A stretch of DNA of 64,000 nucleotides, from positions 1-64,000 of the forward strand of contig JAJFJS010000100.1 of assembly GCA_021773815.1 (NCBI GenBank), given 5' to 3'. A program made the translations under genes and the position numbers. Of the stretch, positions 1 through 64,000 are shown in pieces. Source of the DNA: Gammaproteobacteria bacterium (GTDB taxonomy: Bacteria; Pseudomonadota; Gammaproteobacteria; Steroidobacterales; GCA-2729495). Within the stretch, counting starts at the first letter, position 1, and each line of letters starts with the position of its first letter. Under the pieces are notes generated by a model that was given only the letters and a program-made list of their open reading frames with translations, had not been told where the DNA came from and did not search any database.

Positions 1-85
1 CCATCAATGGATCGGGCGCATCGACCTGAACACCATGACCAAACGTAATGGTAAACGCGCCAAAAAGGCCTACACTGATGCTTAG
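1..85 (+). CDS. C-terminal end of a probable transposase/integrase (partial)
   Basis: The reading frame that is open from base 2 ends at a TAG at 83-85 and gives a basic tail (WIGRIDLNTMTKRNGKRAKK). The rest of the gene lies outside the window. It is immediately followed by two copies of an 11-bp repeat that look like an insertion-sequence end, so the most economical reading is the last 27 codons of an IS transposase. The family cannot be fixed from so short a tail; IS481/IS3-like is a guess. Confidence 0.4.
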   Translation, partial: HQWIGRIDLNTMTKRNGKRAKKAYTDA

Positions 86-131
86 AAACTGTTACCCATG
101 TCTCCGAACAAACTGTTACCTATCTGTCCGG
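86..131. repeat. Tandem 11-bp repeats, probable insertion-sequence terminus
   Basis: AAACTGTTACC occurs at 86-96 and again at 110-120. The copies are followed by similar tails (CATGTCTCCG and TATCTGTCCG), so the repeat unit is about 24 bp. Repeated transposase-binding boxes of this sort sit at the ends of several IS families, and these start one base after the stop of the truncated ORF. The outer edge of the element would lie at or shortly after 131; the partner end is outside the window. Confidence 0.45.
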
Positions 132-281
132 TCTATACACCATGTGGGCTTGGGGCCCGCGTCCCTGCGGGCCACAGTCTCGGAAAGGTGCCGCTCCGTC
201 ATGCCGGCCTGACAGGATGTGCAAGGTTGTGGGACAGCAGTGGTCTGACACCAATTTCCAGGCACCAATTTCGGACAGGAG

Positions 282-482
282 TCAGGTGCGGCGGCGGCCT
301 TTTGCGAGCAGCAGCGCCCGGCGTCGGGCCGCGTCCAGCGTGCGCGGCTTGCGGCGCCGGTCTTCGGCAAACGGGCGGTGCCGGTTCGCGACGATGGAGA
401 AGATGTACGGATCCCAGCCGGTGTCATCACCCTGTTTCTCGGGCTGTAACGGCACGACGTCTCCGCGGTATTCTTTGTCCAT
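282..482 (-). CDS. Small basic hypothetical protein (66 aa)
   Basis: This 66-residue ORF has an acidic and aromatic N-terminal half (motif WDPYIFSIVANR near residues 23-34) and a strongly basic C-terminal third rich in RRR runs. Third codon positions are mostly G or C, as in the neighbouring real genes, and the overlapping longer frames do not look protein-like. There is no clear Shine-Dalgarno sequence before the ATG. I do not recognise a family. It sits alone between an IS edge and the truncated hemoglobin gene, and it could be an accessory-region remnant. Confidence 0.45.
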   Translation of the reverse strand: MDKEYRGDVVPLQPEKQGDDTGWDPYIFSIVANRHRPFAEDRRRKPRTLDAARRRALLLAKGRRRT

Positions 483-898
483 GTTGTACTGCTGTTCAGA
501 TTAGATTGCACCACTATAACCACCGGTCGTTCGGGTCGCGCAGGCGGTTGACATAAAGGACGGGTATCAGGGTTAAAATGCGAACCACGTATCAGCTGCG
601 GCTGGCGACGGGTCCCGGAATGCGCCGGATCCCGCGCGGTTGCGCTGCGGCTCGGCGCATTCCGTGCGGCAAAACACCGGCCGCCGTTATGCGGACGAGC
701 GGGTCTCGACCCGCGGGAACAGGCTGACGAGAAAGGGTTTTCGGGAACAGGCCATTGTTGTGAAGATGACCGCGGCCGCGGGTTGCCATTGGTCGGCGCC
801 ATCGTTGCCCGGGTTGAACGGAAGCGGAGAATATCGGCCAAACTACCGGATTCCCGTCACTTACAGAATCATCAAGGATAGATAGAGAGGACTGCACA
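483..898. other. Gene-poor interval upstream of the hemoglobin gene
   Basis: About 400 bp with no convincing coding frame on either strand. The open frames here have biased Arg/Pro/Ser-rich translations typical of GC-rich shadow frames. Only the last 20 bp are interpretable: GAGAGGA at about 883-890 is the ribosome-binding site of the next gene. I see no terminator or tRNA. Confidence 0.5.
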
Positions 899-1273
899 AT
901 GAGTGAACCAGCGAGTTTGTACACCCGGCTTGGCGGATACGATGCGATTTCGGCGGTCGTCGAAGCGTTGTTGCCGCGCATGCAGGCCGACCCGGTGCTG
1001 GGCCGGTTCTGGCAGAACCGCGGCGAAGACGGCATACGTCGTGAAAAGCAATTGCTGGTCGATTTCCTGTGTGAAAACGCCGGCGGGCCGCTGTATTACA
1101 CCGGCCGCGACATGGTGATCTCGCATGTTGGTATGGGCGTTACCGAGGCCGACTGGAAGGCGTTGGTTGGCCACATCGCCGATACGCTCAATTCCTTCGG
1201 CGTGCCCGAGCAGGAATGCAGCGACGTGCTGGCATTTATCGACAGCACCAAGGCCGATATCGTCGCGACGTGA
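899..1273 (+). CDS. glbN: Group I truncated hemoglobin
   Basis: At 124 aa this has the usual length of a 2-over-2 globin. Seen are the early YTRLGGYDAI motif, the YTGRDM segment and the proximal heme-ligand His in ISHVGMGVT, followed by a WKALVGHIADTLNSFGVP helix, all characteristic of TrHb group I. Such proteins bind O2 and NO and often have nitric-oxide dioxygenase or oxygen-sensing roles in the cytoplasm. A good GAGAGGA ribosome-binding site lies 7-9 bp before the ATG. It starts the long plus-strand gene run. No respiratory or NO-response gene is adjacent, so its physiological partner is not evident. Confidence 0.88.
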   Translation: MSEPASLYTRLGGYDAISAVVEALLPRMQADPVLGRFWQNRGEDGIRREKQLLVDFLCENAGGPLYYTGRDMVISHVGMGVTEADWKALVGHIADTLNSFGVPEQECSDVLAFIDSTKADIVAT

Positions 1274-1340
1274 TGATGCGGGCCGCGTCATGCGAAGGGA
1301 GCCGAAACGGCGAGCGAGCGTGTCGCGCCGGGCGCCGCGC

Positions 1341-1772
1341 ATGACGCCGGCCGGCGGCACGGCAATCCTGTGGCCACTGTTCGCGCTGGTGGCGTTAACC
1401 ATCGGCGTGATTTTCCGGCTCGGCAGGATGCGATTTGACGCCGTTCGCGCGCGCCGGGTCGATCCGCGCTTCTACCGGGCCTACCGCGATTCGGAAGAGC
1501 CGGAAGATATCGCCGTGGCGTCGCGCCACCTGATCAACCTGTTTGAGACGCCGGTACTGTTCTACGTTGCCGGGATCCTGATCTACGTCACGGGTCAGAC
1601 ATCGTGGCCCCTGTTGCTGCTGGCCTGGGTCTTCGTTGCGATCCGCTGCGTGCATACCGCGGTTCACCTGACCTCCAACCGGGTGCGGGTACGCTTTCGC
1701 GTGTTCCTGTTCAGCGTCCTGGTGCTGGCGCTGCTCTGGATCGTGTTCGGCGTGCAGCTGGCGCTGGCATGA
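1341..1772 (+). CDS. MAPEG-family membrane protein
   Basis: This is a 143-aa protein with about four hydrophobic segments. The loop RARRVDPRFYRAYRDSEEPEDIAVASRHLINLFETPVLFY contains the NLFETP pattern typical of bacterial MAPEG proteins (membrane-associated proteins in eicosanoid and glutathione metabolism), and the TAVHLTSNRVRVR segment is also family-typical. Bacterial members are usually of unknown substrate. An in-frame ATG at 1290 would add 17 basic residues; I chose 1341 because the product then starts just before the first membrane helix as in homologues, but neither start has a clear ribosome-binding site. Confidence 0.75.
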   Translation: MTPAGGTAILWPLFALVALTIGVIFRLGRMRFDAVRARRVDPRFYRAYRDSEEPEDIAVASRHLINLFETPVLFYVAGILIYVTGQTSWPLLLLAWVFVAIRCVHTAVHLTSNRVRVRFRVFLFSVLVLALLWIVFGVQLALA

Positions 1773-1812
1773 CAAGCCTTTGCCACGCATCGACGCGATG
1801 GGCGTGCAGCGG

Positions 1813-2478
1813 ATGAGCCCGGTACGTGTCGCGTATTTTTCTGATGTGCTGTGCGTCTGGGCGTATATCGTCCAGGCGCGTCTGGCCGGTCTGGTCGGCG
1901 AATTGCCGTCCGAAGTGCGCGTGGATCTGCGGACGTATGATGTTTTCGGTGACACGCAGGCCAAGATCGCGTCGCGCTGGGGCGATCGGGGCGGCGCGGC
2001 AGGTTACGCGCAGCACGTGCATGATCTCGCGGCGGACTTCGAGTCGGTCACGATCCACCCCGACGCATGGCGACGTACGATCCCGGTGTCATCGCTGCCC
2101 GCACACCTGATCGTCGCGGCCGCACGCTGCATCGATCGGGACACCGGCGAAGGCGCGGCCGTGCGCCTCGACCGCGCGATTCGCCACGCCTTTTTCGCAT
2201 CCGCACGCGATATATCGCAGCAATCCGAACTGCGGGCGATTGCCGGTGAGGCCGAAATTGAATTTACCGATCTGCAGGCTCAGCTCGACGGCGGTCGTGC
2301 TCATGCCGTGCTGGTTCATGATGCCCGCGGCGCCGCCGAACTCGGTATTCGCCAGAGCCCGACCCTGATTCTCGATGACGGACGGCAGATGCTCAGTGGC
2401 AACGTCGGCAGCGGCGTCATCGAAGCGAATCTGCGTGCGCTGATGCCTGAGCGGGACGGCGGTCGGGCCGTGCACTGA
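1813..2478 (+). CDS. DsbA-family (FrnE/HCCA isomerase-like) oxidoreductase
   Basis: The N-terminus (VRVAYFSDVLCVWAY) matches the thioredoxin-fold family that includes FrnE and 2-hydroxychromene-2-carboxylate isomerase. A GIRQSPTLILDDG segment near the C-terminus supplies the conserved cis-proline region. The usual CPWC is replaced here by CVWA, so only the first Cys (Cys14) remains. A classical dithiol oxidase mechanism is therefore unlikely, and an isomerase or glutathione-dependent role is more plausible. No signal peptide is seen, so it is predicted to be cytoplasmic. Starts at TTG 1780 or ATG 1798 are possible; the ATG at 1813 fits the family's N-terminus best. Confidence 0.7.
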   Translation: MSPVRVAYFSDVLCVWAYIVQARLAGLVGELPSEVRVDLRTYDVFGDTQAKIASRWGDRGGAAGYAQHVHDLAADFESVTIHPDAWRRTIPVSSLPAHLIVAAARCIDRDTGEGAAVRLDRAIRHAFFASARDISQQSELRAIAGEAEIEFTDLQAQLDGGRAHAVLVHDARGAAELGIRQSPTLILDDGRQMLSGNVGSGVIEANLRALMPERDGGRAVH

Positions 2479-2575
2479 AGACGGACCGCGTGGCGCGGGT
2501 TGCGGACCTGTGGCATCTTACGCAAGCCGACCGGTTCGGTCGCCAGCATCGCCCAGCCGGCGAATGGAACAAGCG

Positions 2576-2932
2576 ATGGATCACTTCAAACTCGTACTGC
2601 CCGAGAACATGAACGATCAGGGGTCGCTGTTTGGCGGTTACCTGCTCAAATGGCTCGATGAGTTTGCGTACATCACGGCGAGCATGGAATTCCCCGGCCA
2701 TCGTTTCGTGACGATCGCGCTGAACAATGTCGAGTTCAAGCACCCGATCCGGTGCGGCCAGATCCTGCGCTTTGCCGTCAGCCGTTGCCGGCTCGGGCGG
2801 TCTTCGGTCGAGTATCTCGTCGAGGTCTTCGGCGAGAACCAGCGCCGCCCCGAGGAACAGGTCCTGTTCGCGACCAGCGTCACGTTCGTCAATGTCACCG
2901 AAACCGGCGAGAACTGTGAGATCGCCCGGTAA
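2576..2932 (+). CDS. Acyl-CoA thioesterase, hotdog fold (YciA/BFIT-like)
   Basis: The 118-aa product carries the acyl-CoA thioesterase signature in order: MNDQGSLFGGYLLKWLDE (helix with the catalytic Asp), FVTIALNNVEFKHPI and the central strand around SVEYLVEVFGEN. The family hydrolyses acyl-CoA thioesters in the cytoplasm; chain-length preference cannot be read from sequence. An in-frame ATG at 2564 and a GTG at 2510 exist. GGAAC, seven bases before 2576, supports the start given. It is followed 22 bp later by the SCO gene with no evident functional link. Confidence 0.82.
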   Translation: MDHFKLVLPENMNDQGSLFGGYLLKWLDEFAYITASMEFPGHRFVTIALNNVEFKHPIRCGQILRFAVSRCRLGRSSVEYLVEVFGENQRRPEEQVLFATSVTFVNVTETGENCEIAR

Positions 2933-2953
2933 TTGCAAATTGCGGGTGACGGC

Positions 2954-3550
2954 ATGATGCGGTGGATGGCTATCGTCGTGGTGTTGCTCGTCGTTGGCGC
3001 GGCTATCGGTCTTGCGGTGCGGGCGCCCGATGATAACCGGTCGGTTGAACAGTTCGCGGTCACGACCGTGCTACCTGAGCCGCGCCCGCTGCCGGCGTTC
3101 GCGCTGACCGATCACGAAGGGCGCCCCTTTGATGCCGCGCGCCTGAACGGCAACTGGGATCTCGTGTTTTTCGGTTTTACGAATTGCGCCGCTATCTGCC
3201 CGACCACGCTGCTAATACTGAGCAGCGTGGCGCAGGCGCTGGAACCGCCGGTGCGTGTGGTATTTGTCTCGGTCGATCCGCGTCGTGATAGTACCGAACG
3301 GCTGCGAACCTACGTGCAGGCGTTCGGTGCCAGCGTCACCGGCGTTAACGGCACCGACGCGCAGGTCTCCGGCATCGCGTCGGCACTCGGCGCGGCGTAT
3401 TCGGTGCCGGACACGGATGGGGACTATATGGTCGAGCACTCCGGCGCCGTATTTCTGATCGATCCGCACGGTCGGTATGCCGGTGTGATCTCGCGCCCGG
3501 ACGATCCCGAATTGATTACGGCCGATCTGCAGCGACTGATCGGCACGTAG
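2954..3550 (+). CDS. SCO1/SenC/PrrC-family copper chaperone or thiol-disulfide protein
   Basis: Residues 4-23 form an uncleaved signal anchor, and the rest is a periplasmic thioredoxin-like domain. The copper-binding CxxxC (TNCAAICPTT) and the distal His (VEHSGAVFLIDPHG) are both present, so the metal site is intact. SCO proteins deliver copper to the CuA site of cytochrome oxidase or act as thiol reductases. No oxidase subunit gene is in the window. The start at ATG 2954 has GGGTGACGG just upstream; a TTG at 2933 is less likely. Next comes a cupin gene with an intergenic gap of 30 bp. Confidence 0.85.
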   Translation: MMRWMAIVVVLLVVGAAIGLAVRAPDDNRSVEQFAVTTVLPEPRPLPAFALTDHEGRPFDAARLNGNWDLVFFGFTNCAAICPTTLLILSSVAQALEPPVRVVFVSVDPRRDSTERLRTYVQAFGASVTGVNGTDAQVSGIASALGAAYSVPDTDGDYMVEHSGAVFLIDPHGRYAGVISRPDDPELITADLQRLIGT

Positions 3551-3580
3551 CTGCGCGGTTGCCGAATCCGGAGGGCCACG

Positions 3581-3946
3581 ATGCGCTACGTTATTCCCCG
3601 GTCTGCCCAGCGGGATGAATACCTGACCGATGAGGGCTGCTGGATCCTCGAACAATCCAACGACGCCGACGATCCGGCGGCATCGATTGCGCGAGCGCGC
3701 GTGCCGGCCGGACAGACGACAAAATGGCACCGGGTTATCGGCATCGTCGAACGGTATGTGATCCTGAGCGGCGAGGGCCTGGTCGGTGTCGGCGCGCAGG
3801 CGCCGATTGCAGTCAGCTCCGGTGATGTCGTGCGGATTCCGGCCGGTGAGGCGCAGCGCATCGCCAATACCGGCGACAATGACCTGGTCTTCTGGTGCAT
3901 CTGCACGCCGCGCTTCGAATGGCAGTATTATCATTCTCTCGAGTAG
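3581..3946 (+). CDS. Single-domain cupin protein
   Basis: The 121-aa product is one cupin barrel. The motif around KWHRVIGIVERYVILSGEG (residues 48-66) is cupin motif 1, and VVRIPAGEAQRIANTGDNDLVFWCICTPRF is motif 2. Motif 1 keeps one His and the Glu, but motif 2 has Gln-Arg rather than the usual metal-ligand His, so the metal site is partly degenerate. A strong GGAGG lies 7 bp before the ATG. The substrate is unknown. Confidence 0.8.
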   Translation: MRYVIPRSAQRDEYLTDEGCWILEQSNDADDPAASIARARVPAGQTTKWHRVIGIVERYVILSGEGLVGVGAQAPIAVSSGDVVRIPAGEAQRIANTGDNDLVFWCICTPRFEWQYYHSLE

Positions 3947-3991
3947 TTCCGCCGCGGGTGGTGGCGTCACCGACACAAGCCCAGGGAGAAC

Positions 3992-4240
3992 ATGCCCATG
4001 TCCATCGAGTTCTGGATAACATTTCTCGCATGGTGTTCGGTTGTGAACATCACATTGTTGATGCTGTGGTTTCTGGCCATCCTGTTGCTGAACGATTTTA
4101 TTTTTGCTGTCCAGCAACGGTTTTTCGGTCTGTCGCGTGAGGCGTTCAATGCGGTGCACTACGGCGGAATAGGGATGTTCAAGATGGGACTGTGGCTGTT
4201 CAACCTGACCCCGTACCTCGTGCTGCGTGCGATTGCATGA
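3992..4240 (+). CDS. DUF6868-type small membrane protein
   Basis: This 82-aa protein has two hydrophobic segments (about residues 5-30 and 58-78) flanking an amphipathic loop with FFGLSREAFNAVHYGG. The FLAWCSVVN start, the SREAFNAVHY loop and the LTPYLVLR end match my recollection of the DUF6868 family of small proteobacterial inner-membrane proteins, whose function is unknown. A clear GGGAGAA ribosome-binding site precedes the ATG. Confidence 0.72.
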   Translation: MPMSIEFWITFLAWCSVVNITLLMLWFLAILLLNDFIFAVQQRFFGLSREAFNAVHYGGIGMFKMGLWLFNLTPYLVLRAIA

Positions 4241-4253
4241 CGGTGGCAACGCC

Positions 4254-4655
4254 ATGAGTCGTCAGAACATCGCGACGGCGACCGAATGGGAGCCGGTCGT
4301 CGGTTACTCCCGGGCCGTGCGCGTTGGCGAACTGGTGTTCGTGTCCGGTACGACGGCCACCGCCGCGAACGGTGAAATCGTCGGGCGCGGAAACCCGGGT
4401 GAACAGATGCGGCAATGCCTGGCGAATATCGAGACGGCGCTGCAGGCTGCCGGTGCGACGCTGTCGGATGTTGTCAGGACGCGGATCTACGTCGTCGATA
4501 TTGTGCATTGGAAAATAGTTGCCGCCGAGCATCGCCGTGTGTTCGATATGATCCGTCCCGCGACAAGCATGGTCGAGGTCGCGCGGCTTATTGATCCCGG
4601 GCTGCTCGTCGAGGTCGAGGCCGACGCCGTGGTCGGATGCGGACGAACGGGATGA
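4254..4655 (+). CDS. RidA/YjgF/YER057c-family protein
   Basis: The 133-aa protein shows the RidA fold markers: GYSRAVRVGELVFVSGTTA, the central QMRQCLANIETALQAAGATLSDVVRTRIYVVD helix-strand unit and the C-terminal LVEVEADAVV. The Arg in VVRTRIYV corresponds to the residue that positions imine substrates in RidA deaminases. Its C-terminus ends in VEADAV rather than the E. coli RidA IEVAAIA, so it is a YjgF subgroup member and not clearly RidA itself. It overlaps the methyltransferase gene by 4 bp (ATGA), implying coupled translation. Confidence 0.82.
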   Translation: MSRQNIATATEWEPVVGYSRAVRVGELVFVSGTTATAANGEIVGRGNPGEQMRQCLANIETALQAAGATLSDVVRTRIYVVDIVHWKIVAAEHRRVFDMIRPATSMVEVARLIDPGLLVEVEADAVVGCGRTG

Positions 4656-5308
4656 GCATGAAGCGGACACCCGAACCGGAACTGATGCTCGACGACGCAC
4701 AGGTCCGTGCCTATGCCGATGCGGATTTCGAAGAGCCGCATAGTCATTTCATGGCCCTGCTGGCTGATCGGCTCGGCACGTCGGGTCCGACAGGGTGGGC
4801 GCTGGATCTCGGCTGCGGCGCCGGCGACATCAGTCGTCGGTTTGCGGCGGCGTACCCCGGCTGGCGTATCGATGGCGTTGACGGGTCGGCGACGATGCTG
4901 GCGGTCGCGCGCGACCTGACGCCCGCTGACACATCGATCCGGTACCGGGAGACGCTGCTGCCGGCGCCCGCGCCGGAGCGACGCTACGACCTGATATTTT
5001 CCAACAGCCTGCTGCATCACCTTGCCGACCCAGGCGTGTTGTGGGCGACGATCCGCGACTGGTCGAACGACCGGTGCCGCATCTTCGTCATGGACCTGCT
5101 GCGCCCGGCCGACCGCAAGACGGCGCATGCCCTGGTTGAACAATACGCCGCCGGTGAGCCGGACGTGCTGCGGCATGACTTCCTGCACTCGCTGCTGGCC
5201 GCTTATACGGATGCCGAGATTCGCGCGCAGGTCCGTACCGCGCGATTGCCACTGCGGGTTGAGATTGTTTCGGACCGGCATGTCGTCGCGTGGGGTGATG
5301 TCGGATAA
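4652..5308 (+). CDS. Class I SAM-dependent methyltransferase
   Basis: The 218-aa product has the glycine-rich SAM motif DLGCGAGD near residue 50, an acidic residue at the end of beta-2 (DGVDGSATML) and the motif III region FSNSLLHHLADP, all class I methyltransferase features. The substrate cannot be inferred. The ATG overlaps the stop of the RidA-family gene, and its 3' end overlaps the start of the glycosylase gene by 11 bp, so the three genes form a translationally coupled unit. An ATG two codons downstream is an alternative start. Confidence 0.8.
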   Translation: MSMKRTPEPELMLDDAQVRAYADADFEEPHSHFMALLADRLGTSGPTGWALDLGCGAGDISRRFAAAYPGWRIDGVDGSATMLAVARDLTPADTSIRYRETLLPAPAPERRYDLIFSNSLLHHLADPGVLWATIRDWSNDRCRIFVMDLLRPADRKTAHALVEQYAAGEPDVLRHDFLHSLLAAYTDAEIRAQVRTARLPLRVEIVSDRHVVAWGDVG

Positions 5309-5858
5309 CCCTCGCGAGACGCGGGTTTCGGGGTTTGCGCCGGTCGTCGGCGACCGTCCTCGCGTGCTGGTTCTCGGCTCCATGCCCGGCGTCGCATCGC
5401 TGGATGCGCACGAGTACTACGCGATGTCGCGCAATGCCTTCTGGCCGATCATGGGGCACCTTTTCGATGCGGGTTTCGAGCTTGCGTATGCGCAGCGGCT
5501 CGCCCGGCTGCGGGCGGCGGGCGTGGCGTTGTGGGATGTGCTGGCAAGTTGTGTTCGGCCCGGCAGCCTGGACGTGGCAATCGATGTTCGTTCGGCCGCC
5601 GTCAATGACTTCGGCCGCCTGTTTGCCGACCGGCCGACGATCGAACGGGTGTTCTTCAACGGTAAGGCGGCGGCCGAGATCTATCGCCGGCGGGTGCTGC
5701 CTGCGCTCGATACCGGCGGGCGCGATGCCGCGTTGTGTGTGCTGCCGTCGACCAGTCCTGCGCATGCGGCCCTGCCGTTCGACGAAAAACTGCGGCGCTG
5801 GGCCGTCGTTCGCGATGCCGTCGGGTCCGGCCGGTGCGATGATCATGCGGCCGGCTGA
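5298..5858 (+). CDS. DNA-deoxyinosine (hypoxanthine) glycosylase, uracil-DNA glycosylase superfamily
   Basis: The motif LGSMPGVASLDAHEYYA followed by RNAFWPIMG is the signature of the family 6 glycosylases (hypoxanthine-DNA glycosylase) that remove deaminated adenine from DNA. The second conserved site appears as LPSTSPAHA near residues 150-158, and a FFNGKAAAEIY segment lies between them. At 186 aa it has the family's usual length. The start at 5298 overlaps the methyltransferase gene. The enzyme begins base-excision repair of dIMP residues. Confidence 0.85.
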   Translation: MSDNPRETRVSGFAPVVGDRPRVLVLGSMPGVASLDAHEYYAMSRNAFWPIMGHLFDAGFELAYAQRLARLRAAGVALWDVLASCVRPGSLDVAIDVRSAAVNDFGRLFADRPTIERVFFNGKAAAEIYRRRVLPALDTGGRDAALCVLPSTSPAHAALPFDEKLRRWAVVRDAVGSGRCDDHAAG

Positions 5859-5962
5859 TTTGACGAAATATGTATTCTGGAAAGTAGGCCGCAGAAGGTC
5901 TACAGTTTTCGGCTCATACTGTCGCCGGTATCCGTCAATGGGGACGGTCGGCCATTACAACC

Positions 5963-6163
5963 ATGAGCCTCAGAGACGAAGTCGAAGCATTGCTGCCAAA
6001 TTGGGAATCCTGGTATCCGAGTCTGTTTCATGCGGCCGAGGATCTCGGGGTTATCCGCGCGCGCGTCTGTTCGCCCGACTCGTTAATGCTGAGCAATCGC
6101 CATGCCTCGGTGCAGAGTGCAGCCGTCCAGGCCTTCAGGGAGAAATGGGGCGGCGACGAATAG
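5963..6163 (+). CDS. Small hypothetical protein (66 aa)
   Basis: This ORF follows a gap of 104 bp and encodes a soluble, mildly acidic protein with three Trp residues (PNWESWYPSLF and REKWGG). Third-position GC is lower than in the neighbours, as it is in the AT-richer gap before it. No family is recognised and no signal or membrane segment is seen. The alternative is a chance ORF, but the regular helix-like composition argues for a real gene. Confidence 0.5.
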   Translation: MSLRDEVEALLPNWESWYPSLFHAAEDLGVIRARVCSPDSLMLSNRHASVQSAAVQAFREKWGGDE

Positions 6164-6223
6164 CCTGTGCCATCGGGTGACCAATGGGACAACCGAAAAG
6201 CTGATGATGCTACGGAGCGTGCC

Positions 6224-6601
6224 ATGACGGAAAAGAGAATCGAGGTCGCCGTTCCCGGTCAGGTGAACGAAGGCGAGTTACTGGCCATCGATGCCGAAGG
6301 CGTGCCGGTCCTGTTGTCACGGGTCGACGGCCGGGTCTGCGCAGTCATCAATCGTTGTCCGCATATGGGCATGAAGATGTCGCGCGGACACGTCTGCGAC
6401 GGTGTCGTCACCTGTCCGTGGCACGGTTCGCGCTTCGAGCTTCGGTCCGGTGAAAACGTCGATTGGGTCAATGCGTTTGCAGGCGTGCCGATGCCGCGCT
6501 GGACGCACCGGATTATCGCCATGGGCAAATCGCCGGCCGGCCTGACCACGCTGCCCGTCGAAGAACGCGCCGACGCGATTATCGTCTCGTTGCCGGGCTG
6601 A
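6224..6601 (+). CDS. Rieske-type [2Fe-2S] ferredoxin
   Basis: The 125-aa protein has both halves of the Rieske cluster site: CPHMGMKM (Cys and His ligands, about residues 43-50) and CPWHGSRFEL (about residues 66-75). Together they are C-X-H and C-X2-H, which fits a biphenyl-dioxygenase-type soluble Rieske ferredoxin. No transmembrane helix is present, so it is a cytoplasmic electron carrier and not the bc1 subunit. CGGAG sits 6 bp before the ATG. No oxygenase partner gene is adjacent; the next gene is a DUF. Confidence 0.86.
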   Translation: MTEKRIEVAVPGQVNEGELLAIDAEGVPVLLSRVDGRVCAVINRCPHMGMKMSRGHVCDGVVTCPWHGSRFELRSGENVDWVNAFAGVPMPRWTHRIIAMGKSPAGLTTLPVEERADAIIVSLPG

Positions 6602-6613
6602 TCCGGCGACGCC

Positions 6614-7231
6614 GTGACAGCCGGGCGGCATTTCACGTCGACCAGCGAGTCTCTGCAGCGTGGCGCCGTCCGGCGCATGACGTTCGCTGATCGTGCGACG
6701 ACGCTGACCTGCCGGGAGGTAATCGCGTGCTGGCGAGATGATGCGGATTTTCAGCAATTTTTCGATGCGGCGCTCGGCGCGTTGCCGCACGCGGCGTTCT
6801 TCTGGGAGGTGCGACCGATCATGCTGGCAACGCTGGATGCACCATTCGAGTGCGTTGCTGTCGACAGCCCGGCGTTGCGCGACCTGACGGCCGATCGCGG
6901 TCCGTTTGGCGCCAGAGTCGATGCTCGTGCGACGCGCGACGGCATCGCGGCATTTCACAATCTCGGTCGTGATGCCCGGTTGCTGGCGCCGTGTGCGAAC
7001 GGGGCGCCGTCAGCCTACGCGCATCTGGCTGTCTTCGTCCGGCACGGACCGATCGATCAGCGTTGCGCGCTCTGGGCCCGCGTCGGGGCGGCGATGGCCG
7101 AGCACGTCGGGCGGGAACCACTATGGCTCAGTACATCGGGCCTCGGGGTGCGCTGGCTGCATGTCAGGCTCGATCGGCAGCCGAAATATTATTCCCACGC
7201 GCCGTACCGACGGACCGGGCCGGGTTCGTGA
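6614..7231 (+). CDS. DUF6940-type protein
   Basis: The 205-aa product has the pattern I associate with DUF6940: EVIACWRDDADFQQFF, AAFFWEVRP, the VDSPAL segment, AFHNLGRDARLLAPC, AYAHLAVFVR and the end block WLSTSGLGVRWLHVRLD followed by PKYYSHAPYR. Function is unknown. The GTG at 6614 is preferred over the internal ATG at 6677 because the RHFTSTSESLQRGAVRR stretch belongs to the conserved N-terminus. The stop overlaps the next ATG (TGATG), suggesting coupling with the methyltransferase that follows. Confidence 0.72.
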   Translation: MTAGRHFTSTSESLQRGAVRRMTFADRATTLTCREVIACWRDDADFQQFFDAALGALPHAAFFWEVRPIMLATLDAPFECVAVDSPALRDLTADRGPFGARVDARATRDGIAAFHNLGRDARLLAPCANGAPSAYAHLAVFVRHGPIDQRCALWARVGAAMAEHVGREPLWLSTSGLGVRWLHVRLDRQPKYYSHAPYRRTGPGS

Positions 7232-7827
7232 TGATGGGGTTCTCGGCCGCGAGCGAGCGCAACAAGCAGCCCATCCGGGAGCAACTGGCGAAGCTGTTGG
7301 TTGATTGCGGCACCGTCCTTGAGATCGGTAGCGGCGCCGGACAGCATGCCGTGCATTTTGGCGCGCAACTGCCGCATCTGCGCTGGCAACCCACGGAACG
7401 CCCCGATCACATCGCGGCGTTGCAGGCGCGTATCGCGGCGGAAGGGCCGTCGAACGTCCTGGCACCCGTGGCGCTGGACGTGCGCGACGAGCCGTGGCCG
7501 TTCGCCGCTGCGTCGATCGATGCGGTGTATTCGGCAAACACGTTGCACATCATGTCATGGGCCTGCGTCGAGGCGTTTTTTCGTGGCGTCGGCGCCGTGA
7601 CCGCGCCGGATGGCCGGGTCTGCGTCTACGGGCCTTTTCTGTACCGCAACATCCGGCCTGTCGCCAGCAACCAGGTGTTCGATCAATCGCTGCGCGCGCG
7701 TGATCCGGACAGCGGCCTGCGCGAGTTTGAAGCCGTCGATGCACTGGCCCGCGCGCAGGGACTGCGTCTGGCCCATGATTTGCCGATGCCCGCGAACAAC
7801 CGCTTGCTGGTATGGGATCGGCGCTGA
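7231..7827 (+). CDS. DUF938-family SAM-dependent methyltransferase
   Basis: The 198-aa protein begins FSAASERNKQPIREQL and has LEIGSGAGQHAVHFG as the SAM-binding motif, then SANTLHIMSW and GPFLYRN, which are the DUF938 hallmarks. It ends ANNRLLVWDRR, also typical. DUF938 proteins are predicted methyltransferases of unknown substrate, found in bacteria and, as METTL26, in animals. The gene overlaps the previous one by one base. Confidence 0.85.
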   Translation: MMGFSAASERNKQPIREQLAKLLVDCGTVLEIGSGAGQHAVHFGAQLPHLRWQPTERPDHIAALQARIAAEGPSNVLAPVALDVRDEPWPFAAASIDAVYSANTLHIMSWACVEAFFRGVGAVTAPDGRVCVYGPFLYRNIRPVASNQVFDQSLRARDPDSGLREFEAVDALARAQGLRLAHDLPMPANNRLLVWDRR

Positions 7828-8175
7828 TGCGGTCGCCGGGGCCGAACCCGCTTGCCGGGCGTTATGTCCGGTTGCGGCCGATATCGAACGCGCCGTGCGC
7901 GGCCCTTGTCGGGGTTGCCAATGTCACAGCGTATTGATCGGGTCGCTGTGCATGGACGGCTGGTGCCCGGTAACGGCGGTGAGACGTCCGCGTGCTGCAC
8001 ATGGGCCCGTGCAGAATATCGTTGTTCAACAACCTGCTAGGTATTTACCGGCCCATCTATTTGATCCGCCGTGTTTTTACGGTATAAAAAGCACCCCGTC
8101 GCGGCGGTCGATGACTGGCGCATGGCCGGCCATTGGTTTTGTGGACCAGGGTTAATTTGGACCAGGAGAAAAAGT
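7828..8175. other. Intergenic interval carrying the panD promoter
   Basis: The gap of 348 bp has no convincing ORF. Its 3' third holds a sigma70-like promoter (8061-8088), a repeated TGGACCAGG and the panD Shine-Dalgarno. The first 200 bp show nothing I can interpret; no terminator for the methyltransferase gene is evident. Confidence 0.5.
8061..8088 (+). promoter_or_regulatory. Probable sigma70 promoter of panD
   Basis: TTGATC at 8061-8066 and TATAAA at 8083-8088 are separated by 16 bp, close to the sigma70 consensus. The predicted start near 8095 would leave a leader of about 80 nt before panD. That leader contains a 9-bp direct repeat, TGGACCAGG, at 8142-8150 and 8158-8166, the second copy overlapping the Shine-Dalgarno region. 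Confidence 0.55.
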
Positions 8176-8547
8176 GTGCGCTCTGTCATGCGCTCGAAAA
8201 TTCATAAAGCGACCATTACGGAAGCAAACCCCGATTACATCGGCAGCATTACCATCGATGCCGATCTGATCGAGCGCGTCGGGCTGTGGCAAAACGAGCG
8301 GGTGCTGATTGCCAGCAATACGACGGGCGCGCGCCTCGAGACCTATGTCATTGCCGGTGAGGCGGGTTCGGGCAAGATCGCCATGAACGGACCGGCCGCC
8401 CATACGATCGGCCTGGGTGAGGAAGTCGTCATCATGGGTTTTGAACTGACCACCCAGCCGATCGAGCCGAAAGTCATCCTCGTCGATGAGCACAATCGGT
8501 TCGCCAGGGATCTGACCGAAAAGGCCGGGATGGTGCTCACAACCTGA
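8176..8547 (+). CDS. panD: Aspartate 1-decarboxylase (pyruvoyl enzyme precursor)
   Basis: PanD converts L-aspartate to beta-alanine for pantothenate and CoA. The proenzyme self-cleaves at a Gly-Ser bond, seen here as YIGSITID, with Ser24 becoming the pyruvoyl group. The later NTTGARLETYVI and GKIAMNGPAAH segments are family-typical. The start is the GTG at 8176, not the ATG at 8188: AGGAG at 8164-8168 is 7 bp before the GTG but 19 bp before the ATG, and the longer form restores the family's N-terminal spacing to the cleavage site. The neighbouring panB and panC genes are not here. Confidence 0.93.
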   Translation: MRSVMRSKIHKATITEANPDYIGSITIDADLIERVGLWQNERVLIASNTTGARLETYVIAGEAGSGKIAMNGPAAHTIGLGEEVVIMGFELTTQPIEPKVILVDEHNRFARDLTEKAGMVLTT

Positions 8548-8648
8548 CCGGTCGCCGTCAGGCGCTCGATGATCTGCACCGATCACGCTAGAATGGCCAC
8601 GGGCCTCGTGGCACGGTAATCGTAAATGGGTGAGCAAATGGACGGATC

Positions 8649-9059
8649 ATGGCAGGCTGGATGACTCACCTGTTGGCGTTTCTCGTCGGTATCGGCGTCG
8701 GCGCATTCTGGATGTCGAAACGCAGCGGGCAATCGAGCGAATCGTTGCCGGCGCACCGGCAGTCGGACAAGACGTTGCGGCGTCTCTATAAAGAATGCCC
8801 GCAATTCTTCGACAATATTCGCGAGGAACTCGGCCGGCCGGAATTTCACAATGTCCGCGAATTTGCGATTTTGGATTCGCCGCGAACGACATTCGTCAGC
8901 GAAGGTCTGCGGGTCGTTTGTTACGAAGAAGAAATGTCCAATATCCGGGCAGTCGCGACGGGTCTCGAAGAGAGTGGTTTTATCGACGAAGTCACGCGCG
9001 GAAAGTTTCCGATCTATCGGATGCGCGATCATTTCGTTTCGGCCCTGGCGACGCTATAA
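8649..9059 (+). CDS. Hypothetical protein with N-terminal membrane anchor
   Basis: The 136-aa product has one N-terminal hydrophobic helix (about residues 5-22, LLAFLVGIGVGAFWM) and a soluble charged domain with RRLYKECPQFFDNIREEL and ELGRPEFHNVREFAI. It would be anchored in the inner membrane. I recognise no named family. It lies alone between panD and the GIY-YIG gene, 29 bp before the latter. Confidence 0.65.
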   Translation: MAGWMTHLLAFLVGIGVGAFWMSKRSGQSSESLPAHRQSDKTLRRLYKECPQFFDNIREELGRPEFHNVREFAILDSPRTTFVSEGLRVVCYEEEMSNIRAVATGLEESGFIDEVTRGKFPIYRMRDHFVSALATL

Positions 9060-9088
9060 CGCACGCCGGGCCTTCCGTTCGGCCAATC

Positions 9089-9334
9089 ATGTGGACTGTC
9101 TATATCGCCAGATGCGCCGACGATAGCCTGTATACCGGCATTGCCAGGGATGTCGACGAGCGCATCGAGTCACATAACGCCGGTCGCGGCGCGAAATACA
9201 CGCGTTCACGGCTGCCGATTGAGCTGGTTTACAGCGAGGTGGTCGATGACCGAGCGACCGCCTTGCGGCGCGAGTTCGCGATCAAGCGGCTCGAACGAGA
9301 CGCCAAGAAAAAATTGATAGAATCTTGCCGATAA
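9089..9334 (+). CDS. GIY-YIG nuclease superfamily protein (YhbQ/UPF0213-like)
   Basis: At 81 aa this is a stand-alone GIY-YIG domain: VYIARCADDSLYTGIARDVDERIESHN contains the paired Tyr strands (VYI and YTG) and the conserved Arg, followed by GAKYTRSRLPIELVY and the C-terminal helix FAIKRLERDAKKKLI. This small class is widespread in bacteria. Nuclease activity is expected from the intact motif, but its in vivo role is uncertain. Confidence 0.85.
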   Translation: MWTVYIARCADDSLYTGIARDVDERIESHNAGRGAKYTRSRLPIELVYSEVVDDRATALRREFAIKRLERDAKKKLIESCR

Positions 9335-9427
9335 TCGTCCGAGCGGGCCTGCGGCACATGCGCGGTCCCGACGGTTCGGCGAACATGCGTGCCGCTGGAC
9401 GACATCATTCCCATCGAGGTGACCGCT

Positions 9428-11089
9428 ATGTCTGATGAGCCGGATCGGATTACGGATGAACCGGAGCTGTCGCGACGCATGATGCTGGCCGGGGGCGCCG
9501 GCCTCGCGGCGCTGTCGGCCTCGCAATGGGTAACGGGCTGCGCCGCCGCTGGCACCCGGCAGCCCGCTGCCGGCTCGGCCGCCGCGATCCGTAACGCGCC
9601 GCAGGCGCCGTATGAATCATTCCGTGATTTTATCGCGGCGCTTGAGGCCCGCGGTCTGGTCTTCCGGGTGCCGCGCATCGATCAGGATGCGTACGAGTTG
9701 ACGGCGCTGACCTACCGGCTGATCGATGAATACGGCTGGTACGAGGCCCCGTGCATCGTCGTCGATGAAGTCAGGATCGACGGGCAGTGGGTGCGGGGAC
9801 CGTTGGTCGTCAATCACATGGGGCACTGGTTCACCGAAGCGATCGCCTTCGGCGTCGAGCCCGTTCCGCATGACGGTGTCGCGTCCTATCGCAAGGTCAT
9901 GACAAAACTCGAAGGTATGCTGGTCGCCGGCGAGTACCCGCGCATCGAGCCGGTTGAAGTATCGCCGGCCGATGCCCCGTGTAAGGAAGTCATCCTGCGC
10001 GGCGACGATATCGACCTGACGAAATTCGCCTTCATCAAGAGCAATCCGGCCGATTCACGCCGCTACGTCAACACCGGTTCCTCGTTCACCGAGGGACCGG
10101 ATATCGGCAAGAACTTCGGTACCTATCGATGCGAACTGCGCGGCCCGCGGCTGCTCGGATTCAATCCGGAGCCGAACCAGACGGCCTGGCGAACGCTGAT
10201 GGCCGCCAAAGAACGCGGTGAGAAAAGCGTTTCGGTATCGATCGTGCTCGGTCAGGATCCGGTGATCTGGACGATCAGCGGCTCGCGGATCGTCAATCGC
10301 CTCAGCAAAGAGAAGGTCGACGAACTGGCCATCGCCGGCGGCATGCAGGGCCAACCGGTCAAGGTCGTGCGTTCGGAAACCAATCAGCATCGGGTGCCGG
10401 CCAATGCCGAAATGGTCATCGAGGGCGAGGTGCCGCTCGATCAGCTGATGCCCGAGGGTCCGTTCGGCGAGATGTACCAGTACCTCGGCGCACGACGCGC
10501 GGAGAATTTCATTCTGCGCGTGACGGCGGTGACGCACCGGCGCGATCCGTGGATTCTGAATCAGTTTACCGGCGTGACCCGTGGGTTTGCGACGGCGCCG
10601 ACGGCCGTGCTGTTCAACCACAGCCTTCGTGCGCTCGTGCCGAGCCTGATCGAACTGCATTCACCGGTTGATGCCACGGGCATCACGTATGTCCGAATCA
10701 ACAAGACGAAAGCCGGAGAGGGTTTGAAGGCGGGTCAGCGCCTCGCGTCGATCATACCGATCTTCAAGGTCGTAATCGTCGTCGATGCGGATATAGATAT
10801 TCTGGACCCGAAGCAGGTCAATCTCGCCATCGGTTCGCGGTGGATGCCGAAGACCGCGACGAAGATCATCGAAAATGCGCGAGCGATGGGCCTTGACCCG
10901 AGTCGTGATGCCGACGGCAAGGTCAGCAAGATCGTCATCGATGCGACCCGGCAGTTGCCGGAGGAAAACGGTCCGGCCGAATTTCCGGAACTGAACCGCA
11001 CGCTGCTCGAGCGCCTCGCGCCGGAATCGTTCGATCTCGTCGAACAGAAATGGGGCGCTGCGATCAAGCGGAAATACCCGACCTTCTGA
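9428..11089 (+). CDS. UbiD-family decarboxylase homologue with Tat/lipoprotein signal
   Basis: The 553-aa protein has a C-terminal region of about 490 residues that is clearly UbiD-like. It has the FGTYRCELRGP strand (catalytic Arg), the EMVIEGEVPLDQLMPEGPFGE block with the conserved Glu pair, and VVIVVDADIDILDPKQVNLAIGSRW. UbiD enzymes use prenylated FMN to decarboxylate aromatic or alpha,beta-unsaturated acids and are normally cytoplasmic. This one starts with Arg16-Arg17 in a twin-arginine context (LSRRMML), a hydrophobic stretch, and Cys38 in VTGC, a lipobox. It is therefore predicted to be exported folded and lipidated. GAGGTGA before the ATG at 9428 fixes the start. No ubiX is nearby. 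Confidence 0.85.
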   Translation: MSDEPDRITDEPELSRRMMLAGGAGLAALSASQWVTGCAAAGTRQPAAGSAAAIRNAPQAPYESFRDFIAALEARGLVFRVPRIDQDAYELTALTYRLIDEYGWYEAPCIVVDEVRIDGQWVRGPLVVNHMGHWFTEAIAFGVEPVPHDGVASYRKVMTKLEGMLVAGEYPRIEPVEVSPADAPCKEVILRGDDIDLTKFAFIKSNPADSRRYVNTGSSFTEGPDIGKNFGTYRCELRGPRLLGFNPEPNQTAWRTLMAAKERGEKSVSVSIVLGQDPVIWTISGSRIVNRLSKEKVDELAIAGGMQGQPVKVVRSETNQHRVPANAEMVIEGEVPLDQLMPEGPFGEMYQYLGARRAENFILRVTAVTHRRDPWILNQFTGVTRGFATAPTAVLFNHSLRALVPSLIELHSPVDATGITYVRINKTKAGEGLKAGQRLASIIPIFKVVIVVDADIDILDPKQVNLAIGSRWMPKTATKIIENARAMGLDPSRDADGKVSKIVIDATRQLPEENGPAEFPELNRTLLERLAPESFDLVEQKWGAAIKRKYPTF

Positions 11090-11142
11090 TACATTCGCAT
11101 CGGGCGGCTCGGTAACGCGGTAACTCTTGAGCGGGAAGTGAA

Positions 11143-11427
11143 ATGTTCAGAAATTCGGTGATCAGTAAAACGCGACAGATGTGGAAGCTCTGGGTCGGGA
11201 TCATCGCGCTGGTGGTCGGTTCGATCGCGCCGCTCTTCGAGCAGACGGGAATCGACTGGACCCTCGGCACGATCATCGCGATCGCGGGTTACGGCTTTAC
11301 CGTCGCGTTTGTCAGTTGCCCGGCTTGTGGCCAGCGCTGGTTGTTCAAGGCCTTGCTCGATGCGGGGATCTACGGGCCATTGCTGCGCGAGTCGGCGTGT
11401 CCGGCGTGTGAGCATGGATTTGACTGA
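11143..11427 (+). CDS. Small two-helix membrane protein with zinc-ribbon Cys pairs
   Basis: This 94-aa protein has two hydrophobic segments (about residues 13-29 and 42-58) and then two CPAC motifs 30 residues apart (SCPACGQRW and SACPACEHG). It resembles membrane proteins with a cytoplasmic zinc ribbon or rubredoxin-like knuckle. Function is unknown. GGAAGTG precedes the ATG. The 3' end overlaps the Sel1-repeat gene by 14 bp, so the two are likely co-expressed. Confidence 0.7.
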   Translation: MFRNSVISKTRQMWKLWVGIIALVVGSIAPLFEQTGIDWTLGTIIAIAGYGFTVAFVSCPACGQRWLFKALLDAGIYGPLLRESACPACEHGFD

Positions 11428-11980
11428 CGCCAGGCGCCCGGTCGTTTGCTGGAAACCCGGCGTGCGCCGGATTCCGGGCGCGGTGCTCGTGGCCGCCCTG
11501 ATCGGTTGCGCATCGTGGAACGTGGCCGACGGGCAGCCGGCGTCACCGGCGCGGTGCCGCGATGGGCTGCGGCCCGTACTGCTGCAATCCGAACCGGATC
11601 CGGCGATCCTCGCAGACCTTAAGCGCCTGTGCGCGGCGCAGGCGGAAGCGGGCGATCCCGAGGCGGTGTACGGGTTGTCATTGCTATACCTCGGGCTGAT
11701 CCAATGGCAGCCGGAGCGGGCCATTGCGTTGATGCGCCGCGCCGCCGCCGACGGCGTTGCCGAGGCGCAGTACTGGCTTGCATGGCAGTACGAAGCCGGC
11801 CCGTTGCTCGACAACGATGCGTCGCTGGCATTGCGCTGGTATCGTGCCGCCGCTGATCGCGAGCATCGGCTGGCGCTGCAACGAATGGCCACGATCTATG
11901 CCGATGGGGAAATGGGAGTTGTGCCGGATACCGCGCGCGCTGTCGTGTATCGCGCGCGCGCGGAACGCTGCGAGCAATAA
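11414..11980 (+). CDS. Sel1-repeat (TPR-like) exported protein, possible lipoprotein
   Basis: The 188-aa product begins with a basic stretch, then a hydrophobic helix ending AALIGC, which could be a lipobox. After a variable region come at least two Sel1-type repeats: AEAGDPEAVYGLSLLYLG, DGVAEAQYWLAWQYEAG and REHRLALQRMATIYADG. Sel1 repeats form alpha-solenoids that mediate protein contacts, often in envelope signalling. The start overlaps the preceding zinc-ribbon gene. Confidence 0.72.
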   Translation: MDLTDARRPVVCWKPGVRRIPGAVLVAALIGCASWNVADGQPASPARCRDGLRPVLLQSEPDPAILADLKRLCAAQAEAGDPEAVYGLSLLYLGLIQWQPERAIALMRRAAADGVAEAQYWLAWQYEAGPLLDNDASLALRWYRAAADREHRLALQRMATIYADGEMGVVPDTARAVVYRARAERCEQ

Positions 11981-12062
11981 CCAGGAGCGCACGGCGCCGG
12001 CTCAATCGCGGGACGGACTGACGATAGTCTGACGGTTGCCCCGTCAACGGGAAACGATATCT

Positions 12063-12665
12063 ATGCCCGACATGCAGGAAATCTTCGCCGCCAACCGTGC
12101 CTGGGCGGATCGGATGCGGGAGATCGACCCCGGGTTCTTCGATCAACTGGTCAACCAGCAGGCGCCGGAGTACCTGTGGATCGGGTGTTCGGACAGCCGC
12201 GTACCCGCGAACCAGATTACCGGCCTGCAGCCGGGCGAAGTCTTCGTGCATCGCAATGTCGCCAATATCGCACCCGAGGGCGACCTGAATTGTCAGGCCG
12301 TGGTTCAGTACGCTGTTGAAGTCCTCGGCATTCGGCATATCGTCGTTTGTGGTCACTACGGGTGCGGCGGCGTCCTGGCCGCGCTGACCGGGCAGGCGAC
12401 CGGTCATGCGCGTCGATGGATCGACGGTATCGTCAAGCTGCGCGATCGGCATGCCGGGATGCTGGCGACGCTGGCCGATGATGACGCGCGTCACGCGCGG
12501 CTCTGTGAACTCAACGTCGTCGAGCAGGTGCGTAACCTGAGCCGGTCGCAGGTCGTGCGCGACGCCTGGTCGCGCGGGCAACCGCTGCTGATACATGGCT
12601 GGATCTACGCCATTGCCGACGGGGTGCTCAAAGACCTCGGCGTGACGCTGTCGGGGCCTGAATAA
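12063..12665 (+). CDS. can: Beta-class carbonic anhydrase
   Basis: Carbonic anhydrase interconverts CO2 and bicarbonate, supplying bicarbonate for carboxylases. The zinc site is intact: WIGCSDSRVP provides the first Cys and the Asp-Arg dyad, and VVCGHYGCGGV provides His and Cys. The protein resembles E. coli Can through LNCQAVVQYAVEVL and ELNVVEQVRNLS. At 200 aa it lacks the last 15-20 residues of E. coli Can. The start at ATG 12063 follows GGGAAA; a TTG at 12036 is unlikely. Confidence 0.93.
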   Translation: MPDMQEIFAANRAWADRMREIDPGFFDQLVNQQAPEYLWIGCSDSRVPANQITGLQPGEVFVHRNVANIAPEGDLNCQAVVQYAVEVLGIRHIVVCGHYGCGGVLAALTGQATGHARRWIDGIVKLRDRHAGMLATLADDDARHARLCELNVVEQVRNLSRSQVVRDAWSRGQPLLIHGWIYAIADGVLKDLGVTLSGPE

Positions 12666-12712
12666 CGCCATCGACCGTGCGCCGCGCGGCGATCTCGGGC
12701 ACCATCCGGGAC

Positions 12713-13195
12713 ATGGAAACGCTATTACTGATGGGCCTTGGCCTCTTGCTGGCGGTCGTCGGCGTGATCGGTCTGGCGCTGCCCGCGCTGCCCGGTGCGC
12801 CGTTGCTGTTTCTCGGCTTCGTCTGTATCGCATGGGCCGAACAGTTTGCGTTTATCGGCACCGGCACGCTCGTGTTGCTGGCGGCGCTGGCGCTGCTGAC
12901 CTACGCCGTCGACCTGATTGCCGGCGCGTTCGGCGTGCGGCGGTTCGGCGCGTCGCCGACCGCAATGATCGGTGCCACTGCCGGCGCGATCATCGGGTTG
13001 TTCTTCGGCTTCGTCGGTATCGTGATCGGCCCGTTCATCGGCGCCGGGATCGGTGAACTGTCGACGGGCCGTGATCTGCGCGCGGCCGGCCGGGCCGGGG
13101 TCGGTGCGACGATCGGACTCGTCATCGGCGTCGCGGCGAAGCTCACGCTTGCTTTCGCGATGATCGGCATATTCGTACTGATGAGGTTCACGTGA
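12713..13195 (+). CDS. DUF456 membrane protein
   Basis: The 160-aa protein is almost wholly hydrophobic, with glycine-zipper stretches (GATAGAIIGLFFGFVGIVIGP). The N-terminal GVIGLALPALPGAPLLFLGF block and the FGASPTAMIGATAGAIIG block are characteristic of DUF456, a family of bacterial inner-membrane proteins of unknown function. The stop overlaps the next gene's GTG by 4 bp. Confidence 0.82.
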   Translation: METLLLMGLGLLLAVVGVIGLALPALPGAPLLFLGFVCIAWAEQFAFIGTGTLVLLAALALLTYAVDLIAGAFGVRRFGASPTAMIGATAGAIIGLFFGFVGIVIGPFIGAGIGELSTGRDLRAAGRAGVGATIGLVIGVAAKLTLAFAMIGIFVLMRFT

Positions 13196-13650
13196 CCACC
13201 GAAGACCTGGCGGTCTCCGGCGTCGCGTGCGCGTCTCCGCTGAGCGCTTTGCGCGCGTACTGCGTGCGCATCGTTCGATTCGTGTCCGGCGACGCGCTCG
13301 ATCCGCACCTGTATTTCGAACGCAAGCTGATCGCTGATATCGGCGCCGCCCGATCCGACGCAGAGGTGCGTACGATCTTGCTGGGCCTGCTCGACTGGAT
13401 CGTCGAGACCAACGTGCGTCCCGAACGTATTGCGCAGGCCGATGCGGCGCTGGCCGCTGATGGCTGTCCGTCGTTGTCGTTGTTGCTGGCGTCGGCCACC
13501 CGTGCGGCGGGACTCGTGCTGGCCGGCGGCCGGGCGTTGACGCGCCACGAGTTCGAACTGGTCGAGACCCTCGCGGCTCGCGACGGCGTGAATGCCGCGG
13601 ATCGCGGGCTGGCGGCAGTTCTGCTGGACAATGACCCGAACGGCGTCTGA
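13192..13650 (+). CDS. Hypothetical helical protein
   Basis: The 152-aa product is predicted to be soluble and mostly alpha-helical, with hydrophobic heptads in RTILLGLLDWIVETNV and LSLLLASATRAAGLVL. I do not recognise it. The GTG start overlaps the DUF456 gene by 4 bp, and the 3' end overlaps the DUF2007 gene by 20 bp, so it sits in a coupled three-to-four gene set. Codon bias matches its neighbours. Confidence 0.6.
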   Translation: MTTEDLAVSGVACASPLSALRAYCVRIVRFVSGDALDPHLYFERKLIADIGAARSDAEVRTILLGLLDWIVETNVRPERIAQADAALAADGCPSLSLLLASATRAAGLVLAGGRALTRHEFELVETLAARDGVNAADRGLAAVLLDNDPNGV

Positions 13651-13978
13651 ATCTTTCGTTCGTGTCTATCGTGCGGCGAACGCGACGGAAGCACACCTGA
13701 TCAAGGGCATGCTTGAGCAGTATGGCATGACCGTCCGGTTATTCGGCGAGGGCCTGTCGTCCGGCCTCGGTGAGTTGCCGGCGGAAGTTGTTGAGGTTGA
13801 GATCCGCGTCCCGACCGGTTTTCGGCAGCTGGCCCGGCAACTGCTCGACGAGTACGAGGCCGATGCCGCCGGCGCTGCGGCAGACTGGCGATGTGCCGGC
13901 TGCGGCGAGGAAAACCCCGCCGGTTTCGAGGCGTGCTGGAACTGTCGCGGGACTCGTGGCCGGGACCGGCCGGGATGA
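13631..13978 (+). CDS. DUF2007 domain protein with C-terminal RanBP2-like zinc finger
   Basis: The first 75 residues match DUF2007 (RVYRAANATEAHLIKGMLEQYGMTVRLFGEGL, then EVVEVEIRVP), a putative signal-transducing domain. Residues about 88-110 form a zinc finger (WRCAGCGEENPAGFEACWNC) with two CxxC pairs around a central Asn, like RanBP2-type fingers. The fusion suggests a protein- or RNA-binding adaptor. It overlaps genes on both sides (20 bp upstream, ATGA downstream). Confidence 0.78.
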   Translation: MTRTASESFVRVYRAANATEAHLIKGMLEQYGMTVRLFGEGLSSGLGELPAEVVEVEIRVPTGFRQLARQLLDEYEADAAGAAADWRCAGCGEENPAGFEACWNCRGTRGRDRPG

Positions 13979-14754
13979 GTCGCCCGGCGATCGTCATCCC
14001 GGTCCGGGTGCGCGGCGCGACATTCCGGGTAGCGGCGCGGTTTCGCGAGGGCGGTGACGAGCTCATCCTGTTCGTGCACGGTCTGGGCTGCAGCAAGTCC
14101 TGCTGGCGGGCGGCATGGCAGCGCCCGGAGCTGCGCGGCCGGTCGCTGCTGGCGCCGGATCTGCCGGGCTTCGGCCATACGCCGCGCCCGCCCGGTTTTG
14201 CCGGTGACCTCGCCGGCCACGCGCGTGTGCTCGCGGCGCTGATCGACGCGCATGCGTTGCGGCGTATTCATCTGGTTGCACACAGTATGGGCGGATCGAT
14301 CGCGCTGCTGTTGCCGCCGCAGGTGCTGGCACGTCTGGCCAGTCTCGTGCTCATCGAGCCGCGGCTGCTCCGGTCGAGTTGCGGCATTGCGGCCGAGGCG
14401 GCCGATGTGACCGCCGCGCAGTTCCGCACATTGGTTTTTCCGCGGCTGCGAGCGCGGCTGACGGGCGAGCCGCGAGCCGCGTTCGATCTCGACTGCTCCG
14501 ATCCGGACATGCTCTATGCCGGCAGCCGCTCGCTGCTCGACTGGACGGCTGGTGAACTGCTGCTGGAGCGCTTTCAAACGGCGCCATGCCGCCGGTTTTT
14601 TGTTTACGGCGCCAATAACCGCCATCTGGAGGAATTGACGCGCATCGCGCCGACGCTGTCTGTGCCAATTGCTGGGGCGGCGCATTTCGTGATGAACGAC
14701 AATCCCGACGGGTTCTTCGGCCGATTGCCCGACCTGCTCGGCCCGCCGTCGTGA
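13975..14754 (+). CDS. Alpha/beta hydrolase
   Basis: The 259-aa protein has the hydrolase fold landmarks: oxyanion-hole strand LILFVHGLGCS, PDLPGFGHTPRP, the nucleophile elbow AHSMGGS and a C-terminal GAAHFVMNDNPDGF that supplies the catalytic His. It is probably a cytoplasmic esterase or C-C hydrolase; the substrate is unknown. It starts inside the stop of the DUF2007 gene. Confidence 0.8.
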   Translation: MSRPAIVIPVRVRGATFRVAARFREGGDELILFVHGLGCSKSCWRAAWQRPELRGRSLLAPDLPGFGHTPRPPGFAGDLAGHARVLAALIDAHALRRIHLVAHSMGGSIALLLPPQVLARLASLVLIEPRLLRSSCGIAAEAADVTAAQFRTLVFPRLRARLTGEPRAAFDLDCSDPDMLYAGSRSLLDWTAGELLLERFQTAPCRRFFVYGANNRHLEELTRIAPTLSVPIAGAAHFVMNDNPDGFFGRLPDLLGPPS

Positions 14755-14813
14755 CGTCGCCGGGCGTGCCGGTTTCACGGTATGCTGCAGTTTCGCCCGC
14801 AAGCGGATTCCCA

Positions 14814-15170
14814 ATGATCCAGCCAGCCAGCAATTCACCGGAACTGACGGACCTCGAGCGTCTCGTGCTGGAGACGGCTTTTGCGGCCTCCGGCGCCGAC
14901 GCCGGGTGGCGGGAGCAGATCGAAGCCGCGACCGTGGCGTCTCGCACGCCCAGCGGCGTCGGGTTCATGACCAAGCTGAACACACCCGCCGCAGAGCGGC
15001 TGACGAAGGACGGTCTGGCGACGATCAGCGGCGAACATCCGGCATTGCCCTCCGGCGCCGAGTTCGTCGTGCAGGTCAAGGGCGGGCGTATCAACTGCAT
15101 CGAGGCGTTCTGTCACGAGGGACTATGGCCCGCGGACGAATCACGGTTCCGGCTGTTTTCCGGGCCTTGA
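14814..15170 (+). CDS. Hypothetical soluble protein
   Basis: The 118-aa product has an N-terminal helix (LTDLERLVLETAFAASG) and a beta-rich C-terminal half (SGAEFVVQVKGGRINCIEAFCHEGLWP). The HPALPSGAEFVVQVKGGRI segment recurs, from memory, in uncharacterised proteobacterial proteins, but I cannot name a family. AGCGGA lies just before the ATG at 14814; a GTG start at 14751 would overlap the hydrolase gene and is less likely. Confidence 0.6.
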   Translation: MIQPASNSPELTDLERLVLETAFAASGADAGWREQIEAATVASRTPSGVGFMTKLNTPAAERLTKDGLATISGEHPALPSGAEFVVQVKGGRINCIEAFCHEGLWPADESRFRLFSGP

Positions 15171-15266
15171 TATATCATTCGGCGCGGGCCGAGGGACTTG
15201 ATAAAATACGCGCGTCCGGCGATTGGCCAGCGGTGTGCCCCACGCCAATCAGTTCAGGGAGACTCA

Positions 15267-15668
15267 ATGAGCGGTTACGGAAAAATTAATCTGCTCGGCA
15301 TGCTGCTGATGCCGGCCGTTGCAACCCTCGCCGGGGTCGTCATGTTCGGCCCGCGCGTCGATACGATGATCGCGGTATTCGGCATGAATGCCGTTCCGAT
15401 GCTGATCGGCGGGATTATCTCCGGTTTATTGCTGCGTCGCGCGGCCCGGTCGGGCGGCGTCGGGCGGTCGATCGCGATCTGGCCGACGATGCTGCCGGCG
15501 ATTGTCGGCATCGCCTGGTACGTCCGTGATGCATTGTTTCCTGCGGAGACGGATCCGGGCCGCGTGTATCTGGCCGGCCCGCAGTACCTGCTGGTGATTG
15601 CCGTGGTGACCGGCTTTATCGCCTGGGTCGTCTGCGCGATTGTCCGTTCGCGACGATCCGCCGCCTGA
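15267..15668 (+). CDS. Small integral membrane protein
   Basis: The 133-aa protein has about four transmembrane segments (roughly residues 8-28, 36-56, 70-90 and 106-126) separated by a basic loop (LLRRAARSGG). No family is recognised. CAGGGAGA, 4-6 bp before the ATG, fixes the start. It is followed by an 86-bp gap containing the palindrome CTTAATTAAG at 15705-15714. Confidence 0.65.
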   Translation: MSGYGKINLLGMLLMPAVATLAGVVMFGPRVDTMIAVFGMNAVPMLIGGIISGLLLRRAARSGGVGRSIAIWPTMLPAIVGIAWYVRDALFPAETDPGRVYLAGPQYLLVIAVVTGFIAWVVCAIVRSRRSAA

Positions 15669-15754
15669 TTCGGCACCCGCCCCGGTTTGTGTCCGGACTG
15701 TCCCCTTAATTAAGAAACAAGGCGCATCAGGCGCCGTACCCGGAAAAGTTTTTC

Positions 15755-16780
15755 ATGACCGCCAGCTACGTACCCTATAAAGAGGTGGGCGCACGTCCGC
15801 ATGCCATCGTTGACGGCCCGCCGCTCGAATCGACCGTACTGACGCTGTCGCACTGGCCCAACGATCAGACGCCCGTGTCCCTGCGCCGCGATACATCGAC
15901 GGCAACGGTGTTTGCCTATCTGGACGCGCCCGAGTTTCATCGCGCCGTTGATATCGTGTCGAACAATCATTTCGACGAGGACGGATTGTTCAGCATGTTC
16001 GCCTTTTGTTATCCGGAACTGGCGCCCGATTACCGGGCGTCGCTGGAGGCGGGCGCGCTGGCCGGGGACTTCGGTGTCGTGACGAACCTCGATGCGGCCC
16101 GGCTCTGTGCGGTGGTGGAAGCCTTCGCGGACCCGGAACAATCGCCGTTGAGCAAGCGGATTTTCGAGATGTGCGAAGAGCGGCGCACCGAATTTTTTTA
16201 CCATGAGTTGCTCCCGCTGCTGCCGGATTTCCTGGAGGATCTGCCGGGCTACGAGCAGTACTGGCACGACCCGTGCGAGCATCTCGAATTCAGCCAGTCA
16301 TTGGTCGCCTCGGGTCGGGTCGAGATCGAAGAGCGGCCCGAACGGGATCTGGCCATCGTCCGGATTCCGGATGAGCTGCCGGAGCGAACCGTGCGGCGCT
16401 ACCTGAACGGGGAGCAGGCGGCGGTTCATCCGTTTGCGATCAACAGCGCGACGCGCTGTAACCGGATCATGCGCATCTATCGCGGCGGCTTCGACCTGCA
16501 CTACCGATACGAGAGCTGGCTGCGCTTCGTGTCCTGGCGACCGCAACTCCGCGTCGCGCTCGAAGGACTGGCCGAGCGGCTCAATGCAGTGGAGGACGCG
16601 CCCGGCACCTGGCGCGGTGAAGACGTCAACGAGGTAATCCCGCGCCTCTGGCTGGACGGCAGTCGGCGTTCATCGCTGGCCGAGGAGCGGGCCGTAGCGC
16701 TCGTGGAGGATTATCTTGCGACGGCACCGGCCGCATGGGATCCGTACGACTGGCACGGCAATCGGGACGGCGACGCCTGA
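15755..16780 (+). CDS. DUF6687-type protein
   Basis: The 341-aa soluble protein has the features I associate with DUF6687: TVLTLSHWPNDQTPVSLRRD, DTSTATVFAYLDAPEF and IVSNNHFDEDGLFSMF near the N-terminus. It lacks known catalytic motifs I can name, although the NNHFDEDG block is a candidate metal site. GGAAAAG precedes the ATG. Its stop overlaps the VOC gene (TGATG), so the two are probably co-translated. Confidence 0.75.
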   Translation: MTASYVPYKEVGARPHAIVDGPPLESTVLTLSHWPNDQTPVSLRRDTSTATVFAYLDAPEFHRAVDIVSNNHFDEDGLFSMFAFCYPELAPDYRASLEAGALAGDFGVVTNLDAARLCAVVEAFADPEQSPLSKRIFEMCEERRTEFFYHELLPLLPDFLEDLPGYEQYWHDPCEHLEFSQSLVASGRVEIEERPERDLAIVRIPDELPERTVRRYLNGEQAAVHPFAINSATRCNRIMRIYRGGFDLHYRYESWLRFVSWRPQLRVALEGLAERLNAVEDAPGTWRGEDVNEVIPRLWLDGSRRSSLAEERAVALVEDYLATAPAAWDPYDWHGNRDGDA

Positions 16781-17205
16781 TGTCGGCGCTGCCGCCGTTT
16801 CATATCGCGCTACCAGTCGACGATCTGGCCGCGGCGCGCGCTTTCTACATCGGCGTGCTCGGCTGCAGCGAGGGACGCAGCGATGAGCGCTGGGTCGATT
16901 TCAACTTCTTCGGTCATCAATTCGTCTGCCATCTGCGCCCCCGGCGGGCGGGAGTGAAACGTCATTTCAGTGAGGTGGACGGCAGGCAGGTGCCGGTGCC
17001 GCATTACGGAATCGTGCTGGCGCTGAAGGATTGGCGCCAACTGGCGCAGCGGTTCGCCGACCTGGGCCAGGCATTCATCATCGAGCCGACTATTCGGTTT
17101 GCGGGTTTGCCCGGCGAGCAGGGTACATTTTTTATTATGGATCCCAGCGGCAATGCGCTCGAATTCAAGGGATTCGCACGACCGGAGTCGCTGTTCGCGA
17201 GGTGA
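16780..17205 (+). CDS. VOC-family (glyoxalase/dioxygenase fold) protein
   Basis: The 141-aa product has the VOC pattern: FHIALPVDDLAAARAFYIGVLG with the first metal-ligand His, the HYGIVLAL strand with the second His, and MDPSGNALEFKGF with the Glu ligand. The metal site is therefore complete. The reaction cannot be named. It overlaps the DUF6687 gene and is convergent with the DksA-like gene. Confidence 0.85.
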   Translation: MSALPPFHIALPVDDLAAARAFYIGVLGCSEGRSDERWVDFNFFGHQFVCHLRPRRAGVKRHFSEVDGRQVPVPHYGIVLALKDWRQLAQRFADLGQAFIIEPTIRFAGLPGEQGTFFIMDPSGNALEFKGFARPESLFAR

Positions 17206-17212
17206 TGCCGCG

Positions 17213-17539
17213 TCAGGCCGGCGGAAGTTCCGCGCAGTCGACGCACTCCAGGCTCGCGGGCCTGACGGCGAGACGCTTTGAGCTGATGTCGTCCCCGCAG
17301 GTCATGCAGACGCCGTACTTGCCGTCATCGAGGCGGCGCAAAGCCGAATCGATACTTGCCAGTTCCTCGACGGCTTCCGATTCGAGCGCCGCGACCACCT
17401 CGACGTTGCCGAGCTGCGCCGCCTGTTCCGCGGAGTCGGCATCGAGGGGATTGCGCGCGTGATTGTGTATCGTCGCGACACGTTTCTCGAGAATCGCTTT
17501 TGCGTCGAGTAGTTGTTTTCGAATGCTGTCCTGATCCAT
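17213..17539 (-). CDS. TraR/DksA-family zinc-finger protein
   Basis: The 108-aa protein has an N-terminal coiled coil (DSIRKQLLDAKAILEKRVATIHNH) and a C-terminal C4 zinc finger (CMTCGDDISSKRLAVRPASLECVDC), the architecture of TraR/DksA proteins that bind the RNA polymerase secondary channel. The family's key acidic coil tip is represented around NPLDADSAEQA. It is shorter than DksA (151 aa in E. coli), so it is a DksA-like paralogue and not certain to mediate the stringent response. The ATG at 17539 fits better than the upstream start at 17575. Confidence 0.85.
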   Translation of the reverse strand: MDQDSIRKQLLDAKAILEKRVATIHNHARNPLDADSAEQAAQLGNVEVVAALESEAVEELASIDSALRRLDDGKYGVCMTCGDDISSKRLAVRPASLECVDCAELPPA

Positions 17540-17671
17540 GGCAAGCCGGCCTTTTAGATTCCAGACTGATGGCACCAGTGTACGTCAAGATCGCCCGGTT
17601 TTGAACGCGGGCATCGGCGTGATTGGGAGTGTGGCGGGGGCTTGTGCGGGGGAAGGCGTTACACTGTCGCG

Positions 17672-18268
17672 ATGGACCCGGAAACCGACAAAGCCGCTGG
17701 TGCCGGCGTGGCGGGCGTCGTGCTGGCGGCGGGCGCGTCCCGTCGGCTGGGCCGGCCAAAGCAGCTTGTCGAGGTCGACGGTGTGCCGCTGGTCGTGCGG
17801 ACGATCCGCGCGCTGGCCGCACACTGTGACAGGGGCGTGATCTGCGTCATCGGCGCCGGCGGCGATGACGTGCGTGCTGTTCTGGACGGGCTCGACGTCA
17901 CGATCGTCGCCAACCCGGACTGGTCCGAAGGTATCGCCGCGTCGATCCGCTGTGGCGTTGCCCGTGCGCCGGCCAATGCGCGGGCCATCCTGCTGACTGT
18001 CTGCGACCAGCCGCGGGTCGGCAGTGCAGATTTCGCGCGGCTCGTGGCCGCGGGTCGGGATGCGCCGACGGCCGTCGTCGCGGCGGGCTACGGTGACGGC
18101 TACGGTGTGCCGGCCCTGTTTCCGGCGGCCTGCCGGGAGGCGTTGCTGGCACTGCAGGGTGACAGCGGGGCAAAAGGCGTCATCGCCCGGGCCTCGCCGC
18201 GCCGGATCGTCGCGATGCCGGAAGCCGCGTTCGATGTCGATCGGCGGGCGGACCTGCGGCAGCTGTAG
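17672..18268 (+). CDS. MobA-like NTP transferase (molybdenum cofactor cytidylyl- or guanylyltransferase)
   Basis: The 198-aa protein begins with the nucleotidyltransferase motif VVLAAGASRRLGRPKQLVEV and has the LLTVCDQPRV metal-site strand and the PALFPAACREALLALQGDSGAKG segment. This pattern fits MocA/MobA-like enzymes that attach CMP or GMP to molybdopterin. The MoaD and MoaE genes just downstream support a cofactor role. A MocA-type enzyme (for xanthine-dehydrogenase-class enzymes) seems more likely than MobA because of the CDQP motif. Confidence 0.8.
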   Translation: MDPETDKAAGAGVAGVVLAAGASRRLGRPKQLVEVDGVPLVVRTIRALAAHCDRGVICVIGAGGDDVRAVLDGLDVTIVANPDWSEGIAASIRCGVARAPANARAILLTVCDQPRVGSADFARLVAAGRDAPTAVVAAGYGDGYGVPALFPAACREALLALQGDSGAKGVIARASPRRIVAMPEAAFDVDRRADLRQL

Positions 18269-18335
18269 TGTCCGCGTGCTCCATGACGGTGCATCCGCGG
18301 CTGTGCCCCGAGGAACGGCTCTGGGTAGTTAGCAT

Positions 18336-18360
18336 GGGTAATTGCCCCGGGCAATTACCC
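18336..18360. repeat. Perfect 12-bp-arm palindrome upstream of moaD
   Basis: GGGTAATTGCCC (18336-18347) and its exact reverse complement (18349-18360) flank a single C. A partly degenerate third half-site, CCCGGGAAATTAC, follows directly. The structure lies about 100 bp before moaD and 68 bp after the MobA-like gene. There is no T-run, so a terminator is unlikely; an operator or a mobile palindromic repeat is more plausible. Confidence 0.6.
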
Positions 18361-18460
18361 CGGGAAATTACGGACAGCGGCCCCGAAGTCGGGTGGTAGA
18401 CTGCATCGATCAGGCCCGGTTTGGTGACCCCGGGGCGGGACAAAACAGGAACACATCACG

Positions 18461-18700
18461 ATGCCCAACGTCCGGATCGAATATTTCGCCATTCTGCGCG
18501 AGCATGCCGGCAAGGATGCCGAGGAACTGCAGACCGGCGCCTGCACCGCCGGCGAACTGTTCAACGAACTCGCCGATCGTTATGCGTTTCCGGAGCTGAA
18601 CAGTATGAAGGTTGCGATCAACGAAGAATTCGACGACTGGGATACGGCGCTGGCCGACGGCGATTCCGTTGCCTTCATTCCGCCGGTGGCCGGCGGATGA
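18461..18700 (+). CDS. moaD: Molybdopterin synthase sulfur-carrier subunit
   Basis: The 79-aa ubiquitin-fold protein ends in VAGG; the terminal Gly-Gly is the site of thiocarboxylation in MoaD. The start YFAILREHAGKDAEEL and the DGDSVAFIPPVAGG end are standard. MoaD donates sulfur to precursor Z within molybdopterin synthase. Its stop overlaps moaE (ATGA), so the subunits are translated together. Confidence 0.93.
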   Translation: MPNVRIEYFAILREHAGKDAEELQTGACTAGELFNELADRYAFPELNSMKVAINEEFDDWDTALADGDSVAFIPPVAGG

Positions 18701-19209
18701 TGCGTTTTGCTTTTTCACGTGAGCCGGTTTCGGGCGCCGACATCCGGCGTCTCGTCGGCGATGATGCAGCCGGCGCCTATGTCGCGTTCGAGGGCTGGGT
18801 GCGCAATCACAACGAGGGACGCGAGGTTCGACGGCTCGAATACGAGGCCTACGAAAGCCTGGGCGTCAAGGAGGGTGAGCGCATCATCGCCGAGGCCGGG
18901 CAGCGATTCGGCGGCGCCAGCGTTTATTGCGTGCATCGACTCGGACCGCTCGAGATCGGTGACATCGCCGTGATCGTCGGCGTCAGCACGCCCCATCGCG
19001 GCGAGGCATTCGACGCCTGCCGCTACGTCATCGACGAGGTCAAGCACCGCGTGCCGATCTGGAAAAAAGAGCACTATGTCGACGGTGATTCCGGCTGGGT
19101 CAACTGCGAGCGGTGCGCCTCGGCGGCCCATGATCATGACCACGACAGCCATGACGACCCCTCGGGTGATGAACGGCAGCGCGGCACCGGGCGCCGGCAG
19201 GCCGGCTAA
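18697..19209 (+). CDS. moaE: Molybdopterin synthase catalytic subunit
   Basis: The 170-aa protein contains AYVAFEGWVRNHNEGREVRRLEYEAYE, VYCVHRLGPLEIGDIAVIV and VDEVKHRVPIWKKEHYV-like motifs of MoaE, including the active-site Lys residues in KHRVPIWKKE. MoaE inserts two sulfurs from MoaD into precursor Z. The C-terminus carries an unusual tail (CASAAHDHDHDSHDD) rich in His and Asp after the normal end, which could bind metal. Confidence 0.93.
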   Translation: MMRFAFSREPVSGADIRRLVGDDAAGAYVAFEGWVRNHNEGREVRRLEYEAYESLGVKEGERIIAEAGQRFGGASVYCVHRLGPLEIGDIAVIVGVSTPHRGEAFDACRYVIDEVKHRVPIWKKEHYVDGDSGWVNCERCASAAHDHDHDSHDDPSGDERQRGTGRRQAG

Positions 19210-19232
19210 AAGACTGCCCGTGCGTCGGCTCG

Positions 19233-20075
19233 TCAGCGAGCCAGTCGTTCGCGAATGATCAGGTCGTTGGCGACCGCCAGCATATCGTCAAAGTTCTTGA
19301 TGCCGTCGCCGGTCGTCAGGTATTTGCCGTTGATGACGAGCAGCGGGACGCTTTGGATGCGATAACGCTGGGTCAGGTTTTTAGCCCGCTTGAGTTTGCT
19401 CTCGACGGCGAATGAGCGAAATGTCTTGTTGAACTCTGCTTCGGAAATGCCGAATTTTTTGATGAACTCGAGGATATCGGCTTCATTCGTCAGCATCCGA
19501 TTGTTCACGTGCAACTCGTTGAATATCGCCGAATGGACCTCGTCGAGCTTGCCCAGGGCTTCAACCGTATAAAAGAGCCGGGCATGGATCGCATTGGTCG
19601 GATTCCACATGACGGGCAGGCGAATCAGGTTCACGTCATCGGGCAGCGTCCGCTCCCAGTTGTCGATGATCGGGTCGAAATTGTAGCAATGCGGGCAGCC
19701 GTACCAAAATACCTCGGCAACTTCGACGGCATCCGGCGAGCTGCTCGTGCCTTGGGCCGTGGTCAGCTTCGTAAAGTGCGTGCCTTCCCGGTACTGCTGC
19801 AGTTGAGGCGCCGCGTCGGCGGTCTCGGTCTTTGCCAGGACGATCGGTTCCGGCTCTGCCGCCGCTTCGCCGGTCGATTCCTCGACCACTTCGACCGGCC
19901 GAGGCGACTCGGCGACCGGGGCAGGCGAGTCGTTCGCCGGGGCGGCTGCGACTGCCGGCGCCGCCGGTTCGGTGGCGGGCGCCGCCGTGGGGCGGTCCGG
20001 GCCGGAAGCGTCACCGCAGGCGGCGAACAGGCAGGCCAGCAGGGCCAGTGTCAGTAATCGGGTCGATTTCATCAT
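19233..20075 (-). CDS. dsbA: DsbA-type thiol:disulfide oxidoreductase, lipid-anchored form
   Basis: DsbA oxidises cysteines of exported proteins in the periplasm. The active site GCPHC (FWYGCPHCYNFDP) and the cis-Pro loop (QSVPLLVINGKY) are intact. Unlike soluble DsbA, it begins with a lipoprotein signal ending LFAACG (lipobox Cys at residue 20) and a low-complexity Ala/Pro/Glu linker of about 75 residues before the thioredoxin fold. It is thus predicted to be a tethered periplasmic enzyme. GAGGAC precedes the start. The gene follows cytochrome c4 on the same strand, 66 bp downstream, an order also known in Pseudomonas. Confidence 0.9.
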   Translation of the reverse strand: MMKSTRLLTLALLACLFAACGDASGPDRPTAAPATEPAAPAVAAAPANDSPAPVAESPRPVEVVEESTGEAAAEPEPIVLAKTETADAAPQLQQYREGTHFTKLTTAQGTSSSPDAVEVAEVFWYGCPHCYNFDPIIDNWERTLPDDVNLIRLPVMWNPTNAIHARLFYTVEALGKLDEVHSAIFNELHVNNRMLTNEADILEFIKKFGISEAEFNKTFRSFAVESKLKRAKNLTQRYRIQSVPLLVINGKYLTTGDGIKNFDDMLAVANDLIIRERLAR

Positions 20076-20141
20076 GATGCGTCCTCAGCTCGGCCGCCGG
20101 TTATCCGTGGCTGGCGGGCGTTATGAATGGGTTCGTCGGCG

Positions 20142-20792
20142 TTATTGCAGGCCCTGAATATAAGATGCGACGGCGCGAATCTCGGCTTCGCTCATCAACG
20201 CCGAAATATTGCGCATGACCTGATTCTTGTCGGCGTCGGACTGGCGTTGGCCGCTGCGATACGCCAGTAGCTGAATGGCGGTATAGGCGGCGTGTTGACC
20301 GGCCAGGGTCGGATACCCGGCGCCCGGGTTGCCTCGACCGGCCGGACCATGACACGCCATGCAGGCGCTGATGCCCTTGTCGAGGTCGCCGCCGCGGTAG
20401 AGGCGTTCGCCCGGCTCGACGAGCGCCGGGTCGGCCGTCAGCCGCCGCGGTGTCAGCGTCGCATAATAGGCGGCCAGATCCTGAATCGCCTGATCGTCGA
20501 GCCCGGCTGCCTGTCCGGACATGAAAGCGTTTTTGCGCCGGCCGTTTTTGAAGCTGTGCAGCGAGTCGGCCAGATACTTGGGATTCTGGCCGGCAAGACT
20601 CGGCCATTCGGGATTGACGCTGTTGCCGTCGGCGCCATGGCACGCGGCGCACGTTGCCGAACGTGCCCGGCCCTGCTCCGCATCTCCATCGGCCAGCGCG
20701 GGCCAGACGGCCGCCAGCAGCAAGGCACACACGGCCAGTGTGCCGCGGCCGAGCCGTGAGCGTGGGTTGCCGATGTTGTTGCGTCTGGTCAT
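20142..20792 (-). CDS. Diheme cytochrome c4
   Basis: The 216-aa precursor has a signal peptide (residues about 17-35, ending PALADG) and two heme-binding motifs, CAACH and CMACH, in duplicated domains. Met ligands are available in the RRKNAFMSGQAAGLDD and DKNQVMRNISALMSE segments. Cytochrome c4 carries electrons in the periplasm to terminal oxidases. GGGGAAACGG lies before the ATG. It is divergent from engB. Confidence 0.92.
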   Translation of the reverse strand: MTRRNNIGNPRSRLGRGTLAVCALLLAAVWPALADGDAEQGRARSATCAACHGADGNSVNPEWPSLAGQNPKYLADSLHSFKNGRRKNAFMSGQAAGLDDQAIQDLAAYYATLTPRRLTADPALVEPGERLYRGGDLDKGISACMACHGPAGRGNPGAGYPTLAGQHAAYTAIQLLAYRSGQRQSDADKNQVMRNISALMSEAEIRAVASYIQGLQ

Positions 20793-20931
20793 CCGTTTCC
20801 CCGGTTGGTCCTTTTCGGCGTGCTAATATCGCCGCCGCGGCGCATTTTACACGAGTTTTCATGAAACCATGAGTCGGTGCGCCGGCCGGGCGACCCTGCG
20901 CGACCGGAAAACCGCCACCGTGAGCGCCCCG

Positions 20932-21561
20932 ATGTCCGCATTTTCAGATGCCCGCTTCCTGACCAGCGCCAACGCGCCCGCCGGATTTGCCGACGATCAG
21001 GGCACGGAAGTGGCGTTCGCGGGCCGGTCGAACGCCGGTAAATCGACGGCGATCAATACCATCGTTCACCGCAAAAATTTTGCCCGGACCAGCAAGCAGC
21101 CCGGCCGCACGCAGTTGGTCAACTTTTTTAGCCTCGGCGCAGACCGACGGCTCGTCGATTTGCCCGGCTACGGGTATGCGAAGGTCGGCCCCTCGATGCG
21201 CCGCCACTGGCAGAAACTGCTGGAGACCTATTTTCGGTCGCGCCGTTCGCTGGCCGGCACCATCATCGTCGTCGACAGCCGCCGGTCGCTCGGCGAATAC
21301 GATCGGCTGATGCTGGACTGGTGTCGGTCGCTCGACTGCCCGGTACACGTGTTGCTGACCAAGGCCGACAAGCTGAATCGTCGCGACGGGGCTGCGGCCC
21401 TGGCCGGCGCGCGGGCCGAACTCGGCGAGACGGCGACCGTGCAGCTTTTTTCGGCGACCGCGGGCACCGGGGTCGAGGAGGCGCGGAAGCGGCTGCAGGC
21501 CCTGTTGGGGGGAGCCCGGAAATCCCACCCACCCGCTGACGGCGGGGCGGTGGGAAACTGA
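20932..21561 (+). CDS. engB: Ribosome-biogenesis GTPase YihA/EngB
   Basis: EngB is an essential GTPase in assembly of the large ribosomal subunit. Seen are G1 (FAGRSNAGKS), the switch I region (TSKQPGRTQLVNFF), G3 (DLPGYGYAKV) and G4 (LLTKADKLNR). From ATG 20932 the N-terminus (SDARFLTSANAP) aligns with the family's; GTG 20920 is an alternative. The 3' end carries a short variable tail. The gene is convergent with polA, with the candidate small RNA between them, an arrangement shared with E. coli and Pseudomonas. Confidence 0.93.
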   Translation: MSAFSDARFLTSANAPAGFADDQGTEVAFAGRSNAGKSTAINTIVHRKNFARTSKQPGRTQLVNFFSLGADRRLVDLPGYGYAKVGPSMRRHWQKLLETYFRSRRSLAGTIIVVDSRRSLGEYDRLMLDWCRSLDCPVHVLLTKADKLNRRDGAAALAGARAELGETATVQLFSATAGTGVEEARKRLQALLGGARKSHPPADGGAVGN

Positions 21562-21913
21562 ATGAGCAGCAGGAGCCGGCAGGTACGGATCTGTTTCACC
21601 CCCTGATCCAGTGTTCCTGCCATCGTCCGGTCTTTGATCTGGCGGCGGATCCGGCGGTTTTTCGCTGGTCCCGACTTGCGCTTCACTCAACCGGTGGCGG
21701 TGCCACTGGCTTCGCTCTCGAGCGGCGCCGGGACGGCAGCAAATTCCGCCGGCTCTCGGGATGCTGATGAGATTTCCGGGCTGGCCCGGAAGCGGCATCG
21801 GCCGGCAGTGCACTCTGATGGTGCGGGTGGTGGGAGCATTATCCGCCATGTGTCGATATGCCGCCAAAATCGGCAAAAATGCCGCTAAAAGTCTTTATTT
21901 TGCTTTGATCGGG
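21562..21913. other. Non-coding interval downstream of engB
   Basis: About 350 bp with no credible ORF; short open frames here are GC-driven. The last 70 bp are AT-richer and contain small repeats of GCCG-AAAA type. I see no clear engB terminator. The interval ends at the terminator of the minus-strand RNA. Confidence 0.5.
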
Positions 21914-21915
21914 TG

Positions 21916-21955
21916 AAAAAAACCCCGGACAGCGCGGGGAGCGCTGCCCGGGGTT
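21916..21955 (-). terminator. Rho-independent terminator of the small RNA
   Basis: A 15-bp stem with one G-U pair (21921-21935 with 21941-21955), a 5-nt loop and a run of seven U on the minus strand (A-run at 21916-21922). The U-tract is only on the minus strand, so it ends the small RNA and any polA readthrough and does not terminate engB. Confidence 0.85.
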
Positions 21956-22018
21956 CAGGATAACCGGTTTGGGGGGACCGGTTGCAATGCCCGCTTAGGG
22001 AGGATAGCGGGACTTATT
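21916..22018 (-). ncRNA. Candidate small RNA between polA and engB
   Basis: A strong promoter on the minus strand is followed by about 103 nt that fold into three hairpins and end in a textbook terminator. Hairpin 1 (21990-22011) has a 6-bp stem CCCGCU/AGCGGG and the loop AUCCUCCCUA. Hairpin 2 (21962-21983) has a perfect 7-bp stem AACCGGU/ACCGGUU and the loop CCCCCCAA. Hairpin 3 is the terminator, with loop UCCCC. No ORF is present. All three loops are C-rich and loop 1 is complementary to strong Shine-Dalgarno sequences, suggesting a translational repressor. Spot 42 (E. coli) and ErsA (Pseudomonas) occupy the same polA-engB position; sequence homology to either is not claimed. Confidence 0.75.
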
Positions 22019-22023
22019 CGGTG

Positions 22024-22051
22024 ATTATGATACACGTTTAGAACGTGTCCA
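22024..22051 (-). promoter_or_regulatory. Sigma70 promoter of the small RNA
   Basis: Reading the minus strand, TGGACA (22046-22051) and CATAAT (22024-22029) each match consensus at 5 of 6 positions and are 16 bp apart. Transcription is predicted to begin near 22018. The promoter lies just 32 bp past the polA stop codon. Confidence 0.7.
22032..22048. promoter_or_regulatory. Operator-like palindrome inside the small-RNA promoter
   Basis: ACACGTT (22032-22038) and its exact reverse complement AACGTGT (22042-22048) flank TAG. The palindrome fills the spacer between the -35 and -10 elements and overlaps the -35, the usual place for a repressor site. The binding protein is unknown. Confidence 0.55.
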
Positions 22052-22088
22052 AACAAATAAGTTCCCGACTGCGGCGGGCGTTCTGCGC

Positions 22089-24845
22089 TCAGTGGGCTTC
22101 GTCCCAGTTCGCGCCGGTGCCGGCATCGACCCGTAGCGGGACGCGCAGCACCGCGGCCCGGCTCATCAGGTCGACGACCTGTGCGCGGACGTCATCGATC
22201 TGGTCCCGGTGCACTTCGAGGACGAGTTCGTCGTGCACCTGCATGATCAGCCGGGCATCGACCCGGCTGTCGGTCAGCCAGCGGTCGACCGTGATCATGG
22301 CCTTCTTGATGATGTCCGCAGCCGTGCCCTGCATCGGCGCGTTGATCGCGCTGCGTTCCGCGTACTGGCGACGCTGCGCCTGGCGTGCGTTGATGTCGGG
22401 CAGATACAGGCGCCGACCGAATACGGTTTCGACAAACCCGGTCTCGTGCGCGCGTTCGCGTGTGGAGTCCATGTACTGTTTGACGGCGGGATAGCGCCCG
22501 AAATACAGGTCGACATATTCCTGCGCCTGGACGCGGTTGATGCCGAGCTGGCGACCGAGCCCGAACGCGGACATGCCGTAGATCAGCCCGAAGTTGATCG
22601 CCTTGGCCGAGCGACGCTGGTCCGCCGTCACGTCGTCGAGCGGCACGCCGAAGACCTCGGCGGCGGTCGCCTGGTGAATGTCCCGATTTTCGCCAAACGC
22701 GGTGAGCAGCCCTTCGTCTTCAGAAATATGCGCCATGATGCGCAATTCGATCTGCGAATAATCGGCGGCCAGCAGTACGTAATCGTCCGGGGCGATAAAT
22801 GCCTGGCGAATGCGGCGTCCTTCCTCGGTGCGGATCGGGATGTTCTGCAGATTCGGATCCGAAGATGACAGTCGCCCGGTCGCGGCGACGGCCTGATGAT
22901 AAGACGTGTGAATGCGTCCGGTTCGGGGGGCGATCTGTTGCGGGAGTTTGTCGGTATAGGTCGATTTGAGTTTGGCCAGGCTGCGGTAATCAAGAATCAG
23001 CTGTGGCAGTTCGTAGTCCGCGGCCAGTTCGCTCAGTACGTCCTCGGCCGTCGACGGCTGACCCTTCGGCGTCTTGCGCAGCACCGGTAGTTTGAGTTCG
23101 GTGAACAGGATCTCCTGGAGCTGTTTCGGCGAGGCGAGGTTGAACGGGTGACCGGCAACCCGGTGCACGTCGGCCTCGACCGCGGCCATTTGCTCGGCGA
23201 ACTCATGGCTGAGCCGGCGCAGCAGCGGCGCGTCGACGAGCACGCCGTTGTCTTCTGTGCGCAGCAGCACCTCGACGAGCGGCTGTTCGATGTCGGTATA
23301 AACTGCGGCGAGCGAGCCGGTCGCTTCGATCTGCGGCCATAGCGCGGCGTGCAATCGCAGCGTAACGTCGGCATCTTCGGCGGCATAGGGCGCGGCCGTT
23401 TCGATCGGCACCTCGTCGAACGAGAGCTGTTTGGCGCCTTTGCCGGCGACATCCTGGTACCGAATCGTCTGTAGTCCCAGGTATTGGCGCGCGACCGAAT
23501 CGAGATCGTGGCGCGTCGCCGTGCTGTTGAGCACATAGGACTCGAGCATCGAGTCGTAGCGCATGCCGGCCAGGCGGATGCCGTAGTTGCCCAGCACGTG
23601 GGCATCGTATTTCAGGTGATGGCCGACCTTGGCGCGTTCCGGATTCTCGAGCCATGGCCGCAGCTTTGCCAGCACGGTATCGCGGGACAGCTGTTGCGGC
23701 GCGCCCGGATAGGTATGCGCGACGGGCACATAGGCGGCCCGGCCGGCCGCCACGGCGAGCGACAGGCCGACGAGTTCGGCAGCCATGTAATCGATGCTGG
23801 TCGTTTCGGTATCGAAGCCGACGAGTTCGGTGCGCTCGATGTCGCGCAGCCAGTCGTCGAGTTGTGCCTCGGTCCAGATCACATCGTAGTCGGTCGATGC
23901 CGCTTCGGCCGATGTCACGGCCGCGCCGACCGCCGGTTCCGGATCGCCGAGCGCGTCGAGCAGCCGGCGCAGTTCGAGATGCTCATACAGGCTGCGCAGC
24001 GTATCGACATCGGGCGGCTGCGCGTGCAACGCATCGAGTGTCGTGTCCAGTTCGACCTCGAGTCGAATGGTCGCCAGGTCCCGGGACAACAGCAGTGTTT
24101 CGCGGTGCTCCTCGATGCGTTGCGCCAGCGACTGGGCGCCGCGGATGGACAATCCGGTGACGGCATCGAGGTCCGCGAGCAGGTCATCGATGTGGTCGAA
24201 ATGGGCGAGTAGTGCGACGGCGGACTTCGGGCCGACCTTGGGTACGCCCGGAATATTGTCGGAACTGTCGCCGACCAGCGCGAGGTAATCGATGATCTGA
24301 TCAGGGCGTACGCCGAAACGTTCGACGACGCCGGCCGCGTCGGTTGCGCGCGGTGTCCGGTTCGGTCCGCGTGGCATCGTGTCGAGCAGCGTGACATCGG
24401 CCGAGACCAGCTGCGCCATATCCTTGTCGCCGGTCACGATCGTGACTGCCATGTCCGCGGCCGTCGCCTGTCGCGCGAGCGTGCCGATGACGTCGTCGGC
24501 CTCGACCCCCTCGACGCGCAACAGCGGCCAGCCGTTGGCCGCGATCGCCTCGAGCAAGGGTTTGACCTGCTCGCGGAGCGCGTCGGGCATTGACGGCCGA
24601 TTGGCCTTGTAGGCGTCGAACAGGTCGTCGCGGAACGTCCTGCCCGGTGCGTCGAAGACGATGGCGAATCGTTGCGGCGCTTCTTCCCGCAGCAGCTTGT
24701 GCAGCATCGACAGCACGCCGTGAATTGCGCCGGTGGGTTCGCCGGCCGAATTTGTCAGCTCCGGCAGGGCGTGAAACGCCCGGTACAGGTACGACGATCC
24801 GTCGACGAGGATCAGCGACGGCTTCTCGGGCGGTGCGCCGGTCAT
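22089..24845 (-). CDS. polA: DNA polymerase I
   Basis: The 918-aa protein has all three PolA domains. The N-terminal 5'-nuclease starts LILVDGSSYLYRAFHAL. The 3'-5' exonuclease shows an intact FDTETTS near residue 344 and AAEDADVTLRL, so proofreading should be active. The polymerase shows motif A (YSQIELRIMAH, about 695), motif B (RRSAKAINFGLIYG, about 750) and motif C (QVHDELVLE, about 868). It fills gaps and removes RNA primers in replication and repair. It is the last gene of the minus-strand run from argR, starting 5 bp after the lipoprotein gene. Confidence 0.96.
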   Translation of the reverse strand: MTGAPPEKPSLILVDGSSYLYRAFHALPELTNSAGEPTGAIHGVLSMLHKLLREEAPQRFAIVFDAPGRTFRDDLFDAYKANRPSMPDALREQVKPLLEAIAANGWPLLRVEGVEADDVIGTLARQATAADMAVTIVTGDKDMAQLVSADVTLLDTMPRGPNRTPRATDAAGVVERFGVRPDQIIDYLALVGDSSDNIPGVPKVGPKSAVALLAHFDHIDDLLADLDAVTGLSIRGAQSLAQRIEEHRETLLLSRDLATIRLEVELDTTLDALHAQPPDVDTLRSLYEHLELRRLLDALGDPEPAVGAAVTSAEAASTDYDVIWTEAQLDDWLRDIERTELVGFDTETTSIDYMAAELVGLSLAVAAGRAAYVPVAHTYPGAPQQLSRDTVLAKLRPWLENPERAKVGHHLKYDAHVLGNYGIRLAGMRYDSMLESYVLNSTATRHDLDSVARQYLGLQTIRYQDVAGKGAKQLSFDEVPIETAAPYAAEDADVTLRLHAALWPQIEATGSLAAVYTDIEQPLVEVLLRTEDNGVLVDAPLLRRLSHEFAEQMAAVEADVHRVAGHPFNLASPKQLQEILFTELKLPVLRKTPKGQPSTAEDVLSELAADYELPQLILDYRSLAKLKSTYTDKLPQQIAPRTGRIHTSYHQAVAATGRLSSSDPNLQNIPIRTEEGRRIRQAFIAPDDYVLLAADYSQIELRIMAHISEDEGLLTAFGENRDIHQATAAEVFGVPLDDVTADQRRSAKAINFGLIYGMSAFGLGRQLGINRVQAQEYVDLYFGRYPAVKQYMDSTRERAHETGFVETVFGRRLYLPDINARQAQRRQYAERSAINAPMQGTAADIIKKAMITVDRWLTDSRVDARLIMQVHDELVLEVHRDQIDDVRAQVVDLMSRAAVLRVPLRVDAGTGANWDEAH

Positions 24846-24850
24846 GCGGC

Positions 24851-25063
24851 CTACTCGGCGGCCCGGGTCGGGTCGGCCGGTGCCGGGTCCTGTGGGTCTT
24901 CGTCTGCTGTTTCTTCCTCGGCCACGGCGGGTTCCGCCGCTGCGGCGACGTCCTCCACGGGCAGGTACAGGTCATCTTTCAGGCCGCAGCCGGTCGTGAT
25001 GATTGTGCCAAGCAGGGCAAGCACCACGATCAGGAAACGCAGCATCGCGCCCACGCTATTCAT
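24851..25063 (-). CDS. LptM/YifL-like small lipoprotein
   Basis: The 70-aa product has a signal peptide ending ITTGCGLKDDLYLP. The CGLKxxLY sequence after the lipobox is the hallmark of the LptM (YifL) family, which in E. coli helps LptD mature in the outer membrane. The C-terminal half is an acidic Ala/Glu/Pro tail. The start at 25063 overlaps argH by 8 bp and has GAGCGGG upstream; ATG 25045 is the alternative. In many genomes the gene adjoins lysA; here it is wedged between argH and polA. Confidence 0.75.
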   Translation of the reverse strand: MNSVGAMLRFLIVVLALLGTIITTGCGLKDDLYLPVEDVAAAAEPAVAEEETADEDPQDPAPADPTRAAE

Positions 25064-26252
25064 CCCGCTCGTCATCGAGTTCCCGGCTGATGCGTCGGTA
25101 GGCGTCGCGGAAACTGATGCCTTCCTCGAGCACGAGACGATTGGCGCGGCCCGCGGCAAAAATCGATGCGTCGAGATCGATATTGTCGGGAATAAACGCG
25201 ATGCCGCCGATCAGGTGCGTCATGATCTCGCAGGAATCGGCCGTCAGGTCAATTGCGCGGAACAGCGGTGGCTTGATGCGCTGCAGGTCGCGCTGGTATC
25301 CGGAACCGAGTTTTGCCGGGATCGCCATGATCTCGACGAGCGTCGCCTGCAGCGTCGCGGTTGCGCCGCGGACGAGTTCGAGGACATCCGGGTTGCGTTT
25401 CTGCGGCATGATCGAAGAGCCCGTCGTCATCGAGTCCGGCAGCGAGACGAATGCGAATTCCTGCGTATAGAACAGCATCAGGTCAGCGGCGAGCCGGCCC
25501 AGGTCCTGGACCAGCAGGCACAGTTCGAAGACGAGGCCTGCCTCGGCCTTACCGCGGGACAACTGCACGGCCGTCACCGGTTCGTGCACGCACTCGAAGC
25601 CGAGCGCTTCACTGGTTGCATCGCGGTCGATCGGCAGGCCGGGCACGCCGTAGCCGGCGGCGCTGCCGAGCGGGTTCTTCGACAGGCGGCGGCGACTCGC
25701 CGCAATGCCGGTGGCGTCGTCCCGCAGCTCCGCGGCAAATCCGCCGGCCCACAGCGGCACCGAACTGGGCATCGCCTGTTGCATGTGCGTGTATCCGGGC
25801 AGCGTCGTGTCCGCCTCGCGTTCGGCCAGTGCATCGAGAGCATCGGCCGTGTCGTCGGCGAGAGTTTCGATCTGGTCCGCGGCGTCGAGCAGGTACAGGC
25901 GCAGGGCGGCGAGGACCTGGTCGTTGCGCGACCGCCCCAGGTGGATGCGTTTGCCGGCCTCGCCGATCTGGTCCACGAGCCGCGTTTCCAGCGCGGTGTG
26001 GACGTCCTCGTCGTCGAGGCCGATCGACCATTCGCCTTCGGTATGGCCGGCGGCGAGCGCCTCGAGGCCCGTCACGATCGCGTCGAGATCCGCATCGGAC
26101 AGCAGCGATTGCTGATTCAGCATCCGCGCGTGTGCGATCGACGCCCGGACATCGTAGGCGACGAGGCGGGCGTCGAGCCGATGGTCTTCGCCGGCCGTGT
26201 ACCGCAGGATCCGATCGTCGAGCTGCCGACCCTTGTCCCAGAGTCGTTTCAT
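25056..26252 (-). CDS. argH: Argininosuccinate lyase
   Basis: ArgH cleaves argininosuccinate to arginine and fumarate, the last step of arginine synthesis. The superfamily signature GSSIMPQKRNPD is intact, with the upstream HLGRSRNDQV and TTLPGYTHMQQAMP blocks. At 398 aa it is shorter than the roughly 460-aa enteric enzyme, mainly at the C-terminus. The ATG overlaps the argB stop by 4 bp. Confidence 0.94.
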   Translation of the reverse strand: MKRLWDKGRQLDDRILRYTAGEDHRLDARLVAYDVRASIAHARMLNQQSLLSDADLDAIVTGLEALAAGHTEGEWSIGLDDEDVHTALETRLVDQIGEAGKRIHLGRSRNDQVLAALRLYLLDAADQIETLADDTADALDALAEREADTTLPGYTHMQQAMPSSVPLWAGGFAAELRDDATGIAASRRRLSKNPLGSAAGYGVPGLPIDRDATSEALGFECVHEPVTAVQLSRGKAEAGLVFELCLLVQDLGRLAADLMLFYTQEFAFVSLPDSMTTGSSIMPQKRNPDVLELVRGATATLQATLVEIMAIPAKLGSGYQRDLQRIKPPLFRAIDLTADSCEIMTHLIGGIAFIPDNIDLDASIFAAGRANRLVLEEGISFRDAYRRISRELDDERDE

Positions 26253-27190
26253 GGGTTGGTCCCCTGCGCCTGTTCTTCGGGCGAAAGCGTATCGATATTC
26301 TGTACGACGAGCGTGCCGTTGCCTTCGTTCGTGAAGACTTCCAGCAACAGGCTGTCCGACAGTTTAAAGGAAATCACGTGCACGCGACCCACGCCGCCGT
26401 TCAGCGCCGACTCGATGGCGGTTGCCTTGGGCAGCATGCCGGCGGCGAGGGAGCCGGCCGCACGCAGTTCCTGCAGTCCGCCCAGGTCGATGTACGAGAT
26501 CAGCGAGCCGGGATCTTCACGGTCGGCGAGGATGCCCGGGGCGCCGGTGACCAGCACCAGTTTCTCCGCACCGAGTTCCGCGGCCAGCGCCGCGGCGACC
26601 GTATCGGCGTTGATATTGAGCAGCGTGCCGGAGGCATCGGCCGACAGCGGACTGACGACCGGCATGAGTCCGCTGTCGAGCTGCGTGCGCAGTACGTCGC
26701 CGGCAACCGAGTCAATGTCGCCGACGAAACCGTAGTCGACCGGTCCGGCATCGTGCCCGGCGACGTTGACCGGAGGACGTTTGTGCGCCTTGATCAGGCC
26801 CGCGTCGACGCCGCTGATGCCGACCGCCGGCAGATCGATGTCCCGGCACGCGGCCAGGATCCGCGTGTTGATCTGACCGTTCAATACCATGGCGGCGATG
26901 TCCAGCGATTGTTCGTCGGTGACCCGCCGGCCCTCGATAAATTGCGTCGTGACGCCGAGACTCTTGGCCAGTTCCGTCGATTGCGGGCCACCGCCGTGTA
27001 CGAGGACGATGCGCACGCCGACCTGGTGCAGGATGGCGATCTGCTCGAGCAGTTCACGCGTCGATTCGCGCGTCGCGAAGATCTCGCCGCCGGCCTTGAT
27101 GACGAACGTCTTGTGCTTGTACATCCTGATATACGGCGCGGCATGTTTCAGTGCCGCGACAACGATGTCCCGATTGTCATTGTTTTGCAT
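26249..27190 (-). CDS. argB: Acetylglutamate kinase
   Basis: ArgB phosphorylates N-acetylglutamate. Seen are the nucleotide site (FVIKAGGE), the LVHGGGPQST substrate loop, GLMPVVSPLSADASGTLLNINAD and the late ATAIESALNGGVGRVHVIS segment. The 313-aa length is that of a kinase alone; the C-terminal GNAT domain of the bifunctional xanthomonad-type enzyme is absent. GGGAGGA before ATG 27190 fixes the start. Confidence 0.94.
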   Translation of the reverse strand: MQNNDNRDIVVAALKHAAPYIRMYKHKTFVIKAGGEIFATRESTRELLEQIAILHQVGVRIVLVHGGGPQSTELAKSLGVTTQFIEGRRVTDEQSLDIAAMVLNGQINTRILAACRDIDLPAVGISGVDAGLIKAHKRPPVNVAGHDAGPVDYGFVGDIDSVAGDVLRTQLDSGLMPVVSPLSADASGTLLNINADTVAAALAAELGAEKLVLVTGAPGILADREDPGSLISYIDLGGLQELRAAGSLAAGMLPKATAIESALNGGVGRVHVISFKLSDSLLLEVFTNEGNGTLVVQNIDTLSPEEQAQGTNP

Positions 27191-27212
27191 GATTGTCCTC
27201 CCGGGCACGTTG

Positions 27213-28217
27213 CTATTTGCCGGCCAGCATCTGATGCAGTACGGCCATCTGCGCGTACATGCGGTTTTGCGCTTCCTGGATCACGACGCTGCGCGGGCCG
27301 TCGAGTATCTCGTCGGTGACGACGACGCCGCGGCGCACCGGCAGGCAGTGCATGAACCGGCAGTCCGGCTGCGTGGATGCAAACCAGGATTCGTCGACGC
27401 GCCAGTCGTCGAGTCCGGCGCGTTGCTCTTCGTCGGCAACGCGATTGCCGTAGTGTCGCGTCGACGACCACGACTTCGCGTAGATGATCTGCGCGCCTTC
27501 GAGGGCCGCACCGCGATCATCGGTTTCGGTGACCGAGCCGCCCGCCGCGGATGCTGCGCTGCGGGCCTTGTCCATGATGACGTCGGGCAGCTCGAAGCCG
27601 TCGGGCCGCAATACGGTGACATCCATGCCGCGCATCGCGGCCATATGTACGGTCGCCGCGGGTACGGCCAGCGGCAATGCCCGCGGGTGATACGCCCAGC
27701 TCAGCACGAATTTGCCGCCGTTGCGCGGCACCGCAAGGTCGTCCATCGTCTTCCAGTCCGCCAGGCTCTGGCACGGGTGGTTGATCGCCGATTCCATATT
27801 GATGACCGGCACATGGCACAGCGCGCGCATGCTGTTGAATTCGTTGTCGGCCAGATCATGGTCCAGGCTGCGGCGTTCCGCGAAGGCACGAATGCCGATC
27901 GCATCGGCATAGGAGGCGATGACCGGCACGGCCTCGCGGATATGCTCGGCGGCCATGCCGTCCATGACGATGCCGGGCCGCGTCTCCAACCCGTGGATCG
28001 ACATGTCCGGTGAAATGACGAACGAGCCGCCGCCGAGCCGCACCATCGCGGCCTGAAACGATGCGAGCGTGCGCAGCGACGGGCTCATGAACAGCAGCGC
28101 GAGGACCTTGCCCTCGAGCGCGCGCGGCTCGGGCCGCTTCTGCAGGCGGCCGGCCAGTGCCAGCAGGTCTTCGACCTGTTCTGCGGTCAGCTCGGCCAGA
28201 TCGTGTAGTTCTTTCAT
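27213..28217 (-). CDS. argF': N-acetylornithine carbamoyltransferase
   Basis: The 334-aa transcarbamylase has the carbamoyl-phosphate loop as FMSPSLRTLASFQ and the C-terminal FMHCLPVRRGVVV, which match N-acetylornithine rather than ornithine carbamoyltransferases. AAEHIRE keeps the Glu associated with acetyl- rather than succinyl-ornithine specificity. It makes N-acetylcitrulline, so the pathway postpones deacetylation, as in Xanthomonas and Bacteroidetes. ATG 28217 follows CGAGGAC; the longer frame upstream is not supported. Position in the operon is between argD and argB. Confidence 0.87.
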   Translation of the reverse strand: MKELHDLAELTAEQVEDLLALAGRLQKRPEPRALEGKVLALLFMSPSLRTLASFQAAMVRLGGGSFVISPDMSIHGLETRPGIVMDGMAAEHIREAVPVIASYADAIGIRAFAERRSLDHDLADNEFNSMRALCHVPVINMESAINHPCQSLADWKTMDDLAVPRNGGKFVLSWAYHPRALPLAVPAATVHMAAMRGMDVTVLRPDGFELPDVIMDKARSAASAAGGSVTETDDRGAALEGAQIIYAKSWSSTRHYGNRVADEEQRAGLDDWRVDESWFASTQPDCRFMHCLPVRRGVVVTDEILDGPRSVVIQEAQNRMYAQMAVLHQMLAGK

Positions 28218-28258
28218 TCTCGGGTCCTCGGGTCTAGATGAGATAGCCGTATCGCCGC

Positions 28259-29413
28259 TCAACGGGCGGGCAGGTCGGCAAGGCAATCGATAAGCCTGGT
28301 CAGGTGCCGTTCCTCCGTGATCAGCGGCGGCAACAGGCGGATAACATTCGGGTCGGCGCTCGTGCCGACGAGGATGTCGCGGTCGAGCAATTCATCGCGG
28401 ACCACGGCGGCCGGTCGTCGACAGCGCAACCCGACCAGGAATCCCTTGCCCTGAATGCCTTCCACCGGGCCCACGGGGCAGCGCGCTTCGAGATAGCCCG
28501 ACATGATGCGCACATTGCGCATCAGCTGGTCGCGCTCGATGACGTTGATGACGGTTTTGACCAGCGCACAGGCGAGGGGTCCGCCGCCGAACGTGCTGCC
28601 GAGATCGCCGTTGCCCGTCGCCGCCGCGATCGCGCCGGTGCAGATCACCGCGGCGCACGGGAATCCCCCGGCCAGCGACTTGGCCGTCGTCAGGATATCC
28701 GGTTTGACGTTGTACAGGTTCGTCGCAAACGGCTGGCCACAGCGGCCCATGCCGGTCTGAACTTCGTCGACGATCAGCAATGCGCCGACGGCTGCACATC
28801 GGGCGGCGAGGGCAGCCACGAAGGCAGGATCGAGGTCGTACGCGCCGGCGAGTCCCTGCACGAGTTCGACGATGACGGCCGCCGTTTCGCCCGAGATCTT
28901 GCCGTCGACATCGCCGACCTCGTCCCGGTTGATGAAGTCGACGTCGAACGGTGTATTCGGGAAGCCGTACCATTTGTCACGCGCGCCCCAGGTCACGGCG
29001 CCCGCGGCTGCCGTGCGTCCGTGAAACCCGTGCGTGACAGCCGCAACACGCGTGCGCCCGGTCAGCCGGCAGGCGAGCCGCAGTGCGTTCTCGTTGGCCT
29101 CGGCACCGCTGTTGGCGAAAAACACGTGGTCGAGGCCGTCGGGTGCGAACCCGGCCAGCGCATCGGCCGCTTCGGCGCGCACCTCCATTGCCACCGCGTT
29201 GCTCTGGAAGAATATCGACTTTGCCTGTTCGTTCAGCGCCCGGAGCATATCGGGATGCCCGTAGCCGAGCGCGGCGACGGCATGTCCGCCGTACAGGTCG
29301 ATGATCCTCCGCTTGCCGCATTTCAGGTACACGCCGTCGGCGCCGTCCGGTTCGATCGGCAACTGTCCGTAGACATGTAGCAGGTGGCGTGCTTCGTGTT
29401 CGCGTGCGTTCAT
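28259..29413 (-). CDS. argD: Acetylornithine aminotransferase
   Basis: The 384-aa class III PLP aminotransferase has FFANSGAEANENALRLA, HGFHGRTAAAGAVTW, the LLIVDEVQTGMGRCG strand and the PLP-binding Lys near residue 243 (TTAKSLAGGFPCA). It exchanges the amino group between glutamate and N-acetylglutamate semialdehyde. It is 4 bp downstream of argC in the operon. Confidence 0.92.
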   Translation of the reverse strand: MNAREHEARHLLHVYGQLPIEPDGADGVYLKCGKRRIIDLYGGHAVAALGYGHPDMLRALNEQAKSIFFQSNAVAMEVRAEAADALAGFAPDGLDHVFFANSGAEANENALRLACRLTGRTRVAAVTHGFHGRTAAAGAVTWGARDKWYGFPNTPFDVDFINRDEVGDVDGKISGETAAVIVELVQGLAGAYDLDPAFVAALAARCAAVGALLIVDEVQTGMGRCGQPFATNLYNVKPDILTTAKSLAGGFPCAAVICTGAIAAATGNGDLGSTFGGGPLACALVKTVINVIERDQLMRNVRIMSGYLEARCPVGPVEGIQGKGFLVGLRCRRPAAVVRDELLDRDILVGTSADPNVIRLLPPLITEERHLTRLIDCLADLPAR

Positions 29414-29417
29414 CTTG

Positions 29418-30491
29418 TCAGGTCCATGCCAGTGCCGGCGCGGTCAGCCCGGTCGTTTCGTCGAATCCGAGCTTGCGGTTCATCCATTGCACGGCCCCGC
29501 CGGCCGCGCCTTTGACGAGGTTGTCGATAACGACGAAGACAGCCACCGAACCTGCTTCGACGGCCACGCCGACGTGGCAGTAGTTGCTGCCGACGATGTC
29601 CTTGATCCGTGGCGTCCCGTCGCGAACGGCGACAAACGGCGCGCCCGCGTAGAACCCGTGCAGCGCATCGCGGATCGCGTCAGCCGACTGGTTGTCGGTC
29701 AGCGTGGCCTGCATCGTCAGGTGAATGCCGCGCGCAAACGGTCCGGAGTGCGGCACGAAATGCAGCGCCGGGGTGCGCCCCGTGATTGCCTGACAGATGC
29801 CGCTGACCTCCGGCGCGTGTCGATGTGTCAGCGGTTTATACGCAAACAGGTTCGACTGGCGTTCCGGGTGGTGTGTGCCGGCGGCCGGTGTGCGGCCGGA
29901 TCCGGTGCTGCCGGTGATGCCGACGGCGAACAGGTCGGGCTCGGTCAGTCCGAGTTTCATCAGCGGCACGGCGGCGATCAGCAGCGCCGTCGCGAAACAG
30001 CCGGGATGGCCGATATGCGGCTTGTCGGTGGCGGCCAGGTGCTCCGGCACGGCACTGGCGAACCGATCGAGCAAATGCGGCGCACCATGCGGTTGACCGT
30101 ATACGGCGCTATAGGCCTCGGCCGTCGGATAACGAAAATCTGCCGAGACGTCGACGACCGTCAGTTTGCGGCCGGCCGCGTCGGCCCGGGTGATGAATTC
30201 CGCGACCAACGCCGCACTCGCGCCGTGGGGCGCGGCCGAAAACAGTGCCCATTGATCGTGACCCTGACGATGGCCTGCGTCGAGCATCGTCAGCAGTTCC
30301 GTCCTGGTCGCGAAAGTTCGACCGTCGAGCGCGCCCTGCAATTGCGGGAAGGTGTCGCCGATCGGCGCGCCGGCCCGGCTCTCGGACATCACACCGACGA
30401 TGTCGAGTTGCGGATGGCCGACGAGCAGACGCAGCAGTTCGCCGGCCACGTAGCCGGTGCCGCCGAGTACGATGGTGGGTATGCCGCTCAT
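29418..30491 (-). CDS. argC: N-acetyl-gamma-glutamyl-phosphate reductase
   Basis: The 357-aa protein begins with the NADP-binding motif VLGGTGYVAGELLRLL and has the catalytic Cys in HIGHPGCFATALL, followed by GSTGSGRTPAAGTHHPER and FVPHSGPFARGIHLT. It reduces acetylglutamyl phosphate to the semialdehyde. Its ATG overlaps the stop of the unknown P-loop gene (ATGA), so translation of the two is coupled. Confidence 0.94.
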   Translation of the reverse strand: MSGIPTIVLGGTGYVAGELLRLLVGHPQLDIVGVMSESRAGAPIGDTFPQLQGALDGRTFATRTELLTMLDAGHRQGHDQWALFSAAPHGASAALVAEFITRADAAGRKLTVVDVSADFRYPTAEAYSAVYGQPHGAPHLLDRFASAVPEHLAATDKPHIGHPGCFATALLIAAVPLMKLGLTEPDLFAVGITGSTGSGRTPAAGTHHPERQSNLFAYKPLTHRHAPEVSGICQAITGRTPALHFVPHSGPFARGIHLTMQATLTDNQSADAIRDALHGFYAGAPFVAVRDGTPRIKDIVGSNYCHVGVAVEAGSVAVFVVIDNLVKGAAGGAVQWMNRKLGFDETTGLTAPALAWT

Positions 30492-31561
30492 GATGTGGTG
30501 TCGTCCTTCATGCCGTTCAGATCGATAATGCCCGCGACGGCGTCGCCCAGGTCCGCGCCGTGCGTGATCGCATTGAAGGCCGGTATGCCGAGTCGGTCCC
30601 GGACCAGATTCGTGCCGACGAGGTTGTCCGTCGCCGGGCCGGTCACGACATCCGGGCGCAGCCCGAATTCATCGTGCAGCAGCCGGACGCCGCCCCAGGC
30701 CGCGACCGGATCGTTCGCGCACAGCACGAGACAGGTAATCGTCGCCCTGATGCCTTCATCCTTGAGAATCGCCTCGACACCATAGGCGCCGAGCAGCCCG
30801 TCGCCGAGTTCGAAGACGATCACATCGGGGCGGTCGGCCGCCAGTCTCGTCAGCATCATGCGCGTGACGGGCGGGCCGTTTTCTTCCGTCGTCGTAATGA
30901 CCCCGTAATCCGTAAAGATCGATGTATTGCGCGCGCCAGCATCTTCCATCGCGAGAATATCCCGGCGCAACGACACGCCGGTCGCCTTGAAGGCATCGAC
31001 GGTGTGACCGTGATGCCTGAGTCGGCTGATGATCGCGCTGGCGGCCGCAGTCTTGCCGGAATCCATGCTCGTGCCGGCGAGCACGACGATGGGGATGGCG
31101 CCGGTATCGACCACCATGTTCGGCTCCAGTCTGTCGATGCCGGCCCGTGCCGGCACGCCGATGCGTTCGCCGAGGTACGGGAATTCGAGCACGGTGCCGA
31201 GCACCTCGGCATCGAACGGCGGCCCGAAGTTGGCGTTGATCGAGTCGCAGATGCCGAGCACGCCACCGATATTCAGGACCTGGATCGTATCGCCGGTCGC
31301 GAGTTGTTCCGGCAGGTGCCCGGAGTAGCCGAACAGCGCCTTGCGGTGGCCCAGCGCCCCGACGATGATGTCGCCGCGGCTGACCTTGGCCATGCGTCCG
31401 CTCGTCAGTTCGAGCGTGTTATAGGTGCTCTTGCTGTTCAGGATCCTGACGGCCAGCAGCACGCCTTCCTCGCACAGGATGTCGGTACTGACCTGCAGCT
31501 TGCGCTTGAGGCCCCGGTGCTGGGCGACCGATGCAATCTTGTCGGCGATGACGGTTTTCAT
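30488..31561 (-). CDS. Unknown P-loop protein embedded in the arginine operon
   Basis: The 357-aa protein has an N-terminal, probably beta-rich domain (KSTYNTLELTSGRMAKV, SRGDIIVGALGHRKALFGYSG) and a C-terminal P-loop NTPase domain from about residue 155. The Walker A is AGTSMDSGKTAAAS; VIVFELGDGLLG is a candidate Walker B. The order P-loop, FKATGVSLRRD, FELGDG and THGADLGDAV resembles the DUF1611/DgcN C-terminal domain, whose DgcN member is reported as a D-glutamate N-acetyltransferase. This assignment is from memory of motifs. It overlaps argG and argC by 4 bp each. An acyl-transfer or ligase role in arginine synthesis is inferred; a regulatory NTPase is the alternative. Confidence 0.55.
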   Translation of the reverse strand: MKTVIADKIASVAQHRGLKRKLQVSTDILCEEGVLLAVRILNSKSTYNTLELTSGRMAKVSRGDIIVGALGHRKALFGYSGHLPEQLATGDTIQVLNIGGVLGICDSINANFGPPFDAEVLGTVLEFPYLGERIGVPARAGIDRLEPNMVVDTGAIPIVVLAGTSMDSGKTAAASAIISRLRHHGHTVDAFKATGVSLRRDILAMEDAGARNTSIFTDYGVITTTEENGPPVTRMMLTRLAADRPDVIVFELGDGLLGAYGVEAILKDEGIRATITCLVLCANDPVAAWGGVRLLHDEFGLRPDVVTGPATDNLVGTNLVRDRLGIPAFNAITHGADLGDAVAGIIDLNGMKDDTTS

Positions 31562-32796
31562 GGCTGTTCATCCGTCCCGGCGGCGGCCCGGGTTTGCAGC
31601 ATGCCGGTCAATGACAGGATCTTCGAGTAGCCGAGCGCGTCGGCTGCCGTCCATTCGCCGGCAGACTCGCCGTACACACCCTTCGTTGCGGCCATCAGCG
31701 AGTGTTTCGACGTGACGCCCTCGATGAAAATACTGCCGGTGCGGAACTGCACGTGGACATCGCCCGTGACAAATCGCTGTGACGATGCGAGCAGCGCCTC
31801 GATGTCGCGGCAGGCCGCGTCGAGTTGCTTGCCTTCGTGCACAAAGTCGCCGTAGCTGGCGGCGACCGTGTCCTTGATACGCAATTGCAGCGCGCTCAGC
31901 GTCAGTTTTTCGAGTTCCCGGTGGGCCGTCAACAACACGTCCGCGGCCGGCGCCTCGAACGCGACCCGGCCCTTCGTGCCCAGCACGGTATCGCCGACAT
32001 GGATGCCACGTCCGATGCCGAACGGTCCGGCCAGCGCTTCGAGCCGTTCGATCAATGCGACCGGGTTCAGCGGCGCGCCGTCGAGCCGCACCGGAATGCC
32101 CTGGTCGAAGCCGACGACATGCGTTTCGGCCGGCCGCGGGTGCGCCAGCGCATCGGGTGACAATACCCACGCTTCTTCGGGGATCGACCCGCGCGAGTTG
32201 AGCGTCTCCCGTCCGCCGATCGACACGCCCCACAGGCCACGATTGATGGAATAGGCCGTGCCTTTCGCCGGCACCGGAAAGCCATGCCGTTCGAGATACG
32301 CGATCTGTTCGGGGCGCACGAACGCCTGATCGCGGACGGGAGCGAGCACCTCAAGCGCGGGATTGATCGTGCGCAGCGCGACCTCGAACCGGACCTGGTC
32401 GTTGCCCGCGGCCGTGCAGCCGTGCGCGACGGTGTCGCTGCCGCGCTCGGTGGCAATCTCCGCCAGCAATTGCGCCTGGATGCCGCGTTCGGCACCGACG
32501 CACAGCGGGTACAGGTGGCCGCGTCGGACATTGCCGGCGATCAGAAAGCGGATGACCCGGTCGAAGAAGATCTGTCGGGCTTCGACGAGCACGTGCTCGC
32601 GTGCGCCGAGCGCGAGCGCCCGTTGCTCGAGATTTTTCGCCGCGGCGTCATCGAGTCCGCCGGTGTTGATACAGACGGTCACGACCGGGCGGTCGTAGGT
32701 TTCTTTCAGCCACGGTACGCAGAACGAGGTATCGAGCCCGCCGGAGAACGCCAGGATGATTGGTGATGCCGAGGATGATGCAGAAGATGTCGTCAT
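31558..32796 (-). CDS. argG: Argininosuccinate synthase
   Basis: ArgG joins citrulline and aspartate using ATP. The PP-loop motif AFSGGLDTSFCVPWL is at the N-terminus, and AHGCTAAGNDQVRFE and WGVSIGGRETLNS complete the substrate site. The 412-aa length is normal. It is the first biosynthetic gene after argR and overlaps the P-loop gene by 4 bp. No strong Shine-Dalgarno sequence is visible. Confidence 0.94.
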   Translation of the reverse strand: MTTSSASSSASPIILAFSGGLDTSFCVPWLKETYDRPVVTVCINTGGLDDAAAKNLEQRALALGAREHVLVEARQIFFDRVIRFLIAGNVRRGHLYPLCVGAERGIQAQLLAEIATERGSDTVAHGCTAAGNDQVRFEVALRTINPALEVLAPVRDQAFVRPEQIAYLERHGFPVPAKGTAYSINRGLWGVSIGGRETLNSRGSIPEEAWVLSPDALAHPRPAETHVVGFDQGIPVRLDGAPLNPVALIERLEALAGPFGIGRGIHVGDTVLGTKGRVAFEAPAADVLLTAHRELEKLTLSALQLRIKDTVAASYGDFVHEGKQLDAACRDIEALLASSQRFVTGDVHVQFRTGSIFIEGVTSKHSLMAATKGVYGESAGEWTAADALGYSKILSLTGMLQTRAAAGTDEQP

Positions 32797-32819
32797 GATG
32801 TAGAAAGCCGGTTCGAGGT

Positions 32820-33275
32820 TCAGGAATGGGTGTGTTCTCGCAATCGCGTGATGAGTCGTCGTTGTTCGCTGCCGCTGCCGGTGGCGACGAAAATCGTGTC
32901 GTCGCCCGAGACCGTACCGATGATCTCGGACCAGCCCGCACGGTCCAGGCAGACGGCGACGCGCTGTGCGGCGCCGATTGCGGTCTTGATGACGGTCAGG
33001 TTGGTCCCGGCCGCCTGGATATCGCGGATGAACTCGCCGAAGGCCGGCTGGTCCGTCCCGTCGTCCGCGGCGTCGGCTTCGGGCGGGGCATAGCCCTGCT
33101 CGAGTTTGGCGACGCCGAGTTGGCGCAGGTCCCGGCTGACGCTGGATTGCGTCGCGTCGATACCCTTCTGCCGCAGCAGTTCGACGAGCACGGTCTGGCG
33201 TCCCACGGGTCGTTCTCGCAGGATCTCCAGGATCGCGGCCCGGCGTATATCGCGCAGTTCGGTCTCAGCAGGCAT
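32820..33275 (-). CDS. argR: Arginine repressor
   Basis: The 151-aa protein has the winged HTH of ArgR (RRAAILEILRERPVGRQTVLVELLRQKG, ATQSSVSRDLRQLGVAKLEQGYA) and the hexamerising arginine-binding C-terminal domain with DRAGWSEIIGTVSGDDTIFVAT, where the GDDT loop contacts arginine. It represses biosynthetic genes when arginine is bound. It heads the minus-strand arginine operon, so autoregulation and operon control can act from one promoter. ATG 33275 was chosen because the upstream extension is not ArgR-like. Confidence 0.93.
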   Translation of the reverse strand: MPAETELRDIRRAAILEILRERPVGRQTVLVELLRQKGIDATQSSVSRDLRQLGVAKLEQGYAPPEADAADDGTDQPAFGEFIRDIQAAGTNLTVIKTAIGAAQRVAVCLDRAGWSEIIGTVSGDDTIFVATGSGSEQRRLITRLREHTHS

Positions 33276-33313
33276 TTCATTAAATGTGCATAAAATAAAA
33301 ACGATGCGCATAA
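33276..33313. promoter_or_regulatory. AT-rich candidate ArgR operator upstream of argR
   Basis: This is the most AT-rich patch of the neighbourhood. GCATAA is repeated at 33288-33293 and 33308-33313, exactly 20 bp (two helical turns) apart, with TAAATGTGCATAAAATAAAA spanning the first copy. ArgR hexamers bind paired AT-rich boxes at about this spacing, next to the regulated start. The match to the E. coli ARG-box consensus is only partial. Confidence 0.45.
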
Positions 33314-33448
33314 TATCAGTTCGTCCGGCGAAGTCAACCGCCGTGTTCACGCTGCCCGCGCCGCCCGCCGATCTTGCCGGCAGTCCGGATGGAAACGTTG
33401 GGAGTTCGGGTACACTCCGCGCTCGTGGCAACGAACGGATATACCACC

Positions 33449-34114
33449 GTGACTGATTTTCAGACCGTAGAAATCGACACCGGGCCGTCGCCGAAGGCGG
33501 CCGTTATCTGGATGCACGGACTCGGCGCTGATGCGCATGATTTCGAGCCGGTCGTGCCGATGCTACAGCTCGATTCGGGCCGACCCATACGATTCGTTTT
33601 CCCGAATGCGCCCGAGCGGCCCGTGACGCTGAACGGCGGTCTGCGCATGCGCGCCTGGTTCGATCTGATCTCGATCACGCGCGATGCGCCGGAAGACGAA
33701 GCGGGCATACGCGAGAGTGCGGCCGGCATCGAAGCGCTGATGCGGCGCGAATGCGCGCGCGGCATCGACGTCGGGCGGATCGTCATCGCGGGCTTTTCGC
33801 AGGGCGGGGCGCTGGCGCTGTTCACGGCGCTGCGTTATCCGGAACGCCTGGCCGGCGTGGTGGCGCTGTCCACTTACCTGCCGATTGCGCAGGTTGCCGA
33901 GGGCGAATTATCGGTGGTGAACCGCGACCTGCCGGTCTTCATGGCGCACGGCCGGGGTGACGATGTTGTGCCGTTCAATTTCGCCCGCAACTCGCGGCTG
34001 CGCCTGAGTCGGATGGGGTACGACGTGGACTGGCACGAGTACCCGATGGCGCATTCGGTTATCCCCGAGGAAATCGGGCATATCAAAGAATTTCTCGACC
34101 GCGTGATCGGCTAG
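33449..34114 (+). CDS. Carboxylesterase of the phospholipase/carboxylesterase (EstB) family
   Basis: The 221-aa alpha/beta hydrolase has IWMHGLGADAHDF at the oxyanion hole, GFSQGGALALF at the nucleophile, AHGRGDDVVP with the catalytic Asp and YPMAHSVIPEE with the His. This fits the EstB/acyl-protein-thioesterase family that hydrolyses short esters. GTG 33449 matches the usual N-terminus (VEIDTGPSPKAAVIW). It diverges from argR and converges, with a 4-bp overlap of ends, on nudC. Confidence 0.87.
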   Translation: MTDFQTVEIDTGPSPKAAVIWMHGLGADAHDFEPVVPMLQLDSGRPIRFVFPNAPERPVTLNGGLRMRAWFDLISITRDAPEDEAGIRESAAGIEALMRRECARGIDVGRIVIAGFSQGGALALFTALRYPERLAGVVALSTYLPIAQVAEGELSVVNRDLPVFMAHGRGDDVVPFNFARNSRLRLSRMGYDVDWHEYPMAHSVIPEEIGHIKEFLDRVIG

Positions 34115-35064
34115 CCGCCGTCGTCCATGGGCCGCGGCGTGCGGAACGGCGGCGCCGGCAGATTGAGCTCGGCCAGTGTCGGGCCGTCGTGCCGATCGAA
34201 CCAGGTTTCGACGAGACGATAAGCGACGGAGATTCGCGGCGGTAGCACGATCTCGCCGGCGGCGATCTCGTCGCGTGAGATCCAGCGTGCGTCGGCCAAC
34301 TCACCGTCGTTGAGCCGGATGTCTGCGGAGCGCCCTTCGGCATGGAAGCCGATCATCAGCGCGGCCGGAAACGGCCATGGTTGCGAGGCGACATAGGTTA
34401 CGTCGCCGACCTCGATGTTGGTCTCCTCGGCGACCTCGCGACGAATCGCGTCTTCGAGGCTCTCGCCGGGCTCGACGAAACCGGCCACCGTTGAGAAGCG
34501 GCCTTCCGGCCAGTTGGCCTGTCGACCCAGCAGCGCTCGTTCGCCCCGATGCACGAGCACGATGACGGCCGGGTCCAGGCGCGGAAAGCTCCGGTGGCCG
34601 CAGGTAGCGTCGGTACAGGCCATGACGAACCCGCCGTCGGTCACGATATTGCGTGCGCCGCAGATGCCGCAGTATCGATGCGTATCCTGCCAGGCAACAA
34701 TCGCCCGCGCATAGGCCGCCAGCGCCGCATCTTCTGCGGTGAGGCGCGAACCGATTTCACGCAGGCCGACGAATTCCATGTTCGCGCCGAAGTCGGGCGC
34801 CTCATCCGGATCGATAACGAGCGTGAAGACATGACGGTCGCCGAGCCGCCCGAGCAGCGCACTGTTGTCCGGTTGTCGTGCGACCGCGAGTACCTGGTTG
34901 TGCCGCAGCAGTGCGATGCGCTCGCTGCGCACCAGGCACCGATTGCGCCAGATCACGACGAAGCGCGCCGACTGGCCCGAGCGTGCCGCCTCGAGTTCCG
35001 CCGGCGCCGTGCGCAGCGCGCACTGCCGGTCGATGTACGGCCCCGAAAAGACGATATCGGACAT
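34111..35064 (-). CDS. nudC: NADH pyrophosphatase / NAD-cap removal Nudix hydrolase
   Basis: The 317-aa protein has a C4 zinc motif (YCGICGARN ... CTDATCGHRSFPR), the Nudix box (GFVEPGESLEDAIRREVAEE) and the NudC-specific SQPWPFPAALM motif that selects NADH. NudC hydrolyses NADH and removes NAD caps from RNA. The start is ATG 35064; the much longer upstream frame is a shadow. A gap of 231 bp separates it from the cytochrome b561 gene. Confidence 0.93.
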   Translation of the reverse strand: MSDIVFSGPYIDRQCALRTAPAELEAARSGQSARFVVIWRNRCLVRSERIALLRHNQVLAVARQPDNSALLGRLGDRHVFTLVIDPDEAPDFGANMEFVGLREIGSRLTAEDAALAAYARAIVAWQDTHRYCGICGARNIVTDGGFVMACTDATCGHRSFPRLDPAVIVLVHRGERALLGRQANWPEGRFSTVAGFVEPGESLEDAIRREVAEETNIEVGDVTYVASQPWPFPAALMIGFHAEGRSADIRLNDGELADARWISRDEIAAGEIVLPPRISVAYRLVETWFDRHDGPTLAELNLPAPPFRTPRPMDDGG

Positions 35065-35295
35065 GGATTGACCATGCCGAAGAAGTACATCCGGCACAAG
35101 TGGCGCGTCTGTCAGGGCGGAATCAGTGGGCATCGGTGGCGCGGGCAGCGCGCGATATGCTGCGGCCCGCCGCTTGCGTGCCATGCGGCAGATGCCCGAA
35201 ATGTCGGATTTCCGGCATTTGTCCGATTCACCCGGCACTGCTGCGGTCCCATGATGCTGGCCATCGGATGGTTTTGATTTGAAGTGAGGAATCCT

Positions 35296-35886
35296 ATGGC
35301 CAGTTATCTTTATTCGTATCCGTTGCACGCTAGAATTCTGCATGTCGGCATGGCGATATTCGGTATCGCAGCATTTCTGACGGGTGAATTCGCCGAAGAC
35401 GTTTCCGGTTCTTCCGGGTACCTGTTGCACGCGTACCTGGGATTGTCGCTGGCGACATTCATGTTGCTGCGCATCCTGCGTGGCCTGATTGGACCGGCTC
35501 CGCTGCGATTTTCGGACTGGTCGCCGGTGTCCCGACGCCAGTGGCAACAGGCTTTGCAGGATATCGGGACATTGCTGCAATTTCGCGTTCCCGAGCGGGG
35601 TATGCATGAGGGTCTCGCCGGTCTTACCCAGGCTTTTGGCATTATCCTGTTTGCCTGGATGGGCGCGACGGGAACCGGCCTGTTTTTTCTCGGCGGCGGA
35701 CCGGAGAGCGACATATTTGAAATTGCGGAGGAGGTGCACGAAGTGGGGGAAGCCCTTATTCCCCTGTATCTGTTGCTCCATATAGGATCCGTGCTGGTGC
35801 ATTCGTTGGCGGGCAGTCCCGTATGGCAGAAAATGTGGACATTCAGGACGCGGAATCCCATCCCGGGCACGGACGATCGCGGGTAA
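35296..35886 (+). CDS. Cytochrome b561-family di-heme membrane protein
   Basis: The 196-aa product has four hydrophobic helices with conserved His in YPLHARILHVGMAIFG, YLLHAYLGLS, EEVHEVGEALIPLY and LLHIGSVLVHSLAG, the b561 heme-ligand arrangement. It probably moves electrons across the inner membrane. GAGGA, 5 bp before ATG 35296, fixes the start. A direct repeat GTC(G/C)GATT lies upstream at 35203-35210 and 35221-35228. Its last 64 bp overlap the regulator gene that follows. Confidence 0.85.
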   Translation: MASYLYSYPLHARILHVGMAIFGIAAFLTGEFAEDVSGSSGYLLHAYLGLSLATFMLLRILRGLIGPAPLRFSDWSPVSRRQWQQALQDIGTLLQFRVPERGMHEGLAGLTQAFGIILFAWMGATGTGLFFLGGGPESDIFEIAEEVHEVGEALIPLYLLLHIGSVLVHSLAGSPVWQKMWTFRTRNPIPGTDDRG

Positions 35887-36353
35887 ACGTCCGGCGTTTT
35901 TTACCGACCATCGTATTAGCCTCGGCAACCCTGTTTTTCGCCTACGACATCGTCGCTGATCTGCTGGACGACAGCGAGAGTCCGTTCCATATCCTCATCG
36001 AGGCGCTGGTGTTCGTGGCGGTCTCAATGGCGCTGTTTGCAGAGCTGGTTCGGGTCCGTCACCTGCGACGGGAGGTTCACCGGGAGCGGGACAAGACAGC
36101 GAGACTATCCGGTGAACTACTCGAGGTGATGATCCGCCGATTTTCTGGCTGGGGACTGTCGCCGTCGGAAAGCGATGTTGCCCTGTTGCTGATCAAGGGG
36201 CTGTCGATGAAGGAGATTTCGGTTGCGCGTCAGGTAAAAGAAAAAACGGTGCGACAGCAGGCGACGGCGATCTATGCCAAGTCCGGCTACGCGGGTCGGC
36301 ATGAGCTGGCCGCACATTTTATTGAAGATCTGATGAGCCATGTCCCGCAATAG
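35823..36353 (+). CDS. Membrane-anchored LuxR-type HTH regulator
   Basis: The 176-aa protein has two transmembrane helices (about residues 26-42 and 57-77), a charged coil (RVRHLRREVHRERDKTARLSGELLE) and a C-terminal LuxR/GerE-like HTH (GLSPSESDVALLLIKGLSMKEISVARQVKEKTVRQQATAIYAKSGY). DNA binding from the membrane is implied. It starts inside the b561 coding sequence (64-bp overlap in another frame), suggesting coupled expression with the cytochrome and possible redox sensing. No ribosome-binding site is clear. Confidence 0.78.
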   Translation: MAENVDIQDAESHPGHGRSRVNVRRFLPTIVLASATLFFAYDIVADLLDDSESPFHILIEALVFVAVSMALFAELVRVRHLRREVHRERDKTARLSGELLEVMIRRFSGWGLSPSESDVALLLIKGLSMKEISVARQVKEKTVRQQATAIYAKSGYAGRHELAAHFIEDLMSHVPQ

Positions 36354-36391
36354 CCGCTAAAGCCCCGGCGACTGCGCTTGACCGTGCGGCC

Positions 36392-38254
36392 TTACCACGC
36401 AATCCCGTAGTCATCGCCGTGATGGCTGGAGCCGCCCTGGAGCGTCCCGTTGGTTTGGTCGAAGTAGATCGCGTTGATCGGCCCCGAGGTGCGGTCGCGG
36501 TTGCCGAAGATGCCGACCTCGACCTTATAGTCCATCGCCGACAATTGTTTTCGCGTGAACTCGGCAACCGATTCGTTGACGGCGAGCCTGCCCGGTTCCT
36601 TCTTGTGCGCGCCGAACGAATCGTGGAGTTGAAAGCTCAGGAAGTTGTCGGCTTCGGCGGCCTCCTGGACGTTCATGTTGAACTCGACCATGTTCAGGAA
36701 GAACTGCAGCAGGTTCTGGTCCTGAGCGTCACCGCCCTGCACGGCGAAAGAAAGAAATGGTTTGCCGTCCTTCAGCGCCATGCCGGGCGTTAGCGTTGCG
36801 CGCGGGCGTTTACCTGGTTCGAGCACGTTGTACGGATTTTCGGCGGCATCAAGCACGAAGCTCTGCATGCGCTGGCTCAGGCCGACGCCGGTCCGGCCGG
36901 CGATGAAGGCCGGTACCCACCCGCCGCTCGGTGTCACGGACACGATCCAGCCCTCCTCGTCGGCAGCCTGGATCGTCGTCGTGCCGGCGAAGAAGGCCTC
37001 GTCGTCGGGTGCGGCGTCGGCGGGCGTCGTCGTGCTCGCTTGTCGGTTGTTAAGTTGTTGCAGATAAGGATTGCGGCCGCGCTGAAATGCATACGGATCG
37101 CCCGGCCCGATGTCCGGGTCGTTCCGGTCCGGATCGATCAGCGCGGCGCGTTTTTTCGCGTAGGCCTTCGATAGCAGCCCGGCGATCGGTTCCTCCGGCG
37201 GGAAGTACGGGTCACCGTAGTAGAAATCCCGGTCCGCGTAGGCGAGGTTCATCGCCTGATACAGCGTATGGATATAGCGCGTCGAGTTGTAGCCCATGCC
37301 GGCGATGTCGAAGTTCTCGAGGATGTTCAGCGCTTGCAGCATGACTGGACCCTGAACCCAGGTCGTCAGCTTGTAGACGTCGATGCCGCGGTAGTGAGTG
37401 CTTACCGGCCTCTCGATGTGCACCTGCCATCGGTCGAGGTCGTCGAGCGTGATGAGCCCTCCGGCTTCTTGTGTCGCACGGACCAGTTCCACGGCGATGT
37501 CGCCGCGATAGAAGCGGTCATAGGCGGCGTAGATTGCCGCCTTGCGATCGAGACCGCGGGCCAGCGCGGCCTGCTCGGTCGCGACGAGTTTCTCGAGCGT
37601 CGCTTTCAGATCCGGCTGGCGGAAGATCTCGCCGACGCCCGGTGTTTCGGTTTCCTGTCCCGCATGCGGCAGGAACACCGCTTTGGAAGCCGGCCATTGG
37701 GCCAGCATTTTCCGGGACCGATGGATCGAACGGACGGCGCCGGCCTCTATCGGGTAGCCGTCGGCCATCTCGATCGCCGGCGCGAGGATGTCTTTTAGCG
37801 CCAGTGTGCCGTATTCGGCCAGCATGACCATCAGGCCGCCGGGCGTGCCGGGCGTGACGGCCGCGAGCGGCCCGGTTGCCGGCGGGTACCGCAGGCCCTG
37901 GTCACGGAAAAATTCCGGCGTCGCCCCCGTTGGCGCGACGCCCAGCGCGTTGATGCCGATGACCTCTGCGGTGTTCGGGTTATAGATCAGCGCCTGTGTC
38001 TCGCCGCCCCAGCTCAGCGTGTCCCACATCGTCGACGTCGCGGCGAGCATCGCGCAGGCGGCGTCGACGGCGTTGCCGCCCTGGTAAAAGATCCGCGCGC
38101 CGGCGGAGGCGCCGAGGGGCTTGCCGGTGATCGCGACCCAGTGTTTGCCATGCAGCAGCGGTTTATAGGTAGCGGCATAGGTACACGTCGCGGTTGCGGT
38201 GAGTGCGACGGCGACCAGTACGGTCACGCGCTGACGAAGTCCGGCCTGAATCAT
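36392..38254 (-). CDS. Gamma-glutamyltransferase-family protein, divergent
   Basis: The 620-aa precursor has a signal peptide (residues about 8-28) and the two-part GGT architecture. The self-processing Thr is predicted in AGTTTIQAADEEG, aligning with the TTH of E. coli GGT. Other GGT features include AGARIFYQGGNAVDAACAML and YRGIDVYKL. The usual PGG near the active site is replaced by VQGGDAQDQ, and TTH by TTT, so the substrate may differ from glutathione. AAGGGGAAA precedes ATG 38254. It is predicted to be periplasmic. Confidence 0.82.
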   Translation of the reverse strand: MIQAGLRQRVTVLVAVALTATATCTYAATYKPLLHGKHWVAITGKPLGASAGARIFYQGGNAVDAACAMLAATSTMWDTLSWGGETQALIYNPNTAEVIGINALGVAPTGATPEFFRDQGLRYPPATGPLAAVTPGTPGGLMVMLAEYGTLALKDILAPAIEMADGYPIEAGAVRSIHRSRKMLAQWPASKAVFLPHAGQETETPGVGEIFRQPDLKATLEKLVATEQAALARGLDRKAAIYAAYDRFYRGDIAVELVRATQEAGGLITLDDLDRWQVHIERPVSTHYRGIDVYKLTTWVQGPVMLQALNILENFDIAGMGYNSTRYIHTLYQAMNLAYADRDFYYGDPYFPPEEPIAGLLSKAYAKKRAALIDPDRNDPDIGPGDPYAFQRGRNPYLQQLNNRQASTTTPADAAPDDEAFFAGTTTIQAADEEGWIVSVTPSGGWVPAFIAGRTGVGLSQRMQSFVLDAAENPYNVLEPGKRPRATLTPGMALKDGKPFLSFAVQGGDAQDQNLLQFFLNMVEFNMNVQEAAEADNFLSFQLHDSFGAHKKEPGRLAVNESVAEFTRKQLSAMDYKVEVGIFGNRDRTSGPINAIYFDQTNGTLQGGSSHHGDDYGIAW

Positions 38255-38364
38255 CGGTTTCCCCTTGATGTCGGCGACGTTGCGCGGTGGTCCCGGCGCG
38301 GCCGGGCGCACACTTGCACGGAACCGGAATTATGCCTGCAGTCCGCGCTGTTCGCCCGGGATGA

Positions 38365-38949
38365 TCACGGCATCGCCGCCGGACGGTTCGACTTGTCGAT
38401 CAGCGCCCGCTGCTCGCACATCGGGCAGCGCCGGTAGTCGAGTGCGTAGCGATCCTGGACATAGGGACCGCGGCAGGTATCGCACCATGAGAAATACAGT
38501 TCCTGCGTTTCGACCAGCGCGTGGTAGAGATTCCAGGTCCATTCGAACGTGAATTGCGGCTGGGGGTGCAGGCGCCGATAGGTTTCATAGGCGTCGCAGA
38601 GTCGCGTGCCGAGAGCGACGGCGTCGAGGGACTCGATGCGCTCGGCGCGATTGCGGCCGTGCAGGCGAAACGCGTCGCTCATCCGGCACAGGCAGGCGAG
38701 CAGCGTGGCCTCGGTCTGGCGCCGGGTGCTGTTGACGAAACGGGCGATCTGGCGCGGCGATTTGCCGCGCCGCCGCCGCACCGGCTCGCCGCCCGACTTG
38801 AAATAGGCGCCATAGAGCTTGCGGATTCGGTCCTCGGTAAACCCCGTGAATCGCCTGATGGTCCCGGTGCGGGCCTCATGCCGGATCAGGCGAATGGCCA
38901 GGTCGAATTTGTCCATTTCGCCGCGGTAGCGGTTGTCGGTAATACGCAT
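38365..38949 (-). CDS. FlhC-like transcriptional activator
   Basis: The 194-aa protein resembles FlhC: an N-terminal helical part with a DRIRKLYGAYF segment like FlhC's SRGRLIKLYKEL, and a C-terminal C4 zinc site at Cys156, Cys159, Cys175 and Cys178 (SWCDTCRG ... RRCPMCEQ). FlhC binds DNA with FlhD as the flagellar master regulator. There are no flagellar genes here. Its Shine-Dalgarno AGGGAGGA is strong. It is divergent from an FlhD-like gene. Confidence 0.7.
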   Translation of the reverse strand: MRITDNRYRGEMDKFDLAIRLIRHEARTGTIRRFTGFTEDRIRKLYGAYFKSGGEPVRRRRGKSPRQIARFVNSTRRQTEATLLACLCRMSDAFRLHGRNRAERIESLDAVALGTRLCDAYETYRRLHPQPQFTFEWTWNLYHALVETQELYFSWCDTCRGPYVQDRYALDYRRCPMCEQRALIDKSNRPAAMP

Positions 38950-39071
38950 CGAAAAAGTCCTCCCTTTCGCCGAAAACGCCCGGATTACCCAAATCCGGTC
39001 AAAATATACCTTTTATGGTCTGCAAAGCCCATATATAGTATTTCATTCCCAGATAGAGCAGGAGAACCCAA
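38950..39071. promoter_or_regulatory. Divergent promoter region with a 7-bp inverted repeat
   Basis: The 122-bp intergenic region serves both FlhC-like (minus) and FlhD-like (plus) genes. CCGGATT (38980-38986) and AATCCGG (38992-38998) form an operator-like inverted repeat with 5-bp spacing. It lies 31 bp from the FlhC-like start. The FlhD-like side is AT-rich (CATATATAGTAT), consistent with a -10 element. Autoregulation by an FlhC/FlhD-like complex is an obvious possibility but is inferred. Confidence 0.5.
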
Positions 39072-39656
39072 ATGTGTCCGGATCATGGAGATACGGCGCT
39101 TACCGCCGAACTGGTTGACCTGAACCTCGGCTTCCTGACGCTGATCACCGCACCTGACGCGCCCGGGCTCGGTCTGGAGGCGGCGATCGTCGAGCAGCTG
39201 CGGACCCTGCGAGCGCAGGAACGGGCATTCATCGCCGGCACGCCCGGATTGCTGGCCTGTTTCAGGCGCCTGCCACCGTCGGCCCTGCAACGCGTCGCCG
39301 AGGCGCAGCCCGCGCTCGCCCCGGTCGAGTCCGCGTGGCGTGAGTCGGCCCGCCTGTACGTGACCGGCCTGCTGACCTGGTTGCGCCAGCTGGAGCAACA
39401 CGAACCGCCCTGCTGCGCCCTGTGCGCGGCAACCCGCGATCCCGCGGCGGACCGGCTCGCGCACCTGGATTTCAGCCGGATCCGGGCGTCGGCAGATTTG
39501 GCCGTGGACGAACTGCGCGCGCGATTCGGTGACCACCCGACATTCTGGGCCGACCTGATTCGCAGCGCGCGCAGCGGGGACGAGGACTATCAGGCGCTGT
39601 CGCGGCTGCGGATTATCCCGCTGGTGCTGGCCGAGCAGTGTGCGTCCCGGCGATAA
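39072..39656 (+). CDS. FlhD-like protein with C-terminal extension
   Basis: Residues about 9-75 match the FlhD core pattern: ELVDLNLGFLTLI like FlhD's IYDINLSYLLLA, then GLGLEAAIVEQLRTLRAQERAFIAGTPGLLACFR like the FlhD helices that end in CHFRF. About 110 extra residues follow, with CCALC and a largely helical pattern; canonical FlhD is only about 116 aa. AGGAG precedes the ATG. Together with the divergent FlhC-like gene it may form a DNA-binding complex for non-flagellar genes. Confidence 0.6.
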   Translation: MCPDHGDTALTAELVDLNLGFLTLITAPDAPGLGLEAAIVEQLRTLRAQERAFIAGTPGLLACFRRLPPSALQRVAEAQPALAPVESAWRESARLYVTGLLTWLRQLEQHEPPCCALCAATRDPAADRLAHLDFSRIRASADLAVDELRARFGDHPTFWADLIRSARSGDEDYQALSRLRIIPLVLAEQCASRR

Positions 39657-39706
39657 ATGCCGGGCGGGATTGGCTTGCCCGACGGAGCCATGCACAATGC
39701 GCGCCC

Positions 39707-40666
39707 ATGCAGGCACTGTCCATCAGGAACCTGGTCAAGGTTTACGGTAACGGGGTGCAGGCGCTGAAAAGCGTCGACCTCGACGTCGCCGAGGGCGATT
39801 TCTTTGCGCTGCTCGGGCCGAATGGCGCCGGCAAGACGACGATGATCGGGATCATCACGTCGCTGGTGACGAAGACCTCCGGCACCGTGCGCATCCTCGG
39901 CCACGACATCGATACGGATCTGAATGCCGCCAAGGCCTGCATCGGGGTCGTGCCCCAGGAGATCAACCTCAATTCTTTCGATCGCGTCGGCAACATCGTG
40001 ATCAACCAGGCGGGGTTCTATGGCATGTCGGTGCGCCAGGCGCGGCCGCGTGCGCAACAGGTGCTCGAACAGCTCGATTTATGGGATCGGCGCCACGAGA
40101 TCGCGCGCAACCTGTCCGGCGGCATGAAGCGCCGGTTGATGATTGCCCGCTCACTGGTGCATTCGCCGCGGTTGCTGATTCTTGATGAGCCGACGGCCGG
40201 CGTCGATATCGAAATACGCCGCTCGATGTGGCAATTCCTCGGCGCACTCAATGATGCCGGTACGACGATTATCCTGACGACGCATTATCTGGAGGAAGCC
40301 GAGTGCCTGTGCAGGCACGTGGCGATCATCGATAACGGCGAGGTTATTCAACATCATCCGATGGACGATTTCCTGCGCACGCTCAAGCAGCAGAACTACA
40401 TCGTCAGCACCGTCGACCCGGTTAACGTGGTACCGGTGCTCGACGGATGCCTGATTCACCGGCTCAAGGACCGCGAACTCGAGATTGCCGTCCAGCGTGA
40501 TCACGATCTCAACGACGTTTTTGCCGGTCTGGGCGCCGCCGGCATCCGGATCATCAGCATGCGCAACAAGACGAACCGTCTCGAGGAACTGTTCTTCAAC
40601 CTCACGGAGCGCAGCGACCCGGGTCGCACGCCCGACGCGACCGTCCGGCCGGAGACCGAGGCATGA
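39707..40666 (+). CDS. ABC-2 exporter ATP-binding protein (YadG-like)
   Basis: The 319-aa ATPase has Walker A LLGPNGAGKTT, the Q-loop PQEINLN, the signature NLSGGMKRR, Walker B LLILDEPTAGVD and the switch His in LTTHYLEEAE. The C-terminal 90 residues are the regulatory extension typical of the YadG/ABC-2 subgroup. It pairs with the permease gene overlapping its stop. The exported substrate is unknown. Confidence 0.9.
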   Translation: MQALSIRNLVKVYGNGVQALKSVDLDVAEGDFFALLGPNGAGKTTMIGIITSLVTKTSGTVRILGHDIDTDLNAAKACIGVVPQEINLNSFDRVGNIVINQAGFYGMSVRQARPRAQQVLEQLDLWDRRHEIARNLSGGMKRRLMIARSLVHSPRLLILDEPTAGVDIEIRRSMWQFLGALNDAGTTIILTTHYLEEAECLCRHVAIIDNGEVIQHHPMDDFLRTLKQQNYIVSTVDPVNVVPVLDGCLIHRLKDRELEIAVQRDHDLNDVFAGLGAAGIRIISMRNKTNRLEELFFNLTERSDPGRTPDATVRPETEA

Positions 40667-41436
40667 CGCCGACGCAGCAACTCGTTTCGCTGCACACACT
40701 GGTGCGCAAGGAGATGAGCCGGGTCCTGCGTATCTGGGTGCAGACGATTGTCCCGCCGATCATCACGATGTCGCTGTATTTCGTGATTTTCGGCAATTTG
40801 ATCGGCCGGCGCATCGGGCAGATGGACGGCTTCGACTACATGCAGTACATCGCGCCGGGCCTGATCATGATGGCCGTGATCCAGAATGCCTACGGCAACG
40901 TCGTGTCGTCGTTCTTCGGCGCCAAGTTCCAGAAACACCTCGAGGAAATGCTCGTTTCGCCGATGCCGACTTGGGCCATCATCCTCGGGCATTGTGCCGG
41001 CGGCGTGCTGCGCGGCCTGATCGTCGGCACGATCGTGACCGGCATCGCGCTGTTCTTCACCGACCTGCACATCGTCAACGTCTTCATCACAATCAGCATC
41101 GTCGTGCTGACCGCGTTCCTGTTTGCGTTGGCCGGCCTGATTAACGCGATACTGGCGCGCAAATTCGATGACATTTCGATCATCCCGTCGTTCGTGCTGG
41201 CGCCGCTGACGTACCTGGGCGGTATCTTCTATTCGATATCGCTGCTGCCGGAGTTTGCGCAGAAGATGTCGCTGTTCAACCCGATCCTGTACATGGTCAA
41301 CGCGTTTCGTTACGGCATGCTCGGCGTGTCGGATATCGATATCCGGACCGCTTATGCGATCACGATCCTGTTCATCGTCGTGCTGTTTGCGGTCAGCACG
41401 GTGCTGATCAATCGCGGCATCGGTATCCGGGAGTAG
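40663..41436 (+). CDS. ABC-2 transporter permease (YadH-like)
   Basis: The 257-aa protein has six hydrophobic helices and the ABC-2 signatures QYIAPGLIMMAVIQNAYGN and LAPLTYLGGIFYSISLLPE. It overlaps the ATPase gene by 4 bp, so the two subunits are co-translated. It forms the membrane half of an exporter in the inner membrane. Confidence 0.91.
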   Translation: MTPTQQLVSLHTLVRKEMSRVLRIWVQTIVPPIITMSLYFVIFGNLIGRRIGQMDGFDYMQYIAPGLIMMAVIQNAYGNVVSSFFGAKFQKHLEEMLVSPMPTWAIILGHCAGGVLRGLIVGTIVTGIALFFTDLHIVNVFITISIVVLTAFLFALAGLINAILARKFDDISIIPSFVLAPLTYLGGIFYSISLLPEFAQKMSLFNPILYMVNAFRYGMLGVSDIDIRTAYAITILFIVVLFAVSTVLINRGIGIRE

Positions 41437-41439
41437 TGT

Positions 41440-42126
41440 ATGTGCGGCCGGTTTGCGTTCTTCTCGCCGACCGAAGCCGTCGCCGGGTTGTTCGGCGTCG
41501 AATTCCCATTCGAGTTACGGCCGCGATATAACATCGCGCCGGGCAGCGTGATCGTCACGTTGCGCGCTGGTTCGCGCGGGGCGCCGGAGCCGGCATTACT
41601 GAAGTGGGGGCTGGTGCCGTCGTGGGCGAAGGATGCGGCAATCGGCAACCGGCTGATCAACGCGCGGGTGGAAACGGCGCATCAGAAGCCGTCGTTTCGT
41701 ACGGCCTTCAAACGACGGCGCTGCGTGATCCTCGCGGACGGCTTTTATGAATGGCGGGCCATGGCAAACGGTAAGATGCCGTATTTCATCGCGCGCGGTG
41801 ATGGTCGGCCAATGGCCATGGCCGGACTCTGGGAACATTGGGCGGGCGCAAGTGATGAGCCGCTCGAGACCTGCACGATCCTGACAACGGCCGCCAACGA
41901 ACTGATCGCGCCGCTGCATGCGCGGATGCCCATCGTTCTCGCGCCGTCGGCGGTCGGACGGTGGCTGGGGCCCGATGCCGACACGGCGCCGGTCGCGCAG
42001 GCGGTGCTGCGCGATGCGGACAACGATCGGCTTGCCTACCGACCCGTGAGCCGGGCGGTCAACGATCCGCGCCACGACGGACCAGCGTTGATCGAGCCAG
42101 ATCCCGCGGTCGGCGACGGCGAGTAA
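41440..42126 (+). CDS. SRAP-domain (YedK/HMCES-like) abasic-site protein
   Basis: The 228-aa protein starts MCGRFAFFS; Cys2 becomes N-terminal after Met removal and crosslinks abasic DNA in this family. NIAPGSV, KWGLVPSWAKD, NARVETAHQKPSF and ADGFYEW carry the other conserved residues (Asn, Glu and His of the active site). It shields abasic sites in single-stranded DNA. It follows the permease by 3 bp. Confidence 0.93.
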   Translation: MCGRFAFFSPTEAVAGLFGVEFPFELRPRYNIAPGSVIVTLRAGSRGAPEPALLKWGLVPSWAKDAAIGNRLINARVETAHQKPSFRTAFKRRRCVILADGFYEWRAMANGKMPYFIARGDGRPMAMAGLWEHWAGASDEPLETCTILTTAANELIAPLHARMPIVLAPSAVGRWLGPDADTAPVAQAVLRDADNDRLAYRPVSRAVNDPRHDGPALIEPDPAVGDGE

Positions 42127-42134
42127 GCGGGGCG

Positions 42135-42758
42135 TCAGTCGCGATCGAGCCCGAAGCGGTAGGATTCATGGCGCATGATCACGCCGTCCGGCGTGATTTC
42201 CTCAACGGTCGGGCCTTCCAGCAGACGATCGCCCTCGCGATACTTCTTCATGTTGATGAACACGAATCTTTTTTCCGCATCGCCCGCATAGACGTGCATG
42301 TCCACGCGCAGGTCACTGAGCGACACGAGTCCGCCGGCGCGCAACTTGTCCAGGCTCGGCAGCCCCTCGCGGATCGATGACTTGCGAACGGTCTTGGCAG
42401 CCGTGGTCGGGGTTGTCGCCGGAGTACCTGCCGGCACCGATTTTACCGCCGGCTTGGGCGCGGCGACGGTCGGGCTGCGCTGCGCGGCCTCGACGCTGGC
42501 TTCCTTGCGTAACGAGCGCACCGTGCCGTCGGTCGGTGCCGGGTTCGTTGCCGCCGTACCTGCAGACGGGTCGGCGTCGCGCGTCAGCAGGACATAGCCG
42601 AATACCAGCGCGTTAATCACGAGCACGATCACGAGAATCGGCAACCAGATGCTCTTTTTTCTCGCCGGTGCGGCACGCGGCGCTGCGGCCAGCACCGGCG
42701 CGGATTGTTCGCGGCGCTGATCTTCGCTCTTGCGTAATGCGTCAAGAATAAATGACAT
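42135..42758 (-). CDS. gspB: General secretion pathway protein B
   Basis: The 207-aa protein starts MSFILDALRKSEDQRR, a diagnostic GspB/ExeB N-terminus. It has one transmembrane helix at about 36-58, a Thr/Pro/Ala-rich periplasmic linker and a C-terminal GspB domain (GLVSLSDLRVDMHVYAG ... VFINMKKYREGD). With GspA it helps assemble the type II secretion secretin in the outer membrane. It lies 7 bp downstream of gspA. Confidence 0.9.
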   Translation of the reverse strand: MSFILDALRKSEDQRREQSAPVLAAAPRAAPARKKSIWLPILVIVLVINALVFGYVLLTRDADPSAGTAATNPAPTDGTVRSLRKEASVEAAQRSPTVAAPKPAVKSVPAGTPATTPTTAAKTVRKSSIREGLPSLDKLRAGGLVSLSDLRVDMHVYAGDAEKRFVFINMKKYREGDRLLEGPTVEEITPDGVIMRHESYRFGLDRD

Positions 42759-42765
42759 CGTGCGC

Positions 42766-44445
42766 TCAGTTGGCCCGCGCCAGTCGCGGCCCCTGGATCG
42801 TCGTCAGATCGGAGTTGATCGCGATCTGCGTCTGGTAACCGACGAGGCCGTCGATTGTCAGGCGGCGTTGTCGCTGGTAGGCGCGGACGCGTTCTTCGAG
42901 TTCCTGATCGAACAGGTCCGAGTCCATGGGTGGTACCGGTTCGCCCTGGATCTCCGCGAGGCTGCGCCGGAGCCAGCGCACGTCCGCGTCCCGCATGCCG
43001 GGCACGAATTGCTTGAGTTCGTCGATCTGCGGTCGCCACAGCAACAGGTACTCGCCGAACCAATAGTCGCCGAGTTCCGCGGCGCCGACGTCATGGTTTT
43101 CGCCGGCGACGGTAATCGATGCGGTTAACTCTCCCAGGCCCGATAGCACGACCTGGTGCTGTCGGCTGGATTCGTCGCGTAGCGTCAGGATCACGGGGCG
43201 GTTGAGACTGCGCACCTGTGACAGTGAGCCGCGCTGAAACAGGCAATACAGCCCGTGGTTGCGAGCCTGCTGGCAGGCGCTCGCGTTGCCGCGCGTGTAA
43301 TCGAGTTGCCACAGGCCAAACAACGTCGCGAACGCGCTGTCGGTATCGGTGGCCGCCGCGTTGGCTGCCAGGATCCCGGGCAGTCCGGCGCCCGGTGCCG
43401 GTGCACGGGCGGCCGGCGCGGTCGCTGCGGCGCTGGCCGCGGCCGCATCGATCGATTCCGGGCGAGGCATGGCGGGTGGTGCTGGTGGCGCGGGCGGAGC
43501 CGGCACCGCAATCGTGCTGACCGTCGGCCGACGGTCGGCGATGCGCGGCCAGAGCACCGCGATCGCGATGCCGAGCAAGACAAGGGCGGCGGCGATTGCC
43601 GGTCGTCGTAATGACCGGGCTTTGAGCAGCCGCGAATCCTTGCCGAACACTTCGACGGCCGCCCGGCGCAGCAGTGCCGGCGTGATCTCCCGCGTCTCCT
43701 GCGAGAATGCGCCGAGCATCGCACGGTCCGCGATGACGTTGATCATGCGCGGCACGCCGGCCGAGAGGCGGTACAGCTCACGCTTGGCTGCCGGCGAGAA
43801 AATCGGTCCGACGGCGCCGGCGATCCGGAGTCGGTGATCGATGTAGGTCAGTGTTTCGTCACGTGACAGCGGTTCGAGGTGATAACGACCGGTGATGCGC
43901 TGCGCGAGTTGGCGCATGTCGTTGCGGGACAGGACCTCGCGCAGTTCCGGCTGGCCGATCAGGATGATCTGCAGCAATTTCTGTTTGCTCGTCTCCAGGT
44001 TCGTCAGCAGGCGCACCTGCTCGAGGACATCGACGCGCAGGTTCTGCGCCTCGTCGACGATTACGATCGTGCGGCGGCCACGGCTGTGGTTTTCCAGCAG
44101 GTATTCGTTCAACGCGCTGGTCAGCGTCTTGATGTTATTGGCCGAGTTGGGCAGCGGCACGCCGAGTTCTTCGCAGATCGCACTGAGGAATTCATTGCGC
44201 GAGATCTGCGGATTCAGGATCAGCGCGACATCGGCATTCTCCGGTACCTGCTGCAGCAGGCTGCGCACGAGCGTGGTCTTGCCCGTGCCGACCTCGCCGG
44301 TCAGCTGAATAAAGCCGCCGCTTTCGCGAACGCCATAGACGAGGTGAGCGAGGGCCTCGGTGTGGCGCTCGCTCATGAACAGGTAGCGCGGATCGGGAGT
44401 GATCGAGAACGGTTTCTCGTTCAGTCCGAAAAAGCTCGTATACAT
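42766..44445 (-). CDS. gspA: General secretion pathway protein A (ExeA-like AAA ATPase)
   Basis: The 559-aa protein begins FFGLNEKPFSITPDP, then Walker A GEVGTGKTT (about residue 50) and a Walker B/sensor VIVDEAQNL. A transmembrane helix sits near residue 285, followed by a Pro/Ala-rich periplasmic linker. A peptidoglycan-binding domain lies at the C-terminus (ERVRAYQRQRRLTIDGLVGYQT). GspA remodels peptidoglycan for secretin insertion. No other type II secretion genes are in the window. Confidence 0.92.
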   Translation of the reverse strand: MYTSFFGLNEKPFSITPDPRYLFMSERHTEALAHLVYGVRESGGFIQLTGEVGTGKTTLVRSLLQQVPENADVALILNPQISRNEFLSAICEELGVPLPNSANNIKTLTSALNEYLLENHSRGRRTIVIVDEAQNLRVDVLEQVRLLTNLETSKQKLLQIILIGQPELREVLSRNDMRQLAQRITGRYHLEPLSRDETLTYIDHRLRIAGAVGPIFSPAAKRELYRLSAGVPRMINVIADRAMLGAFSQETREITPALLRRAAVEVFGKDSRLLKARSLRRPAIAAALVLLGIAIAVLWPRIADRRPTVSTIAVPAPPAPPAPPAMPRPESIDAAAASAAATAPAARAPAPGAGLPGILAANAAATDTDSAFATLFGLWQLDYTRGNASACQQARNHGLYCLFQRGSLSQVRSLNRPVILTLRDESSRQHQVVLSGLGELTASITVAGENHDVGAAELGDYWFGEYLLLWRPQIDELKQFVPGMRDADVRWLRRSLAEIQGEPVPPMDSDLFDQELEERVRAYQRQRRLTIDGLVGYQTQIAINSDLTTIQGPRLARAN

Positions 44446-44516
44446 CTAGCGTGCCCGATTGATTTGGCGCATTTTAGCAGTACCCCGGGCCTCGTGACGC
44501 ATCCCGTGATCCGGGA

Positions 44517-45407
44517 TCAGTCTTCCCGCCGCACGATCTGTTCAGCCAGCCAGCGCAGACCCTCGGTCGGGGTTGGCAATTCATCGAGCGCCGCCACGGC
44601 GGCGGCCCACAATTCGTCCATGCGTGCGCGGGCGGCGGGCAGGCCGAACAGGGCCGGGTAGGTGGCCTTGTCACGGGCGATATCGGCGCCCTGCCGCTTG
44701 CCGATCTGCTCGGTTGTGCCCTCGATATCGAGAATATCGTCGCGGATCTGAAACGCGAGTCCGAGCGCGTCGATAAACCGTTCTAGGTGGTGCGTCTGCT
44801 CCGTATCGGCCCCCGGCGGGCAACAGGCGGCGGACAGCACCGCGGCGCGCAGCAACCGGCCGGTCTTGAGGCGATACATATGCTCGAGTGCGGCCGGATC
44901 CAGATGCTGCCCTTCTGACTCCATGTCGATGGCCTGACCACCGGTCATGCCGTTCGAGCCGCAGGCCTCGGCCAGCAGCGCGACGAGCCGGATCTGCTCG
45001 AGTGGATACGGGACCAGCGCCGGCGCGGTAATCAACGTCTGGAAAGCCAGCGGTTGCAGCGCGTCGGCCGCGAGGATTGCCGTGGCCTCGTCGAAGGCCC
45101 GATGTGTGGTCGGTCGCCCGCGGCGCAACTCGTCATCGTCCATCGCCGGCAGATCGTCATGGACCAGAGAAAAGGCATGCATCAGTTCGATCGCGGCGGC
45201 CGGCGCGTCGAGACATTCGGCCGCGACGCCGAGCGATTCGCCCGTTGCATAGACGAGCAGCGGACGAATGCGCTTGCCGCCGCCCAGGACGGCATAGCGC
45301 ATCGCTTCGTGCAGGCGTGTTGGCGGCAGACTGGCCGCGGGCAGGGTCTGGTCGAGTACGCGCTCGATGCGCGCGAGGTACTCGCCGTGTCGTTGTTCGA
45401 AACTCAT
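44517..45407 (-). CDS. ispA: Farnesyl/geranyl diphosphate synthase
   Basis: The 296-aa short-chain prenyltransferase has GGGKRIRPLL, the first Asp-rich motif LVHDDLPAMDDDELRRG and the second QIRDDILDIEGTTE. The residue pattern before the first motif (HAFSLVHDD) suits farnesyl diphosphate synthesis. A TTGGTC/TATGCT promoter pair (18-bp spacing, 45414-45443) would start transcription almost on the ATG, and there is no Shine-Dalgarno, so a leaderless mRNA is possible. It diverges from mvaD. Confidence 0.92.
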   Translation of the reverse strand: MSFEQRHGEYLARIERVLDQTLPAASLPPTRLHEAMRYAVLGGGKRIRPLLVYATGESLGVAAECLDAPAAAIELMHAFSLVHDDLPAMDDDELRRGRPTTHRAFDEATAILAADALQPLAFQTLITAPALVPYPLEQIRLVALLAEACGSNGMTGGQAIDMESEGQHLDPAALEHMYRLKTGRLLRAAVLSAACCPPGADTEQTHHLERFIDALGLAFQIRDDILDIEGTTEQIGKRQGADIARDKATYPALFGLPAARARMDELWAAAVAALDELPTPTEGLRWLAEQIVRRED

Positions 45408-45530
45408 CGCGTTAGCATAGTTTGTCTGCCGGTCGAGGACCAATCCGGGTTGACGTCGCCGGGCTATAATCGCCCGGACCGGTTCGCGTGATCGTCGCCC
45501 GAACGAGTCGACCTGGCAGAGAAGTGAACC

Positions 45531-46496
45531 ATGCGCGCATCGGCAATTGCCCACCCGAACGTCGCCCTGATCAAGTATTGGGGCAAGGCCGACGTTGCGG
45601 CCAACTTGCCGGCCGTCGGCTCGCTGTCGGTCACGCTCGGGGCGCTGTGCACCGAGACCACGGTAGAGTTCGATGCCGGCCTCAAACGCGACACGCTGGT
45701 GCTCGACGGTCGTGAGGCGCCGGGGGAGCACGGGCGGCTGACGGCCTGCATGGAGGCGCTGCGGGCGCTGGCCGGTCACACCGGGTACGCGGCGGTGACA
45801 TCCGGCAATGATTTTCCGACCGGCGCGGGTCTTGCGTCGTCGGCTTCCGGTTATGCGGCGCTCGTGACGGCGGCGGCGGCGGCGCTCGGCATCGATCCGC
45901 ACGATCCTCGGCTCATCGACATCGCGCGCATCGGTTCGGGTTCCGCGCCGCGTTCGTTGTTCGGCGGTATCGTGCTGTTGACCGTCGCAGCGGGCGGTAC
46001 CGTGTGCCGACCGCTGCTGGCACCGGCCGAGTGGCCGCTGGCTGTGGCGGTCGCGGTCACGACTGAGGGGCCGAAAGCCGTGACCTCGCGTGACGGTATG
46101 GAACAGAGTCGTCTGACGTCGCCGTTTTATTCTGCGTGGATTGCCGATCACGCGAATGATCTCGATGCGGCCGTGCGCTGCGTCGGCGATCGGGATTTTT
46201 TCGCGCTCGCCGCGCTCGCCGAATACAACTGCCTGAAAATGCACTCGGTCATGCTGACAACGCGCCCGGCGCTGATGTACTGGTCGCCGGTGACGCTGGC
46301 CTGTATGCAGCGGGTCGCCGCACTGCGCGCCGACGGTGTCCCGGTGTTCTTTACCGTCGATGCGGGCCCGCAGGTCAAGGCCGTGTGCCTGCCCGAGGCG
46401 CTGGCCGAGGTCGTGGGCGCGCTGCACGATGTGCCCGGGGTGGTGCGCGTGATTGCCGGTGAACTCGGCGCGGGCGCCCGTGTGGCCCCGTGCTGA
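45531..46496 (+). CDS. mvaD: Diphosphomevalonate decarboxylase
   Basis: The 321-aa GHMP enzyme has AIAHPNVALIKYWGK, NDFPTGAGLASSASGYAAL and GSGSAPRSLFGG, the three signatures of mevalonate diphosphate decarboxylase. It converts mevalonate diphosphate to isopentenyl diphosphate. A perfect TATAAT at 45465-45470 lies 60 bp upstream without a good -35. The mevalonate route is uncommon in proteobacteria. The next gene is 21 bp downstream. Confidence 0.93.
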   Translation: MRASAIAHPNVALIKYWGKADVAANLPAVGSLSVTLGALCTETTVEFDAGLKRDTLVLDGREAPGEHGRLTACMEALRALAGHTGYAAVTSGNDFPTGAGLASSASGYAALVTAAAAALGIDPHDPRLIDIARIGSGSAPRSLFGGIVLLTVAAGGTVCRPLLAPAEWPLAVAVAVTTEGPKAVTSRDGMEQSRLTSPFYSAWIADHANDLDAAVRCVGDRDFFALAALAEYNCLKMHSVMLTTRPALMYWSPVTLACMQRVAALRADGVPVFFTVDAGPQVKAVCLPEALAEVVGALHDVPGVVRVIAGELGAGARVAPC

Positions 46497-46517
46497 GGCG
46501 CCGCATGGCAGGGCGCG

Positions 46518-47558
46518 ATGACTGACGCATCGGCGCCCGGCAAACTCGTGCTCGTCGGCGAATACGCCGTGCTCGACGGGGGGCGTGCCATCGCGGCCAG
46601 CATCGATGTGCGGGCCCGGGCGCAGGTCATTGCGATACCGGGCGCTGAAAGCGTCTTTCTCGACGCGGCCAACGGCCGTGCGTGGTACTTCACGTGCAGC
46701 GACGACGGGTTGCGTTGGGTCGGTGATGATCCCGGCGACAACGGGACGATCCTCGCCGCCGTCTGTGCCGAGATGGCCCGTCTACCCGGAGGGATTGATG
46801 CCGCGCCCGCATTCCGGGTCAGCCTGCACACCGAGACGTTCTTCAATCGCATCGGCGGCGCCTGGACCAAGCTCGGGCTCGGCTCGAGTGCGGCGGTGCT
46901 CGTCGCGCTGGTCGGCGCGCTCGTCACGGAACTGCATCTGCGCCTGCCGCAAGATGCGCTGCTGGCTCTGTGCCATGCCGCCCATCGCCGGTTTCAGGGC
47001 GGCCGCGGCAGCGGACTCGATGTCGCGACGGCAGTTGGCGGCGGCGTTGTCTGTGCGCGCGCGAGTTCGGCTTCGGGACCGGTGGAAGCATCGCCGTACG
47101 GCTGGCCCGACGGGCTGTCGATCCTGCCGATCTGGAGTGGTGTCGGGGCATCGACGCGCGAACTGCTGGCCCGGTTCGACCGGTATCGCGGCGACAATCC
47201 GGACGAGTATCGGCGGCACCTGGCACGCCTCAAGGCCCGCTCCGAACGGGCCTGTGCGGCATGGGCCGAGGGTTCGGTCGGTGATTGCCTGACGGCTTTT
47301 GCGCAGTATGACGAGGCGCTGCGCGCGTTCGATCAGGATGCGCGGATCGGTATAGGCACCGCGGTACACGATGACATTCGACGCCTGGTCGAGGGGCAGG
47401 GGGCCGTCTACAAGACCTCCGGCGCGGGTGGCGGCGATTTCGGCCTGGCGCTGACCGATTCAACGGACCAGCTACAGGCCGTGCGGGCCGCGTGCCGGAA
47501 ACGCGGCCTGACCGTACTGGATGAACCGTTTGCGGTAGCGGGGCTGACGACGGACTAA
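46518..47558 (+). CDS. Phosphomevalonate kinase
   Basis: The 346-aa GHMP kinase has SAPGKLVLVGEYAVLDGGRAIAA, the phosphate-binding LGLGSSAAVLVALVGAL, the FQGGRGSGLDVATAVGGG segment and GAVYKTSGAGGGDFGLAL. These match phosphomevalonate kinase, which makes mevalonate diphosphate. Pairing with mvaD supports this over mevalonate kinase. It is convergent with the HMG-CoA synthase gene, 7 bp apart. Confidence 0.87.
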   Translation: MTDASAPGKLVLVGEYAVLDGGRAIAASIDVRARAQVIAIPGAESVFLDAANGRAWYFTCSDDGLRWVGDDPGDNGTILAAVCAEMARLPGGIDAAPAFRVSLHTETFFNRIGGAWTKLGLGSSAAVLVALVGALVTELHLRLPQDALLALCHAAHRRFQGGRGSGLDVATAVGGGVVCARASSASGPVEASPYGWPDGLSILPIWSGVGASTRELLARFDRYRGDNPDEYRRHLARLKARSERACAAWAEGSVGDCLTAFAQYDEALRAFDQDARIGIGTAVHDDIRRLVEGQGAVYKTSGAGGGDFGLALTDSTDQLQAVRAACRKRGLTVLDEPFAVAGLTTD

Positions 47559-47565
47559 AGCGCGA

Positions 47566-49032
47566 CTACTGGACGTAGCGGTAATACTCGATGCCTGCGT
47601 CCTGAAAGACGGCGTTGCTTTCCTGGCCGATACGTTCGACGATAAATTCTGCGCTCGGTGCATAGTCCAGTTCGTTCGGCGCCGATCGTTCGCGCAATGC
47701 CAGGTACTGGTCGTGCGACAAATCGATGCTCGGCTCGAGCGCCGCATCGAACGCGATGCACTCGATGGCGCGTTGCCAGCCGGGGACGATGCGGATCGGG
47801 ATCGCGTCGGCGGCATCGCCGCTGCCGTAGCCGATCAGCAGAATTTCCTTGCCCGCGAGCTCGATGTTCCGTTCGCGTGCTTCTTGCAGTCCCGCAGCCA
47901 GCCAGGCCGGCAGCGCCGCCGTATACAGGTTGCCGAGTTCCAGCATCCGGTCGGTGCCGAGCGTGATCTTGCTGCCGACATCGCGCGCGAACGTGTTCGT
48001 TTGTCGAAATGCTCTGAGCGTTTTGAGGCACAACGGAAAGATTTCTTCGCCGACCCGTTCCCGGACCGCATAGGCAATGAAGTCGGGCGCCGATGAGATC
48101 TCGGCGCGCAGGGCCTCGGGCGCGACGTCCGCCGCGGCGCAGATGGCTGCCAGTTCGGAATGATCCGCTGCGTTGCCGCCGGCCAGCGCGAACAGGTAGG
48201 CCATGCCGAGCCCCGTTTCCGGCATGCGCTGGTACGGGCGGTGCATGAACACGGCCTCCAGCGAGCGCAGATGCTCGACGGGCCGCCGGCCGCACTTGCG
48301 ATACATGTCCTGCAGCGCCTGCTGCATCTCGTCGACATAGCAGCTCGTCGAGTATTTGCCGTTGTAGATCGGGATGTCGACAAAGTCAGCGCTGGCGCCG
48401 GTACCGTTGCGGTTGATCAACGGCTTGCGAAAATCGATGGTGCGGTAATCCGATGCCGTGCCGGCTTCGCACAGGTCGATCGTCGCGATACTCGGGTCGC
48501 GGCTCAGCAGCAGGGCCGCGGCACCGGCGCCCTGGGTCGGTTCACCGCTGCTACCGCGCTCGTACAGCGCCTTGTCGGTGCAGACGACGATGGCCAGCGA
48601 ATCGCCGCCGTCGGTGGCCAGAAACCGCAGCGCATTCTTGAGGCCGTAAATACCGCCGAGACAGGCGTGTTTGAACTCGGGGACTTCGCAGTTGCGTGAC
48701 AGCGTCGGCAGGCCGAGTCCCTTGAGTGCGGCATCGACCATGCCCTTGATGATGATTGCGCCGGCCGAGTTGTCGGTGCTCGATTCGGTGCCCAGGGCCA
48801 GGTACCGGACCCGCGACGGGTCCACATCATTCTGGCGAATCAGGCGCAGCACCGCATTGGCCGCCATCGTATAGATGCTCTGGCGCGGTCCGAGCAACCG
48901 GAACCCCGTGCCGACGACCTTGTGAATCTTGTCCCAGTCGGTCCCGGTCCACTCGCACCAACGCCGCAGGTCCACCCGGTAGGGCGGCAAATAGAGCGCG
49001 ACGGCGCTGAGTCCTGTTGTCATTGTCGCCAT
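47566..49032 (-). CDS. Hydroxymethylglutaryl-CoA synthase
   Basis: The 488-aa thiolase-fold enzyme starts LSAVALYLPPYRVD. The nucleophilic Cys is in EFKHACLGGIYGLKNAL, near residue 122. Downstream are ADFVDIPIYNGKYSTSCYVDEMQQAL and FMHRPYQRMPETG, where His acts as general acid, and LLIGYGSGDAADAIPI. It condenses acetoacetyl-CoA with acetyl-CoA, the entry to the mevalonate pathway. ATG 49023 is a possible later start. Confidence 0.9.
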   Translation of the reverse strand: MATMTTGLSAVALYLPPYRVDLRRWCEWTGTDWDKIHKVVGTGFRLLGPRQSIYTMAANAVLRLIRQNDVDPSRVRYLALGTESSTDNSAGAIIIKGMVDAALKGLGLPTLSRNCEVPEFKHACLGGIYGLKNALRFLATDGGDSLAIVVCTDKALYERGSSGEPTQGAGAAALLLSRDPSIATIDLCEAGTASDYRTIDFRKPLINRNGTGASADFVDIPIYNGKYSTSCYVDEMQQALQDMYRKCGRRPVEHLRSLEAVFMHRPYQRMPETGLGMAYLFALAGGNAADHSELAAICAAADVAPEALRAEISSAPDFIAYAVRERVGEEIFPLCLKTLRAFRQTNTFARDVGSKITLGTDRMLELGNLYTAALPAWLAAGLQEARERNIELAGKEILLIGYGSGDAADAIPIRIVPGWQRAIECIAFDAALEPSIDLSHDQYLALRERSAPNELDYAPSAEFIVERIGQESNAVFQDAGIEYYRYVQ

Positions 49033-49115
49033 GTTGAGTCCGTTGCAGCGCGGGTCTTTCTACGTCCGTGCAGTCCGCCGCGGGCCGGCGTCCGGCAGCC
49101 GCGATGCTGCAGCCG

Positions 49116-49598
49116 TCATTCTACCGTGATCGTGATGGGATCCGATGTCACGGGGGGCTGGTGGGGGATGTGATTGCCGTCGCCGAGCACCAGTTGCAAC
49201 GTATGCGTTCCGGGCGCGAGCTCGACCGTTGTTTCGGTCTGACCCTTGCCGAAGTGCAGATGGTTGGCGTCACTGGGGATTGGCTGATTCGGGTTCGCCA
49301 GCGTGGTGTCGATGAGCAGGTGATGGTGACCCGAGTTGGCGTCATGCTGGCCGGCCGGCGCCACGACCATGCCGCTGATGCCGAAGCGGACGGCGACCGG
49401 TGAACTGACCGTCGTGCCGTTGACCGGGCTGATGATGAAGACCGCCGCACCCGGCGCTGCGGTCGCACGTGGCATTGCGGCAGGGGCGGCCGCCGGTGCG
49501 GCGCCCGCTCCGGTGTCGGCAGGCTGTTCCGGGCTGCCGCAGCCGGCGAGCAGCAGGCAGCAGGCGATGGTCGAAAAAGAGGTGAATCGGGTGTTCAT
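49116..49598 (-). CDS. DUF4399 lipoprotein
   Basis: The 160-aa precursor has a lipobox LLLAGCGS with Cys at about residue 20, an Ala/Pro-rich linker and a beta-sandwich domain. Its HHHLLIDTTL, DANHLHFGKGQTETTVEL and PGTHTLQLVLGDGNHIPH motifs match DUF4399. The many His suggest metal binding. It is predicted to be periplasmic and membrane-anchored; function unknown. Confidence 0.87.
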   Translation of the reverse strand: MNTRFTSFSTIACCLLLAGCGSPEQPADTGAGAAPAAAPAAMPRATAAPGAAVFIISPVNGTTVSSPVAVRFGISGMVVAPAGQHDANSGHHHLLIDTTLANPNQPIPSDANHLHFGKGQTETTVELAPGTHTLQLVLGDGNHIPHQPPVTSDPITITVE

Positions 49599-49691
49599 TG
49601 TTGTTCTCCACGGAGCGCGGGAGCCGGAAGCTTAACCGACCCCGGCGAGGGTGTCATGAATGCCGGCCGGCACCCACTACGGCGATCGGGA

Positions 49692-52142
49692 TCAGGCCTG
49701 GCCGGCCCGCAGCTCCTCGAGCGTGAAATCATCGACCTCGATCAGCGCCATGACCTGCGCATCCAGCGCCGTCAGCGTCTCGGCCTCGTCCGCGGTCAGT
49801 ACGCCCGCCGCGGCGGCCTGCCGGATGCGCTCGACCGGATCGTCCGAATCGATGACGCCGCTGCGCCGGGCATCGCGCATCTTGTCGTCGAGTGGCGTTG
49901 CCGCCTCGACCGCCTCCAGCGCCTCCTGCAACAGGCCCAGCGGGTTGCCGGGTTCGGTCGTCGAATAGATGCCGGCGCAGAGACGCTCACGCGCCTCGGT
50001 CGGGTACGTGATCAGGTCCACGATGCGTTGGGACAGTTCGTCGGACGGCGCGGAGTACATCCGGCCGCGCGGGAAGATCAGCAGACGCATCGCCGCCGCG
50101 AGGTACCGGTTCGGGAAGTTGCGCAGGAATCCGTGTAGCTGCTCCTGCGCTTCGTATAACAGGCTGCGACACGCCCATTCGACGAGCGGCAGGTCGTCTT
50201 CCTGGCGGCCCTGATTGTCGAAATGTTTGAGCACCATGCTGGCCAGGTACATCGAACTGAACACGTCGCCGAGCCGGGCAGACAGGCTCTCGCGGCGCTT
50301 CAGTTCACCGCCGAGATTGAGCATCGCGATGTCCGATGCCAGCGCGAAGGCCGCGCTCCAGCGATTGATGTGCTGGTAATAGCGCGCCACGGGGCCGGAT
50401 GCCGGCGTCTCGCTGAGGCGGGCATGGGTCAGCGCGAGCACCAGGGATCGCGCCGCGTTGCTGACGGCATAGCCGATATGTCCGAACAGCGCCTGGTCGA
50501 AGTCGGCCAGCCCCTGGTCATAGTTGTCGCAGGTCGCCGCCTCCATCTCCTTGAGCACGAACGGGTGACAGCGAATGGCGCCCTGGCCGTAAATGATCAG
50601 GCTGCGGGTCAGGATGTTGGCGCCCTCGACCGTGATCGCGATCGGGATCGCCTGGTAGGTGCGGCCGACATAGTTATTCGGCCCGAGCATGATGCCCTTG
50701 CCGCCGTGCACGTCCATCGTGTCGTTGGCAATCTTGCGTCCCAGCTCGGTGCAGTGATATTTCAGGATCGCGGACGGCACGGCCGGTTTCTCGCCGCGCC
50801 CGATGGCAGTGCAGGTGACGGCGACGGCGGCATTGATGATGTAGGTCCGTGCAGCGATGCGGGCCAGTACTTCGCCGACGCCCTCGAACCGGCTGACCGG
50901 CGTGTTGAATTGCCGGCGAATCCGGGTGTATGCGCCGGAGCCATAGACCGCGGCACGTGCGCCGCCGGCCGAGTTGGCAGGCAGCACGATCGAGCGTCCG
51001 GCGGCAAGTTGCTCGGCGAGCATGCGCCAGCCCTGCCCGGCGCGCTCGGGCCCGCCGATGATGCTGTCGAGCGGGACGAAGACGTCCTTGCCCCGCGTCG
51101 GACCGTTCGAGAACGGGTTGTTCAGCGGAAAATGCCGGCGGCCGATCTCGATGCCCGGCGTCTTGGTCGGAATCAGGGCCGCCGTGATGCCGTACTCGTC
51201 GCGCTCGCCGATCAGGTGGTCGGGATCGTAGAGCTTGAAGGCCAGCCCGAGCACCGTCGCGATCGGCGCCAGCGTGATATAGCGTTTGTTCCAGTTCAGC
51301 CGGATGCCGATGATTTCCTCACCGTTATACGATCCCTTGCAGACGATGCCGGTATCGGGAATCGCCGAGGCGTCGGAACCCGCGCGCGGGCCGGTCAGTG
51401 CGAAACACGGTATCTCATCGCCGCTGGCCAGTCCCGGCAGATACCGGTCCTTCTGTTCCCGCGTGCCATAGTGCAACAGCAACTCGGCGGGGCCGAGCGA
51501 ATTGGGGACGCCGACCGTCGATGCGACCACGGCGCTGCGGCTGGACAGCTTGGCCAGCACACTGGCCACCGCGTACGGGGAAAACTCCAGGCCGCCGTAT
51601 TCCTTGGGGATGATCATCGCGAAGAAGCGATGTTCCTTGATGAAGGCCCAGACCTCCGGCGGCAAATCGGCGAGTACGTGCGTGATCTGCCAGTCGTCGA
51701 CGAGCCGGCACAATTCCTCGGTGGGCCCGTCGAGGAAGGCCTGTTCCTCATCCGTCAGTTTGGCCGCCGGCAGCGCCGTCAAACGGCTCCAGTCCGGCTG
51801 GCCGCTGAATAATTCGCCGTCCCACCAGACGGTGCCGGCTTCGATCGCCTCGCGTTCGGTATCAGAGATCGGCGGCAGTATGGCGCGATAGATATTGAGC
51901 AGCGGCGCGGAGATTCGCTCGCGGCGAATGTCCGGCACGTTCAGCACGACGAGTCCGGCATAGGCGATCCACAGCAGTGTCATCCACAGCCAGTTGCCGA
52001 CGCCAAACAGGCTGTAGGCGAGCAGCGAGAAACCCAGCACAATCGTCGCTGTCGTCAGATCGATGCGGCGATAGGCCAGGGCGAGGCAGACTGCAACGAA
52101 AGCAGCGAGCCATAACAGAGAAAGCAACAGGGTGGTCAGCAT
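49692..52142 (-). CDS. fadE: Acyl-CoA dehydrogenase, FadE type
   Basis: The 816-aa protein has the FadE layout. Two or three N-terminal membrane helices lie in residues 1-70. A large dehydrogenase core contains FALTGPRAGSDASAIPDTG, GITAALIPTKTPGIEIG and the MDVHGGKGIMLGP segment. A C-terminal extension of about 230 residues follows. It catalyses the first oxidation of fatty-acid beta-oxidation at the inner membrane. No electron-transfer flavoprotein or other fad gene is adjacent. A palindrome lies in the upstream gap. Confidence 0.94.
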   Translation of the reverse strand: MLTTLLLSLLWLAAFVAVCLALAYRRIDLTTATIVLGFSLLAYSLFGVGNWLWMTLLWIAYAGLVVLNVPDIRRERISAPLLNIYRAILPPISDTEREAIEAGTVWWDGELFSGQPDWSRLTALPAAKLTDEEQAFLDGPTEELCRLVDDWQITHVLADLPPEVWAFIKEHRFFAMIIPKEYGGLEFSPYAVASVLAKLSSRSAVVASTVGVPNSLGPAELLLHYGTREQKDRYLPGLASGDEIPCFALTGPRAGSDASAIPDTGIVCKGSYNGEEIIGIRLNWNKRYITLAPIATVLGLAFKLYDPDHLIGERDEYGITAALIPTKTPGIEIGRRHFPLNNPFSNGPTRGKDVFVPLDSIIGGPERAGQGWRMLAEQLAAGRSIVLPANSAGGARAAVYGSGAYTRIRRQFNTPVSRFEGVGEVLARIAARTYIINAAVAVTCTAIGRGEKPAVPSAILKYHCTELGRKIANDTMDVHGGKGIMLGPNNYVGRTYQAIPIAITVEGANILTRSLIIYGQGAIRCHPFVLKEMEAATCDNYDQGLADFDQALFGHIGYAVSNAARSLVLALTHARLSETPASGPVARYYQHINRWSAAFALASDIAMLNLGGELKRRESLSARLGDVFSSMYLASMVLKHFDNQGRQEDDLPLVEWACRSLLYEAQEQLHGFLRNFPNRYLAAAMRLLIFPRGRMYSAPSDELSQRIVDLITYPTEARERLCAGIYSTTEPGNPLGLLQEALEAVEAATPLDDKMRDARRSGVIDSDDPVERIRQAAAAGVLTADEAETLTALDAQVMALIEVDDFTLEELRAGQA

Positions 52143-52187
52143 GGCGTTACCCGGTGTCGGTCCTTCGGACTCTTGGGTTTAACTATA

Positions 52188-52197
52188 ACCCATGGGT
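52188..52197. promoter_or_regulatory. Palindrome between mdh and fadE
   Basis: ACCCATGGGT is a perfect 10-bp palindrome with near-symmetric flanks (TATA on the left, ATAA on the right), 46-55 bp upstream of the fadE start. It could be an operator for fatty-acid control, but it does not match the FadR or PsrA consensus that I know. Confidence 0.35.
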
Positions 52198-52268
52198 ATA
52201 ACCTGTGGGGCACGCGCATCGACAAGTCCGGCCGGGCTCGACCGCAGGCTCGACGCTGATGGCCGGGT

Positions 52269-53246
52269 TTACAGCAGATCCGCGATTGCGGCGCGTTCCT
52301 CGCGCAGTTCGGCCTCGGTCGCGTCCATGCGTTCGCGGCTGAAGTCGCTGATCTCGAGGCCCTGGACGATCTCGTATTTGCCCTTCCGGCAACGGCACGG
52401 GTAGGAATAGATGATGCCCGGTTCGATGCCGTAACTGCCTTCGGCCGGAATCGCCATGCTGACCCAGTCGTCGCCCGGGGTCCCGAGCGCCCAGTCGCGC
52501 ATGTGGTCGATGGCCGAGGACGCCGCCGAGGCCGCGCTCGACAGCCCGCGGGCCTTGATGATCGCGGCGCCGCGCTGCTGTACGGTCGGAATAAAGGTGT
52601 CGACAACCCATTGGTTGTCGACGAGGTCGGTCGCTTCGCGGTCGCCCACGGTTACCTGGCTGATATCCGGGTACTGGGTCGAGGAATGGTTGCCCCAGAT
52701 AGTCAGGTGCTTGATCTGGCTGACGTGTGTGCCCGTCTTGCCGGCCAGTTGCGCGAGGGCGCGATTATGGTCGAGGCGCGTCATGGCCGTGAAATTAGCG
52801 GGATTCAGATCCGGTGCATTCTGTTGCGCGATCAGTGCGTTCGTATTGGCGGGATTGCCGACGACGAGCACTTTGATATCGCGGCTGGCGTGATCGTTCA
52901 TCGACTTGCCCTGCACCGAGAAAATGGCGGCATTGCCTTTCAGCAGGTCGGCACGTTCCATGCCGGGGCCGCGCGGCTTGGCGCCGACGAGCAATGCGTA
53001 GTCCGCGTCCTTGAATGCGACATCGGGTTGATCGGTTGGCACGATGCCCTGCAGGGTCGGAAAAGCGCAGTCTTCCAGTTCCATCGCCACGCCTTTGAGC
53101 GCATCGAGCGCCGGCGGGATCTCCAGCAGCTGCAGAATGACCGGCTGGTTGGCGCCCAGCAATTGGCCGGACGCGATTCGGAACGCGAGTTGGTAGCCGA
53201 TCTGACCGGCTGCGCCGGTGATCGTGACTCTTGCGGCTTGTGTCAT
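52269..53246 (-). CDS. mdh: Malate dehydrogenase
   Basis: The 325-aa NAD-dependent enzyme has the [17 protein letters not shown] nucleotide motif, [15 protein letters not shown] with the substrate Arg pair, MTRLDHNRA, and the catalytic His in [12 protein letters not shown]. This is the cytoplasmic-type (LDH-like) MDH of the TCA cycle found in many proteobacteria. AGGAA precedes ATG 53246; a GTG three bases upstream is possible. Confidence 0.95.
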
Positions 53247-53373
53247 CACTTGTTCCTGTACGTGCAGATCGGGTTAGCGGCCGGTAGGGTCGGCCCGGTG
53301 CGCGGCGGCGCGATTTTATCCCGCAGGGGACAGTTTGTCTAAGTCGGAATACCCGTAGCGGCGCTTTGCGCCG

Positions 53374-53730
53374 TCAGGGATTGGCCTGCTTGAAGGCGCG
53401 GACCTGTTCGTTAAATTGCGCGGCCAAGGATTCCATTGCGTCGATCGCCGAGTGCCTTTGCCGGGTCCGTTCGGCAGCCGGATCCGGCCCGGGCGCCGCG
53501 GTCGTCGTCGGCGCTTCGGCCTGGATCGCTTCCTGTTCGAGGCAGTCCAGATACTCTTCCATGTCGGCCATGTATTCCCTGACGTACGCCTCGCTGGCCT
53601 TCATTTCCTCGTAGGTCGATCGCTCGCCGTTCGGGATGATCACGGCGTCGGGATAAAGGCATTCGGCCGTAAGTGCCGGCGTCTGGCCCGCCGCGAGAAC
53701 GGCGATCAGGAATAGGCTGAATCTGGGCAT
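53374..53730 (-). CDS. Small exported protein of unknown function
   Basis: The 118-aa precursor has an N-terminal signal peptide (FSLFLIAVLAAGQTPALTA, cleavage near residue 22). The mature part contains two Cys (AECLYPD and EEYLDCLEQ) and a helical, acidic region with a Thr/Pro linker (PTTTAAPGPDP). The Cys pair may form a disulfide. GAGGATAA precedes the ATG. I do not recognise a family. A perfect 18-bp palindrome lies 19 bp upstream. Confidence 0.7.
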   Translation of the reverse strand: MPRFSLFLIAVLAAGQTPALTAECLYPDAVIIPNGERSTYEEMKASEAYVREYMADMEEYLDCLEQEAIQAEAPTTTAAPGPDPAAERTRQRHSAIDAMESLAAQFNEQVRAFKQANP

Positions 53731-53749
53731 TTGCAGTTATCCTCGACAG

Positions 53750-53767
53750 ATGCAGTCGCGACTGCAT
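53750..53767. promoter_or_regulatory. Perfect 18-bp palindrome, operator-like
   Basis: ATGCAGTCGCGACTGCAT is symmetric over 9 bp each side with no gap. It lies 20-37 bp upstream of the small exported protein's ATG, where a repressor would overlap the core promoter or leader. There is no adjacent T-run, so it is not a terminator. Confidence 0.5.
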
Positions 53768-53937
53768 GGCATCCGGCTCAACGGTGCACGGCCATGGGGC
53801 CGCGAATCCGGCGGCCTCGCTGCACTTATTATTGTCGGCGCATTATGCCCCAGCTTTTTGCGCATTTGCCATCGGCCGGCCGCCGGCCGGCGTGTGGCGG
53901 GCAATAACTCGCTGATTGAAAAGAACAAAAAAACGGG

Positions 53938-55962
53938 TTAACTGAACAGGTTGTTGCTCGCATAGCCGTTGCTGTGATCGGCCGTCAGCAGCGTCAGGTA
54001 GCTGTCGGCGTCCATGGGTTCGCCGAACAACAGTCCCTGGGCATGATCACAGCGCAGCGCCTTGAGCCGGCGCAGCTGCAGTTCCGACTCGACGCCTTCG
54101 GCGATGACGTCCATGTCCATGCTGTGGGCCATATCGATGATCGCCGAAATGATCTTCGTACCGTCCTTGTTGGCATACATCTGGCGCACGAATGACTGGT
54201 CGATCTTCAGTGTGCTGATCGGAAACTGTTGTAATGCACTCAATGACGAGTAGCCGGTGCCGAAATCGTCGATCGACAGCGTCAGGCCGAGTTCATGCAG
54301 TTGTCTGAGCAGCTTGATCGAATGCTTCGCGTCGTGCATCAGGGTGCTTTCCGTGATTTCGAGCTCGAGGCGTGACGGATCGATGTGATGGTGGGAAAAA
54401 ATATCCTGCATGCGGCGAATAAAGTTGGCCTGACCGAGCTGTTTCAGCGACAGGTTGACCGCGATGCGCCCCGGCATGTCCGTCGTTTCCTGCCAGTGCC
54501 GGATGTCCATGCAGACGCGATTCAGCACCCATTCGCCGATTTCGATGATCAGGTTGGTTTCCTCGGCCAGCGGGATGAACTCCGACGGCAGCACGAGGCC
54601 GCGGTCCGATAATTCCCAGCGTACCAGCGCTTCGGCACCCGCTACGGTACCGGTTCGCAGGTCGATTTTCGGCTGGTAGTGAATCAGCAGTTCATCGAGC
54701 TGGTATGACCTGCGCAGCTTGCTTTTCAGCATGAGCCGGTCGACCTCTTCGGCATTCATCGCGGCGTCGAAAAACTCGAAGGAACTGCCCGGCGTCTTCT
54801 TGGCGCGGTACAGCGCGGCATCGGCGCTGCGGATCAGGTCGATGACGTTGTCGGCATCTTTCGGGAAACAGGCGATGCCGATGCTCAGTGTCGTGTGGAT
54901 CTCGTGGCCGTGGATAACCATCAATCGCGTGAGTTCGGTGAGCATGTGGCGCGCCATCGACTGCACGCAGGCCATGAGGCTCTTCGGCGGGCCGTCCCAT
55001 TCGACCGCCACGGCGAACTCGTCACCGGCCAGTCGCCCGATGACGGCTTTCTCGGGCAGCAGTTTCGTCAGGCGGCTGGCGATCGTCTCCAGGTATATGT
55101 CGCCGGCCACATGACCGAAGGTGTCATTGATGTCCTTGAATCGGTCGATGTCCAGATAGAACATTGCGATTTGATGTTTCTTGCGCTTCGCGCGTGCGAT
55201 CGCCCGCTGCAGCAGGTGACGGAACTGCATGCGGTTCGATAGTTTCGTCAGCGGATCGATGCGTGCGAGATAGCGGATACGCTGTTCGGTCACCTTGCGC
55301 TCGGAGATGTTGCGCGCTGAGACGATGAAACCGGCAAATGAAAACAGGTCGGCATCCAGCCGGGATGTCGTATACGAAACCGGAATCGGATTGCCCTGGC
55401 GGTTGACGAAGATGGTTTCGACGGGCCGCTTTTCGTCGCTCAGACGAAAGCCGTCGCGATGCTCGGCGGCGATCAGGACCCTGATCGGTTGTGCGAACAG
55501 CCCGTCATGGGCGTAGCCGAGCATCTGGGATGCGGATTCGTTCAGGCGGATGATGCCGCCGTCGATGTCGGTCAGGATGACGGCATCGTTCAGTGCGCCG
55601 AGCACGAGGTCGAGTTGATAGGCCGAGGCCTCCGCCGAATTCAGCCGACGGCCGATACGGGTCAGCGTGTCTTCGACGGCCGCGCCCGGATCCCGGATCG
55701 TGACGGCGTTGTCGCCGGCCGCTTCGGGTTCGACGAGGTCGCGCAGCCGCGTGACAATGACCAGCCAGGCAGCCGCCTGACGATGTGCCACGACAGCGGC
55801 AATGATCGCCAGCGCCGCGGCGACCAGCATGATGGCGGCCGGTATCAGTCCTGCTTCGCCGCCGCGCACGAAGGTCACGCCGGCCGCAGCCAGCGAGATG
55901 GCGGCCGTCGTCAGCAGCACGATGATCAGGCGCCGATGCGGTGCAAGGGACAGCGTGTTCAT
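53938..55962 (-). CDS. PAS-GGDEF-EAL cyclic-di-GMP signalling protein
   Basis: The 674-aa protein has two N-terminal membrane helices (about residues 11-60), a PAS domain (DAVILTDIDGGIIRLNESASQMLGY), a GGDEF domain and an EAL domain. The cyclase motif is AGDEF rather than GGDEF, a change that often keeps activity. The EAL domain has AEALVRW, the metal-site DDFGTGYSSL and AEGVES, so phosphodiesterase activity is likely. Such proteins set cyclic-di-GMP levels for biofilm and motility. It diverges, across a gap of 301 bp, from the receiver-TM-OmpA-like gene. Confidence 0.92.
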   Translation of the reverse strand: MNTLSLAPHRRLIIVLLTTAAISLAAAGVTFVRGGEAGLIPAAIMLVAAALAIIAAVVAHRQAAAWLVIVTRLRDLVEPEAAGDNAVTIRDPGAAVEDTLTRIGRRLNSAEASAYQLDLVLGALNDAVILTDIDGGIIRLNESASQMLGYAHDGLFAQPIRVLIAAEHRDGFRLSDEKRPVETIFVNRQGNPIPVSYTTSRLDADLFSFAGFIVSARNISERKVTEQRIRYLARIDPLTKLSNRMQFRHLLQRAIARAKRKKHQIAMFYLDIDRFKDINDTFGHVAGDIYLETIASRLTKLLPEKAVIGRLAGDEFAVAVEWDGPPKSLMACVQSMARHMLTELTRLMVIHGHEIHTTLSIGIACFPKDADNVIDLIRSADAALYRAKKTPGSSFEFFDAAMNAEEVDRLMLKSKLRRSYQLDELLIHYQPKIDLRTGTVAGAEALVRWELSDRGLVLPSEFIPLAEETNLIIEIGEWVLNRVCMDIRHWQETTDMPGRIAVNLSLKQLGQANFIRRMQDIFSHHHIDPSRLELEITESTLMHDAKHSIKLLRQLHELGLTLSIDDFGTGYSSLSALQQFPISTLKIDQSFVRQMYANKDGTKIISAIIDMAHSMDMDVIAEGVESELQLRRLKALRCDHAQGLLFGEPMDADSYLTLLTADHSNGYASNNLFS

Positions 55963-56263
55963 GATGCCGGGCCGTTCCCGGCGGTCATGCACGACATACG
56001 GATGTGCGGTCGGCGTCGCCGCACCTCGCTGTCGCCCCCGCAGGACGGGATGTTCGGCAGTTTCTGCATGGTTATTGTCAATCAGGTCTCTTAATCGGAC
56101 CCGTGGCGCCCATGATCCCCCGCCGGGCCGGCCGCGACAAGCCCGCAGAGTGGGGGTATCCGCCCGGAAGACGCCCGTTTCCCGGGATGTGAAGCGGCGT
56201 CTGGCCTGCGATGCCGCCGGCACTATAGAATCGACGGGTCGATCGCACGGGATCCGCTCAGCA

Positions 56264-57658
56264 ATGACCGACCAAGCGCCGAAATGCGCCCTGATCGTAG
56301 ATGACTCGCAGACGGCGCGGCGCGTGCTCGGCCAGGTGCTCGAGCAGCATCACATCCGGGTCGAGATGGCCGGTTCCGCCGAGGAAGCGCTGAGTTTCCT
56401 CGACGACACCCGTCCCGATGTCATTTTCATGGATCACCTGATGCCGGGCATGGACGGCTTCCAGGCGGTGCGTGCGATCAAGAACAATCCGGCCACCGCG
56501 ACCATTCCGATCATGATGTACACGTCGCAGGCGGGTGAACTGTATGTCGGCCAGGCCCGGGCGCTCGGGGCTGTCGGCGTATTGCCGAAGCAGATCAAGC
56601 CCGTTCAGGTCGCCGATACGCTCAAGTCGCTGAACCTGATTCCCATACCGGTGATCGAACCGACTTCCGCCGAGTCCGCGGTCGATCACGAGGTGATTCC
56701 CGAAGCCGATGTCGGCCGGACGCTCGCCGATGTCGAGCGCATGATGGAGCCGGCTGATTGGGGCGAATTGCATACCTGGTTCGAACAGATGCTGCGCCAC
56801 CATCAGGATACGTTGCGGGCTGATATCGAGTCGAGCGTATCGCGATTGTTGCGAGAGTCTGCCGTCGAACGGGAGGTCGTGCCGCCGGAAGTGCAGCGCG
56901 GGTTTTTCGGTAAAGAACTGTCGATGCTGCGCAATGTGAATGCGACCACGCTGCTGGTGGCGGCGCTCGCACTGTTCGTGGCGACTTTTTTCTGGTTGTT
57001 CATCCAGACGCAGGAAGAATGGCGGGGACTTTTCGAACAGAATGCCCAATTGATCGGTGCGCTGGAGGCCGAACGTGACAGGATGCCGCAGCGGGGCCGG
57101 CGGGACGCGGCGGGTCAATTCGCCACGAATACGACCGACCCGCGCGACGTCGTTCGTGAACTCGAATGGCAGGCCAACAGCCAGGCGACCTACGGCCCGG
57201 ACGACATTCCCTTCGGTGACAAGCGGCTGGAAACCATCGACCGGCTCGTCGCCGACCTGAGAGCTGCGGGATTCGCCGGTGTCGTGCAACTCGACAGCCA
57301 TGTCGGAGATTTTTGCCTCGTACAGGCAAAAGACGGCGCGTGGGTTCCGGGCGCGCAGGACCTGGCGATTCACAGCTGTGATCGCATCGGGTTGGGTGCG
57401 GAGAATGCGTTTGCGAATTCGGCCAAGCAATCGATCGCGTTTGCAAACTATCTCGCGGCGCTGGATGGTGACGCGACCGAAAATATTCGTATCGTCGTGA
57501 TCCCGCACGGCAATTCGAGTCCGATGCTGCCTTATCCGGCACGTCGACCGGACGGACTCGCCGGCGACTGGAACCAGGTCGCATTGCAGAACAATCGCGT
57601 GCAGGTTCGCGTCATTGCCGACGACGGGCCCGATCGGCGGACTGCCGATATCTATTGA
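56264..57658 (+). CDS. Receiver domain-TM-OmpA-like fusion protein
   Basis: The 464-aa protein has an N-terminal CheY-like receiver (ALIVDDSQTARRVL, phosphoacceptor Asp57 in FMDHLMPGMDGF, Lys in VLPKQIKP), a linker, one membrane helix near residues 223-245 and a periplasmic C-terminal domain. That domain (SAKQSIAFANYLAALDG, IRIVVIPHGNSSP, WNQVALQNNRVQVRV) has the OmpA-like peptidoglycan-binding pattern. It may couple phosphorylation in the cytoplasm to the cell wall. TATAGA (56224-56229) is a possible -10. No histidine kinase gene is adjacent. Confidence 0.75.
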   Translation: MTDQAPKCALIVDDSQTARRVLGQVLEQHHIRVEMAGSAEEALSFLDDTRPDVIFMDHLMPGMDGFQAVRAIKNNPATATIPIMMYTSQAGELYVGQARALGAVGVLPKQIKPVQVADTLKSLNLIPIPVIEPTSAESAVDHEVIPEADVGRTLADVERMMEPADWGELHTWFEQMLRHHQDTLRADIESSVSRLLRESAVEREVVPPEVQRGFFGKELSMLRNVNATTLLVAALALFVATFFWLFIQTQEEWRGLFEQNAQLIGALEAERDRMPQRGRRDAAGQFATNTTDPRDVVRELEWQANSQATYGPDDIPFGDKRLETIDRLVADLRAAGFAGVVQLDSHVGDFCLVQAKDGAWVPGAQDLAIHSCDRIGLGAENAFANSAKQSIAFANYLAALDGDATENIRIVVIPHGNSSPMLPYPARRPDGLAGDWNQVALQNNRVQVRVIADDGPDRRTADIY

Positions 57659-58659
57659 TGCAACCGTTCGTGCCGCCGTGGTTATTACGCGGCAGACATG
57701 CCCAGTCCATTCTCGGCAGCGTGGGTCTGCGCCGCCGCCGCGTGCGGTCCGCGGCCCAAGACCTGCTGGCCGCTACGCACGATGTTGTCGTCGACTGCGG
57801 CGCCGGCGTCCGGCTGCTGTGTCATCACACGCCGCCGCGACCCGGCGGCAACGGCCGTGTCGTCGTCCTGATCCATGGCTGGGAGGGCAGTGCGAACTCG
57901 ACGTACCTGTTGTCCGCGGCCACCCGGTTGTGGCGTGCCGGTTACCGAATCGTGCGGATGAATCTGCGCGATCACGGCGATTCTCATCATCTGAACGAAG
58001 CGTTGTTTCATTCGTGCCGACTCGACGAGGCGGTTGGCGCCGTGGGCTGGGTGCAGCAGACGTATGCGACCGACGGACTGTATCTTTGCGGGTTCTCGCT
58101 GGGCGGCAATTTCGCATTGCGTATCGCCGCGCGAGCCGACCATGCCGGGTTGCGGCCGGACGGTATTGTCGCCGTCTGCCCGGTGCTCGAGCCGGCGCAT
58201 ACGATGCGGGTGCTGGACGAAGGGTCCGCCATCTATCGACGCTATTTCATTTACAAGTGGCGGGTATCCCTCGAAAAAAAGAAGGCCGCGTTCCCGCAGC
58301 GCTACGATTTCGAGCGCCTGGAGCGGTTCGAAACGCTGACGGAAATGACCGACTATTTCGTTACGCATTACACCGAATTTACTGATTTGCAGACCTACCT
58401 GCGTGGCTATGCGTTGACGGACGACCGGTTGCTGAGCGTGACTTCGCCGGCAATTGTACTGCTTGCCGACGATGATCCGGTCATTCCGGTTCACGATATC
58501 GATCGTGTTGCGACGCCGGACTGCCTGGAGGTCGTTCGCTGCCGGTACGGCGGCCACTGCGGCTTTCTCGATGGCTACGATCTGCAGGGCTGGGCCGATG
58601 AGTTTATCGTCCGATCGTTCGACCGGATGCATGAACGCCGTGGTGAGGCGATCGAATAG
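57658..58659 (+). CDS. YheT/EMBL-8-like alpha/beta hydrolase
   Basis: The 333-aa hydrolase begins FVPPWLLRGRHAQSILGS, the YheT-type N-terminus. It has LIHGWEGSANSTYLLSAA at the oxyanion hole, LCGFSLGGNFALR at the nucleophile, LADDDPVIPVHD with the Asp and YGGHCGFLDGYD with the His. The family hydrolyses esters or thioesters of unknown identity. Its ATG overlaps the previous stop (TGATG), so the two are translationally coupled. Confidence 0.88.
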   Translation: MQPFVPPWLLRGRHAQSILGSVGLRRRRVRSAAQDLLAATHDVVVDCGAGVRLLCHHTPPRPGGNGRVVVLIHGWEGSANSTYLLSAATRLWRAGYRIVRMNLRDHGDSHHLNEALFHSCRLDEAVGAVGWVQQTYATDGLYLCGFSLGGNFALRIAARADHAGLRPDGIVAVCPVLEPAHTMRVLDEGSAIYRRYFIYKWRVSLEKKKAAFPQRYDFERLERFETLTEMTDYFVTHYTEFTDLQTYLRGYALTDDRLLSVTSPAIVLLADDDPVIPVHDIDRVATPDCLEVVRCRYGGHCGFLDGYDLQGWADEFIVRSFDRMHERRGEAIE

Positions 58660-58899
58660 GATCGTCCCGGCCCGGGTCAAACGCGCACGCCGCGCTGCGC
58701 CGTGGGCCGGGCATGAGCTTCAAATCATGCCAGTCGGTCCCGATTACGTGGCATTATTGCGCTCGCAACCCGATACCCGGTTACGTCGGTCGTGTTCGCG
58801 GTGCCGCTTTTGCGCGCATGCGATTGCGCGGAGGCGCGAGCCGTCATCGGAACGACGCATCCGGCAGACAATCTGTCGACATGACTCCGGGAACAATTT

Positions 58900-60462
58900 G
58901 TGACAGATGTACTGACGACGCGACTGCTGCGGCTGGCATCGTATCCGGCGGACAACCTGCTATCCGGCAGCCGGTTCGGTATCGAAAAAGAAAGTCTGCG
59001 GGTAACGACTGACGGCACGATCGCGACGACGCCGCATCCGCAGGCGCTCGGGTCGGCGCTGGAACATCGCTATATCACCACCGATTATTCCGAGGCGCTG
59101 CTCGAATTCGTGACGCCGCCGGTCGGGTCGACATGGGAGGCGCTGCAGTTTCTGTGTGACCTGCATCAGTTTGCGTACGCGGCCGTCGGTGACGAGATCC
59201 TGTGGCCGACGAGCATGCCGTGTGCGATCGCTTCTCATGACGATGTGCCGCTCGCGCGTTACGGGTCATCGAATGTTGGTCGGATGAAGACCGTATACCG
59301 GAGTGGCCTGGGGTATCGGTACGGGCGCAAGATGCAGGCGATCGCAGGCGTGCATTTCAACTATTCGCCACCCGAATCGTTCTGGCCCGCCTTTCAGGAG
59401 ATCGAAGGTTCGCGCGAGACGGCAATGGGTTTTCGGTCGGCGTCATTCATGGGGCTCGTGCGCAACGTCCGACGTCTGGACTGGTTGTTGCTGTACCTGT
59501 TCGGCGTGTCGCCGGCCGTCGCCGCATCGTTTCCCGAGCGCCGGGATACCGGTCTGGAAAAACTGGATGCGGACACGTTGTACGGGCGTTACGCGACTTC
59601 GCTGCGCATGAGTGACATTGGCTACCAGAACTCTAACCAGGCCACGATTTGCGTATCGGCCAACAGTCTCGACGAGTACATCAATGACCTGTCCCGCGCG
59701 GCGCACACGCTGCATGCACCGTATCAGCAAATCGGCGTGCGGGACGATAACGGTTTTCGCCAGCTCAACGCTAACCTGTTGCAGATAGAAAACGAGTACT
59801 ACGGAGCGATTCGGCCGAAATGTGTTGCCCGTACCGGCGAGCGGCCGACCAGCGCGCTGATGCGCGGCGGCATTGAGTATGTCGAATTACGGGCGCTCGA
59901 CGTCAGTCCGTATGACCCGGTCGGCATCAACGAAGAGCAGATGCGCTTCCTCGAAGTGTTCCTGGTTTACTGCCTGCTGGAAGACAGTCCGCCGATCGAT
60001 GAGTCGGAGCGGATCGCCAATGCCGCCAATCATGCGGCCGTGGCGGCGCAGGGACGGCGGCCGGGGCTGGAATTGCAGCGCGTTCGGGGGTTGACCGAGC
60101 TGGCCGAGTGGGCGCGGGACATCTGTGCACGCGTGCGCGCCGTGGCCGAGTTTATGGATCCCGACGGTTCCCGCGGCTATATCGCAGCGGTCGAAGCGCA
60201 GGTACGTGTTATCGATGATCCGGACCTGGCGCCGTCGGCGCGTCTGCTGGCCGAGCTCGACGAATCCGGCCGGACATTTCTGGAGTTCGCGATGACGACC
60301 GGCCGTGAGTTTGCCGCCTATTTTCAGGCGATGGATCCGGCGTTGAACGCGCACTGGTCGTCGTTCGTCGACGAGAGCCGCGACTCGCTCGAGCGCCAGG
60401 CGGCGATCGAGGCGGCCGACACGCTGAGCTTCGATCAGTACGTGGCGAATTACTACGCGTGA
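58900..60462 (+). CDS. gshA: Glutamate-cysteine ligase
   Basis: The 520-aa protein is a proteobacterial-type GshA: FGIEKESLRVTTDG, ITTDYSEALLEFVTPP, YRSGLGYRYGRKMQAIAGVHFNYS and GIEYVELRALDVSPYDPVGI are the conserved ATP and substrate blocks. It makes gamma-glutamylcysteine, the committed step in glutathione synthesis. The start is GTG 58900 with GGGAAC upstream. It is convergent with the flavoprotein gene, 3 bp apart. Confidence 0.94.
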   Translation: MTDVLTTRLLRLASYPADNLLSGSRFGIEKESLRVTTDGTIATTPHPQALGSALEHRYITTDYSEALLEFVTPPVGSTWEALQFLCDLHQFAYAAVGDEILWPTSMPCAIASHDDVPLARYGSSNVGRMKTVYRSGLGYRYGRKMQAIAGVHFNYSPPESFWPAFQEIEGSRETAMGFRSASFMGLVRNVRRLDWLLLYLFGVSPAVAASFPERRDTGLEKLDADTLYGRYATSLRMSDIGYQNSNQATICVSANSLDEYINDLSRAAHTLHAPYQQIGVRDDNGFRQLNANLLQIENEYYGAIRPKCVARTGERPTSALMRGGIEYVELRALDVSPYDPVGINEEQMRFLEVFLVYCLLEDSPPIDESERIANAANHAAVAAQGRRPGLELQRVRGLTELAEWARDICARVRAVAEFMDPDGSRGYIAAVEAQVRVIDDPDLAPSARLLAELDESGRTFLEFAMTTGREFAAYFQAMDPALNAHWSSFVDESRDSLERQAAIEAADTLSFDQYVANYYA

Positions 60463-60465
60463 CCG

Positions 60466-61698
60466 TCAGGCCAGCGCGGCGTTGGCCAGATCCTTGAATT
60501 CGATATCGGTGTCGGCAAGTATCTCCGGCTCGATGCGTGCACCCTGTGCGATCAGCTTTTTCGACAGCATGAATTCGCGTGCGCTGTTGACCGCGTCCAC
60601 GGCAACGATCAGGTCGCCCTTCATATAAAAGGCCGCGAATGAGCGGTCGGCAAAATCGCCGCGAATCACGACCTGGTCATGATCGCGGGCCAGCCCGACT
60701 ATCTGCAGTTTCAGGTCGTACTGATCCGACCAGAACCATGGAATCTGGTTATAGGGCTTGAGTTCGCCGCATAGCGTCGCCGCCGCCGTCTTGGCCTGTT
60801 CCTGTGCGTTGTGCACGGATTCAAGGCGCAGCCGTCTGCCGAGCAACTGATTCGGGTGATTCGTGCAGTCGCCGATCGCGAGAATATGCGGATCGCTGGT
60901 CCGGCAGAATTCGTCGACGACGATGCCGTCGTCGCATTCGAGTCCGGCGGCTTCGGCGAGATCGGTCGTCGGCAGGATGCCGATGCCGGCGATAACGAGA
61001 TCGGCGGGCATGGCCACGCCGTCGGCGCCGCGTATCGCCTCGACCCTGCCGTCGCCGATGATTTGGCTGTGCGGGTCGCGGCCGCACAGTATGCGTACGC
61101 CGGCGGCGCGATGGACCTCATCGAAAAATACCGAGACTTCCGGCGCCAGCGCGCGCGCCATAATGCGATCGGCAGATTCGAGAACCGTCACGTCCAGGCC
61201 CGTCGAGATACCGACCGCGGCGGTTTCCATGCCGATGTAACCGGCGCCGATGATGATGAGCCGCTTGCCCGCCGTGAAGTCGTCCTTGAAGCGGAGCACG
61301 TCGGCGACGTTGCGCAGGTAGTGGACGCCATCCAGATCGTGGCCCGGGATGGTTAGCTTGCGGACGTGGCTGCCGGTCGCCAGCAGCAAACGGTCATACG
61401 GCAGTTTACTGTCGTCGCTGAGTGTGACGGTCGCGCCCGACCGGTCGATTCGTTCGACGCGCGTTGACAGGCGCAGGTCGATGTCGTGTTCGTCATAAAA
61501 CTTTTGATGGCGGACATACATCCGTTCGAGATCGAGTTCGCCGGCCAGATATTTCTTGGACAGCGGCGGTCGCTGATACGGCAGATAGGCTTCTTCGCCG
61601 ATCATGACGATGCGCCCCTTGAAGCCGCCCTGACGCAGTGAAACAGCTGCCTGACCGGCGGCATGTCCGGCGCCGGCGATGATGATCGAGTCGGTCAT
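60466..61698 (-). CDS. FAD-dependent ferredoxin/rubredoxin reductase-like protein
   Basis: The 410-aa flavoprotein has the FAD motif IIIAGAGHAAGQAAVSLR, the PYQRPPLSKKYL segment, the NAD motif LIIIGAGYIGMETAAVG, and the C-terminal AIGDCTNHPNQLLGRRLRLESVHNA with the WFWSDQYDLKLQIVG reductase domain. These are features of reductases that pass NADH electrons to ferredoxin or rubredoxin in oxygenase systems. No oxygenase is adjacent; the Rieske ferredoxin at 6.2 kb is a distant possible partner. AGGGGC precedes the start. Confidence 0.88.
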   Translation of the reverse strand: MTDSIIIAGAGHAAGQAAVSLRQGGFKGRIVMIGEEAYLPYQRPPLSKKYLAGELDLERMYVRHQKFYDEHDIDLRLSTRVERIDRSGATVTLSDDSKLPYDRLLLATGSHVRKLTIPGHDLDGVHYLRNVADVLRFKDDFTAGKRLIIIGAGYIGMETAAVGISTGLDVTVLESADRIMARALAPEVSVFFDEVHRAAGVRILCGRDPHSQIIGDGRVEAIRGADGVAMPADLVIAGIGILPTTDLAEAAGLECDDGIVVDEFCRTSDPHILAIGDCTNHPNQLLGRRLRLESVHNAQEQAKTAAATLCGELKPYNQIPWFWSDQYDLKLQIVGLARDHDQVVIRGDFADRSFAAFYMKGDLIVAVDAVNSAREFMLSKKLIAQGARIEPEILADTDIEFKDLANAALA

Positions 61699-61833
61699 GC
61701 GATAGCCCCTGATTTTTCTTCGCAGCACGCGATGATCCTCGGCGCGCGACCGCATTATACTCGTAGCCTGTCGTCCGCTTGTAGTCTGCGGGCTGTGAAG
61801 CGGTGAATCACGCGCAACCAGGGAGTGGAATCG

Positions 61834-62808
61834 ATGATCAAGGCAATCATGGTTGACGAATTCGGTGGTCCGGACGTCATGCAATGGCGTGATATCGAAT
61901 TGCCGGCGCTCGGCGCCGGTCAGGCCCTCGTCCGCCACGAGGCGATCGGCTTGAACTTCATCGATACTTATCACAGGTCAGGCCTGTATCCGCTCGATCT
62001 GCCGGCCGGTCTCGGCACGGAGGCCGCCGGCGTCGTCGAAGTCGTCGGTGCCGGGGTCGATTCGGTGGCGGTCGGTGACCGCGTGGCCTGGGTCGGTGTG
62101 CCGCCCGGGACTTACTGTGAGCAGCGCATCTACGATGCCGAACGGCTCGTGCCGATACCCGCCGGCATCTCGACCGAGACTGCGGCCGCGGCGATGCTCA
62201 AGGGCCTGACCGCCTGGTATCTCGTGCGGCGCAGTTACCGGGTGCGGCCCGGCGATGTCGTACTGATGCATGCAGCGGCCGGCGGCGTCGGCCTGATCGC
62301 GAGCCAGTGGGCGGCCGGTCTCGGCGCAACGGTCATCGGCGTCGTCAGTACGGATGAGAAGGCTGAACTCGCCGGCGCGAACGGCTGCGCCGAGATAATC
62401 AGGGCCGACGATCCCGCGCTTGTCGATAAGGTCCGGGCGCTGACCGACGGTGCCGGCGTCGCGGCCGTCTATGATTCGGTCGGCCGGGACACGTTTTTTC
62501 AATCGCTCGATTGCCTGCGCGCGCACGGCACGATGGTCACGTACGGCAATGCCTCCGGTCCGGTCGAGCCGTTCTCGCCGCTCGAACTGGCCCGCCGGGG
62601 TTCCCTGTACGTGACCCGACCGGTCCTGTTCGATTTCCTGCGCACGCGCGCCGATCTGCTGGGCGCCGCCGGCGAGTTATTTGCGATGCTCGGCAACGGT
62701 ATGGTGCGGATCCGGATCAACCAGCGGTATGCGCTGCAGGACGCCGCGCGGGCGCACCGTGATCTCGAAGCGCGGAGGACGACCGGGTCGACGGTGTTGA
62801 TTCCCTGA
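61834..62808 (+). CDS. NADPH:quinone oxidoreductase (zeta-crystallin-like MDR)
   Basis: The 324-aa medium-chain reductase has GLNFIDTYHRSGLYP, VLMHAAAGGVGLIASQWAAGLGATVIGVV (the AAGGVG NADPH site) and YDSVGRDTFFQSLDCL. It lacks zinc ligands, as quinone reductases do. The start is ATG 61834; AGGGAGTGG at about 61820-61828 is its ribosome-binding site. Confidence 0.9.
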   Translation: MIKAIMVDEFGGPDVMQWRDIELPALGAGQALVRHEAIGLNFIDTYHRSGLYPLDLPAGLGTEAAGVVEVVGAGVDSVAVGDRVAWVGVPPGTYCEQRIYDAERLVPIPAGISTETAAAAMLKGLTAWYLVRRSYRVRPGDVVLMHAAAGGVGLIASQWAAGLGATVIGVVSTDEKAELAGANGCAEIIRADDPALVDKVRALTDGAGVAAVYDSVGRDTFFQSLDCLRAHGTMVTYGNASGPVEPFSPLELARRGSLYVTRPVLFDFLRTRADLLGAAGELFAMLGNGMVRIRINQRYALQDAARAHRDLEARRTTGSTVLIP

Positions 62809-62840
62809 GCGCTGCGCCTCGGCTTGCTCTCAACCGGTGG

Positions 62841-64000
62841 TCAGGGGACGGGCGTCAGCGGCCAGAAGATCGGCAGCAGCAACATGACGACGACGAATAT
62901 CACGAGCGTCAGCGGCACGCCGATCTTGATGTAGTCGGAAAACCGGTAACCGCCCGGACCCATGACGAGAATATTTGCCGGGTGCGAGATCGGGCTCGTG
63001 AAGCTGGCCGATGCGGCCATGGCGACAGCCATCATCGCCGTCTGCGGCATGATGCCCATCTCGGCGCAGGCTGACAGGACGATCGGCGACATCAGCACGA
63101 CGAGCGCCGCGGTCGGAATGATCATCGTTGCCAGCGCCGTGATCGCATACAGTCCCATGATCACGGGCCACGGCCCGAAGTTGCCGAGACTGGCCATGAC
63201 CTTGGTGGCCAGGAACTCCGCAGTCCCGGTCTCCTGCATCGCGATGCCGAGCGGCAGCATGCCGGCAATCAGGAACACGGCGCGCCAGTCGATTGCGCGA
63301 TAGGCCTGTTCCATATTCAGGCAGCCGGTCAGGACCATCAGGGCGGCGCCGAATATCGCCGCGACCGAGATTGGCAGCCAGCCGATCAGCACGGATATGA
63401 TGACGCCGAACATGATCAGGCTCGCGAGCGGGGCGCGCCGCGTATCCGTCGTTTGCACGCTGATCGGCGTCAACACCAGGAAATCGGCATCGTCGCTGAG
63501 CAGTGTGAGCTTGTTGCGCGGGCCGACGAACAGCAGCGCGTCGCCATGCAGGAGTTGCATTCCGCCGAGGTCGGAGCGGATGGCTTTGCCCGAGCGCCAG
63601 ATCGCGACGAGTTCGAGGCCGAATTTTTCATGAAAGTTCACATCGGAGACGGTTTCGCCGGCGAGCTTGGATTGCGGCGAGAGCGTCGCCTCCAGCGTGG
63701 CCAGCCGGTCTGATTCAAAAATTCCCGGCGTGGCGGGCGACTCCTGCCTGACCGTCAGTTCCTGGAGCCCGACCAGCACGTCAAGATCTTCCGGGCGGCC
63801 CTGCAACAGCAGCAGGTCACCGCCGAGAATAACCTCGTCCGGCTCGGGCATGAATTGCAGCGTGCCTTCGCGGAACGTCGCCAGCAGGCGGAAATCGAAT
63901 GCGTCACCGATGCGACTCTTGGCCAGCGTCGAGCCGCCGAGGCGTGAATCGCGCGGTACGCGCACGACAAAAATGCGTTCCTGCAGGCGGTAGCTGTCGG
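62841..64000 (-). CDS. SLC13/DASS-type permease with TrkA-C domains (5' end beyond window)
   Basis: The frame is open to the window edge, so the N-terminal part is missing. The visible 386 or so residues start with two TrkA_C-like (RCK_C) domains (EPDEVILGGDLLLLQGRPEDLDVL and GDALLFVGPRNKLTLLS). About six or seven membrane helices follow, with FTSPISHPANILVMGPGGYRF, a divalent-anion transporter signature. Many members move dicarboxylates or sulfate. Substrate unknown. Confidence 0.85.
   Translation of the reverse strand, partial: DSYRLQERIFVVRVPRDSRLGGSTLAKSRIGDAFDFRLLATFREGTLQFMPEPDEVILGGDLLLLQGRPEDLDVLVGLQELTVRQESPATPGIFESDRLATLEATLSPQSKLAGETVSDVNFHEKFGLELVAIWRSGKAIRSDLGGMQLLHGDALLFVGPRNKLTLLSDDADFLVLTPISVQTTDTRRAPLASLIMFGVIISVLIGWLPISVAAIFGAALMVLTGCLNMEQAYRAIDWRAVFLIAGMLPLGIAMQETGTAEFLATKVMASLGNFGPWPVIMGLYAITALATMIIPTAALVVLMSPIVLSACAEMGIMPQTAMMAVAMAASASFTSPISHPANILVMGPGGYRFSDYIKIGVPLTLVIFVVVMLLLPIFWPLTPVP

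Follow-up and report, generated by a model that had tools for sequence, protein, structure and literature searches.

A small RNA gene with C-rich loops and a sigmaE-type promoter motif between polA and engB, probably belonging to a class-wide family with ErsA, sX13 and anti-hemB

What is encoded in the gap between polA and engB of this gammaproteobacterial genome, and does it have relatives elsewhere? The window, that is, the whole stretch of 64,000 nucleotides analysed here, had been interpreted before from its letters alone, and this sequence-only reading proposed an undescribed small RNA (sRNA) in the gap, perhaps of a new sequence family, as the positional counterpart of Spot 42 and ErsA. 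It has already been noted that polA loci of other bacteria encode sRNAs, the alpha-r7 ones having three stem-loops with C-rich motifs, and the authors of sX13, who found its gene only in Xanthomonadaceae, asked if other bacteria have sRNAs at the polA locus and if those of related structure act alike (available excerpts of PMC3771888). In the present work the gene anatomy, the conservation, the covariation, the loop conservation, the promoter motif and the rpoE, rseA-like, rseB-like and hfq genes were computed. We conclude that the window RNA is probably the product of a stand-alone gene for a trans-acting regulatory sRNA, ortholog by position and covariance model of ErsA, sX13 and anti-hemB, for which we propose a sigmaE mechanism.

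Both neighbours of the RNA match NCBIfam equivalog models above cut-off: polA, coding for DNA polymerase I, lies upstream on the same minus strand (22089..24845; TIGR00593 and NF004397), and the GTPase gene engB/yihA is the convergent neighbour on the plus strand (20869..21561; TIGR03598). With these genes on either side, the positional comparison with ErsA, an RNA of the polA-engB intergenic region, was upheld. Between them the predicted fold and the covariance model R1, described below, point to an RNA gene of about 115 nt on the minus strand (21916..22031) with three hairpins and a U-run terminator. According to the predicted fold and the alignment, hairpin 1 (21990..22011, minus) carries the loop AUCCUCCCUA (22005-21996) on a 6-bp stem and hairpin 2 (21962..21983, minus) the loop CCCCCCAA (21976-21969) on a 7-bp stem; hairpin 3, the intrinsic terminator (21916..21956, minus), has the loop UCCCC (21940-21936) and is followed by U7 (21922-21916). 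The two shorter stems, the loops and the U7 are as they had been read from the letters, but the third stem, given there as 15 bp, has 16 bp in the predicted fold. The three stable hairpins are not a matter of chance: the RNA has a minimum free energy of -52.1 kcal/mol, dinucleotide shuffles average -29.8 (sd 3.0; z -7.5), and none of the 200 shuffles is as good. The absence of a reading frame was likewise borne out; the RNA contains no AUG, on which ground a coding sequence was rejected, and the sole ORF of at least 60 aa touching 21916-22051 (22045-22494, plus) does so at the margin only.

The promoter had been assigned to a sigma-70-like TGGACA-N16-CATAAT (22024..22051, minus), giving an RNA of about 103 nt. 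This site is present, with its 16-nt spacer and 10 of 12 consensus positions, and it overlaps a sigmaE/AlgU-type promoter, for which the motif search located the -35 element GGAACTT (22059..22065, minus) and, 16 nt from it, the -10 element TCTAA (22038..22042, minus). GGAACTT-N16-TCTAA (22065-22038, minus), which we take to be the sigmaE/AlgU consensus, has one match in the window against 0.00 expected. The 100 nt 5' of the RNA were compared in 129 homologous regions; left out of this set were L003 and L167 (repeats of L095), L162 and L082 (window), L111 (repeat of L110), the third copy in L010, one further copy each in L146 and L149, and the off-locus matches L020 and L048. Of these 129 regions 79 carry the strict motif GAACTY-N15-18-TCNNW and 50 lack it, compared with 0.5 occurrences per mononucleotide-shuffled set; three repeats had remained among the 129, and after their removal 77 of the 126 distinct regions carry it. 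With a relaxed motif the count rises to 107 of 129 (1.7 in shuffles). Sigma-70-like sites are present in 5 of the 129 regions, and mononucleotide shuffles give 4.6 on average, therefore the TGGACA-N16-CATAAT promoter, although present in the window, is not conserved and was rejected. Since the sigmaE-type -10 element stands at 22038..22042, the start of the RNA is placed at about 22031, so that its length is probably about 115 nt rather than 103.

Some relatives show variations at the promoter position. GAACC is accompanied by a CATAAT box in L090 and L093; in L094 and L127 the GAACY motif is missing and a GATAAT box is present. These four look as if the promoter had drifted from the sigmaE type towards the sigma-70 type; in L086, L087 and L105 a palindrome-like TTAGACC...TCTAA was seen within the sigmaE-type promoter.

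The genome has its own rpoE, which matches the RpoE model with 276 bits, above the cut-off; GAACTT-N16-TCTAT sits 72 nt before the start of this match, and the neighbouring frames carry RseA_N and MucB_RseB domains. Hfq is also found above cut-off in the genome. For the transcription of the window RNA, its control by sigmaE, its pairing and its targets we propose the following, judging from these motifs and from analogy with the known RNAs. The RNA is probably switched on by cell-envelope stress, which would free sigmaE from RseA; sigmaE would then transcribe the RNA from GGAACTT-N16-TCTAA and the terminator hairpin would end the transcript. From their rigid stems the C-rich loops could form kissing interactions with G-rich motifs, Shine-Dalgarno or enhancer, in several mRNAs; where such a G-rich ribosome-binding site is accessible, this pairing would lower translation, possibly with Hfq.

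The conservation of the gene was followed with R1, a covariance model built from 16 relatives, the seed rows retained out of 42 hand-marked sequences. Hairpin 3 of the window and that of L083 were misaligned in the first alignment, and both sequences were kept out of the seed. The window scores 72.2 bits with this model, which was not trained on it (E 1.9e-14 in 722 kb), and in this respect it fits the proposed family of C-loop sRNAs of the polA-engB locus; its locus is the best R1 place found in the 3.87 Mb genome, the next one reaching 32.9 bits. polA was found in every one of the 60 genomes that represent the genus, the family and the order (the own one included), and an R1 match lies behind it in 46 (own and 16 seed genomes included), or in 30 of 44 with the seeds removed (window included). 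Such a search of related genomes had been suggested by the sequence-only reading, which named the loss of stems and loops in relatives keeping polA-engB synteny as the observation that would speak against it. The RNA is present in 44 of the 51 genomes in which engB was detected in the fetched stretch beside polA (own included), and in 2 of the 9 in which it was not; this outcome does not speak against the reading.

Fourteen of the 60 genomes are without an R1 match behind polA. Seven of these have engB beside polA, and four of the seven loci leave no room for the RNA, their gap measuring at most about 30 nt; in one of the fourteen the contig ends 78 nt after polA. Another of the fourteen, the congener G003, has no R1 match at its polA locus (L084), where a promoter-like stretch and the apparent start of hairpin 1 are followed by unrelated sequence and engB was not detected; the RNA seems to have been lost there recently. 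When 80 polA loci of named contigs were searched, an R1 match was found behind polA in 24 at E <= 0.001 and in 43 at E <= 1, and engB is present in 37 of the 56 loci that have no match at the stricter threshold, therefore the gap often holds something that R1 does not recognise. The search gave 48 R1 match rows (window included), 46 of them behind polA; the remaining two have E values of 0.31 and 0.67. Two further features were observed in relatives: an extra hairpin is predicted 5' of hairpin 1 in L085-L087 and L089-L094, and a c-di-GMP-I riboswitch above the Rfam cut-off lies on the upstream side of polA in L096 (4632-4718).

Hairpin 1 starts 77 nt past the polA stop codon on the same strand, and the structure ends in a strong U7 terminator, a situation in which the whole might be merely the terminator or 3' UTR of polA, its upper hairpins being functionless or processed from the polA mRNA. 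We hold this to be quite improbable in view of the covariation. In alignment A4 (60 distinct sequences) all 24 pairs have changes on both sides and 96.5% of the cells are paired; the covariation score is 0.490 against 0.182 in shuffled alignments, and none of 500 shuffles reaches any of five measures. In the second set, alignment A3 with 46 sequences, compensatory changes were found in 23 of the 24 pairs and 93.0% of the cells are paired. Sliding the partner by one column halved the pairing. Both alignments were fitted to the model, which favours structure, but the shuffled and slid controls lie far off, so the stems are indeed kept among the relatives. A terminator needs one hairpin, whereas here hairpins 1 and 2 covary as well and their loops rank with the best-conserved positions. 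The promoter motif that recurs between polA and the RNA, the tandem copies (L200 and L205 each have four full-length model matches) and the loci elsewhere at which the RNA adjoins engB without polA in the fetched flank also argue against a mere polA 3' end, and for the stand-alone gene.

The loops of the RNA had been described as exposed and pyrimidine-rich, and they proved to be conserved: CCC is present in loop 1 of 60, in loop 2 of 52 and in loop 3 of 46 of the 61 alignment rows, against a single row with GGG in any loop. The loop of hairpin 1 is the most conserved, contains CUCCC in 57 of the 61 rows and bears an anti-Shine-Dalgarno-like CCUCC. Mean conservation amounts to 1.40, 1.26 and 1.05 bits per position in the three loops and to 0.14 and 0.34 in the two linkers. 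Since the loops are conserved and C-rich while the linkers drift, selection seems to act on the C-rich loops, which would fit a pairing with purine-rich ribosome-binding sites. In the target scan with loop 1 in the own genome, GGGAGGA was found before ATG at 31 sites against 10 for the reversed pattern, a difference that Shine-Dalgarno use alone would explain. Among the 30 of these 31 sites that were read, the strongest predicted duplex falls on a transposase-like gene present in three copies (named by eye); other candidates are a TonB-receptor-like gene and an argB-like kinase, likewise named by eye, and the scan does not separate any of these candidates from ordinary Shine-Dalgarno sequences. 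The hfq gene has a GGGG about 77 nt ahead of its start codon, inside the span searched in the sX13 study and not at the ribosome-binding site.

Is the RNA then a new one? No Rfam family matches at the gathering cut-off in the whole window, and the same holds for this RNA in 16 order-level relatives and in 20 class loci; four Pseudomonas-type loci checked with Rfam were all called ErsA, therefore the search works. With a lowered threshold on a 321-base stretch, where the cut-offs of the near families are 49.5-58.8 bits, scores of 32-33 bits on the right strand were obtained for four families, all below cut-off: alpha-r14/ar14 (RF02344; 33.1 bits, cut-off 58.8), anti-hemB (RF02837; 32.3 bits, E 5.8e-6, cut-off 49.5), Pseudomon-1/ErsA (RF01719; 32.2 bits, cut-off 50) and sX13 (RF02232; 32.0 bits, cut-off 50). 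Since it stays below the cut-offs of ErsA, sX13 and anti-hemB, the window RNA is filed as their homolog and as a member of none. Over the 3.87 Mb genome the ErsA model has its best place at the window locus (32.2 bits, E 2.9e-4; next 14.8) and the anti-hemB model its only place at E <= 0.001 (E 1.6e-5); the sX13 model, run with stricter filters, had no match in the own genome at E <= 0.001, and the ErsA model gave none at this threshold in 14 control genomes. The words undescribed and new sequence family were accordingly too strong, as covariance models link the RNA to sX13, ErsA and anti-hemB.

The reach of R1 was examined in wider samples. At E <= 0.001 it is positive in 136 of 369 genomes of the class, and 27 of the 29 class loci fetched adjoin polA and/or engB. 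In the phylum sample 19 of 398 genomes are positive, 18 of them from the window's own class; 9 of the 19 loci from this search have neither polA nor engB within the fetched flank, therefore the family also has members elsewhere. The Rfam models lead to the same kind of places. Nine of the 12 fetched anti-hemB loci above cut-off adjoin polA and/or engB, and in the 50 genomes at the top of the table, compared with one place per genome (four second places left out), at least 45 of the best anti-hemB places are also R1 places among the matches listed. Nine of the 12 loci from the sX13 search adjoin polA and/or engB too, and at least 8 of the 13 genomes with a below-cut-off ErsA match have it at an R1 place, again among the matches listed.

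These coincidences bear on the alternative that the gap is just a permissive site at which C-loop sRNAs arose independently, the window RNA not being homologous to ErsA or sX13. The cross-scores are indeed modest, around 32 bits where cut-offs of about 50 apply; with R1 the three true sX13 loci reach only 22-25 bits, and the 49.5-bit, sX13-like locus L199, which adjoins polA, is not matched at all; C-rich loops alone raise scores, as ar14 of Alphaproteobacteria reaches 33.1 bits; and Spot 42, in the same place, is not significantly matched. Against this stand the agreement of the anti-hemB, sX13 and ErsA searches with R1 places or the polA-engB locus, the rank of the window locus with the ErsA model, and a second model. 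R2 was built from the 61 rows of A4, all from genomes outside families f28 (sX13) and f175 (ErsA), the only families with sX13 or ErsA above cut-off in those model searches. In a 675-kb search it finds 25 of 27 Pseudomonas-type loci directly behind polA with 20-36 bits (four of them checked against Rfam, all overlapping ErsA), the three true sX13 loci with 31-33 bits and L199 with 47.4 bits. Independent origin is in our judgement unlikely, and the window RNA seems to belong to a class-wide family that also holds ErsA, sX13 and anti-hemB.

Several genomes have more than one copy of such an RNA. Full-length model matches stand in tandem in L200 (G228) and L205 (G335), four in each, and repeated copies close together were seen in L010 (three) and in L105, L146, L149 and L251 (two each); the copy number seems to have risen several times. 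The window's own genome also has a second, weaker C-loop hairpin RNA (G000:C88:10054-10146; L163, 1501-1593 plus; 32.9 bits with R1, 37.7 with R2), which lies between an HDOD-like gene and flgN/flgM-like genes, named by eye, and is possibly a paralog tied to motility.

A kinship with Spot 42, the other counterpart named at the outset, has to be judged separately. Spot 42 (spf of E. coli K-12) shares the place and the orientation between polA and yihA/engB, and within 4 kb of E. coli sequence both models, run with filters off, have their best place at the 3' part of spf: R1 with 10.8 bits and E 0.03, R2 with 14.8 bits and E 0.0046 in that stretch alone, so a remote tie may exist. Over the 675-kb search set the same R2 match has E 0.77, which is not significant, and it covers the terminator end of spf; the recurrent promoter here is of the sigmaE type, while Spot 42 is reported to be controlled by CRP. 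The positional part of the first claim was thus retained but no significant sequence tie was found over the search set, and a Spot 42 homolog with a role in carbon metabolism is, to our estimate, extremely improbable. The RNA ncS35 was also considered and set aside as unrelated; in the excerpt of PMC5760752 its connection is solely a cited title on Spot 42.

Returning to the sigmaE-type sRNA with kin in ErsA, sX13 and anti-hemB, we consider it likely that these three, together with very many unlabelled RNAs, form a single ancient sigmaE-driven sRNA family with anti-Shine-Dalgarno-like C loops, kept at polA-engB across much of Gammaproteobacteria (in the GTDB sense) and sometimes in tandem. The new part is the class-wide family joining separately catalogued RNAs. 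ErsA, sX13 and anti-hemB stand in Rfam as separate families without a clan, and no report uniting them was found in the open-licence literature searched. If the proposal is true, the envelope-stress response would have in this family a conserved RNA arm, and in lineages such as that of E. coli its place would be taken by Spot 42, a different or much-changed RNA. SigmaE control and a C loop acting on G-rich ribosome-binding sites make up a common control and a common mode of action that can be tested, therefore findings made in one species could be transferred to others.

Compared with the known systems, the window RNA resembles ErsA in its place in the polA-engB gap (excerpt of PMC8575079) and in its stem-loops with C-rich loops, and differs in that the Rfam model of ErsA is unpaired where the window has hairpin 1. 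In the excerpt of PMC7565897 ErsA is strictly dependent on the envelope-stress factor sigma22, the functional counterpart of sigmaE, and to this may correspond the sigmaE-type motif that is present in the window and recurs in the homologs. ErsA acts, in the excerpts, on several mRNAs, needing Hfq for anr and not for amrZ. With sX13 of Xanthomonadaceae the window RNA shares the position downstream of polA, the three stems and the three C-rich apical loops, which in sX13 were tested in Xanthomonas and repress mRNAs through G-rich motifs near start codons without Hfq (excerpts of PMC3771888); the three true sX13 loci differ in having no clear sigmaE motif, at best degenerate forms as judged by eye. 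In anti-hemB, known from Burkholderia as ncS04, a 105-nt transcript for which the authors cite Hfq binding (excerpt of PMC5688073), hairpin 1 agrees almost base by base with that of the window; unlike the window RNA, some members lie beside engB without polA in the fetched flank, the comparison covering loci other than the Burkholderia one itself. The alphaproteobacterial RNAs alpha-r14 and alpha-r7 have C-rich loops as well, and alpha-r7 resembles the window RNA further in lying at polA and in having three stem-loops (excerpts of PMC3771888).
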